Assembly (NCBI GenBank): GCA_963575645.1
Contig: OY754468.1
Coordinates: forward strand, 26,250,465 to 26,314,464
Length of the DNA: 64,000 nt
Direction: 5' to 3'
From: Xanthostigma xanthostigma
Taxonomy: Eukaryota > Arthropoda > Insecta > Raphidioptera > Raphidiidae
This document shows positions 1 to 64,000 of the stretch, one piece after another; positions within the stretch are counted from its first letter, which is position 1, and every line of letters starts with the position of its first letter. Position numbers and translations under genes: made by a program. The notes under the pieces were generated by a model. That model ran no database searches. It had not been told where the DNA came from and worked only from the letters and a program-made list of their open reading frames with translations.

Positions 1-500
1 TTTTTAAGGATGTACTTATATTATTTATGTCAGTATTTACATCAAAGTTCTAGACACGCAATTTCATAAAATAAATTAAAAATAAACAAAATATGTGCCA
101 TTGAAAAATTGTAATTCTTCTATTTTCAACGTTAGCATGTAATGAGAAAAACAAGAAATCTTTGAATCTCTTACTTCATGAAGAGGTAATTAATATATTG
201 CAAAGAAGTTAGTGTTTTAATAGTTTTGGTTAATAAAAATAATATTTTGGAAATGTTTCAATTCATGGAAGGTCTCTATGACATTTTGAAAATAATGAAT
301 GTAACGTAAATCAGTTATTGAAAATTCCACTAAAGTTAATTCATACGCTGAAAGACGACGCGGATGCCAGTCAGAACGACGTCTAGTAAAGAAGACGAAA
401 AATACAAACGGCGCGTACTCTTGTACGGTGTTGGTAATTATAGCTTTCGTTTACATACCGAGCGTTCATAAAAACACTACTATCAAATTTAGTTTTACAG
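1..500. other. AT-rich non-coding DNA
   Basis: I see no ORF, RNA gene or repeat boundary here. The segment is AT-rich with a slightly GC-richer patch around 350-425 that has no recognisable product. Confidence 0.5.
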
Positions 501-591
501 TAAACTGTCTACTAACCTGTGATATTTTCTATAATATTGATATCAATGTAGATATCAATATAGAAAATACCACAGGTTAGTAGACAGTTTA
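501..591. repeat. Hairpin/foldback, Penelope-like candidate
   Basis: A near-perfect inverted repeat: the arm beginning taaactgtctactaacctg at 501 is repeated in reverse complement up to 591, around a short loop near 545-550. It abuts and partly overlaps the hammerhead-like core at 583-621 on the minus strand. Foldback arms next to such a core are seen in Penelope-like retroelements; no reverse transcriptase is present, so the assignment is inference. Confidence 0.6.
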
Positions 592-621
592 CCGTTTCGA
601 TCCGAGTAGGATCTTCGTCAG
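583..621 (-). ncRNA. Hammerhead-ribozyme-like core (candidate)
   Basis: Read on the minus strand: CTGACGA (621-615), one unpaired A (614), stem II GATCC/GGATC (613-609 and 603-599) with a 5-nt loop, then GAAA (598-595). Stem III forms as ACGG (595-592) / CTGT (587-584) closed by a TAAA loop and is followed by C at 583, where cleavage would occur. This is the CUGANGA...GAAA...UH order of a hammerhead. Against it, there is an extra base between the core and stem II, and I see no good stem I pairing. It is either a decayed Penelope-type hammerhead or a coincidence. Confidence 0.4.
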
Positions 622-2118
622 GATCTATGTTATTTTTTAAATACAAACTAATATTTACCATATTTTCTTGTTACTTACTAAGAACTGAAACCTCTATTAT
701 ACGATATATTTATTTGACAAGAAAGTTTTTCTCCTAAAATAAGATGACAGGTGTCGTGGGACACTTGGTTGGAACGAAGTTCTTTTCGCTTTATTTATGT
801 ATCAAATAACGGACAGAATGGAATAAATTTACGTTTGAGAGTAATTATTAAAATTTTTGAAAATTTTATTATTAATTATTATAAAGATATAAACTAATTA
901 AACAATAAAAAACCGAGAGTTGCATCGGCCAGGAATCGAACCCGAGCCGTACGCAAGGCAGGCGAGCATTTTACCAATGAACCCGCCAATGCTTGCGAGC
1001 TTTTGCTGTTTACATTGCATTACTAACGTTTATTTAGAGAAAAATATTATCAAACAGTGTCGTGACGGTCGAAATCTTACACTTTTTTTCGCCTAGCCCC
1101 CATACTCTATTTATATCTATAACGTCCCATAAGGAACTTTGTTCTAAAAACTAGGTACCTAGCCGCATTGCAATACAAGATAGCGTAGTTTATTTGATAA
1201 TTTGTTAATTATTTAAGAGAAATCTGTTAGAATTTGGAAATACGAGTTTGCATTATGCATAGCACTAATCGTAACATCGCTGTCAATTAATTAAAATTTA
1301 TAAGGAGCGCATCGTTAAAAAAAAACAGAAAAATCGGATGCAGCATACCTTTAGTGTTCTCAAAGCGATTGTATTACCCCGCGATTTGATTGCTCTTTTT
1401 TTCCCAGGCGACAGCTGTTTTGAATCTTTCGTTATAGTGACATGGAACAACCGCTGACGATTTCCGTTCTTCTTCATTTCGACATTTTGCATTATTTCAA
1501 TTGAGTCAACAAGTTGAAATTTAATTAAGTTAAAAATCAGTGTTATATACGTTTATTAAATAGTTTCATAAACCTTAGATAATTTTAAAATCGAATTTGT
1601 TTGATCTATTATGGAAAAACCGATTCAAACAGCACAGGATTTCTGCAGGAATATATTTTTAGTGAGTTTTAATTATTTATATTAATTGTAATAGTTGTTA
1701 TATATTTCATATATAGCTTCACAAATAAATTGACTATCTATCTATCTATTTTTTTTTTAATTGAATAATAAAGGAAGAATGTGTACACAGCGAAAATTTT
1801 GACTTTCTTTAGGATCGTTGTCTATCTTTTTTTAATACAGATTTATTCGACTTCCGGTATGAAGTCCCCTTAATTGTTTATATCCGACAGTGCAGGGGTA
1901 CCAACGTCTGTATGTAAGATACATTTATAGAATGTTGGCACATCTGTCTGCAATATACAGTGATAATAAACATAAATATAACCAATTCAAATCTTTTAAA
2001 AATAAATGTAGATCGCACCAGTTTCTGTATTGTTATACTTATGATTTAAGCCAGGTTCATGCACATAATATATTTTTCTGCATTTTGAAAATATACTAAT
2101 TAAAAAAAAAATGAAATA
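622..2118. other. AT-rich non-coding DNA with one tRNA relic
   Basis: Apart from the tRNA-Gly-like sequence listed separately, there is no supportable gene. Short ORFs in this stretch have AT-driven composition and no recognisable domains. Confidence 0.5.
921..992 (-). pseudogene. tRNA-Gly(GCC)-like sequence
   Basis: The minus strand reads as a complete cloverleaf-length sequence starting GCATTGG and ending in its partner CCGATGC, so the acceptor stem still pairs (one G-T). The B box GGTTCGATTCC is intact and the anticodon loop CTGCCTT keeps GCC. The two outer pairs of the anticodon stem are broken and the D arm has an extra base compared with insect tRNA-Gly(GCC). It could be a decayed gene or the head of a tRNA-derived SINE, although no clear SINE body follows. 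I favour a pseudogene. Confidence 0.6.
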
Positions 2119-2215
2119 GTGTGAGTCGGATTCACGCACTGAGACTTTCGTACTGTGAAAAATCCAAAAAAGTTGTTAAAAAGGCCAAAAAATACTGGAA
2201 TTGTCCGACTCACTA
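2119..2215. repeat. Short inverted-repeat element
   Basis: The motif gtgagtcgga near 2121 is matched in reverse complement by tccgactcac near 2205, giving a ~95-bp TIR-like unit. Nothing coding lies inside. It is probably a MITE fragment. Confidence 0.4.
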
Positions 2216-2374
2216 ATACCAAGATAACTGAAAACCGCACGCGTCAAGATTTATTGTAGGGGTAAATTTTTGCGTTGGTAAATTACTTTACTTTTTTTAT
2301 TAAAACTAGTTAAATTATTATAATGTAACTATTTTTAGTACCCATTTGGTGTTAAGTACACGTAATATTATATA

Positions 2375-2615
2375 CTAGTGTCCCGGTCCGGATTTGTCCG
2401 AATTTGTAGATTGCCGCCGTTTTTTCGTCGACTTACGTTGCAAAATTGGTCTCCACGAAAAGCGCTTTTATTTTAACGCGATAATATACAGATTGTGTCC
2501 ATCCTGAAGGTCAATTCAAAATATTGGTGAAAAAAAATTTGAAATCGGATGAGTAATTTCAGAGGTCACCTCCTACATCCAAACTTACAAACTTTACCTC
2601 TTTATAATATTAGGA
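2375..2615 (-). mobile_element. Small non-autonomous Helitron
   Basis: Read on the minus strand it starts with TCCTAATATTATAAAG (5' TC at 2615, preceded by A) and ends in CTAG at 2378-2375, followed by T, as expected for insertion between A and T. The 3' end carries a GC-rich CCGG-type hairpin (CCGGACCGG) just before CTAG. At 241 bp it has no Rep/helicase ORF and would depend on a full-length Helitron elsewhere. Confidence 0.65.
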
Positions 2616-5323
2616 TAGATAACTTACAGCTTCTTACGTAATAAACCGTTGTTGTGATAGATGTAACAAAATATGTCATGCTTTTGATGGCCCCCCAAGG
2701 TGTTAATTTGTGCTCTGATAACAAAGCTCTTTCTAACAATACCCCAGAAATATAGGTAGAATTAATAATCAAATGTTTTATTAACGTCTTATTAGAACTC
2801 TTCAATAAATAATGTTTTCCCTCTGCTTACAATGTAAGGCGCTCCCTTCAAAAAAGTTGTTTTTATAATTTTCAATATTATTATGTGTGAATTTTAAGTC
2901 AATATCTTATATCATTTAAAAATTTCAATTTTGATAAAGTAATACATCGTCTTGATAACGATTGCATAATATACCAAACATTCATCTTTAAGAAATTTAT
3001 AACCTGTGGATAACAATGATAATAATAAATGATGAAAACCCAAATTTTACCAACGAAGTGTGTTACCATGAACGTTAAATTTATTTGGAAGGTTCGGACT
3101 CGAGCTCCGGCAGGGGCTTTTAAAATGTATTTTCTTATATTATAGCCCTCTATAACCTTCGTGGCAACATCGTTGTTCAGAAACTTTACTTCGCTAATGA
3201 AAGGTAATTCGTTTGTGGAATTGAAATTGTTATAAAAAATAATAATAATTCCGAATTTGAGTCGAATATTCTGTATGGTCAACTTTAAAATTAACAGCGC
3301 TGTAAAATTTCTGTCTCACATCAACTTATGTGATGTTAAATTGGTTAGAAAGGGATAAAAAATTAACTTAAATTTAAAATGTAAGTAAAATCATTAAAAC
3401 TTAAATTTGATTTTTTTCGATATTGATACAATCAAGCGACCATGAACGTTAAACTTATAAATTCAAAATTAATAACTTATAAATGAGGAGAATATATTTG
3501 AAATGGAGGCTTTGGGGAGTGTCTGCGTGTACCATAATATACTCTTAAAACTTTATTTACCTTCATTCCGTTACAGAGCTGATTTACAGTCCAGATATAA
3601 CGCACACTGTGAAAGCTCAATATAAATTGGCAAGAATCCAAAAAAGGTTGGGCACCACTGATTGATAATATGCACATTCTAATGATGAAATATTGTACGT
3701 TTATACCAAATGTAAGTTTAGTTTGTGTGTAAAGTTACCCTTCTATACGGTTTCTCCAAAGAAGTCGCAATTAAGTTGTATTTTGCATTTTGCATGTGTA
3801 AAAGTGCAAACGCAGCTTTGAAAAATTTAAATTCATAGCCGTTATAGTCTGCTTCATATTTAAATGGATTTAAAAAAAAAAAAAACGAAAAATAAGTAGC
3901 AGTCAGTAAATCTCAAAAATGTCTCACGAACATCAACAAAATTAGCTTTGCATGCCGTTATTCATAAATACATAAGTTAGAAATTCAAAATGGAAATCGA
4001 ACAAAATTTTACACAGAATATAATATTTGTAAATGCTCGACAAACGTTATAGTTATTCAAATGGAGCATGCTAACAAAACAGTTTAGTCTGGCTAAGCTT
4101 AAACTTATAAGTTCTATAGATAACTTTTGATTATTCAATTGTAGACGGAAAACGGCTAAGTTGGCAACACTGGACTTACTGGCGCCGTGTGCACCCCAAA
4201 GCTCTCAGACCGAGACTTTCAACGCTGTATCCCATCGCCGTTGTGTATAACCAATATGCGCACGCGCACCTTTTATTTATATGTGTGCAGTAAATTAAAT
4301 CATTTTGTAATATTTTTATTTTTAAAAATTAACGCGTAAATCTGTAGTCACAAGGTAATGTGGAGTATGTTAGATTTGTTATATAAAATAAAATTGACCT
4401 TACTTAGTCACTTGGGATACCAACCGGTAATTGTATAAAAAAATTGTCGACAAAACCAAAAGTGCACACTCCGCTAGTTTGACTCTAATAAAATAAAATA
4501 AATGAATTCAACCGGCGACCTTCTGCAACTCGATATAATACGTAAAGCTGTTTTATATATTATGTTACTATGGTAACTATTAGTTGGTAAATGTGTTAAA
4601 GATTAAAACTCTATTGACGTCATAAAATAGTAAAATTGTTTAAAACAATTAAACTACTGAACGTATTTCAATAAATTCTGCTTTGATAATAAAGCGGAAA
4701 AAGCAAAATAAGACGACCCATCAAGACTGGCCACCTGTACAGCTCGGACGTACAGACTAGCCGACAACAGCTGCTCACGATTTTCAATTACAATTTTAGG
4801 AGTTACAATGACCTTGAATCAATCAGAAAACCTGCCGTTTTCAAAAAACGACCATTTGAATCAATGTCTTGCGAAATTAACCTAGTTATTTGTATACATA
4901 CAGGTCTAGTGCGCTAAGTGTTAAAAGAGAACATACCGTTGGGCGTTGGCGGTAATGATAGAGTAAAATGTAGAATGCCTTCAATGCATAGAAAAAAAAA
5001 ACAGCGTTACAAAATAGAACTGAAAATTTATATAAATAAAAGATAAAAAAATTCGACATAATCCACTTTTGGTTGTGACCGTAGATATATTTTACAACCG
5101 GGTTCGTTGCACTGTTTTTCTCGAACGATTGTAATCGAGAAGTTATTGTGAGAAAATAGGCAAGTAGCTCAAGTATGTTTTCAAAATATTCGCAACTTAG
5201 TGTTGACTTAGTAGGGAGTAACTAAGATTATTTATTTTTAAAACGTAACCAGCGATACTACGGAATGGTGTACGAAAACTACGAAAATTATATAGCAGAA
5301 ATCTATACTAATAATAACTTTAT
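2616..5323. other. AT-rich non-coding DNA
   Basis: No gene is supported. The ORFs at 2602-2805 and 2899-3282 (minus) show no domain, codon bias or neighbours that would argue for translation. A GC-richer patch at 4170-4275 has no recognisable content. Confidence 0.5.
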
Positions 5324-5738
5324 TATACTGGGTGTTTTTTCTTTGGACGTTTTTCCTTAAAGAATTACAGATTGAGTAAAAAAACGTTTGAACGAAAGTT
5401 GGTGGGTTTTGAGGGATAAATCGTTTGGGTACAATCCCCGCCCCCACCACCTCACCCCTTAGCTGGGGAAGGGGGTGACTTCTGTTTTTTCAATGGGAAT
5501 CCTCATTTTTAATGGTGGAATATTGTTTTTTGTGAAAAAAAAAATTTTTTTTGTCTGCAAATCTTCATTAAAAAAAATCATTTTTAGCGAATTGAAAAAA
5601 ACTATAAGCTAAATTAAAAATAATCAGACAAAAGATGTTTATTTTTACATGAAAAAATCGATGATAAAATAAGTAAGGTTTTTTAAAAAAAAACACCGAT
5701 AAAAAACGTCCAAAATTTTTAACAAAACACCCGGTATA
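5324..5738. mobile_element. TA-flanked TIR MITE
   Basis: The left end tatactgggtgtttt (5324) and right end aaaacacccggtata (5724-5738) are inverted repeats with one mismatch. A second matched block (ggacgttttt near 5345, aaaaaacgtcc near 5702) extends the TIR to ~35 bp. TA ends suggest a Tc1/mariner-type target. There is no transposase; the interior is AT-rich with a GC patch at 5430-5480. Confidence 0.65.
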
Positions 5739-6672
5739 CCTATGAAACTAAAACTCTAAAAATATAAGTACTCAATACTTCTTATCGTCCCACTTTCGGC
5801 ATTTTGAATATATCTTTGTGATATGAAAGTAACATTTAGATCAGATTTTCAATTAATTGAAAATTAGTCTCTTTGTCATTTATTAAATACCAAATAGTTA
5901 TCAAAGTTTTAGTTTGTTACCATTTTCTTAAAAATAAATTGAAAATCCCATGCGGTCACCTCAGATTAGAGCCTGAATATTGAAGGCTCCTACTTTCGTA
6001 ATAGGTAAATCACAGTGACGCCATATAAATAACCGTGTCCCAAAACCCAATGATTTCGACTATTCTCAATATTGTTGTCAGGGGCGCTAAATCCATTTTC
6101 ACTGATGATTGCACTAAGATACTCAAAAAATCATTGCTCCTTACGTTTAAAAATGACTGTTTTCATTTTACACTCGTGTGATAACACCGCGTCAAAATTA
6201 CCGCGACTTTCTCAAAAATATTAAATTATTATCTAGATATAAAAACGTACAAGGCGATAGTTATTTTTAGTTTTTCTCACTGATTTTAAAATTTTTAACG
6301 CGCCAGTCTGCGATATCCTAATTAGGTGTTGGTTTAACCGTCACAGATTTATTTACGAGACTAAAAGGGAAATGATGCTAATGTTTGTTCTTATAGATCA
6401 CTGCATTGAACTGTAAGTTGTCTGCTTCTCTGATTTTTTAGACAAGTGTTCTTCCCAGCTTTGAAATGTGATTATAAACTACGATGACTGACAGCGCTTA
6501 CTAAATTACAACTGAAAGCGCTTGAGTTTCCTACTAAAGATTTCTTTGAGATACTCAAATACTGCTATCTGCATGAATTGTACATTATAGACGCTCATCA
6601 GCATCTTGCTAACTGCAGCTATGTGTTAGTTTTTCGAAAATACTAATAATAACTTTTAAAAATGATTAGCTC
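5739..6672. other. Non-coding DNA
   Basis: No ORF, RNA or repeat boundary that I can support. Confidence 0.45.
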
Positions 6673-7377
6673 AGGGAATAAAGACAAGAAACAATTCAAC
6701 CTTCGGAAAAATTAGGGGAAAGCTAGATTTTCGTATGAACCTTCCTTTTGTGATTCTAAACAATATCCCAAAAGTCCCTACCAATACATGTCCCGCACAA
6801 ATGTTACGCGGGTCAAAGGTAACAAAAAAATTTTTTTTGCTAAAATCTCGTTAACGGTGACTTTTATAAAAAAAATAGTGGTTATCAAATGTGTAGCTTA
6901 GAAAATTACCTACAGAAACATAGTATTACTTTTTTCTGTAAGACTAAAAAAAACAATGTCATATGATGTTTGCGGTATGATGCTCGTTATCTCACCTCGC
7001 ATTCATTCAATCGCTTAGTGAACCATTCCAGTTCACGCATCCTCAATATGTATATCGTATGATGCATTGTATTCGTTCGTATAACCACATAAAACGAATC
7101 AAAACAAATTTTAACGAAAACCGTTAGTCTTACGAAAAAAATAAATACTGTTTTTTGTAGGAAATTGTCTAAGCTACAAATTTAAAACCCACTATTTTTC
7201 ATAAAAGTCATCGTTAACGAGATTTTCCCGAAAAAACGTTTTTTGTGACCTTTCATCCCGCTTAACATTTTTGGCGGCACATGTATCAATGGGGGCTTTG
7301 GTATATTGTTTAGAATCACGAAAGGAAGGTTAATGCAAAAATCTAGCTTTCCCCTTCTCTGAAATGTCTCTGTTCCC
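6673..7377. mobile_element. Foldback element with ~270-bp arms
   Basis: Arms at about 6673-6960 and 7110-7377 are imperfect reverse complements over most of their length. Matched blocks include cagggaataaagaca with its partner near 7375, the block around gattctaaacaatat, the ctcgttaacg block, and the gtagcttag block. The ~150-bp centre is unique and non-coding. It is a MITE or foldback with no transposase; I do not see a clear target duplication. Confidence 0.65.
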
Positions 7378-9598
7378 TGTATTAGATAACCTGTTAATTA
7401 ATTTAACAGTTTATATTAAAAATATAATACATCAACAGTTTGAATAAAAATATATTCATTTTTTCTAGGCGACTAAAAAAAATTAAAACAACTGGAATTG
7501 TACTGAAAAGCAAAAAAAAGGAAATGTAACCAATGCAAAAAAATGTTTCTAAAGAACACAAGAATACAGCCACCGTGGTAAATGTTACCTAGAAAAAATG
7601 ATTTAAAAAACAGGGGATTGAAAACGGGCATGAAATAAGTACTTTATATTTTAGTAATGAATAATAAAAAAAAAACATCCACACAATTTTTTGACAATTA
7701 TTTAATTTTTTGAAACCGTTAACAGTCATTACTCATTAAACAACAGTACACTGTGTGAATTGATGCACGCCGTATATTTCGTATCAAAAAACAAAATAAA
7801 TTAAATGTATTACACCTTTGAACTTGCATTAGTTTTGAGTTTCTTTAATACTGTGGTTTTTTCGACGCGTCGCCTTTCAGAATTTTCGGAAAGTCATTTT
7901 AATATGATGAGTCGCGAGAATCATCAATCTGAAGCAGGATCCATTTTTAGCGTGCTTTGTTCTTCTATTTGTGCCTTGGTGATAATTTGAATTTCCTAAT
8001 GATAACTTAAGTTGAGATCGATAGGAAAGAATATTTTTAAATAAAGCATTTTGTCTTGTAGAAGTTGGATTGTTTTTTCTTACTTTTCCTAAAATTGTGT
8101 GTAGTTTTAGAAACTAATCTTTGCGGGTGATGTCTCTACATTCAGTGAGAGCCCTTGCAATGCATATTAGTATAGAAAAGTTAACTCTTAGAAAGCAAAC
8201 GTCCGAGGAATTGTATTTACCTGAAGCAGTGTAAAACAGACGTTCACCATATTTCATTCAATCGGACAGACATGCTAAAGCCGCAGACTGTTCGCAAAAA
8301 AGGAGAGACCATATTTTCCAAGAGTGGAAGAAGACAAAAGCTCCATATCACTGCGCAGCTAGATTTGTCTGGCTGTGACCAATTCAACGGTGTGCTTTTC
8401 TTGTCGGCTGAATTAGTGCTAATTGTAAATTGAATATAACATTATGTTTAGAGTAAAATGCAGAACGTTTGGTTAGATGAAAAAAATTAAATTCTGTTGA
8501 AAAATCAAATTATTACATTTATCTGCGATAAGATATACATAAATGCAAAGTACGAATCATAATGATATTTTTAATGTGAAACATCTACTCGCGCGTTTGG
8601 ATGTGAGTAAAAACGTGCAACTGGCACGAGGCTGGTATGGCACGACGTTGTTTTTTAGTCACTAGTAGATATTTCGTTAGACGACAGCGCGTAATGCTTA
8701 CTGTGTGCATGGCTTTTGTTGAAGGCGACATCTAGATGAAAAGGCAAAACTTAGCTAGATTTTTTTATAGATATAACAAAACGAAATGTAATTAGTTTCG
8801 ATAGGTTACGGCGAAATTTAGTTACCAGAATTTCTCTTCAATTTATGTTTCACATCTGCCAGATTTCTCACGACGTCTCAAAATTTTTTGATGTCCCTAA
8901 TTTTACCATTCTAACCCACAAATGGGGAATGGTACTAGTTTAGATCAAAAATCACTTTTCAAAAATTTTACAATATTTTTCTGTTTTGAGGTCCCCCGAA
9001 TCTAAAAAACCTATTTTTGGAAAAAAACTCTGTGCGTCTGTTAGTCTATTAGTCTGTTAGTCTGTGAACATGATACAGGTCAAACGGATGAGCGGATTGA
9101 AACCAAATTTTGGGAGGATGTTTGGTATGCAATTTTGAAAAGCCCTTTTGTTTTTGGGGAAAATCGGCGCATGCGCAGAAAAGATATATGCTATAACGGT
9201 GTTTTTTATATAATAATGGTATACCTTTCATAACGGCTTATTATTCTATTTATTTTTTTCAAGAAAGTTTTCGGAAATATTTTGAAAATCAGCAGCTCTT
9301 TTGTTTTATGGATCTGTCAGAAATAAACTAGTTCGGCATGCTTTGATTAATTTTTACATGACGTGAAACATATTATGTAGGTAACCATGGCATCAAATAG
9401 CAAATATCATATTGAATACTAGCCATTACCCGCGTCACCTCACACGATATCAGAAATTTTATTTTCTTTATTATAATCAAATGTCAACATTTTTGAAGTT
9501 GGATGGTCCCGTTGCCGAATTGGCTGGAATTTTTTAACTAAACATACAAAGGTACCTCACAGCCCACAGTACACAGCCGGGGGTAGGTCATCGATTTT
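7378..9598. other. Non-coding DNA with minor repeats
   Basis: A short imperfect tandem of gtctgttagtctatta units lies at about 9033-9066, inside a dispersed-repeat-like segment (8980-9230). At 9418 an actagcc motif looks like a minus-strand Helitron 3' end, but the hairpin and 5' end are not recognisable. Nothing coding is supported. Confidence 0.45.
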
Positions 9599-9775
9599 CA
9601 GACTTGTAAAAAATACTTTTTAAAAGTATTTAAAGACAAATACTCGTTTCATTGAGTATTTAAATACAAATTAAAATACTTTCCCTGCGTATACTTGTAA
9701 AAAATACTTTTTAAAAGTATTTGAAATATAAATACTAGAAAAGTATTTGTATTTTGAAATACTTTTACAAGTCTG
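9599..9775. mobile_element. hAT-type MITE
   Basis: The TIRs are CAGACTTGTAAAAAATAC (9599) and its inverse ending CAAGTCTG (9775). The 8-bp flanks tcgatttt (9591-9598) and ccgacttt (9776-9783) match at six positions, consistent with an aged hAT 8-bp duplication. The interior is built of repeated aaaatactttttaaaagt units, that is, reiterated subterminal repeats. It has no coding capacity. Confidence 0.7.
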
Positions 9776-9940
9776 CCGACTTTAACAAACCCGAACACAT
9801 TTCAAGATCTTATATGGTAAGGTTCATTTTTTTGTAGAATCCGGTTTAACCTCAAAAAGGCTTGTCAAAATCAGCAGCCATTCAGCTGTAATCACCTTAA
9901 CAGATTTTATTCAAAAAGAAACAGAAATATTAAAACAGAG

Positions 9941-10207
9941 GTGTTTTCTGTATCTGAGTCGGTCTGCTTTTCTTTGGTAGTTCTGGTACATCAAATCACA
10001 CTGGAAGTCAAAAAGGAACACATGTGTTTCAACTGTCCATGTGGCCGAGCAGCCTTGTACGTAACTGTCTATTTACCCCATGTGTGCGACGGGTTTGGCG
10101 GCAGTACCGAGTCTCTTGCAATGCCAATGCCATTTATGGTCGGACTGCCTTTTTCTACAGGCTCTCTCCGTTTGAATCCAAGATTCGAAACAACAAATAG
10201 TTATTAA
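9941..10207 (+). CDS. Unassigned 88-aa ORF of higher GC content
   Basis: Its base composition is clearly less AT-rich than its surroundings, and a Cys-containing stretch (CFNCPCGR, about residues 29-36) stands out. I recognise no family. There is no visible splice context, no start-site support and no neighbour suggesting a function. It may be a captured exon fragment in a repeat, a fragment of an unknown transposon protein, or chance. Confidence 0.12.
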   Translation: MFSVSESVCFSLVVLVHQITLEVKKEHMCFNCPCGRAALYVTVYLPHVCDGFGGSTESLAMPMPFMVGLPFSTGSLRLNPRFETTNSY

Positions 10208-10255
10208 TTTATCATTGTCAAATACGAGATCGTAGTAGGGATGTTTATATATTCA

Positions 10256-10855
10256 CTAGCGGTCCCACCCGGTTTCACTCGGGTGCAAAAGAATGAATGG
10301 GGAAGGAAGGGACATGAGTACACACATTCATCTTAGTTTACCGAGATGAATGTTGTGTCCAAATTTCATGATGATCGGAGTTACCGTTCAAAAGTTTTTG
10401 TCGATAAAGAGCAGTATTAAAACTTTTTTTAACTAATAATTTTTTTTAAATGAATTAAATAATGTTAAAATAAATTTAAATGTAAGCCTTAGAAGAAAGC
10501 AATGTAAAAAATAAAAATTATTCACCCAACGTGGGGCTCGAACCCACGACCCTGATATTGACTGTCGCATGCGCTACCGATTGATCTACCTGAGGTTGTG
10601 TTCTTTCATCACTAATATGAGTATATCTAGTTAGTGGATTTCACATGAATAGAAGCTTATTTTTGAATACTTTTTGCAACATTTTTCATTAAAGCTCCGC
10701 TCCTAATGGTCGTAGCGCAATATTATATAGCCTATAGCCTTCCTCGGTAAATGGGCTATCCAACAAAAAAAAATTTATTCAATTTGAACCAGTAGTTCTT
10801 GAGATTAGCGCGTTCAAACAAACAAACTCTTCAGCTTTATATATTAGTATATAGA
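10256..10855 (-). mobile_element. Non-autonomous Helitron carrying a tRNA-Lys-like sequence
   Basis: On the minus strand the 5' end is TCTATATACTAATATATAAAG (TC at 10855-10854, preceded by A) and the 3' end is CTAG at 10259-10256, followed by T. The 3' end has the expected hairpin, CACCCG/CGGGTG, a few bases before CTAG. It is 600 bp with no Rep or helicase. It contains a tRNA-Lys-derived segment at 10523-10596. The classic retroposon-like phrase atgatcggagttaccg near 10373 is shared with other Helitrons in the window. Confidence 0.7.
10523..10596 (-). pseudogene. tRNA-Lys-like sequence inside the Helitron
   Basis: The T-arm half (GGGTCGTGGGTTCGAGCCCC, 20 nt, followed by ACGTTGGG) matches insect tRNA-Lys(CTT) closely, and the D arm ATCAATCGGTAGCGCATG is tRNA-like. 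The anticodon loop reads CAGTCAA, so the Lys anticodon has been lost, and acceptor and anticodon stems have mismatches. It is therefore a pseudogene rather than a working gene, although the internal A and B boxes could still bind TFIIIC. Confidence 0.65.
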
Positions 10856-11290
10856 TTAATTAATTGTTGCAAGCTCTTGATTGTTCTCAGATTTGTAATC
10901 TTACAAACTGGTAATATACCAATGAAATTATTATATTTAACGTTAAAAATTAAACTGAAAATGTGAATTTGTGGTTATTGACAATAGGAATATTGATTAA
11001 TTTTCGGAACTGTTTTTATTTTATAGATAGACCCTTAATAAACAGAAAAAATATTTTAATAATGAAAAATGTTTAATTTTGAATCAGTCAAATCTGCCAC
11101 TGACTCCGACCTACTTCACAAACCTATATCTATCAGTCTATCGAACTTGCTTGTAAATTGAGATTATCGTATAAAAAAACCTTTAATTATGAATACTGCG
11201 CAGTGCCCATGTGCAAATCCACATTGATAAGCACACGAAACTAGTCATTGACGTTCCGAAAAGGTACATTTTTTAAAGCTAAATGTTTCA
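10856..11290. other. Non-coding DNA
   Basis: AT-rich with no recognisable feature. Confidence 0.4.
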
Positions 11291-11486
11291 GGTAAACGCC
11301 AAATGAAAAACCAAGAATCACACTAGATTACTACAGACGAAAAATTAAAAAAAATCTTGGAAAAATTATCAATTTAAAAAAATTATAGATTACGCAATCT
11401 TTCACACGTGACCAAGACTTTTTTTCGAAAAATTCACCTACAGGATCTATAGTGTGATACTTAGTCCTTAATTTTGCGTTTACCCG
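11291..11486. mobile_element. TIR MITE with GGTAAACG ends
   Basis: The left end ggtaaacgccaaatgaa and right end ending gcgtttacc are inverted. A second inverted block (atcacactagat / atctatagtgtgat) extends the arms to ~40 bp. A second copy lies at 18180-18317, and DNA to the right of both copies (aaaatagcgt...gagag) is also related, so the real element may be longer than marked. Confidence 0.6.
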
Positions 11487-11583
11487 AATCTTTAGCTTTT
11501 AAAATAGCGTCGTGAGAGCTGAAACTGTTTTTAGGCGAGGTGGAATGATTTAAGCCGAAGAATGCAGGAGGTGTTTGTGGGTA

Positions 11584-11935
11584 GTATATATGTTGCGGTC
11601 TATACCCGAATTCGGTTTTGACCAACGAATATTTACCAAAGTCGAAATCTTACATTGAAACAGGTATTGAGTGTTATAAAATGAGCAAAACTAGTTTTGC
11701 GCATTTTCAATTGGACAAAACTAGTTTTGTCCATTTCTGAACGGACAGTACTAGTATGGCATCGGAATCTTCTTTGCGTTTTTTAATTAACTTTTCCACA
11801 TCAATTATACTTATTATATCAAAGCGATTTAAATGTAAGATTTCGGGTTTGGGAAATATTCGTTGATCAAAACTAGCTTTGCGTATTTATTTCGGTCATT
11901 GACCGAATTCGGCTATAGACTGTAACATATATACT
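11584..11935. mobile_element. Foldback/MITE with reiterated caaaactagttttg palindromes
   Basis: TIRs gtatatatgttgcggtctat and atagactgtaacatatatac bound the unit, with cccgaattcgg / ccgaattcgg just inside. The interior carries the 14-bp palindrome caaaactagttttg at least twice (11689, 11718) and related forms near 11867. No ORF. Confidence 0.6.
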
Positions 11936-12170
11936 CTTAAATAATTTATGGGCGACTCCTGTTCATCTTATATGATGAAACCGAAAAGTACAGTATCCAC
12001 ATATAGCTGGTTGATAAACGACAAACCTATGGGCTTTTCTGTTTCAGTGTGTACTATCAGTCTCCAAATGATTTTTTTTTGACACCCTATTAGTCCTAGA
12101 GCCGACAATCTGATTTCTTTAATATCGAATATACACAGACAAATTTAATAATCTGTTTGTATGAGTTAGT

Positions 12171-12320
12171 GCATTGGGCAGACAAATAAGGAGCCATATT
12201 ATTATTATTATTATTATTTCTGCGGGAAATTGAAAAATTAGGACTGCGCTAAGAGATTTCGGTAGGCTGGAATTACTCGGTGAAACCGACATTTTGACGT
12301 TGACAATCTCTCCTGGAAAC
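12171..12320. mobile_element. Repeat-family end with internal (ATT)n
   Basis: A left end near gcattgggcagacaaataagg is followed by an (ATT)n tract (12196-12220) and then a tctgcgggaaattg motif. The same layout recurs at 32785-32875, 50214-50505 and, inverted, 13928-13982. The right boundary is uncertain here. Confidence 0.45.
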
Positions 12321-12338
12321 CACATATTAAAAATTTAA

Positions 12339-12869
12339 ACTACGTATCTTTTACGACAATTAAGAAAAATTGCATCAGAGGAAATAGTTATAAATGCGTT
12401 TTATGCTTTTGCACATTCTCGTTTAAAATACGGAATAATCTTCTGGGGAGTTTCATCACACATCGAACTTATACTACGAAAACAAAAACTTATTATTAGA
12501 ACAATAAAAAATATAAAGCAAAAAGACAGCTGCAAACCACATTTCCGAAATATAAAAATTTTAACTGTAACAGGTATCTTCATTCCAGAATGTGTCATGT
12601 TTTACAGAAAAAATACAGATCTGTTTAGTAACCGAAGTCATATACATACTTACCATACACGGAACAAAAATAATATTGAAAAAATTCAGACCAATTTGGA
12701 GGCAGTAAATAGCGGTTTAAATAATACAATAGCAAACATTTATAGCAAACTGTCTAATATTTTACTAAAATTAAATAATAGTAGACTGAAAAATAAATTA
12801 AAACAGGAATTGATAAAACTAGCACCATACACTTTGGACGATTTTTATACATTTAATTTCAACATTTAA
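12339..12869 (+). pseudogene. Jockey-like LINE reverse transcriptase, C-terminal fragment
   Basis: An uninterrupted frame of ~177 codons includes LKYGIIFWGVSS and, ~55 residues later, FIPECVMFYRKN. These align with the [11 protein letters not shown] and [13 protein letters not shown] segments of the LINE at 21945-23335. It is the region after the RT palm (thumb/connection) and lacks the YADD core, so this is a 5'-truncated copy. Codon content is strongly A/T-biased and the copy has diverged from the other LINE, so it represents a different subfamily. The stop at 12867-12869 is followed by ~80 bp of 3' UTR and an (ATT)n tail. Confidence 0.75.
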
Positions 12870-12954
12870 TTTAAGTTTTCTGACATGTTTTATACTCACA
12901 AGTTGAGTAAATTTTACTATAATGTAAAATTAGATAAAATAAAGAGTATCATTA

Positions 12955-13010
<56 letters not shown>

Positions 13011-13028
13011 CATTATTATTATTATTAT
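12870..13028 (+). repeat. LINE 3' UTR and (ATT)n tail
   Basis: After the ORF stop there are ~80 bp of unique sequence and then a near-pure (ATT)n tract at about 12951-13028. The other LINE in the window also ends in (ATT)n on its own coding strand, so the tract most likely began as the LINE tail and served as the target of the R4-like insertion to its right. Confidence 0.7.
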
Positions 13029-13808
13029 GTGAAGGATAAATTCCTTAAAGAATTTTGCATCCACAAGCCCCCTAAACTTCGGGTTCGTCACCGTCACACA
13101 AGGGATACTTGCGGAGCAAGTTGAAACCATAACCGCGTCTCAAACCATGAAATGGGCGATTACAGTGAGTTTGGGTCGTGCGCACGGAGTACACGGAGCG
13201 ACCCAATAAGCACAGCCTTCTGCATGCGGCAGACTAGTGATTCAGCATTGCGCTGACATGCCGGAATAGCTTTCATACTTGCCAACAGTGACGGTTTGGC
13301 TCCTCCAAGGACACCAATTATAAGGACAATTAATTTGACAGAATACTCTGGGTACTGCTTCCTGAGCTCAAAAAGTAGGTCTTGATATTTTGTCCGTTTG
13401 TCAGTCTCCTTCGCGGCTATGTTCGTTTCAGCAGGAGCTGAGAACTCGATGACATACATAGATCGCGCAGATTTATCAAGGAGAACTATATCAGGCTTTG
13501 TAGCTGAAAGTTGCCTGGTAGTACTGAATGAATAGTTCCAGAAAATTTTACATGATTCATTCTCTACAACGGACTCAATATCTCCAGGAACATAAGGCAG
13601 AACAGGAGTTTTATCAATACCGTAATGATGCCTTAGGTGATAGTATAAGACTCTTAGAGCAGCATTGTGGCGATGGATGTAGGCACAGCTTGCATAATAA
13701 CTGCATGCCGATAAGAGATGCATGAGCGTCTCTGGGTGCGATCGACATGCTCTGCAAGAAGTATCTATTACTTCCGCATCCATAATTAAACGGCGGTACA
13801 CAAGAGTG
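13029..13808 (-). mobile_element. 5'-truncated R4/Dong-like non-LTR retrotransposon in a (TAA)n site
   Basis: The element, read on the minus strand, lies between two (TAA)n tracts (13888-13809 upstream and 13028-12951 downstream). Dong, an R4-clade element of Bombyx, is known to insert into TAA repeats. The copy is cut off at its 5' side directly at the microsatellite, leaving the last ~215 codons plus a ~130-bp 3' UTR. Truncation fits incomplete target-primed reverse transcription. Confidence 0.7.
13160..13801 (-). CDS. R4/R2-type retrotransposon C-terminal domain (zinc knuckle and restriction-like endonuclease)
   Basis: A 213-aa open frame, which also reads about two codons further upstream to the TAA tract. 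Near the start is a CCHC-type knuckle, CRACRSHPETLMHLLSAC (residues 16-33, C-x2-C-x8-H-x4-C). Around residues 100-120 is KPDIVLLDKSARSMYVIEFS, which fits the PD...E core of the restriction-like endonuclease of the R2/R4/NeSL clades, the enzyme that nicks target DNA for target-primed reverse transcription. The last catalytic position reads E-F-S, not E-x-K, as is common in this group. The reverse transcriptase itself is missing, so the copy is dead, but the frame has no stops, which suggests a fairly recent insertion. Confidence 0.75.
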   Translation of the reverse strand: MYRRLIMDAEVIDTSCRACRSHPETLMHLLSACSYYASCAYIHRHNAALRVLYYHLRHHYGIDKTPVLPYVPGDIESVVENESCKIFWNYSFSTTRQLSATKPDIVLLDKSARSMYVIEFSAPAETNIAAKETDKRTKYQDLLFELRKQYPEYSVKLIVLIIGVLGGAKPSLLASMKAIPACQRNAESLVCRMQKAVLIGSLRVLRAHDPNSL

Positions 13809-13868
<60 letters not shown>

Positions 13869-13888
13869 ATTATTATTATTATTATTAT
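13809..13888. repeat. (ATT)n / (TAA)n microsatellite
   Basis: A near-pure trinucleotide tract with one interruption near 13865. It is the right flank of the R4-like insertion and presumably continuous with the tract at 12951-13028 before insertion. Confidence 0.85.
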
Positions 13889-13927
13889 GGAGAATCCAAA
13901 ATACGACTGAAAGAGATGTCAACATTC

Positions 13928-13982
13928 ATTGATCCGCCAGAAATAAAATAATTGTGGTTCCTTATTTGTCCTCCACAATGTT
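13928..13982 (-). mobile_element. Inverted end of the CATTGGGACAGACAA-type family
   Basis: The minus strand reads gtggaggacaaataaggaacc...ttctggcgg, the same order as the ends at 12171, 32785 and 50214. Only one end is visible. Confidence 0.4.
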
Positions 13983-14179
13983 GCACTGACTTTGCCTCTA
14001 TCTTCGATAGATATGGCAGAGCCGGATCATCTTATAAGCAAAATAAGCAACTACTTAGGGCATCGTGTCTCACGGGGCACCAAAAATCATAACTCACAAA
14101 TGAAAAGTAACTCACTGGAGTATGTCAACCAATTTTATTTCTTTTTGTCATATTCTCAAAAATTTGATATAGGTACTGA

Positions 14180-14738
14180 TATACAGGATGACATAGAACA
14201 AACTACATTGCATAGCACCACGCGGTAGAGAACAATTAAAAAATTTCTATTATACACTAATGTCTGATCGCTTTTTGTTTAAACTTTAATGAATCAAGAA
14301 AGCAGGATGCCCCAGAGGAAACATTGGGATGTAGTTGGCATTGCAATGTTTTATGGGATTAGCGTTCCCAGGGACTCGAGCTCGCACCAGTCGGTCTGTA
14401 TATGCCGGCTGGCAGATTCTAATACACAACTAGACGCTAATGATCAAAGTTGCCATGATTTCATTAATACTAAGATTGGAAATGTGTATCCAAGAACAAG
14501 GTCATCAAATTGAACACCTTCTATACAGAATTAAACACCTTACATTTTTTAAATGTTGTTGTATTTAATAAAACCCTTCTTAATTTATTAAAATTAATAA
14601 AAAAAAACAAACTTAACAGCCTGTAACTTGAAAACAAAAAGCGATCGGACATTAGTGTATAGGAATTTTTCAAATTATTTTTTGGTCCTTTATCGTGTAG
14701 TACTATGCAATGTAGTTTGTTCTGTGTTACCCTGTATA
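14180..14738. mobile_element. Foldback MITE with TATACAGG ends
   Basis: Arms of ~100 bp (14180-14283 and 14640-14738) are inverted: tatacaggatgacatagaac pairs with the right end reading ...cctgtata, and both arms carry aacaaactacattgcatag and ctaatgtc(t/c)gatcgctttttg. TATA ends suggest a TA-targeting family. The ~350-bp centre contains an ORF with no recognisable domain. Confidence 0.65.
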
Positions 14739-16649
14739 ACTGTCTTTACAATTTAAAAATAAATAACAATTTTTTTTTTGAAATTGAAACGAAAAAAAAT
14801 ATTTTAACTTTAGAGTTTTGTTACTTTTTCCAATTAACTGTATACAAATACTGATTTTAAAGATAGTCATTGATTAATTCATTTTTCCCTAAAGTTGTAT
14901 GCTTAGACTGCTATTAAATATGGGAGCCTATAGGCAAGAAATGCTTAGGTCATCAAGGAGTCTTAATCTAACGGTGGGCTTTCCGTCTATACACACACAT
15001 ATACTGATTAGATTATATCGCCGAGTTTTCGAATCTATGCAACGTAATGTTTATTTATGATTTGTGTACAGGTGATGTTTAATAAGCATCTTTGTTTAGA
15101 GTTCCGCTGCTGTGCTATATTGCTCGATTTTGCTTTTGGCATGGCAAGGCAAAGCAAGGCTATACATTACAGCTTTATTCAGGCCGATGGTTAAACAGCA
15201 GCGTAACCTGACAGTTGAATGTGACCCGTGTCAGAATGTCAGAATCAATGCTTATTATTAATGAATGTTCTATTCAACACGAGTGTGCTCACTTCACAGT
15301 TATTATATGAACGACATTTTGCATGTGTGTGTGTGTGTGTGTTTTGAGTGAGTGTGTTTGGCCCGGTCCATATTTCTGTTAATAAAGTCTTATTTCTCAA
15401 ACATTTTGCACATTGCTTATTTCTGTCCATCGTCAAGCCAGTAGCTTATCTGCAATATCACGCATCTTAAATTTTTCGAAGGCAGTTTTTTATTGTACCA
15501 AAGTCGGATTCGTCAACAGTAAGAAGGACATCAAAGAGAGAATAATTTAAAAAATAAATATTATAATATACACGTATGAGGTCACAATCGGAACGAAGTA
15601 TTACACTCTGAGGAGTTCTGTCGTAAAAAAAGCATTAAAAATCTTTCATCACAATATACTCCTTGTATGTCACTGATGTTCTTAAAATAATTACTACTAC
15701 TTATTTTTTAATTGGATTATATTTGTAACATTAGCAATTTCAGTTGTTAAATAGTGATTTCATAGTACATAAGTGGAAACAACATATTTTACCTTTGTGG
15801 TAGTTGAATGTGACATTTTTTTTGTATTTCGCTTGCATTCAAATATGAATGAAATGGACAGTTTTTTGTAACGACCTGTATAGTATGATACAAACGACTA
15901 GGCAAATTCCATTCATGATTCTTTATCGATTGTCCATGGAAAATTAGCTTTTAATAATTCATTTAGAGAGGCAGCATTTCATTATTTTGATAAATAACAG
16001 CTTTAAGAGAACTAGGAATCGGAAGATTATGTACAGTCTATTCCAAGTTTACTGCTGTCAACACCCAATAATAGGCCAAGAGCTAGCAACGTTTTCGAGA
16101 AAGAATTTTAAGACGGCTGATCTTTTGATATTCCTTTTCTTATTAAAGCTTGGCGGGGATGCGGCACGTCTGGCTACATGGGAGCGGTTGCGTTTACCTC
16201 TGCTCATCCCATTTATGAAAAAGCACTATTTGAAGTACCTAGTTATTTTTTCATTCAATAATTGCAATAGTAATTTTTACCTATTCAATCATTGAGATAA
16301 TTTCATCAATCTGACAAGTGAATTGTACGTATTCAAGTATTCAGATTCACTTATATTGTTAATAAATCTCGCTAATTGAATTAGTCACATTTTCACTAGT
16401 TGCAATAGTGATTTTTACTATTTAAATTCCCGCGGCTTACGCGGGTAGCCGCTTTTTGAGCATTAGTTGCTCAAAATCTGTTACACTCATCCGAATAAGG
16501 TTTTGAAAAGAACTTCATATAGTAGATTCACCAAGCACTAATCCGTGATAATTTTTTCATCTTAATTGATTAAGAGGTTCACTTTGGCTGCAAACACTTT
16601 TATATAACTAGGCCGTACTCTAAACTTGCATTTTCTTTTATTTTTTTAA
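14739..16649. other. Non-coding DNA with a (TG)n tract
   Basis: A short (GT)n run lies at about 15324-15342, and small self-complementary patches (15900-16440) include a Helitron-like GC hairpin cccgcggcttacgcggg at 16428-16444. No gene is supported. Confidence 0.45.
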
Positions 16650-16727
16650 CATTGGTAATGATTTTATATACCCTATTAGAATCAACTATATTCTAATAGG
16701 GTATATGGCCTTTAAAATCATTACCAG
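16650..16727. repeat. Hairpin
   Basis: taatgattttatataccctattagaa is mirrored by ttctaatagggtatatggcctttaaaatcatta around a ~10-bp loop. It looks like a small MITE or a hairpin terminator-like fold; I infer no function. Confidence 0.6.
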
Positions 16728-16769
16728 ACAAGAAAAATCAACCAACTGACCAAGCCGTTGCAGTAGAGT

Positions 16770-16925
16770 CTAAACCGCCGAATTTCATGCCGGCCGCGGC
16801 AGCTAGGCCACAATTGCCGCCGGCCTAGATCAATTTGATGATTTCTCGCCCAAAGTCGTCGAATTCTATGCCGGCAGCTAGGCCGCAATTGCCGCCGGCT
16901 TATAGTCCAGTTCGGCGAGGTCCTG
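16770..16925. repeat. GC-rich duplicated module
   Basis: Two diverged copies of a ~50-bp unit (16779-16828 and 16858-16906) share cgaatt(t)c(t)atgccggc, cagctaggcc and caattgccgccggc. The patch is much richer in GC and CpG than its surroundings. It may be a repeat fragment or a CpG-rich regulatory patch; no ORF is convincing. Confidence 0.45.
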
Positions 16926-18179
16926 CGTTTATATACGGGTCAAAATCGTATTGTGTCCTTTATACACTTTTCGTTTTATTTTCTAGTATTTTTAACATAT
17001 TATTTGTTGCAAACATTATATTAAAGTATTCTCTTTAAGTCTTCGCATCTATATTGCATTGTACCTTAATTGGTAAATCACTAGGTCGACACGTCAACGT
17101 TGGAAAGTTCGTAGACTCGAATTCCAGCTCAAAAAGTGAAATGATATTAAATAAATTAAAATAATTAAATTTTACGTTAGTTTGTTCGCATTCACAATAT
17201 TCTCAAAGTTGCTGTTGAAATCGTAAAAAAATGGACAGTTTAAGAAAAGAATTAACGCAAAATTAAGTTGGACGTTTCGTTGCTAATTGCAACTTCCTCA
17301 GCAACTCATTCTTATAATTGTATTTGTTTACGTTTTTGCGCGCTGTCAGCTGACGGAAATTTTGCACAGGGTTTGTATGCGTGATAAAAATTGTATTTTG
17401 TTTTTGTAAATAAAAATGCGTATTCTTAAGTAATTGAAGTGTTAAAAGGCAGTAGTGATTGCGGTGGTAAGAAATGGATGACACATGTCGATAAAACGTA
17501 GCAGCCGTTCTCAAATGGAGATAGGCACGCACGCTACAGCACACATACTAATTCAACTTAGTGGATGTGTTGTATTATGTATATACACTTTAGAGGCACA
17601 TTACTGTGGTGTCTGTACCCTCGATCCAGGGATGGACACTGAAGCCTCTCCAAAATGTCGCAACGTACGGATCGGGTTTCAGATCATTATAAAACATAAA
17701 GATTTAACACGATTGAGAAATTAGATGAAATAACTTAGTATATCTTCCAATCTAGAATTTGGAGTAGTTATAATATGATAAAATACACTAAACATTAAAA
17801 AAAATATAGGTACACCAGATTACTAGTGTCGGTCTAGCCTCAGGGAATACCGGGGCTTTTCCTGATGGGTCACCGGTTCTCCGTGGGCCGGTCCGGATCA
17901 TTTTCTTCTTAATTAGACGGTCAAGTAGAGTTTATTTTATTTCAAACAATTGTTTTACAATTTTCCCGATAACTTTTAAGGTCCCAGACCAACCCTGCCA
18001 GATACACAGAAACAACTATAGCAAAGCGTGAAAGAACGAACGAGCCAGCTTCCAGAAGGACTTAGGCGAACTGTTTTGTTTAAGAATACTCGTATATGCT
18101 ACCTACGGATACCCCCTGCAATCTTTATCTCAAATATTTTCCCGACTATAGCTCTCCTGACGCTATTTTTAAAGGTAAA
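16926..18179. other. Non-coding DNA with SINE-like and Helitron-end fragments
   Basis: Around 17060-17130 the order TAATTGGTAAAT ... GACTCGAATTCC weakly resembles RNA polymerase III A and B boxes of a tRNA-derived SINE. At 17823-17826 CTAG, followed by a GC-rich stretch to 17900, resembles the minus-strand Helitron 3' end at 2375; its 5' end is not found. No gene is seen. Confidence 0.4.
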
Positions 18180-18317
18180 GGTAAACATCAAATGAAGAAT
18201 TAAGTATCGCACTACAGGTCATACAGGCGATTTTTTAAATCATACTTTTTCAGAATTTGTTTTGTTTGTAGAGGTCAGTAATGTGATTCTGGGTCTTTCA
18301 TTTAGCGTTTACCCAAA
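18180..18317. mobile_element. Second GGTAAAC-ended MITE
   Basis: Ends ggtaaacatcaaatgaag and ctttcatttagcgtttacc are inverted. It matches the element at 11291-11486, including atcgcactac and gtgattctgggtc inside. Outside, gctctcctgacgctattttta (left) inversely matches aaaatagcgttgggagaatt (right), so the true element may span ~18140-18350. Confidence 0.55.
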
Positions 18318-21072
18318 CCATAAAATAGCGTTGGGAGAATTACAACCATTTGTAGGCAAGAGGAAAGGATTTTAGATGAAGAGTGTAAGCGATATTTGTA
18401 TACAACATACAACTTTTTTTATCACCGCTATTGGGATTGTCAAAAAAGTGCAAACATGTAGAAACTGAGGAGATTATCGTTAAAACATTGAAAATATTAA
18501 TTCATTAACCAATATTCATTTTTAATAAAATCAGAAGTCAATTGTTGCAATACTTTTTACAAGATTCTCTTGTTTCTATTCATAGCTTTCTGTTAATTTC
18601 AATATCATTGAATTCAGTTGACACTAATGCTGGATAACGGAACGCATTGTCGGAAGTTCTGATTTGACAATGATCTTCAATTACCTACCACACATATTTT
18701 TTTAGAAGAAAATTAAAATCGATCGATAAATTGTTGACCGATTGAAAAGATATAGGTATATTTATATTTTACACTGTTTTTGTGTAGTTTCTCCTCCAAA
18801 ACAATATTTCCCAAGATACGTTAGCTTGAAAAATGATCCTTGTGTTTTTACTACGTTTTACAGTCTTTTTGTTTAACGTAATAAAAAGTCAGAAACATTA
18901 GACTGTTCCTACGTCTGTATTATCTAAAGTCATCGTCAAGTTAGATTTTATGACATTGCGTTTGCAAGTCAACACGAGATGTGTTTATCTAAATTGATCG
19001 AAATCACGAGATTGGCGAGCCTAAAACCGATACCCGCCACGTCTCGGTGAGACCAGCGCACTCAGTGACGGAGTTACCAGTGGAAGATTTTTTTCTAACC
19101 CTGATCAATCCGCGGGTCTGTACGTGAATGTCTCTGGAAGGAGTCGTTCTAAATATAACCAAGCATTCGTGTCCGTGGTCTGGTCTCTGGCAACTGTAAC
19201 TAATAACTCTAAGTTAACCTGATTCACTCTCAACAAACACACACACACACGTACGCATTGAGAAACAAAACACGCACGCACACATAAACAAAACACGCTC
19301 TCCGCGTGACGTACACACGATACTAAAATAATAGGCACGCATATGTGTGTACTATATAGATAATATATATTTCAGATTTATGTTTAGCAGTCATCTTTTC
19401 TACACTTATACTGAAAATGTTATGTAGATTTTATTAATACTTACTAAATCGATCATAACAGCATTTAAAATCTTCCGTTCTGTCCGTAAAACAGAAGTAA
19501 AGATGCTAATGTCATCAACTGTCCATCATCTACAGTCTATCTTAAACAGAGAGGTTTGAGAATATTGAAGAACCTAGTTAGTTGATTGCATGACGTTTTC
19601 GTACAAAGGATGTTCCCAGATTTAAATCAAAGGATAGCAAAATTACACCATTTTTAAACCTTAGAACTAAACTAAAATCAACTTAAATCAATAAAAATCG
19701 ACTTGTAATTTTTGAAATAGTGAAAGCATAAATTGCGAATTTTGAATTTTCAATTCAGACCAATATAATTTGTTCTACAGAATGCGATCAAAAAAATTAG
19801 ACAACATAAAATTTTGATTTGTAATAATTATACATGTTTCCCTCTAATTCGAACAAAGAAAACATATAATAATTAATGACTAGTATTTAACGCAGCGACA
19901 AATTAATCTGAATTAGGGATAAAAAAATATTAAAGTGGATAGCAAAAATAACTTAATAATCAGTTCTAATTTTTGTTTTAATTTAAACCGGCATCTTGTT
20001 TTTGTTTTGATAATTTTTATTGTTAAGAAATAATTAATAAATAAAGTAAGTACAACGTTCATAACAGTAATATAAAAACGCTATCGCATCGACACGACTC
20101 TGTAATTGTTTTTTAGTTGCAAATAGTTAGTCGCCTGGAAAATTATTTCCCATAATGAATTATTTAAAAAAAAAGGTATTAAAATGCCAAAGTTTGATTG
20201 TAACTTTCTTTTTATGTTAAAATTTAACTAATTATAATATTTCATCCATTAAACCAGTTCTGCGGACACCCGGTATAGTGTCATTCCGTGTGCATGCAGC
20301 CGGCGCTCGATGCACGTACGTCTCCCTCCTTTGCACGGCCCTGTAGCAGCGCGCCCCGCGAACAACAACCCCACGACGAACCCCCACTTTGGTTTCGGTG
20401 GGGTGTCTCGTTGCGACACATGTGATACATTAAACATTTACATAATGTGAAGCCACTATTGATGATGATGACATAATTTGTATCTTTGTCGTGTCTTTAA
20501 TATGGCACCGTTGTGTTTAAGGATTTTTGGTACACTCGAATATCTTCCCCACCCTTCGTCATAATTCTATTCCCGCTCACGAGAGGCTGTTTCCGACCTT
20601 TCGAGACTAAACTGGACAAAAATTCATGAATTGAAATTTTCAAGGTTAGTAAATAGCCTTGAAAACATGGTAACATAGAAACCTGCAAACTTTGATTTTT
20701 GTTTTTAAAAAAGTGTCAGCTAACTTTGAAAACCTGGAAATAACAGGAATTTTTGTTCTGAATATTTTTTTCTGGAAAACCTGAAACAGAATATGTGTTC
20801 AGGAAATAATAGACTAGAATTTGGAAGAGTAAAAAAAAATTTTTTTATTTTGGATAAAGTAAAACTTCAAAAACTTAAAACCAGCCTCCGACAGAAATTT
20901 TATTACTTGAAAAATTGTTAAATTTCATGAGCTGAACGGCCCGAGCGAGATGATCTTCAGCGCCCTTAATTTCTTATTAAGGGCGCCTATCCTATCAGAG
21001 TCGTAAAATTATCGTACAGTAGTAAAAGTTAATGTAATTTTTTAATTAATTATAAATGTAAAATGTCCCGTG
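18318..21072. other. Non-coding DNA around a GC-rich island
   Basis: Apart from the GC-rich island at 20250-20420, this is AT-rich DNA. A modestly GC-rich patch at 18990-19340 contains a short (CA)n run (19237-19251). The 16-bp phrase atcgcatcgacacgac near 20086 recurs at 56350. No gene is supported. Confidence 0.45.
20250..20420. promoter_or_regulatory. CpG/GC-rich island, function unknown
   Basis: About 170 bp with many CpGs (for example gcagcgcgccccgcgaac, ccggcgctcgatgcacgtacg) stand out in AT-rich surroundings. A 62-codon minus-strand frame spans it but has no recognisable domain. It might be a promoter-proximal island, an untranslated first exon or a decayed repeat. I see no TATA box or initiator that decides between these. 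Confidence 0.25.
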
Positions 21073-21447
21073 CAGAACCTATGTAAGTCGAACTTCAAGG
21101 GAGACGCCAAAAAATCCGAGTTATAGAGTTTTCGACTTATGAAGGATTTCGACTTAAGCTGGTTTTATAGTAAATATTCGACTTGTAGAAGTTACGATTC
21201 ATTATAACTAATTTTAAGTTGCGATGTTCGAGATACAGAGGTCCAGTTTATTATTTTTTTTCGAGTTATGGAGGGCAAATAAGTACCGAAATAGATTGTA
21301 GGGACTCTACATTATTATTTCGATCTATAGAGGGTTGAAATTTCGAGTAATGGTGGTTTTGGGTTTGAAGAGAAGGAAACAAAACATTATTTCGAGTTTT
21401 AAAGTTTATCGACTTTAATCGAGGTTCGGCTTAAAGAGGTTCTTCTG
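21073..21447. mobile_element. pogo/Tigger-like MITE
   Basis: The left end cagaacctatgtaagtcgaac and the inverse of the right end, cagaagaacctctttaagccgaac, share the CAG...AACCT.T.TAAG.CGAA pattern typical of pogo/Tigger TIRs; TA follows the right end (21448). The interior repeats a cgagttatagag / tcgacttat motif. No transposase. Confidence 0.6.
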
Positions 21448-21944
21448 TAATCAGAAAATTGAACTCTGTAAGCTTGTACTTTGAAATAGTTATTTGATGA
21501 AATGTTCACAATTTACAAGTTTCAAAATTTAGTTCAAATTTTGTTCACAATCTGTAGAGATAAAACTTTTTTACTCATAATAAAACAAAAAAATGCAATT
21601 TGAAATGTTAAAAAAGATAACAGATTTGCCATATAGTATACACTATTTTTCGGTAAGCCTGTACAAAAAACTGATAAGTGATAAAATAATTGCGATAATG
21701 CGTCATTCCTATTTACTTCTTTCTCACTTCCCTAGTCGCGTGCGACACGTAGTTCTTTGGACTCCCGCTAGTGCTTTATTAATTGCACAGTTAAATTAAA
21801 GCAAAGTATACAATTGAAACGTACGATGTTGAAGGTTTGTTTACACTTCAGAGAGACGGATTTTGTCCAAATTTTAGTTATTCGTAACTTATCTGCTTCT
21901 ATTAAATTGAAACTTTTTTGTTAAATAGTATAGGTATTAATAAT

Positions 21945-23335
21945 AATAATAATATATTTTTCGTTACAATTGACAAAAGTTTGTAACAAGTCATTTAAAA
22001 TTGTTTACACTATAAAATCACTTAGTTTGTAAAATTCTTTGTTTACCAGTTCATTCCCTAGAACTTCCTTGAAACGAGGCAGCGACTCAATATTCTTTAT
22101 TTTAGTTGGAAGAGTGTTGTATAACTTTAAACAGTTGTAAAGTGCACCTCCCTCAAAGGAAGTTAAGGAATGATCTGGCAAACGAAAATCATTTGCTCCC
22201 CTAGTGTTGAGATTATGGTTTAATTTGTAATTTTCAAAAACTGACGGATTTTTCCTGACAAACATAAGACATTCATAAATATACACACAGGGAAGCGTCA
22301 TAAGACCATGTCTCCTAAATACCCCTCTGCATGTATCTCGTGCTCTTAAACCGGCTAATGTCCTTACGGCATATTTTTGCAATTTAAAAATTATGTCAGT
22401 ATTTGCAGCTCCCCAAAAAATGATGCCATATCTCATCCTGGCTAGAAAGCTTCCAAAATACATTATACTTAATGTGTTAGTGTCTACTGAACGTGACATA
22501 TGCCTCAGAGAGTAGCAAATTTTGCTCAATTGCCTAGCCAAGTCATTAAGATGCGATGCCCATTTGATATGCTGATTTATTGTTAAGCCTAAGAATTTAG
22601 TATCTGCAGACAGTTCGAAGTTACAAGTTCCTAAAGTAATATTTTTTGAAATTTGGGCTGTCCCTTGTGACGTTTGAAAAACCATTATGGTAGTTTTACT
22701 TTTATTTAAAGATAATTTATTACTTTCAAACCAGTTTGTAGCATTTGTCAAGACTTTGGAGGCTGTTTGAGACAGTTCATGCAAATTTCTTCCCGTAATT
22801 AACAAATTTGTATCATCAGCATAGCAAATGGTCCTCGCATCAACAACTTGGCTAGGCAAGTCATTTATGTATAAAATAAAGAGCAATGGTCCTAAAACAC
22901 TGCCCTGTGGCACACCCATAGTAATTGTATTCAAATCTGAATTGACGTTACCATTATCGCTCATTAAGCTTACGTATTGTTGCCTATTAGTGAGATAGGA
23001 CCTAGTTCACTCCAGAACCTGTCCTCTGATTCCATATCTGGATAATTTACCAATTAATATATCGTGATCAACGCAATCAAAGGCTTTCGATAGATCAAGG
23101 AAGATCCCCATAGAGATCTCGCGTTTCTCAAAAGTTTTTAATGCATGCGTCACAAAATCAAAGATCGCAGTATTAGTGGAACGTGCTTTCATAAAGCCAT
23201 GTTGACTATTTGATATAGTGTTATTTTTATTTAAAAATGATTCTATACGATTATACATAATGTATTCAAAAATTTTTGAGAAAGCTGATAGCAAGCTTAT
23301 CGGCCGGTAATTTGTTACATTGTAGGTACTATAGC
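21945..23335 (-). mobile_element. Jockey-like LINE, 5'-truncated
   Basis: On the minus strand a reverse transcriptase frame runs from ~23335 to 22005, followed by a ~45-bp 3' UTR and a short (ATT)n tail near 21955-21940. The N-terminal endonuclease (APE) domain is absent, so the copy is truncated at its 5' side. A TIR element (23382-23662) lies just upstream. Confidence 0.85.
22005..23335 (-). pseudogene. LINE reverse transcriptase with one nonsense codon
   Basis: RT motifs appear in order: NYRPISLLSAFSKIFEYIMYNR (RT0/1 area), GIFLDLSKAFDCVDHD (motif A, metal-binding Asp), [21 protein letters not shown] (motif B), CYADDTNLL (catalytic YADD, motif C), then a thumb/connection region with [11 protein letters not shown] and [10 protein letters not shown]. 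The frame is continuous except for one in-frame TGA at 23007-23009 between GIRGQVLE and [14 protein letters not shown]; relatives usually have Trp there, so a single G-to-A change explains it. The enzyme would copy element RNA at a nicked target. With the stop and the missing endonuclease domain it is inactive. The best fit is the Jockey group of non-LTR elements; the exact clade is not settled. Confidence 0.85.
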
Positions 23336-23381
23336 ATTAATAACATCTAAATAACAAACAGCAGGGATTGTATCTCTCTAC

Positions 23382-23662
23382 CACGAAGTCTGTAACCAGG
23401 AGGTCCAGCTGGAGCGTAGCGGTGGACCGATAACTCGCATGAACCAAAATGGCGTCAGCTACTGGGTAACGCACGCACGTTCATGGATGTGTGTAGTGTC
23501 TGTAAAGTTAAACAACTTTGGTAACTATGGCGAAAACAGATGGAAAGAACCGAAGTTTTCCCAGGTAGTGATAACAGCGCCATCTCGCGTGCGCCAGAAA
23601 ACGGTCCGTCTCGAAACACAGCAAGTATAGAAAGCTAGGTCTCCTGGTAACAGACTTCATGC
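23382..23662. mobile_element. TIR MITE with 9-bp target duplication
   Basis: Ends cacgaagtctgtaaccagga and tcctggtaacagacttcatg are inverted repeats. They are flanked by the exact 9-bp direct repeat tctctctac at 23373-23381 and 23663-23671, a length typical of Mutator-like elements. The interior is GC-richer and has a 63-codon frame without a domain. Confidence 0.65.
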
Positions 23663-23859
23663 TCTCTCTACATACCAATTACTGAGAGCAAATTTATTCT
23701 TAAAATCACCACTATTTTACCCTCTTGAGGGATGATTTTGCAGAAAGGCTGAAATACGTAATCCTTTATTTCCTACCAAAAGTCTAAATATGAATTTCCA
23801 TATCCCTAACTTTCATCCCCTCTTTCTCTTCCTTCGGGTTTTTTTCAGACGAAATGTAC

Positions 23860-23981
23860 CCTATGTCCTTTCTCAGGATACAATTTATCTCCTTGCCAAA
23901 TTCTATCGAAATCAGTTCAGCGGTTTACGCGTGAAAGTGTAACAAACAAACTCACATTCGCATTTATAATATTGGTTAGGA
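23860..23981 (-). mobile_element. Helitron 5'-end fragment
   Basis: The minus strand starts TCCTAACCAATATTATAAATG (TC at 23981-23980 after A) and continues with the phrase gtttgtttgttacactttcac found in many insect Helitrons. The 3' CTAG end is not recognisable, so it is truncated. Confidence 0.55.
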
Positions 23982-26278
23982 TATTTTAATTACCCATTTT
24001 TTGTACACGATTTTAAACTATGTTCGGTCTTGATGTCGTTCCCGTATGGCGCATAAAGGTACCTTTTTTCCAAGAAATTAATCTGTTGAAAATTACAAAG
24101 ACTCATTGCATTCATCAAACTGCAAGACTATGCAATTTAGATAAGAAGTGACTTTGAAGAACTTTGGATAATTATTTATATACCCATATCAAGCTTAAAA
24201 GAGTTTTATTGTATTTCAAATTATGCCGTTTTTCTTAAACAATGCAAAAAAGAAATGGTAAAAAAAGTTAATTTTGTCGTTGTTTTAATTTCTTCAAGGA
24301 ACGCACTTTCTTGAGAGATTATTTTTACAGGATGCGGGACGAATAAGAGGTTGTCTTCCGTAAAATTGTTTTTGCGTAACGATCATGATTCAATTTCAAA
24401 CGATAATTCACTTATCTTTGTCCTATTCATTTTTTAACACCATACTGAATTTTTAGGCGCGAATACCGCTAACTAAACCGCCTATAAGCCTAATTTGGAC
24501 TTTGTCCTTCCTAGCGAATTTTCGAACATTCTTCTATTTTAATGAAATAATTATAAATGATTAAAAAATCAGTCAACCCAACACTCATCAGGGATAATGA
24601 AGCTATTTTGAAATAAAAAGTCATCTCTTCTCAAAAAAGATGAATTTTTAAGCTTTCAGAACTTATATACTAAGATCCCAGAGTCATCAGACCCACGTCA
24701 TTTTGGTACTGATAAGATTTTATCAATAAATGTGTAATATTTGGTTAAAAACGAAAGCTGCAGGGCCCTTTTACAGATAACATGTACTAAAGGTACATAA
24801 AAATCGTACTTACGAACGTTAAAGTAATACCGCTGGGTTTCATATATGTTTGACACAATATTATTAAAAATCAACATTCATTACTGCCAGATATTTTCTA
24901 TGACCTAACTTCCACTAGACGTTTTTGAATGAGGAACCTATATTATAGTAATACTCCTGAATTTTATATTTAAAGATCTTTAGTAAGCTGCCAGACCAAT
25001 CTAAAGAGCCTAACACCAACCTCAGACACGTTAAAATTACGATGTTACCCAACATTAAATTATATATTATACGAATGTCGCACCATGTAATTTTTTAATT
25101 ACTTGTATGCTCTAAAATTAAATTCAACATTAGACATAATTTGATTACCCAGCAGTTAATTATAAAGTCATTCAGTAATTGCTCAAGATATCTTTAAAGT
25201 TTCCTCTTGAATCGATGAGCGTTAGGTGAATTTCTAATGTCGTCTGAAATGGTGTTAAAATTTGCTTGCATGAAACCTAAATTACACCAGCAAATGGTCT
25301 TGAAAAAAGGTGCAGACAAGAAATGAAGACGTTTTTCTCCAAAAGTCACTTATTTGTCACGAGATGACGATTCTGGCGTTTCCTCGTCTGCGGTTTTCTG
25401 CAAACGTGACATAGTAATAAAGTTTCCGCGAATTATAAAAATACACTTTCAATTTCAGCTCGGTGGATATTATAGTACTCTCGTAATTTTACGCGTACCG
25501 AAAATGAAATAAACTTAATGGTGAATTTAGAGAGAAAAAAGTAAAGTACTTTCGCGTCACATCGTTAAAAAAGAAGCACCTTGAATAAAAAATGCCACTC
25601 GGTTAATTTATTGCATAGCTATAAAACAACAGACTGTGTGTACAGTATATCTTTCTTTGTCTGTTTCTCAGTTTGCACCGAATTCTTCGTTGAAAACATT
25701 CTCTCGAATTAATTATCAGTTGTATTTTTTCTTTTTTATTCTTTTTTTCGAAGAGCATTAAGATGTTTTTACGTTTGAAAGCTTTTGTTAAATTTTGTTT
25801 CGATCGTCTTTTGAAACCAATTCGTAATTTAGGTTTTTTAATATAAAATTCCAGATTATACAGTCGGTACCATTATTATCATCTAAATTGAAAGAAACTG
25901 CTTTTACAATCTCTATTGATTTTTCAATAGAAAAATATTCTAAAATTGCTATTGGACGACAATAATCGAGCCAAGATTAACATTACATTATTTCTTTTTA
26001 CACGGTAGGGTAAAATCGATCGTTGAGATTAAAAGTGTAACGAAACGTTGCATGTATACTGGACCCTATTTAAACCGGCTGCACAACGTTGTGTTATAGT
26101 GGATAAGAGGTATAGTAGTTTTTTAAAATCCGATCTTTTTTCAAGATATACCTAATTATACAGTGATTTGAAAATCACTAAAATTTCTATCCTCTAATTA
26201 ACTACATATAATGAAGTTGAGCATATTGAAGAATTCTTGTCCGTACTGATATTACAATAGATAGGAAAAGTTTTTTTT
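23982..26278. other. AT-rich non-coding DNA
   Basis: No ORF above noise, no repeat boundary and no RNA gene that I can support. Confidence 0.5.
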
Positions 26279-26735
26279 TTTCGTACCTCGATCGAAAGTA
26301 CATACTTTCGGCATCAATTGTAAGGCAGAAAGTCTTACATTTACGCATTGGTGGGATTACACGCACTGATGCAGGAAGTACGTACGTTCGGGCGGCAGTA
26401 AAGAAAAAAATAGCCTATCAACTGTTGTTTAGATGTCGTTGCCATAGCAACCCTATTACATTTTAGCTAATAGCCGCAAACAGCTGTTATTCGTGTTTTT
26501 ACGTATAACCTCAAAGCTTGGAATTTATTTGTGTTTTTATGTAATTAATAAGTAATTCATTAATTAATGTATTTAATAAGCGTATAAGGTATGAAGAAGA
26601 ATAGTATATCTACACCACACTGGCCGAAAGTTTGATACCTTGCACTGCACGATGCTTGATGTGAAGCGGTGGCATTGTGGCCCGCAGTGCAAGAATATTA
26701 AACTTTCGGTCCTTGTGGTGTAATATTTTTTTTAA
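26279..26735 (+). repeat. Dispersed repeat, copy 1
   Basis: It matches 57939-58330 in the same order and orientation: tacctcgatcgaaagta, the aaggcagaaagtct block, tttacgcattggtggga, cctatcaactgt, gatagcaaccctatta (with changes), gtgtttttatgtaatta and acaccacactggccgaaag. The inner part is bounded by inverted cttcatacctcg / cgaggtatgaag-type ends (clearest in copy 2). The right part is a hairpin (ccacactggcc...cttgtggtgt). Probably a composite of two TIR elements. Confidence 0.65.
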
Positions 26736-27566
26736 ATAAATAAATTTCTGAAACTACTGAACCGATTTGAAAAATTGTTCAATAAAAATAAAACTTAAAA
26801 AAAATAAATAAAAGTAAGACGATTCCTGGTCTATATTACCTTTATAATGGACCTGAGTATTAATAACTTTTTTTTCAATTTGTTCTTTTATTCTTAAGAT
26901 ATCCGATCAACCAATTATTTTTGTGCTTCCATCCTAGCACTGGATTACCAAGTTAGATGAGAAAAGTCTCAACATATTATAATTGTTTTTCAAAAATGTA
27001 TCTATTATAAATAAAGGAGTAAATAATTAAAAATAAAGTCATTTATCGGCAGGTCTAATTCCGGTATAAGCATTGCATTTAACTTTATATTATATGATCA
27101 GACCGAGAAGTTGCGAGGCTGGAATTAGGTCTTGGGGTGGCGAAACATGGAGAAAAGGTTACCAGTCAGAGGAAGAAGGTTCCGCACATACACACACACG
27201 TAAGATAACGTATACAAGACCACTGCCGGTTTAATTAAAAGATAAACGGATTCAATTCCCGGCAATGCGATTACGTACTATTATTAAACGTATTATATGT
27301 TAGGTGTAAACCTGTCTGTTTGCCGTTAAAAACTTCACCTTAACACTATTATCGCGCTTGTCATCTTCAGTGATTTATTCTCAAATAATTATCATTTTTT
27401 ATCGCTTTCTCTTCGGCGATGATAGATTGATAAAAATATTATATATAGGTATACCTATATCTGGTCACTTTGGTTGTTTTTATTTGTGAACATAAAAATC
27501 GCAGGAAACGGGATCTAAACATAAATAATTTATGGGATTTGTGAGCGTTTCGATATATTTAATTAT
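26736..27566. other. Non-coding DNA
   Basis: No gene or clear repeat boundary. Confidence 0.45.
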
Positions 27567-27844
27567 CAAGGGCGTAGATATGGGGGGTACAGGGGGTAAT
27601 TACCCCCCCCCACGATTCATCAGGACCGCAGGCACCTAGCCATAACACATAACAAACGAAAAAAGACTTTTTTGTTGCGGAAATGAAAGGACCATTTTTT
27701 TTTCTCTTGTTGTGCCGACACACGATAAAATTTTTCAAGTTATGTTGTTAAAAAAAGGTCATTCTTGGCTAATAAATCTTAAAAAATATTGATTTTTTGC
27801 TTTAACCCCCCCCCCCCCCTCAGAAAAAAATATCTACGCCCTTG
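27567..27844. mobile_element. hAT-type MITE with perfect 8-bp duplication
   Basis: TIRs CAAGGGCGTAGATATGGG and ATATCTACGCCCTTG are flanked by ttaattat on both sides (27559-27566 and 27845-27852). Runs of C lie just inside both ends. The internal block 27651-27693 (gacttttttgttgcggaaat and flanks) is shared with the hAT MITE at 54266-54557, whose ends are different. A decayed relative lies at 61407-61460. Confidence 0.8.
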
Positions 27845-27852
27845 TTAATTAT

Positions 27853-28375
27853 CATCATTCGAACTTTATTTGGGTGCTGTGGAGGTTCACCCGCCTCTCC
27901 TCCCCAACCCACCGTTACATACATACTTATACTTTCGGATCTGTGATACCATAATTGAATTTCACGTTTTTCGGTACGAGTAAATGTAATGCATTGTTAA
28001 TAAATTAAATGAATCGTTAAACTCTTTCGTCGAAATCTTCATCGGCTGCCTTTTAATTATATTTGTATTTTTGTAAAATTCTAATGTACTTATGCATGCT
28101 TATTTATTGTCTCTAGTCCAGAGCTCGACGCCCTCCCGAAATGAATTCCTGGCTACGACCTTGACTAGAGTATTCAGTCAAAAATAAAATTAGTCCTTAG
28201 ACCGAAACATCGAATTATAGTACACAATTGGAAAGTTTCGGTGAACAAATTCGTCGTCTCCAAATTAATGCGGGAATATAGTTAAATGAGTGGACTATAG
28301 TTTTTGGAATTTGTTTAAAAAATGATAAAAAGATAATAATGATTAAAATTAATGAAATATAAGTACAGTGGAAAT
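27853..28375. other. Non-coding DNA
   Basis: AT-rich with no recognisable feature. Confidence 0.45.
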
Positions 28376-28616
28376 TCTGTATAGCAAACTTCTATTTGAC
28401 GAAGAATTCTTTAAAACATAGAAATGCTAAGGTTTGTTTGGTTTACATTGTTACATATTAAGATGAAGGAAGGTTTTGGTTGAGGATCATAAAATAAGCT
28501 TTACCAGTGTTTCGCTAGTGGCCAACGTTTCGAAAAATTTATTTTCATCTTCAGGGCCTCAAGCTGGTCAAGTGGTGGTAAATTGTTCTAACAGTATTAC
28601 ATGATCATAATTATTA

Positions 28617-29304
28617 TCTAATATATAAAATTCTCGTGTCACAGTTTTCGAAGTCATACTCCTCCGAAACGGCTTGACGGATTTTGATGAAATTTTTTGT
28701 GCTTATCCGGTATCTATGAGAATCGGCCAACATCTATTTTTCATCCCCCTAAATGTTAGGGGTAGTCCACCCTTAAATTTTTTTCTTCCTTTGATTATAA
28801 TTATTATTAAAGACACGAATTTTTTTTTAAATTCGTATCCATGGTTTTAAAATATAAACAGCCTTATGTATGATTTGAAAAAATTCTGTCAAAAATTAAA
28901 AAAAACATTGATTTATATACTTTTAACATTTTTCATCATTAAATAATTTTCAAGTGATTTTATAACCTCAAAAGTACTCAACACGTGACACGAGCTTCCA
29001 ATAACAACGGATTTTGTGTTGTAAGTATACTTTTTTTTATTCATATCGAAAATGTTGTTGATCTTATAAAAATTGGTCGATAATTTATTTATTGAAGAGT
29101 ACTAATCAGACGTTAATCAAATATTCAAATATCCCCATTCGTTCTTTTGCACCGGGCACGACGGCGCAGCCGGAGTGTTCGACATACACACATATACGTC
29201 CATGTATATTTTAAAATAAATAAAATAGATAGATAGATGTTCCAATTATATAGATATATATATATAATACTGTTAGGCGGTACGAAGTTCGCCGGGTCCG
29301 CTAG
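28617..29304 (+). mobile_element. Non-autonomous Helitron, first of a head-to-tail pair
   Basis: It begins TCTAATATATAAAATTCTCG directly after A (28616) and ends CTAG at 29301-29304, with a 3' hairpin GGCG/CGCC about 8 bp before the end. It has no Rep/helicase. It shares its first ~140 bp and a ~110-bp block near the 3' end (ccccattcgttcttttgcac...) with the second copy; the last ~50 bp differ. Confidence 0.75.
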
Positions 29305-29917
29305 TCTAATATATAAAATTCTCGTGTCACAGTTTTCGTTGCCATACTCCTCCGAAACGGCTTGACCGATTTTGATGAAATTTTTTGTGCTTATCCGGTA
29401 TCTATGAGAATCGGCCAACATCTATTTTTCATCCCCCTAAATGTTAGGGGTAGTCCACCCCTAATTTTTTTTTTTTATTTTTTAGACAAAATTTTTAATT
29501 TCTATTTTTTTATGATACAACATACAAAAATACATACAATCCTCAATTTTCACCCTTCTACGATCAACCCTTATTTTTTAATAGCCATTTTAGTAATTTA
29601 ATCATTTTTCCTCTCCGGTCGAAAACTGATCAATCGTCATTTAATTAGTTATCCCCGCCAGATGTCTACAGGTGTCACTTCGCCAACATCTATTTTTCAT
29701 CCCCCTAAATGTTAGGGGTAGTCCACCCCTAAATTTTTTTTCTCCCTTCCCCATTCGTTCTTTTGCACCGGGCACGACGGCGCAGCCGGAGTGCTCGACA
29801 TACACACATATACGTCTATGTATATTTTAAAATAAATAAAATAGATAGATAGATGTTCCAATTAAATTGTTTTATTATTTCACTTTATACGTAGCGAAGC
29901 ACGTACAGGGCCGCTAG
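29305..29917 (+). mobile_element. Non-autonomous Helitron, second of a head-to-tail pair
   Basis: It starts with TCTAATATATAAAATTCTCG immediately after the CTAG of the first copy and ends CTAG at 29914-29917, followed by T. The 3' hairpin TACGT/ACGTA (29888-29906 area) is perfect. The segment gccaacatctatttttcatc and its flank occur twice inside (29411 and 29682). The reading frames here are incidental. Confidence 0.75.
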
Positions 29918-30819
29918 TGAGTTAATATAATTTTAAACATATCTTATTATAATTAAAAAATTTATTCAATTTTTATAAAATTGTCACGCGGTGAAAAAAT
30001 TAAAATATTTATCTAAGAATTTAATATAACCAAAGAAAGTTCTCAAATTTGGTTATACTAAATTCTTAGATAAATATTTTAATTTTTTCACCGCGTGACA
30101 ATTTTATGAAAATTGAATAATTTTTTTAATTATTTTTTTATAATAAGATATGTTTAAAATTATATTAACTCATAATAATTATGATCATGTATACTGTTAA
30201 AACAATTTACCACCACTTAACCAGCTTGAGGCCCTGATGATGAAAATAAATTTTTCGAAACGTTGGCCACTAGCGAAACACTGGTAAAGCTTATTTATGA
30301 TCCTCAACCAAAACCTTCCTTCATCTTAATATTCTATTGGATCAACACTACTTTATACTGAAGACATTGTTACATATATTGAAACACTCTATATAGCGCA
30401 ACAACTACTCTCAATAGCGAAACAATACGTCATTATTTAGACCCCAACAATGAGATTCTTAGAAATGTGTTCATTTGTTTGTTGTAATTATTAGAAAAAA
30501 ATATTTTTATTTAACGAAGATGATCCCACTATATGATATATGGCAATTGATATGAATAAAATACAACGAAAGATACAATATTAAAACATTGGAATAGGTA
30601 CTAGAAAACGACAAAGTTAACAGATTATAATTTTGTTATACTTATACATTTTTTTCACTTAATTTAGTTGAAATTAAAACCACTTATTCGTACAAATATA
30701 TTGTTTTCTTTTACTCAACCCGTTTAACGAAAACTATTTATAACACAACAAAATATCCGGTCCTTTCAATTTTGCTATATAGAGCTTACACTGCGGTTAG
30801 ATAGGTAATTATAAAATAA

Positions 30820-31396
30820 CTAGCCGCTACCCGCGGCTACGCCCGCGATTGAGATGGAAATCGACTTTTGACATGCATATCAGGGGTTGAGGTATTGCAC
30901 ATATTTTGACAAACAATTTTCTTATTTTTCGTAAAAAATTTTTATTTTTTTTTAATAAAAAGTATCCTATGTTACTTCTAATACCTTCAAGAGTGTATGT
31001 GCAAAGTTTCATGATGATCGGTTAAGTAGTTTTTGCGTGAAAGCGTAACAAACAAACTTTCATTCGCATTTATAATATTTCGTTTTCATAAAATTTGTAA
31101 GTCCGGTCCTGTCGGGCCGATTTTAATGAAATTTTAATAGCACATTTTAATCATTACTAAAGGGTTAAATTTCAATTTTGAAACGATTCGGAGAAATTTT
31201 TCGGTATTTTTGGGCCCAAAAAATGTTTTCAACCCTTTCTTATTTTTCGTAAAAAATTTTTATTTTTTTTTAATAAAAAGTATCCTATGTTACTTCTAAT
31301 ACCTTCAAGAGTGTATGTGCAAAGTTTCATGATGATCGGTTAAGTAGTTTTTGCGTGAAAGCGTAACAAACAAACTTACATTCGCATTTATAATAT

Positions 31397-31405
<9 letters not shown>
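30820..31405 (-). mobile_element. Helitron-like element with an internal direct duplication
   Basis: The minus-strand 3' end is the GC-rich hairpin CGCGGGCGTAGCCGCGGG...CTAG, with CTAG at 30823-30820 followed by T. The 5' side has the typical tataaatgcgaatg...gtttgtttgttacgc phrase. About 165 bp (30914-31078) are repeated almost identically at 31236-31405, separated by unrelated sequence, so either two 5' ends or a tandem copy is present. The outer 5' end runs into an ATA microsatellite. Confidence 0.6.
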
Positions 31406-31427
<22 letters not shown>

Positions 31428-31428
31428 T
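31388..31428. repeat. (ATA)n microsatellite
   Basis: A short trinucleotide tract at the 5' border of the Helitron-like element. Microsatellites at Helitron ends are common in insects. Confidence 0.8.
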
Positions 31429-32276
31429 ATAATATGATTGTGATACAAGCACACTAAATCATAAACATGCCCGTCTCACATAATGTCACCACACTCGTGT
31501 TCCCGTAATGTCTTGTTCATCGTCCAGGCACTGCGAACCTTAATTAAACCCAGTACCCTTGAAACTACCTGATTTCAATTTGATTCGATTGCTTGATCGA
31601 TTGGAAATAAGCAAACCTATTGAACTGTCCAATTGTGCAGACCAAAATGATACTCAAACAGTGGATCACACCATCTGACTGGATGAATGGATGAACGTCG
31701 GTGATTTTAAAACTGCTCCTATTTGTACCAGCAGTGTGTAATATTCTTCAAAATTTTGATCATCATTGACACGTTTCAGTGCGTAATGCGAAAAACTTGA
31801 TCAGTTTTCAAAAAGCGATACATATTTAATAAACTGAGTTGTGGTATATTCGTCATTCGGAGTGCGAACTAAATCGAATGTAGTTAAAGTAACGTGTCTA
31901 TATGAAAACGACTACAGCGTAGAAATATCTGAACTAATAGCTTTGAGCAAATTCTACCTGATGTCGCTACATGGTACGAAAACAGTTTTTTTGACAAAAC
32001 ACAATCATTTTGTACAAAATATTTACAAATAATATATATAAAAACCTTCCTCGTTTATCGCCATTTCTATTAGTGAAAACCGTATGAAAGTCCGTTCGGT
32101 AGTTTTTGAGTTTATCGCGTTCAGACAGACAGACGCGGCGAAGGGACTTTGTTTTAAACATATAGATTGATTTAGGATTATCGTATATACCTATAAATAA
32201 ATCGTAACTTTCATAAATTATAGTAGTTTCAGTTGTTGGTAGTATAGTTTTGTTCCAAATAATATGTTGCAGGAAG

Positions 32277-32378
32277 TTAATTTTGGTTGAGAAACAATAT
32301 AGAATAAAAGCTTTACTAGAGTATCGCTTGCGATACTCTGGTAAAGCTTCTTTATTCTTATTCCTCAACCAAAATAAA
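32277..32378. repeat. Hairpin related to the large foldback family
   Basis: Arms gttaattttggttgag and ctcaaccaaaataaac enclose aataaaagcttta / gtaaagcttctttatt and agagtatcgc / gcgatactct, giving an almost perfect ~100-bp hairpin. The order ggttgag...aagctttac resembles the arms at 28470-28510 and 37480-37530, so it is a distant subfamily. Confidence 0.65.
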
Positions 32379-32784
32379 CTACCTGAAAGTAGTTTCAGTA
32401 TTTATTCTTCGATTCTCAATTTGTAACTTTCAGCTCCACAAGCCAATTGATATGTTTATTTTTCGCTTTTAGCTCGAAAAAGTACAGATCAACTGATATT
32501 TTCTTAAAAATGAAAATAAAATATGAAAGTAATAATAATTTGGGAAATATATTACAAAAATTTGGCAAGTTAAAGATGCTGGCAGAAGTTTTAAAAAAAG
32601 ATAAGAAAATAAATAAAACAACTGATGCGTCTTTTTTCTCTTATCTTTTTTATGAATACGTAAACTTTTTAATAGTATAATACTCGTACAGTAGATTCGC
32701 ATTAAGTCAGTGCGTACAAGGTTTAGTTTAGACGGAGACGGGAGAAGCCCATCGTCATATTTCCTATATGCATCGAACGGATTT

Positions 32785-32875
32785 GTCTGTGTTGGGGCAC
32801 CCAAATAGGAAATCACAATTATTATTATTTTTATTCTACCGGGACGATTTTTAACTTCCCAGTATATTGGGTGGT
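32785..32875. mobile_element. Repeat-family end with internal (ATT)n
   Basis: ttggggcacccaaataggaa, an (ATT)-rich run and ttctaccggga match the layout at 12171 and 50214. The opposite end may be the ccagtatattgggtgg at ~32860-32875. Confidence 0.4.
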
Positions 32876-33347
32876 TATTATAATGGTTCCGAAAATATAA
32901 ATAAAAATTCTTAAAGTATTTCTTATGTTTCAAAGATATTACAGTATGTTTACACTATACATACGTACGTACGAAAGCGGTCATTTCTTTCAAGCACAAA
33001 ACCTCGCAAATCAAAAAAAAATGATACCAACTTCATTAGGATGCCAATCGAAGCATGTTCACATCAAAATGATCTCAAATTTTTTTTATAAAAATCGATC
33101 CTGTCTTTTTTTTTTGTTTAAACAAAAGTACCACAAAACGTGGACATTGCACGATTTTTTTTTTGTTTAAAGAAAATGACTACAAAAATCGAACTTTGGG
33201 ATTTCTCAAAATGGTCTCTTTTATGTTTATTATTTACTAATTTTCAGCATTAATCAAACTAAGAAGTTGGTTTTGTGAACATTAGAACTGATTGTTTAGA
33301 TTGTTTTCTTGTATCATCGATTACATAAATAAAATGTCGGTCTCAAC

Positions 33348-33558
33348 CATAGAGATAAGTAGAGTACGCTAGTGCGTATGCTTGCCATAAGTGAAAGTGT
33401 CCTCAGTTAAGAGAGAGATCGCTGCAGAAAACCAGAAATTTGCTCAAATCAGCATTGTTTTGCATCATTAGTTACCATAGAGATAAGGAACTGTTCTCTC
33501 TCTTAATTGCAGACACTTTCACTTCTCTTTCGCGTACTCTATTGTAATATCTCTATAG
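33348..33558. mobile_element. TIR MITE
   Basis: ccatagagataagtagagta (left) and tactctattgtaatatctct (right) are inverted. Inner blocks aagtgaaagtgtcct and agttaagagagagatc are mirrored by gacactttcactt and ctctctcttaatt. Arms of ~75 bp surround a ~60-bp centre. No ORF. Confidence 0.65.
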
Positions 33559-34321
33559 TCTTAACAAGTACACAATTTATATCATCATGGAGTACTAGAT
33601 TTCATTCTGCCGCAACGTTTTAGCAGCCCAAAGTTTTTAATTTCTGGCAAAATAAAAATATTGCTAACCTCACACTCTGTTTATTGGATACGTAGGAAAT
33701 CATAAGGTCGGCTCTACGACTAGTTAAGAGAAAAAATACGCAGACCTAACGAAAACCTTTTTTCTTTGCTTCTCTTCTTTACTGAAGCCAAACATATTGT
33801 GAAATCTAATTTACCGAGGTTTCATTACGATGTGCAGAATTGAAAACAGTAAAACACTGGAGAGGAAAGGAACGACTTAACAAGAGGCTACTGTATCTTC
33901 AGCTTAATAAAATGTTCGCGATGTATTTTCCAGGTTATTATTTGAAATATATCTGGCATTGATAAATTCAATAACAAAAGCTATTATTTGTACCTCTGAC
34001 ATTTAATGTGTTTATCCTGCACGTGAATATACATATTAAGTCTGGAAATCGCATGTGTATCTTGGATTATTAAGTTATAACGGATTGGGAACTTCGCTAA
34101 GTTATTTTAGATTTAAATAAACGCAATCAATTATTCGTAAAGCCTTGACCTACAAAAGTGGAGCCAGCTTGTGAACGTTCAACGTATATAAGTCAGACAT
34201 TATTTTTATATATTATACATGTGTTAACCGCACGCTTGAAAATCTACTTCTGCTACATTACAGTATTTTTTAATTTATAGATATGAGTGGTATATAACCG
34301 AAATAGCGAATGAGACGTTTA
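33559..34321. other. Non-coding DNA
   Basis: Nothing recognisable. Confidence 0.4.
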
Positions 34322-34818
34322 ACGAAAGAACCCCGCACAAATCTTATGGGATTTGGTTCTCGGTTAAATTGATCGAAAATGGTTTTATTTTATAGTTTAA
34401 AGGTCGCTAAGAAAAAGTGTCAATGGGCGCATAACCTAAAAACCAATAGATTTTTTATAGGGATATATCCATGTTCAACTTTTGTACTTTTTTTTTAGAA
34501 ATAGAAAAATTGTCGAAAACTAGGTAATGTTGGAAGGTGTCACCCTGTATAAAATAATAATATCATATTCGGATTCAGCGTACTCGAAAACACATTTCTA
34601 GAGTTTATGATTTTTTAAGATTCCGAATTCAATTGATACCCCTATATCTAAAATGTCGCTGAACATATCTGTAGCTAAAAATCTATTAGCTTTTAGGCTA
34701 TGCGCCCATGGACACTTTTTCTTAGTGACCTTTAAACTATAAAATAAAATAATTTTCGATCAATTTAACCGAGAACCAAATACCATAAGGTTTGTGCGGG
34801 GTCCTTTATTCTCTCGTT
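34322..34818. mobile_element. Foldback MITE
   Basis: The left arm (gaaccccgcacaaatctta, ggttctcggttaaattgatc, tatagtttaaaggtcgctaa, gcgcataacc) is mirrored from 34670 to 34818 (ggctatgcgccc, gacctttaaactata, gatcaatttaaccgagaacc, aaggtttgtgcggggtc). Arms of ~150 bp; the ~190-bp centre is non-coding. Confidence 0.7.
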
Positions 34819-37330
34819 TAGAGTTTAGAGGACCTAAACCGACAGTGAAATATTACGAGTTGTAATTTAGAGCGTGCAGGAAATGCTTACACTAAATTGA
34901 AATTATATACTATAAAGTGAACTTTGAAATTTCTATCAAGGATGTAAATTAAACTTTTCTGTTTTTGATTACGGCCACCAACGCGATCGTAGATTCGACT
35001 GCATTACTATTATCTGTGGATAAAATTGCAACTAGACTAACCCCGTTGAAATTCGATGGAAAATATCTTAAAAATAAAAGATACAATCCGTGAAGCGATT
35101 TCGGCTTCGCTGCCTTTTATTATCTGTTGACTTCATGAAGGATTTCACCGAGCAGTGCCGGGCAGTTCCGATGAAAAGCGATTCATCCACAATTAAGTAA
35201 TATATTTTCCATATTCGAGTTAAATCTAGTACTTATCTAATAAAATATACGATATAGAAAAACTGTCTGTGACTTAGGATCGAATTTAATGTAAGGAAAC
35301 ATTTTCATCTTTGATTCATCCATAGCTCTCACTACTGTGAAGGTTCATATCTGCGTTAACTAATACAATTGGCTCTCGCATGATGTGAAAAAACTAGTTA
35401 CAAATGCTATAAATATTAGAATGATTGTCTGTTAGTTGTGTCACTGTGGTGTAATGTAACTCAGTCCGCCGCGAGAGTGGAAAGATTCGGGGTTCGTATC
35501 CCGACGGTGACATTGTTTGAAAAATTAAATTTTTCTAATGTTGATAGCGTTGTAACAATGGGTGTTCTTAACAATTGTAGTAAACAATAGCTACTCTGTA
35601 ATGTTATAAAATAATATTCGATTTTTCTTTTTAAAATTTTTGCTGCACCGTTGACTATCCGAGTCATAGATGGCAATATTTTATTGATTGCCGTAAAAAA
35701 TTTTGCGAACCGTCGAACTGCGCGAATTTGCTTTTATCTATACTCTATTATCTATTGTATTTAACCCTGTGTGGATTAAAACAACAGAAGTACTTAACCT
35801 ATAAAAACTGCATTTTTCTAAGTCACGACGTAAAGCTTCCACAGCGTTTAAACTGAAGTTGACTCACATACATACTTACAAATTACCGAAGCGTCATTTC
35901 AACATTAAACATCAAAAAACTGTTTAGTGTATTCGTAGTTTTTCAGCAATTAAATTTCAACATTAATTAAACGCTACATAGCAATTAAAACTGCGAAATA
36001 AACTATCCTTAATAAAAATGTTTCAACCTTTTTCAGTTGCGTATTCATGTTACAATAATTGGTAGGTATAAAATAGAACTTTCAGGTTTGTTGAATAATG
36101 TATTATGACAGAATATCTGATATTTTTTATGAAAAATCACATTTGTTGGCATGAAATTGACTGTATACTCATAAAATTGAAGGAAAATACACCCTTTTCG
36201 ATTTTGTAACACGAATTAGCTTTGTACGGTAAATAAAACAAATTAAAAAACCTTCTAAATGTAACTGTAAGGGGCTATTCTGGTCTAGAGGCATACAATT
36301 GGGGCATTTTTTCGAGCTCGATAAAAATAACAATAAACATATTTTTACTATTCATTTTTACAATGCATGATTTTTTATTTATATTTAAAAAAATATGTAT
36401 GTATATCTCAGGGTGTGGGGATTACTAGAAAAATAATAAATATTTTTTTTTCAGTCTGTTTAATTCGTCATCTTGTCTCTAGGATGCAGCCTACACTATA
36501 GTAATTTTTTTTAAGGCAAAGGCGCATGATATTCAGCCATTAGAATATTATGCAGGCTGCATTCTACAATATGAATTTGCCAGAAAATCTATCCAAACAT
36601 TCTTTGAGTGAATTTACAGAAAAGTTTCCTTATTCAAACTGTTTATTTCCCGTCGCTAACCAATCACTAAAAATCTAATTTCGGATGTTTAAAAAATGCA
36701 TTTTCATACTACTGTATATTCAAATTAATTTCAGTGTTTGTAAAAGCCTTCCTACTATTGCGTTAAAATTACTGCTGTTTATTCAAAAAAATAAAATCAA
36801 AACAAATGCGTATCTGTATCACTACAGTTCTTACACTGTGTCCAGGAAAAATAGAACCAAATATACTCCTCTGTCATTGCCAAAAATAAAAATTATTTTA
36901 AGAAATGAACAAACTGCAAAAAATGATAATAGTAGATTGTGTACCTAGTGTCGTAATGGGTTATATTACGATGAGCTGTGACATTATATTTAAACCGAGT
37001 GCAACGAGTTTTAACAATCACACGAGTCGTAACTGGATCATTACGCACGAAGTGTATATGATATTTTTAGCACGCACTTTCTCTAAAATAGCTGGTTTTC
37101 ACTTCATTTTCAAAATTTTTGACAGTTCACGTTTAATAGGTTATAAAAGAAGCAACTGACAAACAATAGTTTGCTATGAAATCACATAATATACTATATG
37201 GGTGTGAGATTGTTACGTTAGTGGGTGTGGATGGTTGCGTAGATCGGAAGGTCAATATAATATTTCCAGAGAAAGAGAGAGTGAGAAAATATGTGATGGT
37301 AGATGAAAAATCCGTTTTGGATAGAATTTG
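34819..37330. other. Non-coding DNA
   Basis: No gene is supported. Small inverted ggatgcagcc / ggctgcattc motifs flank 36481-36568. ORFs at 36685-36948 and 36905-37159 are AT-biased without domains. Positions 37170-37330 hold a frame with mixed composition but no recognisable family. Confidence 0.4.
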
Positions 37331-37344
37331 CATAAAATTAATTC

Positions 37345-37531
37345 AGCATAAAGTAGTATTGATCCAATAGAACGTTACGATGAAGGAAGGTTTTAGCTAG
37401 TGGCCAACGTTTCGAAAAAAATATTTTCATCTTCAGGGCCTCAGATGAAAATAAATTTTTCGAAACGTTGACCACTAGCGAAACATTGGTAAAGCTTATT
37501 TATTTATGATCCTCAACGAAAACCTTCCTTC
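37345..37531. mobile_element. Compact member of the large foldback family with 14-bp target duplication
   Basis: Flanks cataaaattaattc (37331-37344) and cataaaattcattc (37532-37545) match at 13 of 14 positions. The order tattgatccaatag, gatgaaggaaggtttt, gctagtggccaacgtttcg, tcttcagggcctc is the same as in 28459-30363, but the arms meet almost directly at ~37441. The CTGAAGA...GAAAC core is present in the left arm. The extension with tattgatccaatag is here on the left side, so orientation is opposite to the large copy. Confidence 0.7.
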
Positions 37532-37545
37532 ATCATAAAATTCAT

Positions 37546-38272
37546 TCTTAGTGGGTGCCTATCGTTGAGAAAGGAGTAACTAAACTAAATAATGGGAAAT
37601 AATCATGTTTCGTCTCAATCGCGTGCGAAGCCGCGGGGAACGGCTAGTCAGAAGTAATTTTAATAATAAAAGAAAAACAAATGCGAGATGTTCGTAGACA
37701 CGCAGTATATTCATAAAATGAAAGACAATATACATGAGAAACAGATACAAATTGCATTCCTATCTGTCAGACCAGATCTATTGTTGTAACAATAAAAATA
37801 TTGACAGAACCAATATAGGCCCGATTTAATTTTTTTTCACGAAAGGTTGATATATTTTTCAATTTGTGGATATATACATTGATTGTCGGAACGGTTTCAA
37901 ATAATGGGACGAGGAAGCATTTTTTTATGGAAAGTTATCTGTTGGGTTACTGATCAACTGAGATTTGTACCAATAAATATGTACGTTTTTGCCAGTATAT
38001 ACTACAATCACTGGCGAAATTATAGACGAACTTCAACTTAGGAGTCTTCATTGAAATCTGAAAGTTGAATTTATTTTAAAATTGTAATTGAGTATTAGAA
38101 AATGACTGGCTTGATATAGATAAGTTATCTAACGGATTACCATTGAATAACAGCGACGAAGTTTAAGAAGTTTCCATTAGTACCAAGTTTATGTATCTAA
38201 TTTTCATTAAATGTGAATTACATGTGTTTCAAACATATTTGTGCCAGCCCTGTATAGTGCATATACCAGGGC
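37546..38272. other. Non-coding DNA with a Helitron 3' end
   Basis: At 37618-37647, tcgcgtgcgaagccgcgggg...CTAG followed by T matches the GC hairpin and terminus of the Helitron at 30820 (here on the + strand). Its 5' end is not identified. The rest is AT-rich. Confidence 0.4.
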
Positions 38273-38854
38273 GTTTTTTTTATTTTTTATTATAGCTAAT
38301 GTTTTAGCATTGAATCCAAAAAAGAATTCTCCCAAAATTTCAGCTTCCTAGATCAAACCATGGGAAAATCGACGCTTTTACTCAAACATGGATAGCTGGT
38401 AGATTTTTTTTAAATTTTTGGTTGCAGCATTTTGTAGAGAATTAAATTTCCCACAAAAAAGGTCCTTAGTACTAAATCAGTGAATTCATTATTTTCAAAG
38501 ATATGCTCGTTTAAACATTGATTAATTAAATGAAATCCGATTTTTATGAGAATTTTTAAACGAATTATCTTTAAAAATAATGAATTCAAGGATTTAGTAC
38601 AAAGGACCTTTTTGAGAGAAATTGAATTTTCCACAAAATGATGTTATCAAAAATTAAAAAAAAATGTTTTTCTACCAGCTATCCATGTTTTAGTAAAAAC
38701 GTCGTTTTTCCCATGTCAATTAAATGGAAAACAAACTCAGTTTGTGCCGTTCACAGGTTTGATCTAGGAAGCTGCAATTTTGGGAGAATTTTTTTTAGAT
38801 TCAATGCTAAAACATTAGCCAATGGGACCGAAAAATAAAAAATAAAATAAAACA
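38273..38854. mobile_element. Foldback element
   Basis: Arms ~38273-38405 and ~38670-38854 are inverted (gctaatgttttagcattgaa, cttcctagatcaaacc, catggatagctggtag and partners). A second inverted pair lies in the centre (ggtccttagtactaaatc / gatttagtacaaaggacc; aatgaattc). The right arm has an extra ~30 bp around 38725-38755, so it has acquired an insertion or lost it on the left. Confidence 0.7.
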
Positions 38855-39122
38855 TCTTAGTATGTAGGTACTATAATCATCCGAAGTTATAAATTTCCAT
38901 TCAGATCGTGATATTATTCAGATTCGGTTATGAGAGAAATATTAAACCACTCTACTATTTGTGTTCTAATTATTGTTCTTACATAACCACAGTGATTACA
39001 AAATTTATAAGTTTGTAATCGCTGTTCATGCTATTTTCCTAGTTACTTTGTTTAGGAGAATGAACAGCAAACAAAAGTGATTACCCATAGTTATTATTTA
39101 TTATTTTGATATGCACTTGCCG

Positions 39123-40164
39123 CAGTGCCGGATTAAGACTCCTTGATGCCCTAAGTATTTCTTGCTTATGGCCGCCACCATCTCTAATAATATGTTCAGT
39201 TTATAAAAAAATTCAAATTAATAGAAAAAGTTAAAAAGCATAGATTTTTAGCAACAAAAATGAATTTTACAAACATTGAAAATTTGGCTGTCTATAAACT
39301 CGGACCTTAGGCATTTTTAAACAATTAATAGAAAAAAGTTTCAAAACTTTAAAACTAAAAAAATTGAACCCATAACTTCAAAACTTTAAAATTAAAAAAA
39401 TTGAACCCTTAAGGTAGTACGAGCACCAAGGCAACTATAAATAAAAAGTTTGATTTTTATTTTAATATTTCGGTAGATGGATGATATGCTTTCATTGATT
39501 TCTCCAAAACTAGTCGGTGGAAATTAAAAAAAAACTATTTAAATTAAAGTTAAAACCTTAATAAAATATTGAAAACAAAAAAAACCCGTTGTGCCCGACT
39601 AATTAAAAAGATATTAAAAAGATTAAATATCTTTTTAATTAGTCGGGCACAACGGGCTTTTTTTGTTTTCAATAATTTATTAAGGTTTTAACTTTAATTT
39701 AAATAGTTTTTTTTTTTTATTTCTACCGATTAGTTTTGGAGAAATCAATGAAAACATACCACCCATCTACCGTTTTACCATAAAGCCAATGTTAAATATG
39801 CCTACTTTTGAAGTCATTTATTTATTTAAATAATCGGGCAACCCCCCTAAAATTTTCAGAATTGGTTTAGACTTAGTCCAACTTCATATAAAAAAAAATC
39901 AAGCCTTTTATTCAAAATTGCCTTGGTGCTCGTATACTACCTTAAGAAATAATGTTTTTCTTGTTTCCATTTTCAAAAATAAATTATTATTTATTTTTAA
40001 CTTTTATACTCAAATTTTTGAGAACATGACAAAAAGAAAAAAAAGTTATTGAAATGGTTTAGTGAAGTAGGTACTTTTCATTTCTGAGTTGTGCTTCTTG
40101 GTGCCCCCTGAGACGTGATGCCCTAAGCAATTGCTTACTTTGCTTATAGGTTAATCCGGCGCTG
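39123..40164. mobile_element. hAT-type element with a nested insertion
   Basis: Ends CAGTGCCGGATTAAGACTCC and ...AGGTTAATCCGGCGCTG are inverted, as in a known hAT TIR style (CAGNGCCGGATTAA). Just inside, tgatgccctaag occurs in both ends. The nearby direct repeat gcacttg (39113-39119 and 40165-40171) is offset by 3 bp on the left, so the 8-bp duplication is imperfect. Without the nested insert it is ~0.5 kb and non-coding. Confidence 0.55.
39413..39941. mobile_element. TTAA-flanked foldback (piggyBac-like MITE)
   Basis: TTAA at 39409-39412 and 39942-39945 flanks ggtagtacgagcaccaagg and ccttggtgctcgtatactacc, which are inverted with a small indel. The arms run inward to a near-perfect palindrome at 39533-39713 containing cccgttgtgcccgactaatt. 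TTAA target choice is the hallmark of piggyBac; no transposase is present. Confidence 0.65.
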
Positions 40165-40680
40165 GCACTTGGTAAGCACCGTGACTATAATTTAGTTAGA
40201 ATAGTGCTGAATGTCTGCTTATTTTAGCAGCGTAAACTTTGTGTCGAAAATAATACTTCGATAAATTTTGTATGGACAGTGTAAATGCATACAGGTGTAT
40301 TTTTACCATACATATGAAGAATTGTTCACAATAATTTGTATCCCTGTCAGTTGACATTTTTCATAAATGTTCGGAAACCTCACAAATACAGACTGGAGAA
40401 CGAAAAAGCTTGAAAGACTTTTACTGAATGTTTTGAACGACCCCTTGTAAAATAGCTATTTTTCATGGCTATATAATGGTTGTCAAATGACCCTTTTTTT
40501 GCACCGGTGCGTATAAAGTAAAACAAAAGTAATTCGATTTTACCATTCCAATCTAGTAATACCAGTTTTCATTTAAGTCCGTATGAACAAAATATTAACT
40601 GAATTGTCAAAAATGTTACAAAATATTTATAGTTATTGTGTTGTGAAAATCAGCTATTGTTACCCACGACAGAACGGACA

Positions 40681-40927
40681 ACAAACCGTTTACAGAAAAC
40701 CGCATCTGAATTGATCAAACCGTTTTCCATATAAATGGCGACATTTAAGTGCACAAACACACTAACAAACAACCTCTCAGGCTAAACGCATATACCTGCT
40801 CCGTTCCGTCGTGGGTAAAAATATATGCGTTTAGGTGAGAGATTGCTTGTTTGTTTGCACTCGAATGTAGCCATTTATCTCGAAAACGGTTTAATCAATT
40901 CACATGCGGTTTTCTGTAAATGGTTTG
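40681..40927. mobile_element. Foldback MITE
   Basis: acaaaccgtttacagaaaac...gcatctgaattgatcaaacc is mirrored by ggtttaatcaattcacatgc...gttttctgtaaatggtttgt, and gctaaacgcatata by tatatgcgtttag. Arms ~110 bp, centre ~30 bp. Confidence 0.7.
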
Positions 40928-41148
40928 TAATTCATATAGAAAGTACGTTTTATGACTCGTGTGACTGTTAAAACCCGCTAGTCACAACGCATATATAAAA
41001 TAATGCATTGCAATCTTGAAACATATACTGCTATTTTATTACAAAGACAAGGGATTGTACTAGTTTGTGTTAGTGCACGCTCTAGTTTATTATCATTTTA
41101 AAAAACCAGAAATTGATATTATTGATAGTGTTTGTATGTACGTTTGTA

Positions 41149-41500
41149 TGTACATACTTACGTGGTCATTTCTTTTTAAGACAAAGTCTCAAGAATAAAA
41201 AATGATATCGACTACGTTAAGGCGTTAATGGACGCGTATTAAGTTATTAACGTAAATATGATCTGAAATTTTGTTTTTCAAAATCGGTTCATACGTTCTT
41301 TTTTTAACCAAAATGACTCCATAAAAGTAGACTTTACGCAATATCTCGCGAATAAAAAATTATATCAACTTCGCCAGGCTGTCAATCAAAGCTTATTAAA
41401 ACGTCAGCATGATCAAAAAAATATCAAAATCGGTTCAGCTGTTTTTTTTCATATTTAAACAAGAAAAGTGCGGAAAAGTGTATTTTAGAATTTGTTGAAA
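41149..41500. repeat. Dispersed repeat related to 32940-33180
   Basis: Both contain a tacgt...ggtcatttctttc start, aatgata(t/c)c.ac and repeated aaaatcggttca / aaaatgac phrases in the same order at low identity. An old retroposon family; no boundaries are resolved. Confidence 0.35.
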
Positions 41501-41585
41501 AATATTTCTCGGATCTAATTTGTTAAATATATCTACCTACATAATATTTAATATAGGATTGAATTTAGTACACGTGAAATGCATA

Positions 41586-41755
41586 TAGTCATAGTTCTTT
41601 TAGACGTCACGCATGTTTAATACCTCGACTGAATATTTTTGGAAAAATGTTTTTAAATACTAAACAGGTTACTCAAACCTGAATCTACCAATTTTGCGTT
41701 GGTTGATCGACTTGAGGTATTAAACTGCGTGACGTCTAAAATGACTCCTATGATA
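41586..41755. repeat. Inverted-repeat element
   Basis: agttcttttagacgtcacgc...tttaatacctcga is mirrored by ttgaggtattaaactgcgtgacgtctaaaatgact. Arms ~50 bp around a ~65-bp centre. Confidence 0.6.
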
Positions 41756-43290
41756 ATATTTAATATTCAATGTTGATCATACTGGGAAGTTGGTCGTGTG
41801 AACCTCAAAAGGTCTCACTTGTAGAGTCCCAATAAACGACCCATCTCACGGCTTGTTTCATCAGCGACATCCGTATCATATTCTCTTATAGTCAAAAATA
41901 TAGTTTGAGAATTCTGAGAGATTCTTCTAAAGAATTTGTTCGTGAATTGTATGTTTGAAAGTAATAAACGAGATATGATATCAATATGATCAAAACAACC
42001 TCTATATATGGATTTATGAAATTGAATTAAAACAATAAGCACCTTAGTTATATGAAAACGTATAGGTACTAATAATAATAAAATTTCATATGCACCCTTT
42101 TAGTAAATGGAACCCTCGATATGTATTTATTATAATCGATGCAATTATCACTCTAGATAGAGAGAGATCGGTATAGAAAGGAAATGATGACGTACTTTGT
42201 ATTCAGGTGTCGTTCGCCACGCCGCGAGATGCCTCTGTGGTTGTAATTGAAATTAGGGAATTATGTAATGTTATCAGAACCATGTTAATAATAATTTATC
42301 AGGTAGATACTATTCATAATATGCATATAAAGCCGTGCAGTTTAAAACTATGCTCTCTATAATTCTCGAATGTAATACAGAGGTGTAAAAATATTGCTAC
42401 CAATTTAGATTTACATATAAAAAATTGGTTGTCTGTAAAGTCGGTTTACGGACGATAGTTTTACGTGATAACGTATTCCGTAATACATAAACTAAACCTC
42501 CCAAAATTTGGTTTCAATCCGCTTATCCTTGGTGTCGGAATGATAAGAAATGTCAAAAGTGACGTTTGCAACTGTCAAAGTATTATGTTCTAATAATAAT
42601 TAGTTATTCCAATACTTAACTTAGAAGGCGTTGCATTTCACAAAATACTAATGTCAAAAAATTGAATTAAACATTAGAAATGCAGCCGTTTTCATGTTGC
42701 ATTTATACAGCTATTTTTCTATATAAATTTGTATAAAAAAACTGTTTAGGCAAATTCTGTTATACGAAATCTATGTAAAATGTTCTCCTCTTTCGTTTAA
42801 GACTGGTTTCAAACCGATCTGATTTAAATTGAGCGAGAAATTAGCAAAAAGCACGCACAGGGTCAGGCGGAACGTTACGCGTTACGAACGTTAGGAACGT
42901 TAGGAACGTTAGGATTTAGGAACGTTACACTTTTTCGTGCATGCAGCCGGTGTTTTATCAATTTATAAGATTGGTGATTCATCAATTTATAAGACGTTAT
43001 CACGTCAAAAGTGCGTTTGCGGCAAGTTCTGAACTTTTTAATCGTGTGTTGGCAATTCAGAACTCTTCGGATCCAACCACATGTTTTTGTTAGTCCAGTT
43101 TTTGGGTTTGTTCGAACTTGGTTCAAGCAGTTCTAGACTTCCAGCAGCTCTAGGAGTAACTGCTAAAACCAAGAACAAACAATTCAGAGAGTTCAAGAAT
43201 TTGACTATATAACAAACACGCAGTTGTGTCCCAAATGGTTCTATTGCGAACACACGCTACAGTAGCAGAGAACTTGCCAACGAACACACT
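41756..43290. other. Non-coding DNA with a 9-bp tandem
   Basis: The (aacgttagg)n run at 42881-42929 is listed separately. I find no gene; the frames at 42875-43253 are incidental. Confidence 0.4.
42881..42929. repeat. Short tandem of AACGTTAGG
   Basis: Three to four copies of a 9-bp unit with a degenerate start. The unit contains the insect telomere word TTAGG, but the period is 9, so it is not a telomeric array. Confidence 0.6.
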
Positions 43291-43437
43291 TATGCTGGAT
43301 TTCTGGTACGACTTTCAGTTTAAAATCTATAAGAATGTCATTTGTTTTCAACTAAATGCAGATTTAAGTACTTGAAAACAAATGGCATTCTTAAATCTAG
43401 ATTTTAAACTGAAATCGTATCATCAATCCAACACTAA
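43291..43437. repeat. Hairpin element
   Basis: tgctggatttctggtacgac...gtttaaaatct is mirrored by agattttaaactgaaatcgtatcatcaatccaacac, and aagaatgtcatttgttttca by tgaaaacaaatggcattctt. Almost a full palindrome. Confidence 0.65.
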
Positions 43438-43502
43438 AGTCGTCATCGAGCGAATGATACTGTCACACAGGAATTGTTGGGTCTTTGTGAAACAATACTA
43501 AT

Positions 43503-44031
43503 TAGTGATGTGCCGGATCGTTAAAAATGCATATCCGCGGATACGGATCTGAATACGGATATTTGGTTTCAAGATCCGCGGATACGGATCTTAACTTTTT
43601 TAGAGTACGCGGCGGTAAATATTGCACATCGACCTTTGGAAAGAGACTATCTGTTATGGGAAAAAGTTATTGACCTCTTTAAGAGTTAACTCTCATAACA
43701 GATTGTCTCTTTCCAAAGATCGATGTGCAATATCTCATTATAAAGATAATTTTTTAGTACCTTTGAGTTATGTACTATTAGTATGGTACTCACTACGATA
43801 AATGTTTGCAATATAATGGTGCCAAATACGATTTTTAAATAAAAAATAATTTGAATGGAATTTAACAGTTTTTCATTATTACCTAATCACCTATATATAT
43901 AAAATTTCATCTATATGAATTGAAAATTAATAAGGTAAAAGATCCGCCAAAAAACTAACGGATACGGATACGAATCTTTCTTCTCCCTCGGATATCCGCG
44001 GATACGGATACGGATATCCGGCACATCACTA
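43503..44031. mobile_element. hAT-type element with perfect 8-bp duplication
   Basis: TIRs TAGTGATGTGCCGGAT and ATCCGGCACATCACTA are flanked by atactaat on both sides (43495-43502 and 44032-44039). Both subterminal regions are built of repeated ccgcggatacggat units, the usual hAT transposase-binding arrangement. An inner inverted repeat (43625-43735, ttgcacatcgacctttggaa...) may be a second, nested element. No transposase. Confidence 0.8.
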
Positions 44032-44039
44032 ATACTAAT

Positions 44040-47019
44040 ACCCTGCATTGTCGACGACAACATTGTTTTGTTTTGAGTTTCTATTAACAACGCTGAAGAA
44101 ACAAATAAATAGAACTGAATTTTTAATCCCGTTGTGATCAAGCGTATATTTAGACCTCGTCTTGATCAAATAAAAATTTATTGTGTTTTCTTTATTTATT
44201 TTTATTTTATATAAATAGATAAAAAATATTATATATGAACAGAAGCTGAGATAGTAAATACGTTAAAAATCCAAAGCTGCATCAAATTGATCTTGTAATA
44301 GATATAATAATCTATATACTTAGATAACGTTTGAAGGTGGTATATTTGATATGGAAATAATGAATTGAGTATTGAAATTTGGCATATACTTACAAATACA
44401 CAAACTTAACAACAATTATTAACCCAGAGGAATTAAAAGCTCATTTTAATGACAGGGATTTTGATATCTACTCCGAATAATGAAATTGACATGCGTGCTC
44501 TTTGTTAAAATCCACAAATTTTCAGATTTAGTGTTCCAAAGTAAGAAAACTTTTTTGATAAATCGCGTATTTCTGGAACCGATTAAACGAGAATAATGAA
44601 ACTTGGAAAAAAAACTACTTACTTGAAATGGTGAACAAGGAAGTAGTGGATTTTTCGAGATACTGTCCCTATTAAGAACGAGCGTATAACGTTGGTGAAG
44701 ACGGAAAGAACAGCTAGTATAAAATAAAATGGGGCTCCATGCGTACTGTGAGTTTAAAATATACAGGTGAATCGCGATAAACGCAAATTATATACGATCG
44801 AAAATAAAATCATTCCGGCGTATGTTTTAAATCTAAATAAACCCACATAAACGATGAGCCTGTACTATTTCAAATTCATTTACAATTTCTCAATAGAAAT
44901 ACGAAATAAATTAGCGTCAAGAAAATCATATGTTTTAATGATTAATTCGGTTGTCGAAAATAGATTTGAAATATGCAAATACACTCCTCTAAAAATTCCG
45001 GTAACGTAGAACGCTACTGATTTTGTAATTTGTTACGCATAAATGCTTTTGTCTGTACCAATGGACAATGACATCCGGTGCCACCCCAATATCTATCAAA
45101 ACCTTAGTTGAATGCAAGGGCCTGATAGTCTTTGAAGTGATTATATTAATTGCTCATTTTTCAATCTCCGGTTAAAAACAATGAACTACCAACTGTAAGA
45201 ACATTATGTATTTTTTGTCAAAATATATTTACTCGAAAAATTGAAAAGTTTATTTCTTATACTTAGTCCGCATGGAATTTATATTTGTTCGGTTGGCAGA
45301 GTTTACGAAAGGACTTCCCTATTTTTTTTTTATAGCCTAAGTTACTCCTTGTAATACTATCAGCTATCTGCCATTGAAAGTCCCGTCAGAATCGGTTCAT
45401 TCGTTTCGGAGATTAGCCGAAACAGACAGACAGACAGACAAAAACTTTAAAAATTGTTTTTTTTTTATAAGTACCGTACTATATACTTTCATATGCATTT
45501 AGGAGAAAGCTGTTATTTTGATATTACAAACAGACACTTCAATTTTATTTATATGTTTGTATAGACAATGGACCGATTGATTGTAATATAAAATCTTATA
45601 AATGTTATCACAAGACTACGCTACTATTGGACCCAATCAAAAACACCCCATCCGATGTTAAGATTAATTTTACAACTTTTGAGCCCTGTACAAAACATAC
45701 TTTCAAAACTTTACAGCACGAGTCATTTAGGCTCGAAAAATTAGCAAATGCTTGACGAAAAGTATTAACACAGGTTATTTTGACTTCTACTAAATGAACA
45801 TAATCAGTTTCTTACGGAGCTCAAGAAACGGTGCTATTGCAATTGGAAATATTTTTTTTTTATTTTTGCAATACTTTTTTCAATTATTCACACCCCGTCA
45901 GATTTCGAAGAGGTCAATTTTGTTTTAGTTTATTGTGACTATAACACCGCATAATGTTTTCCACATATTAAGTTCATAAACTGTAATTCAATTGAATTTA
46001 ACAAGCCCATTAAACTCTAATAAGCGCTGTAAGCATTTTATTTATAGCCATTTGAAACTAAATTCACAACTACAAATTATTCTGAAAATAATGAAACCGG
46101 TAACAATATGTGCCAACTCATTTATTTATTGTTAATTTTTAATCCAGTAACGTGTTGGAGCATTGTTTTAATATCCAGTAAGTCAATTGTACAGTGTGAT
46201 TGAATCGGTGACGTTGTGTTGGGAATGTTCAAATGAACGCTTGTAGTTCATTTAATGGAGGGAGAAAACATTGTACAACACACACACATAATATTAAAAA
46301 GTTTAATTTATGTATTAATGCAGTGGACATTAAATACTATTCAGTGTTTGTATCATTGATTGCTACAATAAACCGATCTGAAGATATTTTCATTCAACTA
46401 AAGTTGCCATAGCGCACGGAGTTGGCCGGCCAAGTCCTCGCAAAGCACGAATAATTGCGAGTCCCTCTACATTTCTTAGGCTAGTTACGTTACAGAACTG
46501 ATATTTTTCAAGAGGAGTTAAGGTTACCATAAAAAAGCAATATTCCGAATTTCATACGTCTAGATGGAATAGTTTCCAAAAATCATGATTTTGGGCATTC
46601 ACTGACTGACTGGATAAATCATAATAGTTCACAAGCATCAACTGGTCGTCGGAAGATTACTCGCGTTGTGATATAATGAAGTGCCATACTATGCTAAATA
46701 CCCTGGGGTTCTGGGGAAGGGACACAGGGGTTCCGCGGTCTGTCTGAGAATTAAATTGTATTTCTTTGTTACAATAAATGTTTTGCAATACTTACAATAA
46801 TTATCTTTCATTTATAATTTGTTATTTCTTCGAGTCTATAACATGAAAATATTCAAACTACAAGGTAAACATTTTAGTTATCAAAATAGCCAACTAGGGT
46901 TCCGCCAAAAAAAGTATGATCAAATAAGGTTCCATGACCAAATAAAATTGGGAACCTCTTGTCTAGATAATATTTAAGTATAATAAGTAAGAATATAACT
47001 AGACAAAAAGTATTTAAGT
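44040..47019. other. Non-coding DNA with retroposon-like phrases
   Basis: At 45280-45450 there is a typical insect repeat phrase (gtcagaatcggttcattcg...gaaacagacagacagac). At ~44690-44720 acagctagtata resembles a Helitron 3' end but is unconvincing. Otherwise AT-rich, with no gene. Confidence 0.4.
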
Positions 47020-47290
47020 TCCACCAAACACATAAATGTGAAAAATGGTCAAGTTCGATACAATGAACAAGTGGGTTTGCTAGCTTTGACGAAAAAAGAA
47101 AGTAAGATCTAACAAGGTGCCAAGTTTTCACTTGGTAAGTTTACACGAGCCATTCGTTTATAATATAAAACATAAAAGCTCTCTAGGTGAAAACTTGGCA
47201 CCTTAAATCTCACTTTATTTTTTCGTCAAAGCCGACAAACTCACTTGTTCTTTATCGAACTTGGCCCTTTTTTCACATTTATATTTTTGG
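47020..47290. mobile_element. Foldback element
   Basis: The left arm (aaatgtgaaaaatggtcaag, ttcgatacaatgaacaagtg, aaggtgccaagttttcac) is mirrored by the right (gtgaaaacttggcacctt, cacttgttctttatcgaa, cttggcccttttttcacatt). Centre ~60 bp. Confidence 0.65.
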
Positions 47291-47396
47291 CACGATATTT
47301 CTTTCACTTAACCCCTTATTTGCAGCGTTTCTTTAACTTTTTTACTTACGGACCCCTTGATATACATAAATAAAGTAGTTTCTTTAGCCTTGATCC

Positions 47397-47573
47397 TAAG
47401 ATAGCGGCCGTAATAGATGGTTAATGACGTAATTAAAAACGTGTTCATGTAACTGAATGCCGCTTTTTGCGTTACGGTGGTGCCGCCGCTCCTGAGAAAA
47501 CCATAACGTGCATTTTGTGTCACCGTCATATTACGGCCGTTATACTACCATACCGCTATCTTAAGGCCGCTGC
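47397..47573. repeat. Inverted-repeat element
   Basis: taagatagcggccgtaa (47397) is mirrored in two parts by ttacggccg (47531) and ccgctatctta (47563-47573). It directly abuts the Harbinger-type element to its right. Confidence 0.5.
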
Positions 47574-47998
47574 ACACGAGGCTGGATTTGCCGCTAGATT
47601 CCTTGCTATAGATTTAACTACTAGTTTTCTAGCGCTGGTTTTCTTAATTGCTTTTATGTGCTCGCTTCACACGAGACATCGTTTCAAGCTTGTTTTGGAG
47701 ATAGATCTGGTGCGCGCGCCTTGACAGTTCAAATATAAACACTGAGCAAAACGTGTCTATTGTCTGACTCTGGGCGTTTTTGTTCATGTCGCCCACGCTA
47801 CAAGATAATGTTTCCTGATTGGTGGTTCTTGCTCAGAGCAAGCAGAGGACCTAGCAAGAAAAATATCCCCTGTTATAATTTTAAAATCTATCTTGTAATC
47901 TAGCAGGCGAGCCCGCAGTTACGTCATTTCCAGCCTCGTACCCAGCCTGCCGGCCAACAGAATCCAAGCAGTGCTTCCAGCCTCGTGTACAGCCGCCT
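47574..47998. mobile_element. PIF/Harbinger-type MITE
   Basis: Ends AGGCCGCTGCACACGAGGCT and AGCCTCGTGTACAGCCGCCT are inverted with two mismatches and flanked by TTA on both sides (47571-47573, 47999-48001), the 3-bp target of Harbinger transposons. The ~380-bp interior has no ORF of note. Confidence 0.7.
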
Positions 47999-48821
47999 TT
48001 AGGAAACCAAGACTTAAGTAACCTTCTTCACGCACGGCTGATGAAAAACCTCTTCAATTGGAGTCTTCCAGGCTTGCAAAAAAAAATTGTTTATATATTA
48101 TATTCTGATTATTGAGATTTTACTTTGATCTTGGGCCATCTCCTCAGCATTTCAGTGAAATATCCTATGCGGAACGTTTCATGTAGTAAAGCATTGCGTG
48201 CTAAGTTTTTTGTAAATATTTATTGTTTATAAAGTGGCATGCGTCATTGAGAAATCGAAGATGAAGCGTGATATATGTTGTGCAGTACCGTATTGTGTTA
48301 GTAGATCAAGTGTAAAAGTTGTGATAAAATTATTAAATGGAAAAGTGACAGCTGTCAACTGATTATACACCGTTCATTTCATTTGAAACAAACTTATCCT
48401 TATCACTAGAGCTTGCATCAATGATTCTGTCACGTTTTACGATGTCACCAGTAGGTACTCGCGATTTTGAAGGATTACTATCATCTCAACGACAATTTTC
48501 TCCCTAGGAAATATACATTTTAAATAAAACATCGAAACCTCGTTTACTGTCAATGCAAACGCTTCGCATAGAGCGACCATATGAAATATTTTAAAATGGC
48601 CTTATTGCCTTCAGGTAAAGTCCCAATAGACTTAAGTATCAATTATTTTTATAATTGATAATTCTGTGTAGTCAGTATAAATATCATCGAGTAATGTTTA
48701 AGCATATTCGAGATACTGACAACAAAAAATGAGAAGAAAAACAATTGAATTGGTCTGCCACCAATGTTTTTCATATTATTCGTTAAATTCAATAATAAAA
48801 TAAAATAAATAAAAATTTTAA

Positions 48822-49366
48822 TATATATTCCACGTTTTTAAAATGAACTAACAAGTATAAAATATTTTTTTTATTACTCATGCGGGAAAAGTGGTATGTT
48901 TACGCACGCTGTTACGGTTGAAAAGTAGCTATTTTCATTTGCGTGCGGAAACTTTATTTGTCGCACTGAAATTATTGTTTGCCGCACGCAAATTCAGAGT
49001 TACCATAGTTACCAATACAATAACAATTTTAACTGAATTTTCAACTTTTTAATGATTTAATTTTAATTTTTATTACTTCTAATTTATTTTTATAATTCGT
49101 AATAAAATTTTAATTTAATTTAATTCGTAATAAAAAATAGTATGTGCAACTCGTGTGGCATTGTCGATTGCCGCACTAGTTGCACAATATTACTATTTTT
49201 AACTTGTAGGATTTGAAACGAAAAACGTAGGGCGCATTATTGATAGCTACTCTCTACACTTCTTATATACCTGTCGCATGCGCCTCACGTTTTTCGTTTC
49301 AAATCCTACAAGTTAAAAAAAATATTTTAAACTTGTTAGTACGTTTTAAAAACGTGGTATATTAAT
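48822..49366. mobile_element. Foldback with internal hairpin
   Basis: Outer arms (ccacgtttttaaaatgaact...acaagtataaaatat, 48829-48870; mirror 49318-49362) enclose ~450 bp. Inside, 49190-49318 is a strong hairpin: acttgtaggatttgaaacga against tcgtttcaaatcctacaagt. Probably one element inside another. Confidence 0.6.
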
Positions 49367-49592
49367 TTTTTTTATTTACGGCGTAAAAAAGACAGAAGTA
49401 TATGTTTGCACCCTAATGGTTCGTTTGCGATTTTATTCCTATGCTCAGTATAGAATAAAAGTATATGAGATTCACATACACAACGACCATGGATGAATGA
49501 AAATTTCGAACGACGTTACATGTCTTAAGACGTCAACATTTCTACATGCGATACGATATATTGACAAGAATGATAAAAATACAAATCAATAT

Positions 49593-49595
<3 letters not shown>

Positions 49596-49677
<82 letters not shown>
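49596..49677. repeat. (TA)n microsatellite
   Basis: About 40 uninterrupted TA units. The sequence after it (49680-49745, gtcgacaattttatttactt...cagacgttaatcaaag) resembles the interior of the Helitron at 29075-29122, so the tract may lie in a Helitron relic. Confidence 0.9.
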
Positions 49678-49679
<2 letters not shown>

Positions 49680-49859
49680 TATGGTCTGAGAAAAATTGGT
49701 CGACAATTTTATTTACTTGAAGAGTTCTATTCAGACGTTAATCAAAGATTTGATTTCTACATGCGTCTTAAGCAGGCTGAATCCAGATTGCGACTCGTTA
49801 TTATCTCCGAAATAGACATGATAATAATTACCTTCTCTAGCAGTAAATAATATCCCTCT

Positions 49860-50213
49860 ATAATATAAAACCGTAAATAGTCTATTCTATTATATTATGT
49901 TTACTGGCGCGGATGTGTCATGCCTGTGACGTCACTATGTACGTATGCTTCTGTTTTTGAAATGAACACACACATGCTTCTCTCATGTCGTGTTTTTTTT
50001 ATAACAACTTTAAAAAGGACACGCTGCCAGTATCACAACACCTAGAGTACTCCTTCAAATACATAGCTTTTCTTCAATTTATTGGATACTCGCTAAAACC
50101 GTCAAATTGACACCGAAAATACTTTTTTCGATGTTTTACTAAACGCATAAGATTATAATAGTTCCAGAGCCGATCGTTGGATACGCTGAAAAATGTGTCT
50201 GTGTCCTGTGTGT
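49860..50213. other. Non-coding DNA
   Basis: Nothing recognisable. Confidence 0.4.
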
Positions 50214-50505
50214 TAGCATTGGGACAGACAATTAATAAGAAGCCACAATTCTTATTATTATTTTTATTCTGCCGGAAACTGAAAAATTAGCGCTGCCGAG
50301 TGGTCGCAGCAAGATGAACTCTGGAACCCTGTAATGATATGAAAGTACTCGTTAAGACCGGAATTTCGACTTTAATTTTATTCATGTAGTCGATGACATT
50401 AGAAGGTAATTCAAAAAGTGACCGGAAGAGTCTATAGTATTCCATGCTCCGGCAGAATAAACATATTCATAATTGTGACTATCTATTTGCCTGTCCTAAT
50501 GCTAT
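50214..50505. mobile_element. Complete member of the CATTGGGACAGACAA-type family
   Basis: gcattgggacagacaattaa (left) is inverted at tttgcctgtcctaatgc (right, to ~50505). Inside, ccacaattcttatt / aattgtgact and ttctgccgga / tccggcagaa are also inverted. This copy shows both ends, unlike 12171, 13928 and 32785. Confidence 0.55.
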
Positions 50506-50579
50506 CTGTCTGCCTGTGTATAATACATAAGCAATCTAACGGTTGATTCTTTGCCTATAACATTTAACATAGTACCTTT

Positions 50580-50813
50580 TTACCCGACTACGGCGAAGCC
50601 AAAAGGAAGGATTATGAGTTCAGCAGTCTATGTATGTATGTTTGTATTTACGGATGTTCCACCGTAGCGCCTAAACTATTCATCCGATTTTGATAAATAA
50701 GGTGTCAATCGATTCGTTATTATGGCCCGGGTAACATAGGCTACATTTATATTTGAATTTTGGTCCCAGAGGGGAGCAAATTGAAAACAAATAAAAAATA
50801 AGTTCTAAAACTA
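50580..50813. repeat. Dispersed-repeat-like segment
   Basis: A cccgactacggcgaagccaa...aaggaaggattatgagtt start and a phrase ctattcatccgattttgat are typical of insect interspersed repeats. Boundaries are not resolved. Confidence 0.35.
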
Positions 50814-50817
50814 AAAC

Positions 50818-51058
50818 TCGACTACTGAAAAGTATGAAGCAAGAAAATATTCTCATCTGAGGATAGCCGTGGTCGTATTCTACCTCATATTATATGAGGC
50901 CTCTCTTATAGATGTATAGCGTGATGCACTTTGTCCTCGAGCTTATGATCGCTTACCATTGTTAAAATGCAATGTTTTGTTAGAAGGTAGGTGGCATATG
51001 ACCACGGCTATCCTCAGATGAGAATATTTTCTTGTTTCATACTTTTCAGTAATCGGGT
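50818..51058. mobile_element. Foldback with near-identical 57-bp arms
   Basis: Arms 50818-50874 and 51000-51056 are almost perfect inverses (ctgaaaagtatgaa.caagaa, tctcatctgaggatagccgt), so the element is young or under gene conversion. The centre (~125 bp) is unrelated and non-coding. Confidence 0.7.
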
Positions 51059-53949
51059 TTTTGGTTTTTAAATTTATTTTTTTACCGGACAAAATACAAA
51101 GGAGGATAATGGTTTTTATATGTTTGAATGTTACCTCGTGTGGGTCTGAATCTACTTGTTCGATTTTTTTAATCGAGGTGTCATTCGATTTGTCTTGATT
51201 ACTTGAGTTGTGCTATAAAATATGTTTGTGTTCAAAGGGAGAAAACTCTTTGTCAAAATTGTTTTCCGGCCAAATCGATCGAGAGGGAGGAGTATCAAAT
51301 GAATGAAAATTTTGTAGCTAATCCAAAAATGTATACTTTTTACGTATAGGTTACATTATTACATAAAAACGCTTTAACGTCGACGGGTTTTTATTTTTGA
51401 TGTGAAACCTCTATTGGCGCGCCTTGGCAGTAAAACAATGCCAAAAACATGCCGTCATGCCCCCTTTACGCCACCGCTCTCAACTCAGGCGCTCGCGCGC
51501 GCGTATACTGTACACTTTTGCTGCTTCTCTGTTTGGGCTATGCCTTTTTATCCGACTATAGTTCACGTCTGCTGCTATTTTTTTTACTGTTAATTTTTCG
51601 TTAGCATATAAAATATACTGTCTAAGTTAACTGTTCTAAAATCGTAAAATTTAAATAAATTCTATAGTTGAACGACACTAAATAATTTCGATAATAAGTA
51701 CATTTCAACTAAACCACGGCTATTCGGCATGCGATGGTATAAGTGGATTGTTTCATTTGCACCACATATTTGTTTTATTCACGGTCGTATAACTTAAAAA
51801 AAAATCATAAACAGAACTCATCATTTTCCCAGAAAATGAATAATTTTGTTAAGTTATTATTCATTCAAGTGCTAGTGACTTAATTTCACTGATCTCTATA
51901 GACTAATTGATAGCGATTGGCGACAATTGTGTGTAGCGGCATTTGATATTGGATGAATGACTTTTTTAGCGGCCTTTTTAATAGACGTATTGTAGAATAT
52001 ACGCTCAACAGCAAGGGGCTGTTTTTTAAAAACCGTATAGTAATATCTAAAGTCTATAGATTTGGCAAAGTACCGTAACCGTCCACCATTTTGGGGCATA
52101 CGATTGAATTAAAAGATATAAAAGTTTTTGAAATTAATGAAAAAAAATCATTCGGTGGCATATATCAAAAATGCTGTTGAAAGTTTCTATTTAAAAAATT
52201 TCTGTAAACTGTCTATATATAGAATGGTTTGAAAATAATCGTCAGTGATTCATATTTATATTTCACAATATAATATAAGCGGCACAGTTTCTATAAGTAT
52301 ATGACACGGGTGTTCTTTACACTGTTTGCTTTGCCGCTCCATAAACCTTGTATGTATGACTCACTGACGATTATTTTCCATAAGATACTTTTAAAAGTAT
52401 CTAAGAAACTTTAAAATCATAAATTATCATTTTTTCTAATATCTTTGAGGAATTAACTGTTAAGTATCTTGTATATTAGATGCTTTTTTAGAGTATTTTA
52501 TACAGTTCTGACTAACGTAGCGCGCATTAACTGTATTAATAATTCATAGTTTTTGCTAAAATTCCCCCCTCCTCAGAGTACCCACGTTCTACCACTTCTG
52601 AGAAGTTTCACGCACTGTAAAAAAGAGTAGCTGTCTATTCGCTATCCATTAATTATAGATCAGTGGCTATTTCTGCTTAAACATCAAGTGCTCTATAAAA
52701 ATTACGGTTTTAATTTATTTGTGGCGAGACGACCAATGATGACACACCATGTCTAGTTTCGGTTGATTTGCTAGGATGGTTCTATTAAATAGCACTGGTT
52801 ATTGCGAGATTGTTACACATAGTCGTCCTCTAGTGTTACCTGCATCATCGTCGAATACCATACGATATTATATAATTTAATCGTAAAAATGTTTTCTGTG
52901 ATCACATAAATAACTTAAAAAACAAATAGGATTTTGAACTCGATTTATCGTGAAAACGAAAAAGCAGGCATCAAAAATTACACTTCCGGTATATTCTCAT
53001 CTCAGTCTGAAAAACATTTTTGAGACCGTTAAAGCTGTTATCGTCGAATTTCGTCTACTCCAAAATTTGGTTTTTCAATTTTTAGTTAGCGCTTAGAGAC
53101 ACGCGCTATCCAGGTTTTTGTTAGAGGCTGATATACAAATAATAAAATAAAAAAATTGTTTTAGAAAGGTGAACACTGCACCGCCTAATTTAATCCCAGA
53201 ATACGCGTCTGTTTAACGATTACATATTTTATTGATAATTATTTCCTTAATAAATAACGGACTGTTTTAATTATCGCAATAAAAGATTTTTTAATTCAGC
53301 TGTATAATGAACAAACATTTTCGTACTTACAATGTGTAATCAAGCTTGCAGTATTGCCAACTCCACAATTTTTTAATTTTCCAAATCGCTAATTAGAACT
53401 GGAAATTGGAACAAAAACCAGTGATTTATATGATATTAATTATACATTACTACACTGTTTTGTCCGTGCACTTTTATTCGAAACGCGGTCAATGTTCACT
53501 GTTTTAAACGCAATCATTTGTTTCGATACGCATCTCTTTTGTCACACGCACAATGACATTGCGTTATGCACATATGTAGATGATTGTTGTGTGTTGTCTG
53601 CTGTCAACATTACCAGTCAAGTGGTTACTCGATGGTAATAAACTGTTTCTCCTCTGTTTCTATATGGTTATATTACTTAGCGGCATTTGTTTGTCACTTA
53701 CGAGGACAGATTCAATTTTATTAAACTGCAAAATCCATCGGGTCTAGTCAATTTGAATTATAAGTATTTGCATTTTGTGGCCATTTAAAAAAAAAAACTA
53801 TATTGAAAACGTTGAACAGTATCGAGGTCCTCCAATTACCCATTTCCTCTCTAGACTCTCTCCAAACGTAATAGAATCTGTATTTTTTTTTCATTTTATT
53901 AAAATATTCGTAAAGTTAATTCATAGTCAATAGATAATACGCCATGACC
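51059..53949. other. Non-coding DNA with one small inverted repeat
   Basis: At 52231-52382, gaaaataatcgtcagtgatt is mirrored by actcactgacgattatttt. A GC patch at 51405-51545 carries a 63-codon frame with no domain. No gene is supported. Confidence 0.4.
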
Positions 53950-54209
53950 ATAGACGTAGCAACGATTTTATCTTAGAGGGGGAGGGCAAATATTCAACTC
54001 TACCTATAATACCATTGCCAGCTGCTACTTATATACATAATTTGAAAACTGTTCATAGAAGCGAAATCGATCAACACGACTATCTGGAAAAATTTCGCGT
54101 CAAAGAAAATATGTAGATTATTGTAGATTTATCTTGTTATTTGTATGTGAACAATTAATATTATAGGGTGAGCCAAGCCCACATGGTCCCCCTTCTTGCT
54201 ACGCCAATG
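53950..54209. mobile_element. hAT-type MITE (aged)
   Basis: catagacgtagcaacg and cttgctacgccaatg are inverted ends. Flanking gccatgac (53942-53949) and gctatgtc (54210-54217) match at six of eight positions. G-rich and C-rich runs just inside the ends recall the MITE at 27567. Confidence 0.55.
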
Positions 54210-54265
54210 GCTATGTCTTCGAAAATTTAATGCCAGTGTAGCTTTTTACCGGAATTAGTTTATAG

Positions 54266-54557
54266 CAGGCCTGGGCAAATGGCGGCCCGGGGGCCGGATC
54301 CGGCCCGCAGTAGACTTTTGTCCGGCCTACGAAGCATTTTATAAATGATTATTAAGAGCGAAAATAGTTTGCCAATATAATTTGGCGCATAAAAAAATTT
54401 TTAGAAAAATAGTAAATAGCAAGAGCCACAACAGACGAAAAAAGACCTTTTTGTTGCGGAAATGAAAGGACCTTTTTTCTGCTCTCCAAATTTTTGGCCC
54501 ACGGTCAAATTTTCATCGGCAATGTGGCCCGACGGTCAAAAGATTTGCCCGCCCCTG
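54266..54557. mobile_element. hAT-type MITE with 8-bp duplication
   Basis: CAGGCCTGGGCAAATGGCGG and the right end ...GATTTGCCCGCCCCTG are inverted. Flanks gtttatag (54258-54265) and ctttatag (54558-54565) match at seven of eight. Subterminal ccggcccgc / ggcccgacgg blocks are GC-rich. The internal block at 54431-54473 is shared with 27651-27693. Confidence 0.75.
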
Positions 54558-54565
54558 CTTTATAG

Positions 54566-57500
54566 TTACCGAATTTTCATTTGTCTTTTAGATGGATTTT
54601 CTGTTTGTATTGAAATATTACGCTGAGATGCTATGCGGAAAGGAGATGACAATGTTTTGATTGGTTACTAACTTTTTCGCTTGAAAGTTCATGCCTTTAA
54701 AAACTGTTGGCAATCATTGACAGGTAACGACTCACTTCATGACACGAAGATTAAAATAAAGTGAAGAACCTTATTAATTCTTTCACACTGGCAATTTCAC
54801 AAACGAACTCAACATTCAAACATAAGAGAAAAAGTTGGGATATTTTAGTTTAAACAAAAACCACTTTTGTTTTTGTGACCGTGGAAATAAAATATTGCTC
54901 CCATATTCAGATTGAAGAGGAGCAGCTAATTTTACATAAGCGCCACTTGTCTTTTATTCAAACTTGTAGATATTAGATGCGGCAAGGAATATTTTTATGT
55001 ATAAATTGGGCAACACTTAGTCGCTCAGTAAACCTAATATTCTCCGTGAAATAGCACTTGACTTTAAATATGGAAAGTTTTAATGTTTTGTAACTTAATC
55101 AAAATTCTGTGATATCATCTTCCTGCGCAACAAATCATTTTTGTCCAGGAAGAAATAGAACAACCTAAAATATGCTTTGCCACTCTTTCAGCTAAGAAGC
55201 ACTTTTCCAAATTTAACAATAAGATCAGTCCTGTTGATGAGTTCAATAAAGAGAAAGTTCAATAAAATGTTTTTGTTTTATTAGATAAAAGGTGACGTTG
55301 ATGGTTGCGGCTACATTTATTTAACGTCTCTAGTATAATTTATAAACAATGTACGCTGTTGTTTTATATACAAACAAAATATATATGTATATTATACAGA
55401 GTAGTTTTGAAACTATTTTTAAGTTTTTGTTAATTATTAATGCATTTGTTAAAAATAATAAATTGATAATATGATTTGCTAGTAAGCAGTTGACGCTCTT
55501 AAAAATTGCATTTCTTGCGTCATAATTTAGATTTTCAAGGAACAGCGTATACTGTAAGCGCGTGCCAATCGCGAGAAATTAGTTGCTAAAACACGGCGCT
55601 GTTAATTTAAACCAGGTGCACTTTCGATGTAAATTAATTAATTTTATATATCTGCTAGAGATTAAAAGATATAGTATTTCTATACAATAAAACATTTAAA
55701 AATATGTTATTAAAAAGTTGAAAGTAAACAAATTTTGGTGTTTAAAAATTCTTTTAAAATATAATTTGCCTTCTGTATGAATATTTCTTCAGAATGTTAT
55801 AAGACTTCTAATTACATTGTTTTGATATAAACATTTAGATTTATTTTATGCATATAATAATCAATAATCTTTAATCTGCAATAACTTTTTTTTAGTTTAC
55901 CTACTTTTGAACATATTGACTGCATTAAAGGCCATTTATTTCTTCGATCGACGGTACACTAAACGAATTGATGTTGTTTAGAATTGAAACAAAGAAGGTA
56001 TATACAAATTTATGATTCACATACAAATAAATCATATTATTTATATTTTTAGTCCTGGTTTTGGAAATAATTTTTGGATCCAGTACGATAACTCGATGTG
56101 CCCAAATTTTTACTTATTTTTAAGTCAGAAAACGTTAAATTTTGACGTTCCAAAAAAAAAAAAAACTTTGCGGATTATTCACAAAATTCCTCAAAAATAA
56201 GTAAAAAATGGAACTACTTTTCGTCTTTCACTGTCATTTTTTTAATCTTACCAATCAGAAATCACGTATACACACGTCATAGCAACTGGTGTTGTTTTTT
56301 AAAGAACTTCCCCCAAACGCCTTCCTCTTTATACTGCGCAAAAAAAACGCCATCGCATCGACACGACCCCATATTAAAGAACTCCCCCCAAACACCTTTC
56401 ATTTTTCACTGCGCAAAAAAATATTAATTTATAAAAATCAATTTTCCGCACTTAAAACGGCTAATAACATTCTTATATAATTGTATATTTCCAGTGGATA
56501 TTTTGCACATCGAGTTATCGTATTCTAACCATAATTTTCTCATTTTTTATCATATTCCACACTCGGTCACACTACGAAACCCTACCGACAAAATAATATA
56601 TTTGTTAATTAATTCAACATTTACAAACTAAACTAAATTATACCATACAAACCCTTCAATATTATGTCATTCCGAATCTGGAACATATTTGGAACTCTAT
56701 ATTCTAGAGTTAAATTTAGATTTTAAAACGCGATTCATAATGCTGTGATACATCGAGACCTTTTGGTCCTGCCTCTAGGTTTCGTCAGGAACGTATTTAC
56801 ATAATGGCGAAAGGAGCCCTAATCCTGGACGGGAACGACTTAAGAGGGTGGCACGACTCCTGCGCCGATTTTGAATATCGGAAGTAATACGTATAACTAA
56901 GAGAAAATAAAACTGAAAGAGAGAATGAAAATCATCATTGCTTAGGGCACACATTTTACAAATACGTTCCTAGGTTCCGCCATCCGACCGATGCCAATCG
57001 ATTGAAAAAGAATTGCCTCAACAAATTTTCCTTGTGAAATATGACTAGAGCGGACCTGTGTCGTGTGTGAAAAAGAGCAATATGCGGATCGTCCGTTAAA
57101 TCGTGCCGGATGGACGGGTCTGAGACTCTAGCAGAGGTCAGCCGTGCAATGTCGCACCCTGACTAGATATACATTTAAAAATATACATATTGTGACTAGC
57201 TGTGAGTCGACCGTGACTAATACTGGCTTACAAAAATGTCTACATTGTTGCATAAAGATGCAATGCTATCTTCGAACCTAGATCTCCCAAAACAGTAGCA
57301 AATGTCAATAATTGGGATAATTATACAAGTTCATTTAGTAAATAATATATTGTGCGACTAGTGAGAGAAGGAGAAGATTCGATGAGCGTGAAATTTGCCG
57401 CACGAGCGTAGCGAGTGCGGTAACACGCGAGTGGAATATTCTCCTTCGATCAATGATCGCACATAATACTTTATTCAACTAGCACGAGTAATATGTAATT

Positions 57501-57630
57501 GGGGCCCTGATAAAAGAGGGAAAAATAATAAATCACTTCATTGATTGACGTACCCACCGCCCTCGATGCACACAAGATGGCCCTGATTTTCGCTGAATTG
57601 CGATGCTGTTTTCATATATACAAATTGATA
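54566..57630. other. Non-coding DNA with a short tandem
   Basis: It contains the duplication at 56299-56420, a stretch at 56745-56800 whose minus strand starts cctgacgaaacctagaggca (compare the hammerhead-like ends), and a GC-richer segment at 56800-57180 without an ORF. No gene is supported. Confidence 0.4.
56299..56420. repeat. Two-copy tandem duplication
   Basis: taaagaacttcccccaaacg...actgcgcaaaaaa is repeated ~75 bp later as taaagaactccccccaaaca...actgcgcaaaaaa. The spacer holds atcgcatcgacacgac, also found at 20086. Confidence 0.6.
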
Positions 57631-57840
57631 CCGCGTTCCTATTGGTCCAGAAACTATGCAGTATTAATTCATTTCCGTACAGTTTCGGCTCGCTACCGCG
57701 TTCCTATTGGTTCAGAAACTATGCAGTAATTATAAATAAAAAATCGCAGGATTTTTTATTTTTATTTATAATTATCTCGATGGACACGATATCTAATATA
57801 TATGCAGTAATACATTATCGTATAGTTTCGGCTCATTATT
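57631..57840. repeat. Tandem duplication
   Basis: ccgcgttcctattggt.cagaaactatgcagta occurs at 57631 and 57695 (64-bp period, spaced by gtttcggctcgctac-like sequence), with a partial third unit near 57800-57835 (gtttcggctcattatta). Confidence 0.6.
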
Positions 57841-57938
57841 AGCACTCTACAACTTCAACATGAAGTAATTTATTATTTCTCCCGAATTTAGCAGATCCCC
57901 GAAGTTATATATTACTCATGCGTGTTGAATAAATATAT

Positions 57939-58330
57939 TTTTTCTTCATACCTCGATCGAAAGTAGATACTTTCGGCATCTATTATAAGGCAGAAAGTCT
58001 AACATTTACGCATTGGTGGGAAGTAGGTACGTACTTTCGGGCTGCAGTAAAGTAAAATAACCTATCAACTGTCGTTTAGATGTCATTTCGATAGCAACCC
58101 TATTATACAATTTAGCTAATAGTCGCGAACAGCTGTCATTCGTGTTTTTATGTACAACCTCAAAGTTGCTTGCTTGGAATTTATGTGTGTTTTTATGTAA
58201 TTATTGTATTTAATAAGCGTACTTACGACCGAGGTATGAAGAAAAATAGTATACACCACACTGGCCGAAAGTTTTATATTCTTGCACTGCACGCCGTGAT
58301 ATCCGAGGCCAGTGTGGTGTAATATACTAT
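57939..58330 (+). repeat. Dispersed repeat, copy 2
   Basis: Same order and orientation as 26279-26735. The inner part (57948-58240) is bounded by cttcatacctcg and cgaggtatgaag; the outer part is a hairpin, acaccacactggcc / ggccagtgtggtgt. This copy lacks ~60 bp found in copy 1. Confidence 0.65.
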
Positions 58331-58417
58331 TAAAACTCAAGACTAGTTTCCGTCAATGTTAAATGACTGATTATATTTCCTCACTCCGCTCGTTTCCATC
58401 ACCGTTTGAGCTATAAA

Positions 58418-59186
58418 TAGAGAATACAATCCCGAGCACGTTTTTCAATCCCGGGATTACAGGATTTTTGGTGCGTAATCCCGGGATCCCGGGGCTATCC
58501 TGGGATTAGACTATGTGGTTTCTAATTGGGCTCAAATGAAAAAAAAACTTGAGTAATTTCTTATAAATGTTTTTAATAGGTATCGTTGCACAACACAAAT
58601 CACAACATAGTAGGAAAAGAAAATAGACAAAACAAAAAAAAAACTTTACTTTTGCAAGAAATCAAAAAGACTGCACATTGCACAAAAAAAACTATTTAGA
58701 ATTTCGAAAATACAATCGCAGAAATATCAAAGCATCCAATGTTTGACTTCCAAGCCTGCTTCGTAGTTTATTGCCAACATAAGCAGCAGCTGAAAACGCT
58801 CACTCAGGTTCTACGCTAGTTGGAGAAATAGACAATAGAACTTATATGCTGTTTCTGAGTGATATCCACGAACTCCTCCATTTTCGAACAGGCTTATTTC
58901 ACGTCTAATACTATTTGCCAACCCCGATTCATTTTGTACTTGTACTTTAGGATCTGGAGATTTCATATTCTTACGTATCGTACCGCGTATTTAAGGATTG
59001 TTTTTTTGTCGTTATGTAATGAATAATATTAATATAATCTAGGCAGGGTAATTGTCAAGGCGATACGGATTACGGAATGGAAACTAGATCTGTTTGTAGC
59101 AATCCCGAAAATCTCGGGATTTTCGGGACCAGAAAGTGGTCAGGATCCCGGGATCCCGAGATTCGATCCCGGGATTATATTCTCTA
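58418..59186 (-). mobile_element. hAT transposon remnant with transposase C-terminus
   Basis: TIRs TAGAGAATACAATCCCG and the inverse ...CGGGATTATATTCTCTA are flanked by a perfect 8-bp duplication gctataaa (58410-58417, 59187-59194). Subterminal regions carry many cccgggat motifs. The minus strand between ~58840 and 58700 encodes the hAT C-terminal dimerisation motif. At 769 bp it is an internally deleted copy. Its right end is 37 bp before the mib1 exon that starts at 59224, so it lies within the intron next to the 3' splice site. Confidence 0.85.
58695..58850 (-). pseudogene. hAT transposase C-terminal dimerisation domain (broken)
   Basis: The frame reads SPTSVEPE, a stop, then AFSAAAYVGNKLRSRL, GSQTLDALIFLRLYF and a final stop. 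This matches the hAT family pattern PxTSVxxERxFSxxG...RxRLxxxxLxxLxFLR. The stop replaces the conserved Arg, as a CGA to TGA change would do. The catalytic part of the transposase is missing, so nothing functional remains. Confidence 0.7.
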
Positions 59187-59223
59187 GCTATAAATCTTAA
59201 TGATGTTATTTTTCGTGTTACAG

Positions 59224-59610
59224 CGCCATGAAGATTCTTCTATCAAAACTTCCTCGTCCTTGGATTGTGGACGAGAAGAAGGACGACGGTTACACCGCCT
59301 TGCACCTGGCCGCCTTAAACAACCACGTCGAAGTGGCTGAGCAATTGGTGCACAACGGACACGCCGACATGGATCTTCAGAACGTCAACTTGCAAACGGC
59401 ACTTCATCTGGCCGTCGAACGTCAACATACCCAAATCGTGCGTCTTCTGGTTCGCGAGAAAGCCAACCTCAATATAGCCGACAAAGATGGTGACACGCCG
59501 CTTCACGAAGCTTTACGACATCACACACTATCGCAGTTGCGTCAGTTGCAAGATGTCCAGGATGTTGGAAAGCTACTGATGGGTCTTGGTGGCCAAGGAG
59601 CTGATAAAAG
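59224..59610 (+). CDS. mib1: mib1 exon: ankyrin repeats
   Basis: The acceptor is tttttcgtgttacag, just before 59224; the first base completes a codon from the upstream exon, then [10 protein letters not shown]. Ankyrin units follow: [60 protein letters not shown]. The donor is AAAAG|gtattt at 59611, leaving two bases of an Arg codon. Base composition is GC-rich compared with all flanking DNA. The ATG at 59228 is an internal Met, not a start. Confidence 0.93.
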
Positions 59611-62600
59611 GTATTTAAGTAATTCATTTCAGCTTCATCCTCAAGTGTACGAATAAATATGTCTAATTGAGGTATGCTTTTGTTTAGATTAGATTAGATT
59701 TATTAGCTTCTCTCAAACATTAAAAAAAGTGATTTACATCGTACAAGCATTTTAAAGTTAAAAATAATTTAAGAAAATAACACCAGAACACTGTGGAGTA
59801 GATTTTAAAAAACATATTCACAATGTATCTATGACTATTTTACTTAACATCCATCAGTAACTTATATAAATACACACCTGGTACAATTAAAAATGTTATT
59901 ATCTATAAAAATATTTCTACATGATGTATCCAGGAAGAAAATAATTGCTATTATATTATTCATCTGTGAATCTTAAGTTACCAGAACCGATTTTGGGAAG
60001 TAAATTTATACCAGTAGTGAAAAAAAAAAGATTTTTTCTTACATAATATGGTCGTCATCTGGCAAATATTGTCTAATTGGATGTTGAAGAAATACAACGT
60101 TCAAGATATTTAAAAAATTAATCCTGTATCAAATTTCATTAGAATACTTAATGTGGCAAAGGTGCTAATTTTTTCATGCTTTTGTTAATATCTTACACAT
60201 CATATTCGATAAGAAGATTCCTAATCAAATGTACAATGATGATATGAATAAAATTTTCATCCTCTAGGTCATCGGCAAGCATAGCATGTTTCCTAGCAGG
60301 AAACGGTGCCGACTTGACCGTAAAAAACAAGAAAGGTCAAACGCCTTTAGATCTGTGCCCCGATCCGAACTTGTGCAAGACTCTTACCAAGTGTTACAAC
60401 GACAAGAAATCCGTCGATATGGAAACGTCAGCACAAGCTGCTGAAGCTGCAGCTACTCTGACACTTGAAGAGTGTCTCGTTTGCTCTGACGCTAAACGGG
60501 ATACACTGTTCCAGCCCTGTTCTCATGTAGCCTGCTGTTCGGCTTGCGCCCACAGAGTCAAGAAATGCCTCGTGTGTCGGGAAGCTGTCACAGCCAGAAT
60601 CAAGGTATGAATAAAGATGCAAGATTTATTACTTGCACAGCTATTTACAGATTATAAGACCGCTCGTGGTTAACATTAATTATATTTTATGGTTGGATTT
60701 GAGATTCGTCAGAATAGCAGAAATGCCGTTATTTATATTTCAATTCCTGCTTTATTACAAACTTCCGGTTTCGCCTTCCAGGCTCTTATCTAAGAATTTT
60801 TGGAAATATGGACGAGTTTTTTGTTATCTATTGCAAACCCTTATTACTGATAAAGTTGTTGAAAGTATTAATTGGACTTTCAGTTTATTATTAACAATAA
60901 GTATTAATTGTCAGTTTCCTAAGTCAAGCCTCTGTGACTCACCAGAGCAGAAAAGTTTGACGTCGCCTGCCATGAAAAATGAGCTGGCGAATGGCAATTA
61001 ATAAAATATATATGTAGTAATTTAATTTTTAGTTAGAAATGCTAAAATCATTGATTCGCTATAATTAGATAAATTGGATGGATTTTTGCAAAGAAAATAT
61101 CGAAAGTAAAAATTAACGTAAAAACATTATCTTGAAATGTTTAGGTGCACCTTCGGTGTAATAGATGTAGCGCCTATATACACGCACTCGCTTTATAATA
61201 TGTTAATATTCTATTGCACATGTACAGCAGGAAATGATGAATGAATTTGATTTTTATTACTTTTACTTCCAAGAATTCAAAATAACATAGTTTGTTACAT
61301 ATATTATTGAAGTTAACATGTTTTTTTTTCTAAAACCTCTCTGTTTCGGTTCCCGGAGAGAAAAAAAAAATCTCGCTTCTTTATGTTCTGCCCCACGCCC
61401 TATCAATGGTGTAGATATGAGGTGTAAAAGGGGTAATTACCCTCCCAGGATCATAATAATAAAAAATAAAAATTATAAATACTTTTTGAAAAGGAATTTG
61501 TAAATTTAGTTTGGGAATTGATATTTTGCTTGACACCTTCCTTCGTGAGTATTATATTGTGTGATATTAATAAAACTTAAAAAATAATGATAATAACAAA
61601 CCGAAACGTAGTTTTTGTTTTTTGTGATTTAATGTGAATTTCTTTAGATTATTGGGTGCTACGTATAGTCTGATGAATGAATGATTTTTATTAAAATTTC
61701 AGCATGTTAGATCAAAAATTTAAAAACTGTTTCGGGCAAAACTTACGTATTTTGATGTAAGGAATCCGAATCTGCAATAAAATATAAGGATTCCCATTTC
61801 ACTTTTTTAAGTTGCCCCCTTCCTCCTCCCAGGTGATGGGGTGGGAGTGCCAAATTTATTACCATTCAAAAGCTTTCCAAAAATTATCAGACACGCATTT
61901 GTTCTTTTCCTCTGTATTAATGAACTTTTATAAATATTAGGGAGGTATGGGTGATCTAGGACACCGATATATGTGTAGATTTTTTTACATATTCATTTGA
62001 TTTCAACACTTCATCACCTGTCAATACAAGTTTTTTAAGTTTATTTTTTTTTTCAGATTGAAGAATGTCTAGTGTGCTCAGACAAAAAAGCATCGATGCT
62101 ATTTAAGCCTTGCGGTCACATGGTAGCTTGCGATAGCTGCTCTCAGATCATGAAGAAATGTGTCCAGTGTCGGGTGCAAATAGATTTGATGGTCCCATTA
62201 ACTGTGTGTAGCGGGGGGACAGGAACTGTATCCGAAGTCACAGCTGATATTCCTGCTGAAGAAGAACAGGCAGCGGCGGTGGCTTCGACATCAAATCTTG
62301 AACCGCAGCACGTCGCTTCTGGAATAACCGTTAGTAATGCAATGCTGCAACCGCAAGGGCCTGTTATGAATAACGGAAGCCGTGATACCAACACTGACAT
62401 TCAGAAATTACAGCAGCAATTACAAGATATTAAAGAACAGGTAAATTTCATTTTTAAGAGTACAGTTACAAAAAAATTTACAATTAAATTCATATGCTTC
62501 ATGACTGGTTTTATAATTTAATACTAAATACTACTTATAGTTAGAATGACGGTGACAGAAATGGTCCAGGAGCACTTGGTGGCAAAAACGCTCTCTTTCG

Positions 62601-63769
62601 TGTAGTCTGAGTCCCCCTCTACAAATCCGCTTAGTGGAGTAGAGGTCTAGCGCGTTGCGATATGACGCTGGGGAACTTTAAAAAAAACGGCAAAATTAAA
62701 ATTTCCTCTACTAAATGGCAGAAAATGACTGAAAGGCATCTGGGGGAACCTCTTATTGCAGAAAAAATATTTTCTGTCGATTTACCCCCTGCAGAGACTG
62801 TCAGTATAATAAATTTTGAAGAATCGTCGAAAGGGAGTGAGGTCACTTAGAGCCACGAAAACTTTTTCTCGTATTCCGGGCCACCCAATCAACCATTCCG
62901 TCAAGTTTCAACTTCAAATTCAATTTTTTTTTTGACGTTTTTTTTTCGATTTTTTTAAAGGATTTTAAAAGTCTCTGCAGGGAGTAAATTGGCAGAAAAT
63001 ATTTTTTCTACAATCAGAAGGTCCCCCCAGATGCCTTTCAGTCATTTTCTGCCATTTAGTAGAGGAATTTTGAATTTTGCTCTTTTTTTTAAGTGCCCCA
63101 GCGTTGTATCGCAACGCGTTAGACCCTTACTCCACTAAGCGGATTTGTAGAGTGGGACTCAGACTGTACGAAAGAGAGCGTTTCTGCCATCAAGTGCTCC
63201 TTGACCATTTCTGTCACCATCTCGCTAATTAATATAACAATGTAGCGTTTTTAAACTTGGTGACTATACAAAAATATGAGTAAATAGAAGTAAAAAACGA
63301 ATTAATATTATTTTTTTAATGAATGGCTTTATTTTCTTTAAACACGATAAAGTTTATCGTCATCAACTAAAAGGTGCATTGGCCTTTAGCAGCAGGTGCT
63401 GAAGATGTTCTATAAGCAAGTATCAAAGCGCTGTATTACTGCGCCAAGAAATCATATGAAGAACGTTGCATTTACGACTTTTGGAACCGTTAAATTTTAA
63501 TTTTTTTTCTGTAGCTATATTCAGAATCTAAATTAGCAACTTGATTTAAGTTTTTTATAGAGAATTAAAATTTTAATTGATGTGTATTGACATGTTTAAA
63601 TTAACTAGCAAACATTTTTTTTTCGCAGACGATGTGCCCTGTTTGCCTTGATCGCCTTAAAAACATGATATTCCTGTGCGGTCATGGAACGTGCCAAATG
63701 TGTAGCGATCGAATGACTGAATGTCCTATATGCCGGAAAGCGGTCGAGAAGAGAATTCTGCTCTACTAG
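59224..63769 (+). CDS. mib1: mind bomb E3 ubiquitin ligase, 3' part of the gene (four coding exons)
   Basis: Mind bomb is a RING-type E3 ligase that ubiquitinates the Notch ligands Delta and Serrate/Jagged in signal-sending cells and promotes their endocytosis, which is needed to activate Notch. The joined exons (59224-59610, 60268-60604, 62057-62440, 63629-63769) give ~415 residues: end of the ankyrin array, three RING fingers, a low-complexity linker with a short coiled coil, and the terminus KRILLY. Phases match at each junction (2, 0, 0) and all introns are GT-AG. The family's N-terminal MIB/HERC2, ZZ and first ankyrin repeats (~600 residues) are outside the window. The second of the three introns is the longest (1452 bp) and the third carries a foldback. 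Identity is very clear from [24 protein letters not shown] and [23 protein letters not shown] segments. Confidence 0.95.
59611..60267 (+). other. mib1 intron, 657 bp
   Basis: GT-AG intron between the ankyrin exon and the RING 1 exon. AT-rich; a tttagattagattaga-like patch at 59685-59700 is the only repeat. I see no element boundary. Confidence 0.85.
60268..60604 (+). CDS. mib1: mib1 exon: last ankyrin unit and RING finger 1
   Basis: The acceptor tcatcctctag precedes 60268, and the first G completes the Arg codon. [20 protein letters not shown] and [17 protein letters not shown] form the last ankyrin unit. RING 1 starts at ECLVCSD: C-x2-C-x11-C-x-H-x3-C-x2-C-x6-C-x2-C. The exon ends RIK at 60604 in phase 0, with donor gtatga. 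Reading on into the intron gives only Val and a stop. Confidence 0.93.
60605..62056 (+). other. mib1 intron, 1452 bp
   Basis: GT-AG intron. It contains a candidate in-frame terminal exon (60915-61001) and a decayed copy of the CAAGGGCGTAGATATGG-type hAT MITE at 61407-61460 (ggtgtagatatgaggtg, ggggtaattaccctccc). The 122-codon frame at 60633-61001 otherwise looks intronic. Confidence 0.8.
62057..62440 (+). CDS. mib1: mib1 exon: RING finger 2, linker and coiled coil
   Basis: A long T-run and tttcag precede 62057. [20 protein letters not shown] begins RING 2, with the same spacing as RING 1. An Ala/Ser/Glu-rich linker (~65 residues, from [12 protein letters not shown] to NGSRDTNTD) is followed by a predicted coiled coil [14 protein letters not shown]. 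It ends in phase 0 at 62440 with donor gtaaat. The linker is the least conserved part of the protein. Confidence 0.93.
62441..63628 (+). other. mib1 intron, 1188 bp
   Basis: GT-AG intron; more than half of it is the foldback at 62545-63225. Confidence 0.85.
62545..63225. mobile_element. Foldback element in the last mib1 intron
   Basis: Arms of ~290 bp are inverted: aatgacggtgacagaaatgg / ccatttctgtcaccat, aggagcactt / aagtgctcct, tctacaaatccgcttagtgg / ccactaagcggatttgtag, cgcgttgcgatatgacgctg / cagcgttgtatcgcaacgcg, and ctactaaatggcagaaaatg / mirror near 63045. The ~110-bp centre is T-rich. No transposase. In the mib1 pre-mRNA it would fold into a long hairpin. Confidence 0.8.
63629..63769 (+). 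CDS. mib1: mib1 last exon: RING finger 3 and C-terminus
   Basis: The acceptor tttttttcgcag precedes 63629. The exon encodes [20 protein letters not shown], then [19 protein letters not shown] and EKRILLY, stop TAG at 63767-63769. RING 3 has C-x2-C-x10-C-x-H-x2-C-x2-C-x6-C-x2-C; in vertebrate MIB1 this last RING is the one chiefly responsible for ligase activity. Confidence 0.95.
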
Positions 63770-64000
63770 ATAACGACAGCGTTTTTAAAAAAATTAATAC
63801 TGCTTTTGCCTACATTTAATATTATAGATTAATAATAAGCACAATATGTTATAATGTATTATCCATAGCTTCATTAGAATTTAATACATTTGCAAATGTC
63901 ATAAATTATATATTTATATCGTTGCATATTATAACCTAGCAGCTGCGCGTCTTCTTAAAACAAAAATAGTAATTAAAATAGCCTAGAATATTTAGAGAAA
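63770..64000 (+). other. mib1 3' UTR (start)
   Basis: AT-rich sequence after the stop codon. No canonical AATAAA is seen up to the window end, so the poly(A) site is either further right or uses a variant signal. Confidence 0.6.

Follow-up and report, generated by a model that had tools for sequence, protein, structure and literature searches.

Architecture of the locus

The stretch of DNA analysed here (the window) comprises 64,000 nucleotides of the Xanthostigma xanthostigma genome, corresponding to C5:26250465-26314464, and the genome searched comprises 623 Mb in 28 contigs. Inspection of window positions 28366-30793 reveals a nest of three layers with borders exact to the base, where every layer is an ordinary mobile element of an already known type. 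A pogo-like outer element was entered by a Penelope-like element (PLE), whose left arm in turn was entered by Helitrons. A sequence-only reading of the locus had proposed this three-level nesting and its order, and both are borne out by the alignment of the PLE arms, by an empty PLE site at a second locus (L029) and by uninterrupted relatives of the PLE.

The PLE is a foldback flanked by an exact 14-bp repeat, ACATTGTTACATAT, at 28445-28458 and 30364-30377 (both +), which is its target-site duplication, as first read, and which has a single homologous site in L029. Arm alignment resolves the element into an inverted, tailless pseudo-LTR in two pieces (outer part 28459-28616 and inner part beyond the Helitron insert 29918-30034, both on the - strand), the short centre or loop of the head-to-head palindrome (30035-30047) and a direct pseudo-LTR (30048-30330, +), the last also delimited by genome search. 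Comparison of arms and copies adds a 33-bp tail (30331-30363, +) present only on the direct arm. The foldback extent given earlier holds at the left border, but the right boundary lies at 30363, 33 bp outside the paired region, owing to the tail that a single arm carries.

The left arm is interrupted between A28616 and T29918 by an insert of 1301 bp (28617-29917), as had been noted, at a canonical A|T Helitron site. When joined across 28616|29918 (28459-28616 plus 29918-30046), the left arm matches the reverse-complemented right arm with no break where its two pieces meet, and comparison of 28459-28616 plus 29918-30034 with 30048-30330 yields 267 matches and 6 mismatches, with 12 gap columns. 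The partner arm thus preserves the empty Helitron site, in agreement with the initial claim. A 40-base probe over the uninterrupted site, with up to 6 errors allowed, was found in 29 of 29 relatives; these had been obtained by a search with the intact right arm, and the probe test was therefore not blind. With the interrupted left arm as query, most long matches end at query 240-243 (window 28615-28618), several continue to 250-260 and some end earlier. Insert borders and family copies divide the insert into two non-autonomous TC...CTAG Helitrons, A (28617-29304, +, 688 bp) and B (29305-29917, +, 613 bp), which abut at 29304|29305 as CTAG-TC with no spacer, exactly as originally described.

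The window holds three PLE copies. The second (37345-37533, -, exact ends placed by eye) has both arms, with the tail on the left arm and an imperfect 14-bp duplication at 37331-37344 and 37534-37547 (13/14, by eye). The third, a divergent foldback with ends placed by eye (32234-32387, -), likewise has its tail on the left arm and carries a 12-bp duplication, AGTAGTTTCAGT, at 32222-32233 and 32388-32399 (by eye). The 33-bp extra stretch flanks one arm in these two copies as well.

Several other features were observed in the window. Helitron-like 3' ends (hairpin plus CTAG) lie on opposite strands at 30821-30860 and 37605-37647, in the vicinity of the first two PLE copies, and a 162-bp direct duplication, 99% identical, occupies 30918-31079 and 31236-31397, 318 bp apart. 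A reverse transcriptase fragment at 22005-22964 (-; RVT_1, E 5.5e-15) probably derives from a LINE-type element, and frames with ankyrin repeats and RING-like parts at 59204-62521 (+) resemble, by eye, exons of a mind bomb-type gene.

The outer pogo-like element

The outer element spans 28366-30793 and amounts to about 0.5 kb once its inserts are removed. Its imperfect terminal inverted repeats, CAGTG..., lie at 28366-28391 (+) and 30768-30793 (-). The inverse ends reported earlier, CAGTGGAAATTC... and CAGTGTAAGCTC..., are indeed identical at 21 of 26 positions, but 9 of 300 shuffles score as well. Since the ends by themselves are weak, the case for the outer element is carried by the copy in L029, a locus retrieved as a PLE copy, and it is through this copy that the pogo-like outer layer of the sequence-only reading is upheld. 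This second copy exceeds the window copy in length, can be aligned along most of its extent and reads TA|GAGTGTAAACTC...GAGTTTACACTG|TA, that is to say TA|GAGTG...CACTG|TA, with the left end changed from C to G. In the window copy a TA stands to the left, at 28364-28365, and the right TA is not preserved. Where the window copy has the PLE and the duplicated 14 bp, L029 has a single uninterrupted ACCTTGTTACACATA, and its own PLE occupies a different position of the outer element. Three things are accordingly backed by the L029 copy: the outer element as such, TA as its target, and the empty site of the PLE.

Next to the longer L029 copy, the window element looks like a deletion derivative. The pogo-like label is drawn from the ends and the TA, and we take CAGTG ends with TA to be features of the pogo/Tigger family. 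Members of that family encode a DDE transposase with a CENP-B-type domain. A Pfam search of a 44-aa remnant in L029 gave no match, and no transposase was identified there.

Sequence features of the Penelope-like element

The sequence-only reading rightly recognised inverted arms with a 14-bp duplication, but treated them as a generic foldback transposon, where pseudo-LTRs, tail and hammerhead-like motif point instead to a Penelope-type retroelement. Its interpretation is thus partly supported, and the identity of the foldback as a PLE was missed. Judged by its sequence, the foldback is a PLE of small size in which no gene was recognised. PLEs have pseudo-LTRs, often inverted, with a tail of 30-40 bp on one side, and make short target duplications of variable length at AT-rich sites. 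Both features are present here, with a tail of 33 bp.

A further feature is a motif, GGCC-CUGAUGA-stem II-GAAACGUU-GGCC, at 30230-30268 (+), which overlaps an ATG at 30240-30242; the inverted arm has its counterpart (CUGAAGA) at 28520-28558 (-). Across the family the motif reads GGCC-CUGANGA-AU-rich stem-CGAAACGUU-GGCC, and the strict core occurs in 33 of 42 aligned stretches (29 loci, some stretches truncated). This motif appears hammerhead-like and to share with PLEs the overlap with the start codon. The fold of one typed copy contains stems I and II (z = -1.8; 11 of 200 shuffles as good). Rfam returned no hammerhead match for the motif, which fits the minimal hammerhead variants of PLEs described in PMC7229834 without amounting to proof. 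By hand, the ATG at 30240 stands 25 nt before the predicted cleavage point and 91 and 124 nt from the two outer ends, and its frame in the window closes after 15 codons.

Inspection for a coding partner gave the following. A GIY-YIG search of the genome yielded 37 matches from the best 150 of 521 candidates scored, with frames of up to 804 aa. One of these loci, a 1.3-kb stretch (L090), was read: a motif of the same kind, CTGAAGATG-stem-CGAAA, stands 3' of the GIY-YIG frame in a different pseudo-LTR. The L090 frame is presumably a PLE gene, given its GIY-YIG part and the features that we associate with such genes. No coding PLE with exactly the same pseudo-LTR was found among the GIY-YIG matches, of which this one locus was read. 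Beside the 29 PLE copies there are several frames of at least 110 aa, none recognised by eye as a PLE protein. As a separate observation, C4:23143039-23148117 contains three GIY-YIG matches (frames of 804, 433 and 433 aa), distributed over both strands of some 5 kb, possibly an inverted array of coding PLEs.

The PLE family across the genome

A genome search with the right arm including the tail produced 67 matches from the best 40 of 2,988 candidates. Outer ends fall at two discrete places, query 279-293 (around 284) and 309-331 (around 317), and those beyond about query 320 run into flank. Grouped by position, the matches form 40 loci, of which 26 are head-to-head pairs and 14 are single arms (9 tailed, 5 tailless); each locus among these matches is thus either head to head or single, and all 26 of the 26 pairs are head to head. 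Every classed pair (25/25) combines one tailed with one tailless arm. The tail sits on the longer arm in 22 pairs and on the shorter arm in 3, an exact value of 1/2300 by hand arithmetic for loci drawn with a query that contains the tail. The 26th pair is the window copy, left unclassed because its outer left arm was unmatched owing to the Helitron insert; by its sequence it likewise pairs a tailed arm with a tailless one.

A more sensitive rescan of 29 loci gave 21 one-of-each pairs, 6 singles, one tailed/tailed locus (L024) and one unclassed locus (L036), whose inverted piece ends at query 92. At L024:1309-1821, two tailed single-arm pieces point in opposite directions with about 130 bp between them; 10-bp repeats flank each, GAGGATATTT the main arm and AAATTATATT the inverted piece (the latter by eye). 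Because each piece has its own 10-bp repeat, L024 probably represents two separate single-arm insertions, and on a strict count it may stand as an exception.

A near inverted arm was present in 22 of the 29 copies examined. Target duplications were found in 19 of these 22 (none for L011, L033 and L036), most commonly of 12 bp (11/19), and the duplication score reached at least 11 in 15 of 22 inverted copies versus 1 of 629 random placements. In single-arm copies the script finds a duplication in 3 of 7.

Origin of the head-to-head arrangement

How inverted Penelope copies originate is unsettled, and self-priming is one published reading (PMC3846280). We tentatively favour, at a little below even confidence, two-sided target-primed reverse transcription with a different start for each strand, by which the high-copy derivative studied here, in which no gene was recognised, would mainly insert and of which the foldback would be the standard product rather than a by-product. 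The PLE enzyme would cut the two strands of an AT-rich target at positions some 12 bp from each other, and each cut end would prime reverse transcription inside the element RNA. One strand would start at the distal start, giving the tailed arm, and the other about 33 nt upstream, giving the tailless arm; the two cDNAs would then be linked head to head, one arm being truncated in most cases. Under such priming the outer ends would be the starts of reverse transcription and the centre would be variable, and this pattern matches the copies described above, whose ends, duplications, orientation and pairing of one tailed with one tailless arm are matters of observation. The steps of two-sided priming and joining are what we infer from them.

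Published biochemistry bears on this proposal in both directions. In vitro, the enzyme from Anolis cuts both strands of the target and extends each of them (PMC11167929), which, taken with the one-tailed, one-tailless pattern, favours two-sided priming over snap-back synthesis. The same report gives no start-site difference between strands in vitro, which counts against a different start for each, and its available text does not state a two-sided origin of head-to-head PLEs. Formation by snap-back, or self-primed, synthesis, perhaps from a hairpin at the pseudo-LTR 5' end as for bdelloid Penelope, is a less probable reading that still deserves weight. A hairpin, TTTGAT-CAGT-ATCAAA, stands whole or in part near the centre of many copies (fold z = -1.5), and PMC3846280 takes palindromes at inverted junctions as self-priming. 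Self-priming gives no reason, however, why the second outer end should fall at the second start, as it does in all 25 classed pairs with L024 as one doubtful exception. It also counts against self-priming that inverted arms vary in length on the inside while the outer ends stay mostly fixed.

Two further identities for the foldback were weighed against that of a PLE. A metazoan retrozyme, a small non-coding hammerhead retroelement of a kind that forms circular RNA, would account for a small AT-rich unit with a hammerhead-like core and a high copy number, and would suit the failure to recognise by eye a PLE gene frame beside the 29 copies. According to PMC7229834, retrozymes occur as direct tandem repeats, whereas here single copies and tailed head-to-head copies are seen, the signature of a PLE, and we regard this identity as rather unlikely. 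A DNA transposon of Foldback or MITE type with long terminal inverted repeats is highly improbable: it would explain the long, near-perfect inverted arms, but not the asymmetric ends with the tail on one arm only, the arm length that differs between copies, the single-arm copies with duplications (L017, L018), a duplication length that varies around 12 bp or the conserved hammerhead-like core. The pattern of tailed and tailless arms is the most useful result of the present analysis, as it supplies a sharp prediction for any PLE-bearing genome and for the existing in vitro system.

The Helitron family and its insertion sites

Helitrons A and B have their first 171 bp in common (7 differences) together with 128 bp farther on, within the 3' part (6 differences), and their 3' ends differ. 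Relative dating by the divergence of A from B (13/299) versus that of the PLE arms (6/273) was dropped, as the difference is not significant (p = 0.17). The Helitron features of a 5' TC, a 3' CTAG and insertion between A and T without duplication are all present, with 740 exact 5' ends in the genome against 0 for the control, a count of ends standing after A only; a few borders deviate, such as that of L085 with T before TC. Predicted folds near the 3' ends are weak (-9.0 kcal/mol for A and -6.8 kcal/mol for B, uncontrolled). A search of viral contigs with the Helitron 5' end gave 0 matches.

The genome search with the whole insert returned 69 matches from the best 40 of 2,770 candidates scored. 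In a sample of 36 Helitron units from the matches with the highest scores, loci differ by a median of 2 in about 688 bases, so that the description "very young" holds only for the copies sampled. A is nearly identical to these sampled relatives, and the Helitron insertion thus looks recent. As a side observation, three A copies (L062, L063 and L064, at C12:16115048, 16125297 and 16135558) are spaced by about 10.25 kb and have identical nearest flanks (about 20 bases on each side), probably a tandem segmental repeat carrying a Helitron insertion.

A preference of the Helitrons for palindromes was considered and rejected. In a first set, 9 of 18 insertion sites split an inverted repeat of at least 50 bits, versus 28 of 564 control A|T sites, a comparison whose p value is optimistic because the controls share 47 loci; the set left out loci with unresolved borders (e.g. 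L051, L055, L069, L073) as well as L063 and L064, which are repeats. Among the single A copies of a second set the count was 0 of 15, and both sets pooled give 9 of 33. The sites that split inverted repeats are L042, L046, L047, L048, L059, L061, L065, L067 and the window, nearly at the centre in L047 and L059.

Origin of the Helitron tandem

The sequence-only reading had suggested that other CTAG-TC tandem junctions of this family be sought, and the genome contains 42 exact junctions of the form GCTAG-TCTAATATATAAAATTCTCGTG, with 0 for the reversed-pattern control. Inspected tandem loci comprise A-A, A-A2, A-A-A2, A-B, Bs-A, Bs-B and B-like pairs, and in C7 five A units abut, the last one short by one base. 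Outer borders of most tandem loci are A|TC on the 5' side and CTAG|T on the 3' side. Exceptions are L050 and L069, which lack the final G at a junction or end, and L051, L055 and L058/L073, whose 5' end was not matched exactly. The formation of tandem Helitrons thus recurs in this genome, as has been published for bat and Bombyx.

That reading had offered both rolling-circle read-through and insertion at a Helitron end as the origin of the A-B tandem. Chance abutments are expected about 0.03 times (2,770 copies and 70 million AT sites, a rough figure in which the candidate count serves as copy number). With 42 junctions found, formation during rolling-circle transposition is preferred unless insertion is targeted, and the second of the two origins loses ground. 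Rolling-circle copying would run past the 3' terminator of A and stop at that of B, or a circular or concatemeric A-B intermediate would be used; the tandem would then enter the A|T site in the left arm of the PLE as one unit. Two separate insertions would require B to arrive first and A to follow exactly at its 5' end, the host A and the first T of B recreating A|T, with A as the second arrival because only the 5' end of B (A|TC) recreates an AT target. The borders permit such an order, A and B are different subfamilies (13/299 differences in their common parts) and heterotypic neighbours occur elsewhere (A-A2, Bs-A). We nevertheless consider it quite unlikely, as the excess of exact junctions over expectation would demand strong targeting to Helitron 5' ends, and as five A units abut in C7. 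Tandem Helitron arrays in Myotis and Bombyx have been ascribed to terminator bypass, with distantly related Helitrons adjoining (PMC4067079), and exact CTAG-TC junctions occur in circles of Helraiser and bat Helitrons (PMC4778049).

An identical A-B dimer was not seen at a second locus; L040 has A followed by B with a different 3' end. A common donor for the window A-B dimer and the Bs-A dimer of L072 was considered on account of a shared variant at 28819 and rejected: the variant occurs in 5 of 69 Helitron units (some loci overlap), and it proves nothing on a common donor since three other loci carry it. B-type Helitrons in L074 and L072 either end in a hybrid 3' sequence or show a deletion bounded by internal repeats of 67 bp (Bs, 345 bp), which suggests that new Helitron ends and sizes arise within tandems. 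The 42 junctions set against 740 5' ends after A constitute a base-exact tandem count for a family with nearly identical best-matching copies, useful for the rate at which rolling-circle termination fails.

Taken together, the locus is very probably explained by a pogo-like derivative that received a head-to-head PLE, which in turn received a pre-formed Helitron A-B tandem.

Comparison with known systems

The outer element resembles pogo/Tigger-type DNA transposons in its CAGTG ends and, in the L029 copy, its TA duplication, and differs from them in being only a remnant. The Helitrons are like Helraiser and bat Helitrons in their TC...CTAG ends, A|T target, head-to-tail CTAG-TC junctions, tandem arrays and new 3' ends (PMC4778049, PMC4067079). 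Unlike those described in PMC4778049, the elements here are short and non-autonomous and form heterotypic dimers in both orders.

For the PLE, the closest structural parallel is found in Pen2a_Av and its relatives in Adineta vaga, as described in PMC3846280, where self-priming is favoured. These elements also have an inverted pseudo-LTR on the 5' side and a palindrome at the junction, and one of the inverted pseudo-LTRs optionally bears a tail, of 31 bp there and 33 bp here. Their duplications measure 8-10 bp, in contrast to mostly 12 bp here, and no reverse transcriptase or GIY-YIG frame was recognised beside the 29 copies studied here. The word "hammerhead" is absent from the available text of PMC3846280, whereas a hammerhead-like motif is present in our copies.

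The Poseidon PLE of Anolis carolinensis (PAc, PMC11167929) also has a hammerhead motif that overlaps the start codon, with cleavage 26 nt from the start versus 25 nt as predicted here. Reverse transcription of PAc starts 111-118 bp into the frame, compared with outer ends at 91 and 124 nt from the ATG here, and its tail spans the interval from one start to another, as we propose here; the target is AT-rich in both systems. PAc is coding, whereas the frame of the PLE here is closed and most of its copies stand head to head. Metazoan retrozymes, according to PMC7229834, are likewise short, AT-rich and gene-less, with a type I hammerhead-like motif and a high copy number; they form direct tandem repeats where the PLE copies here form inverted pairs with a tail, and PLEs are named in that report as the likely movers of retrozymes.
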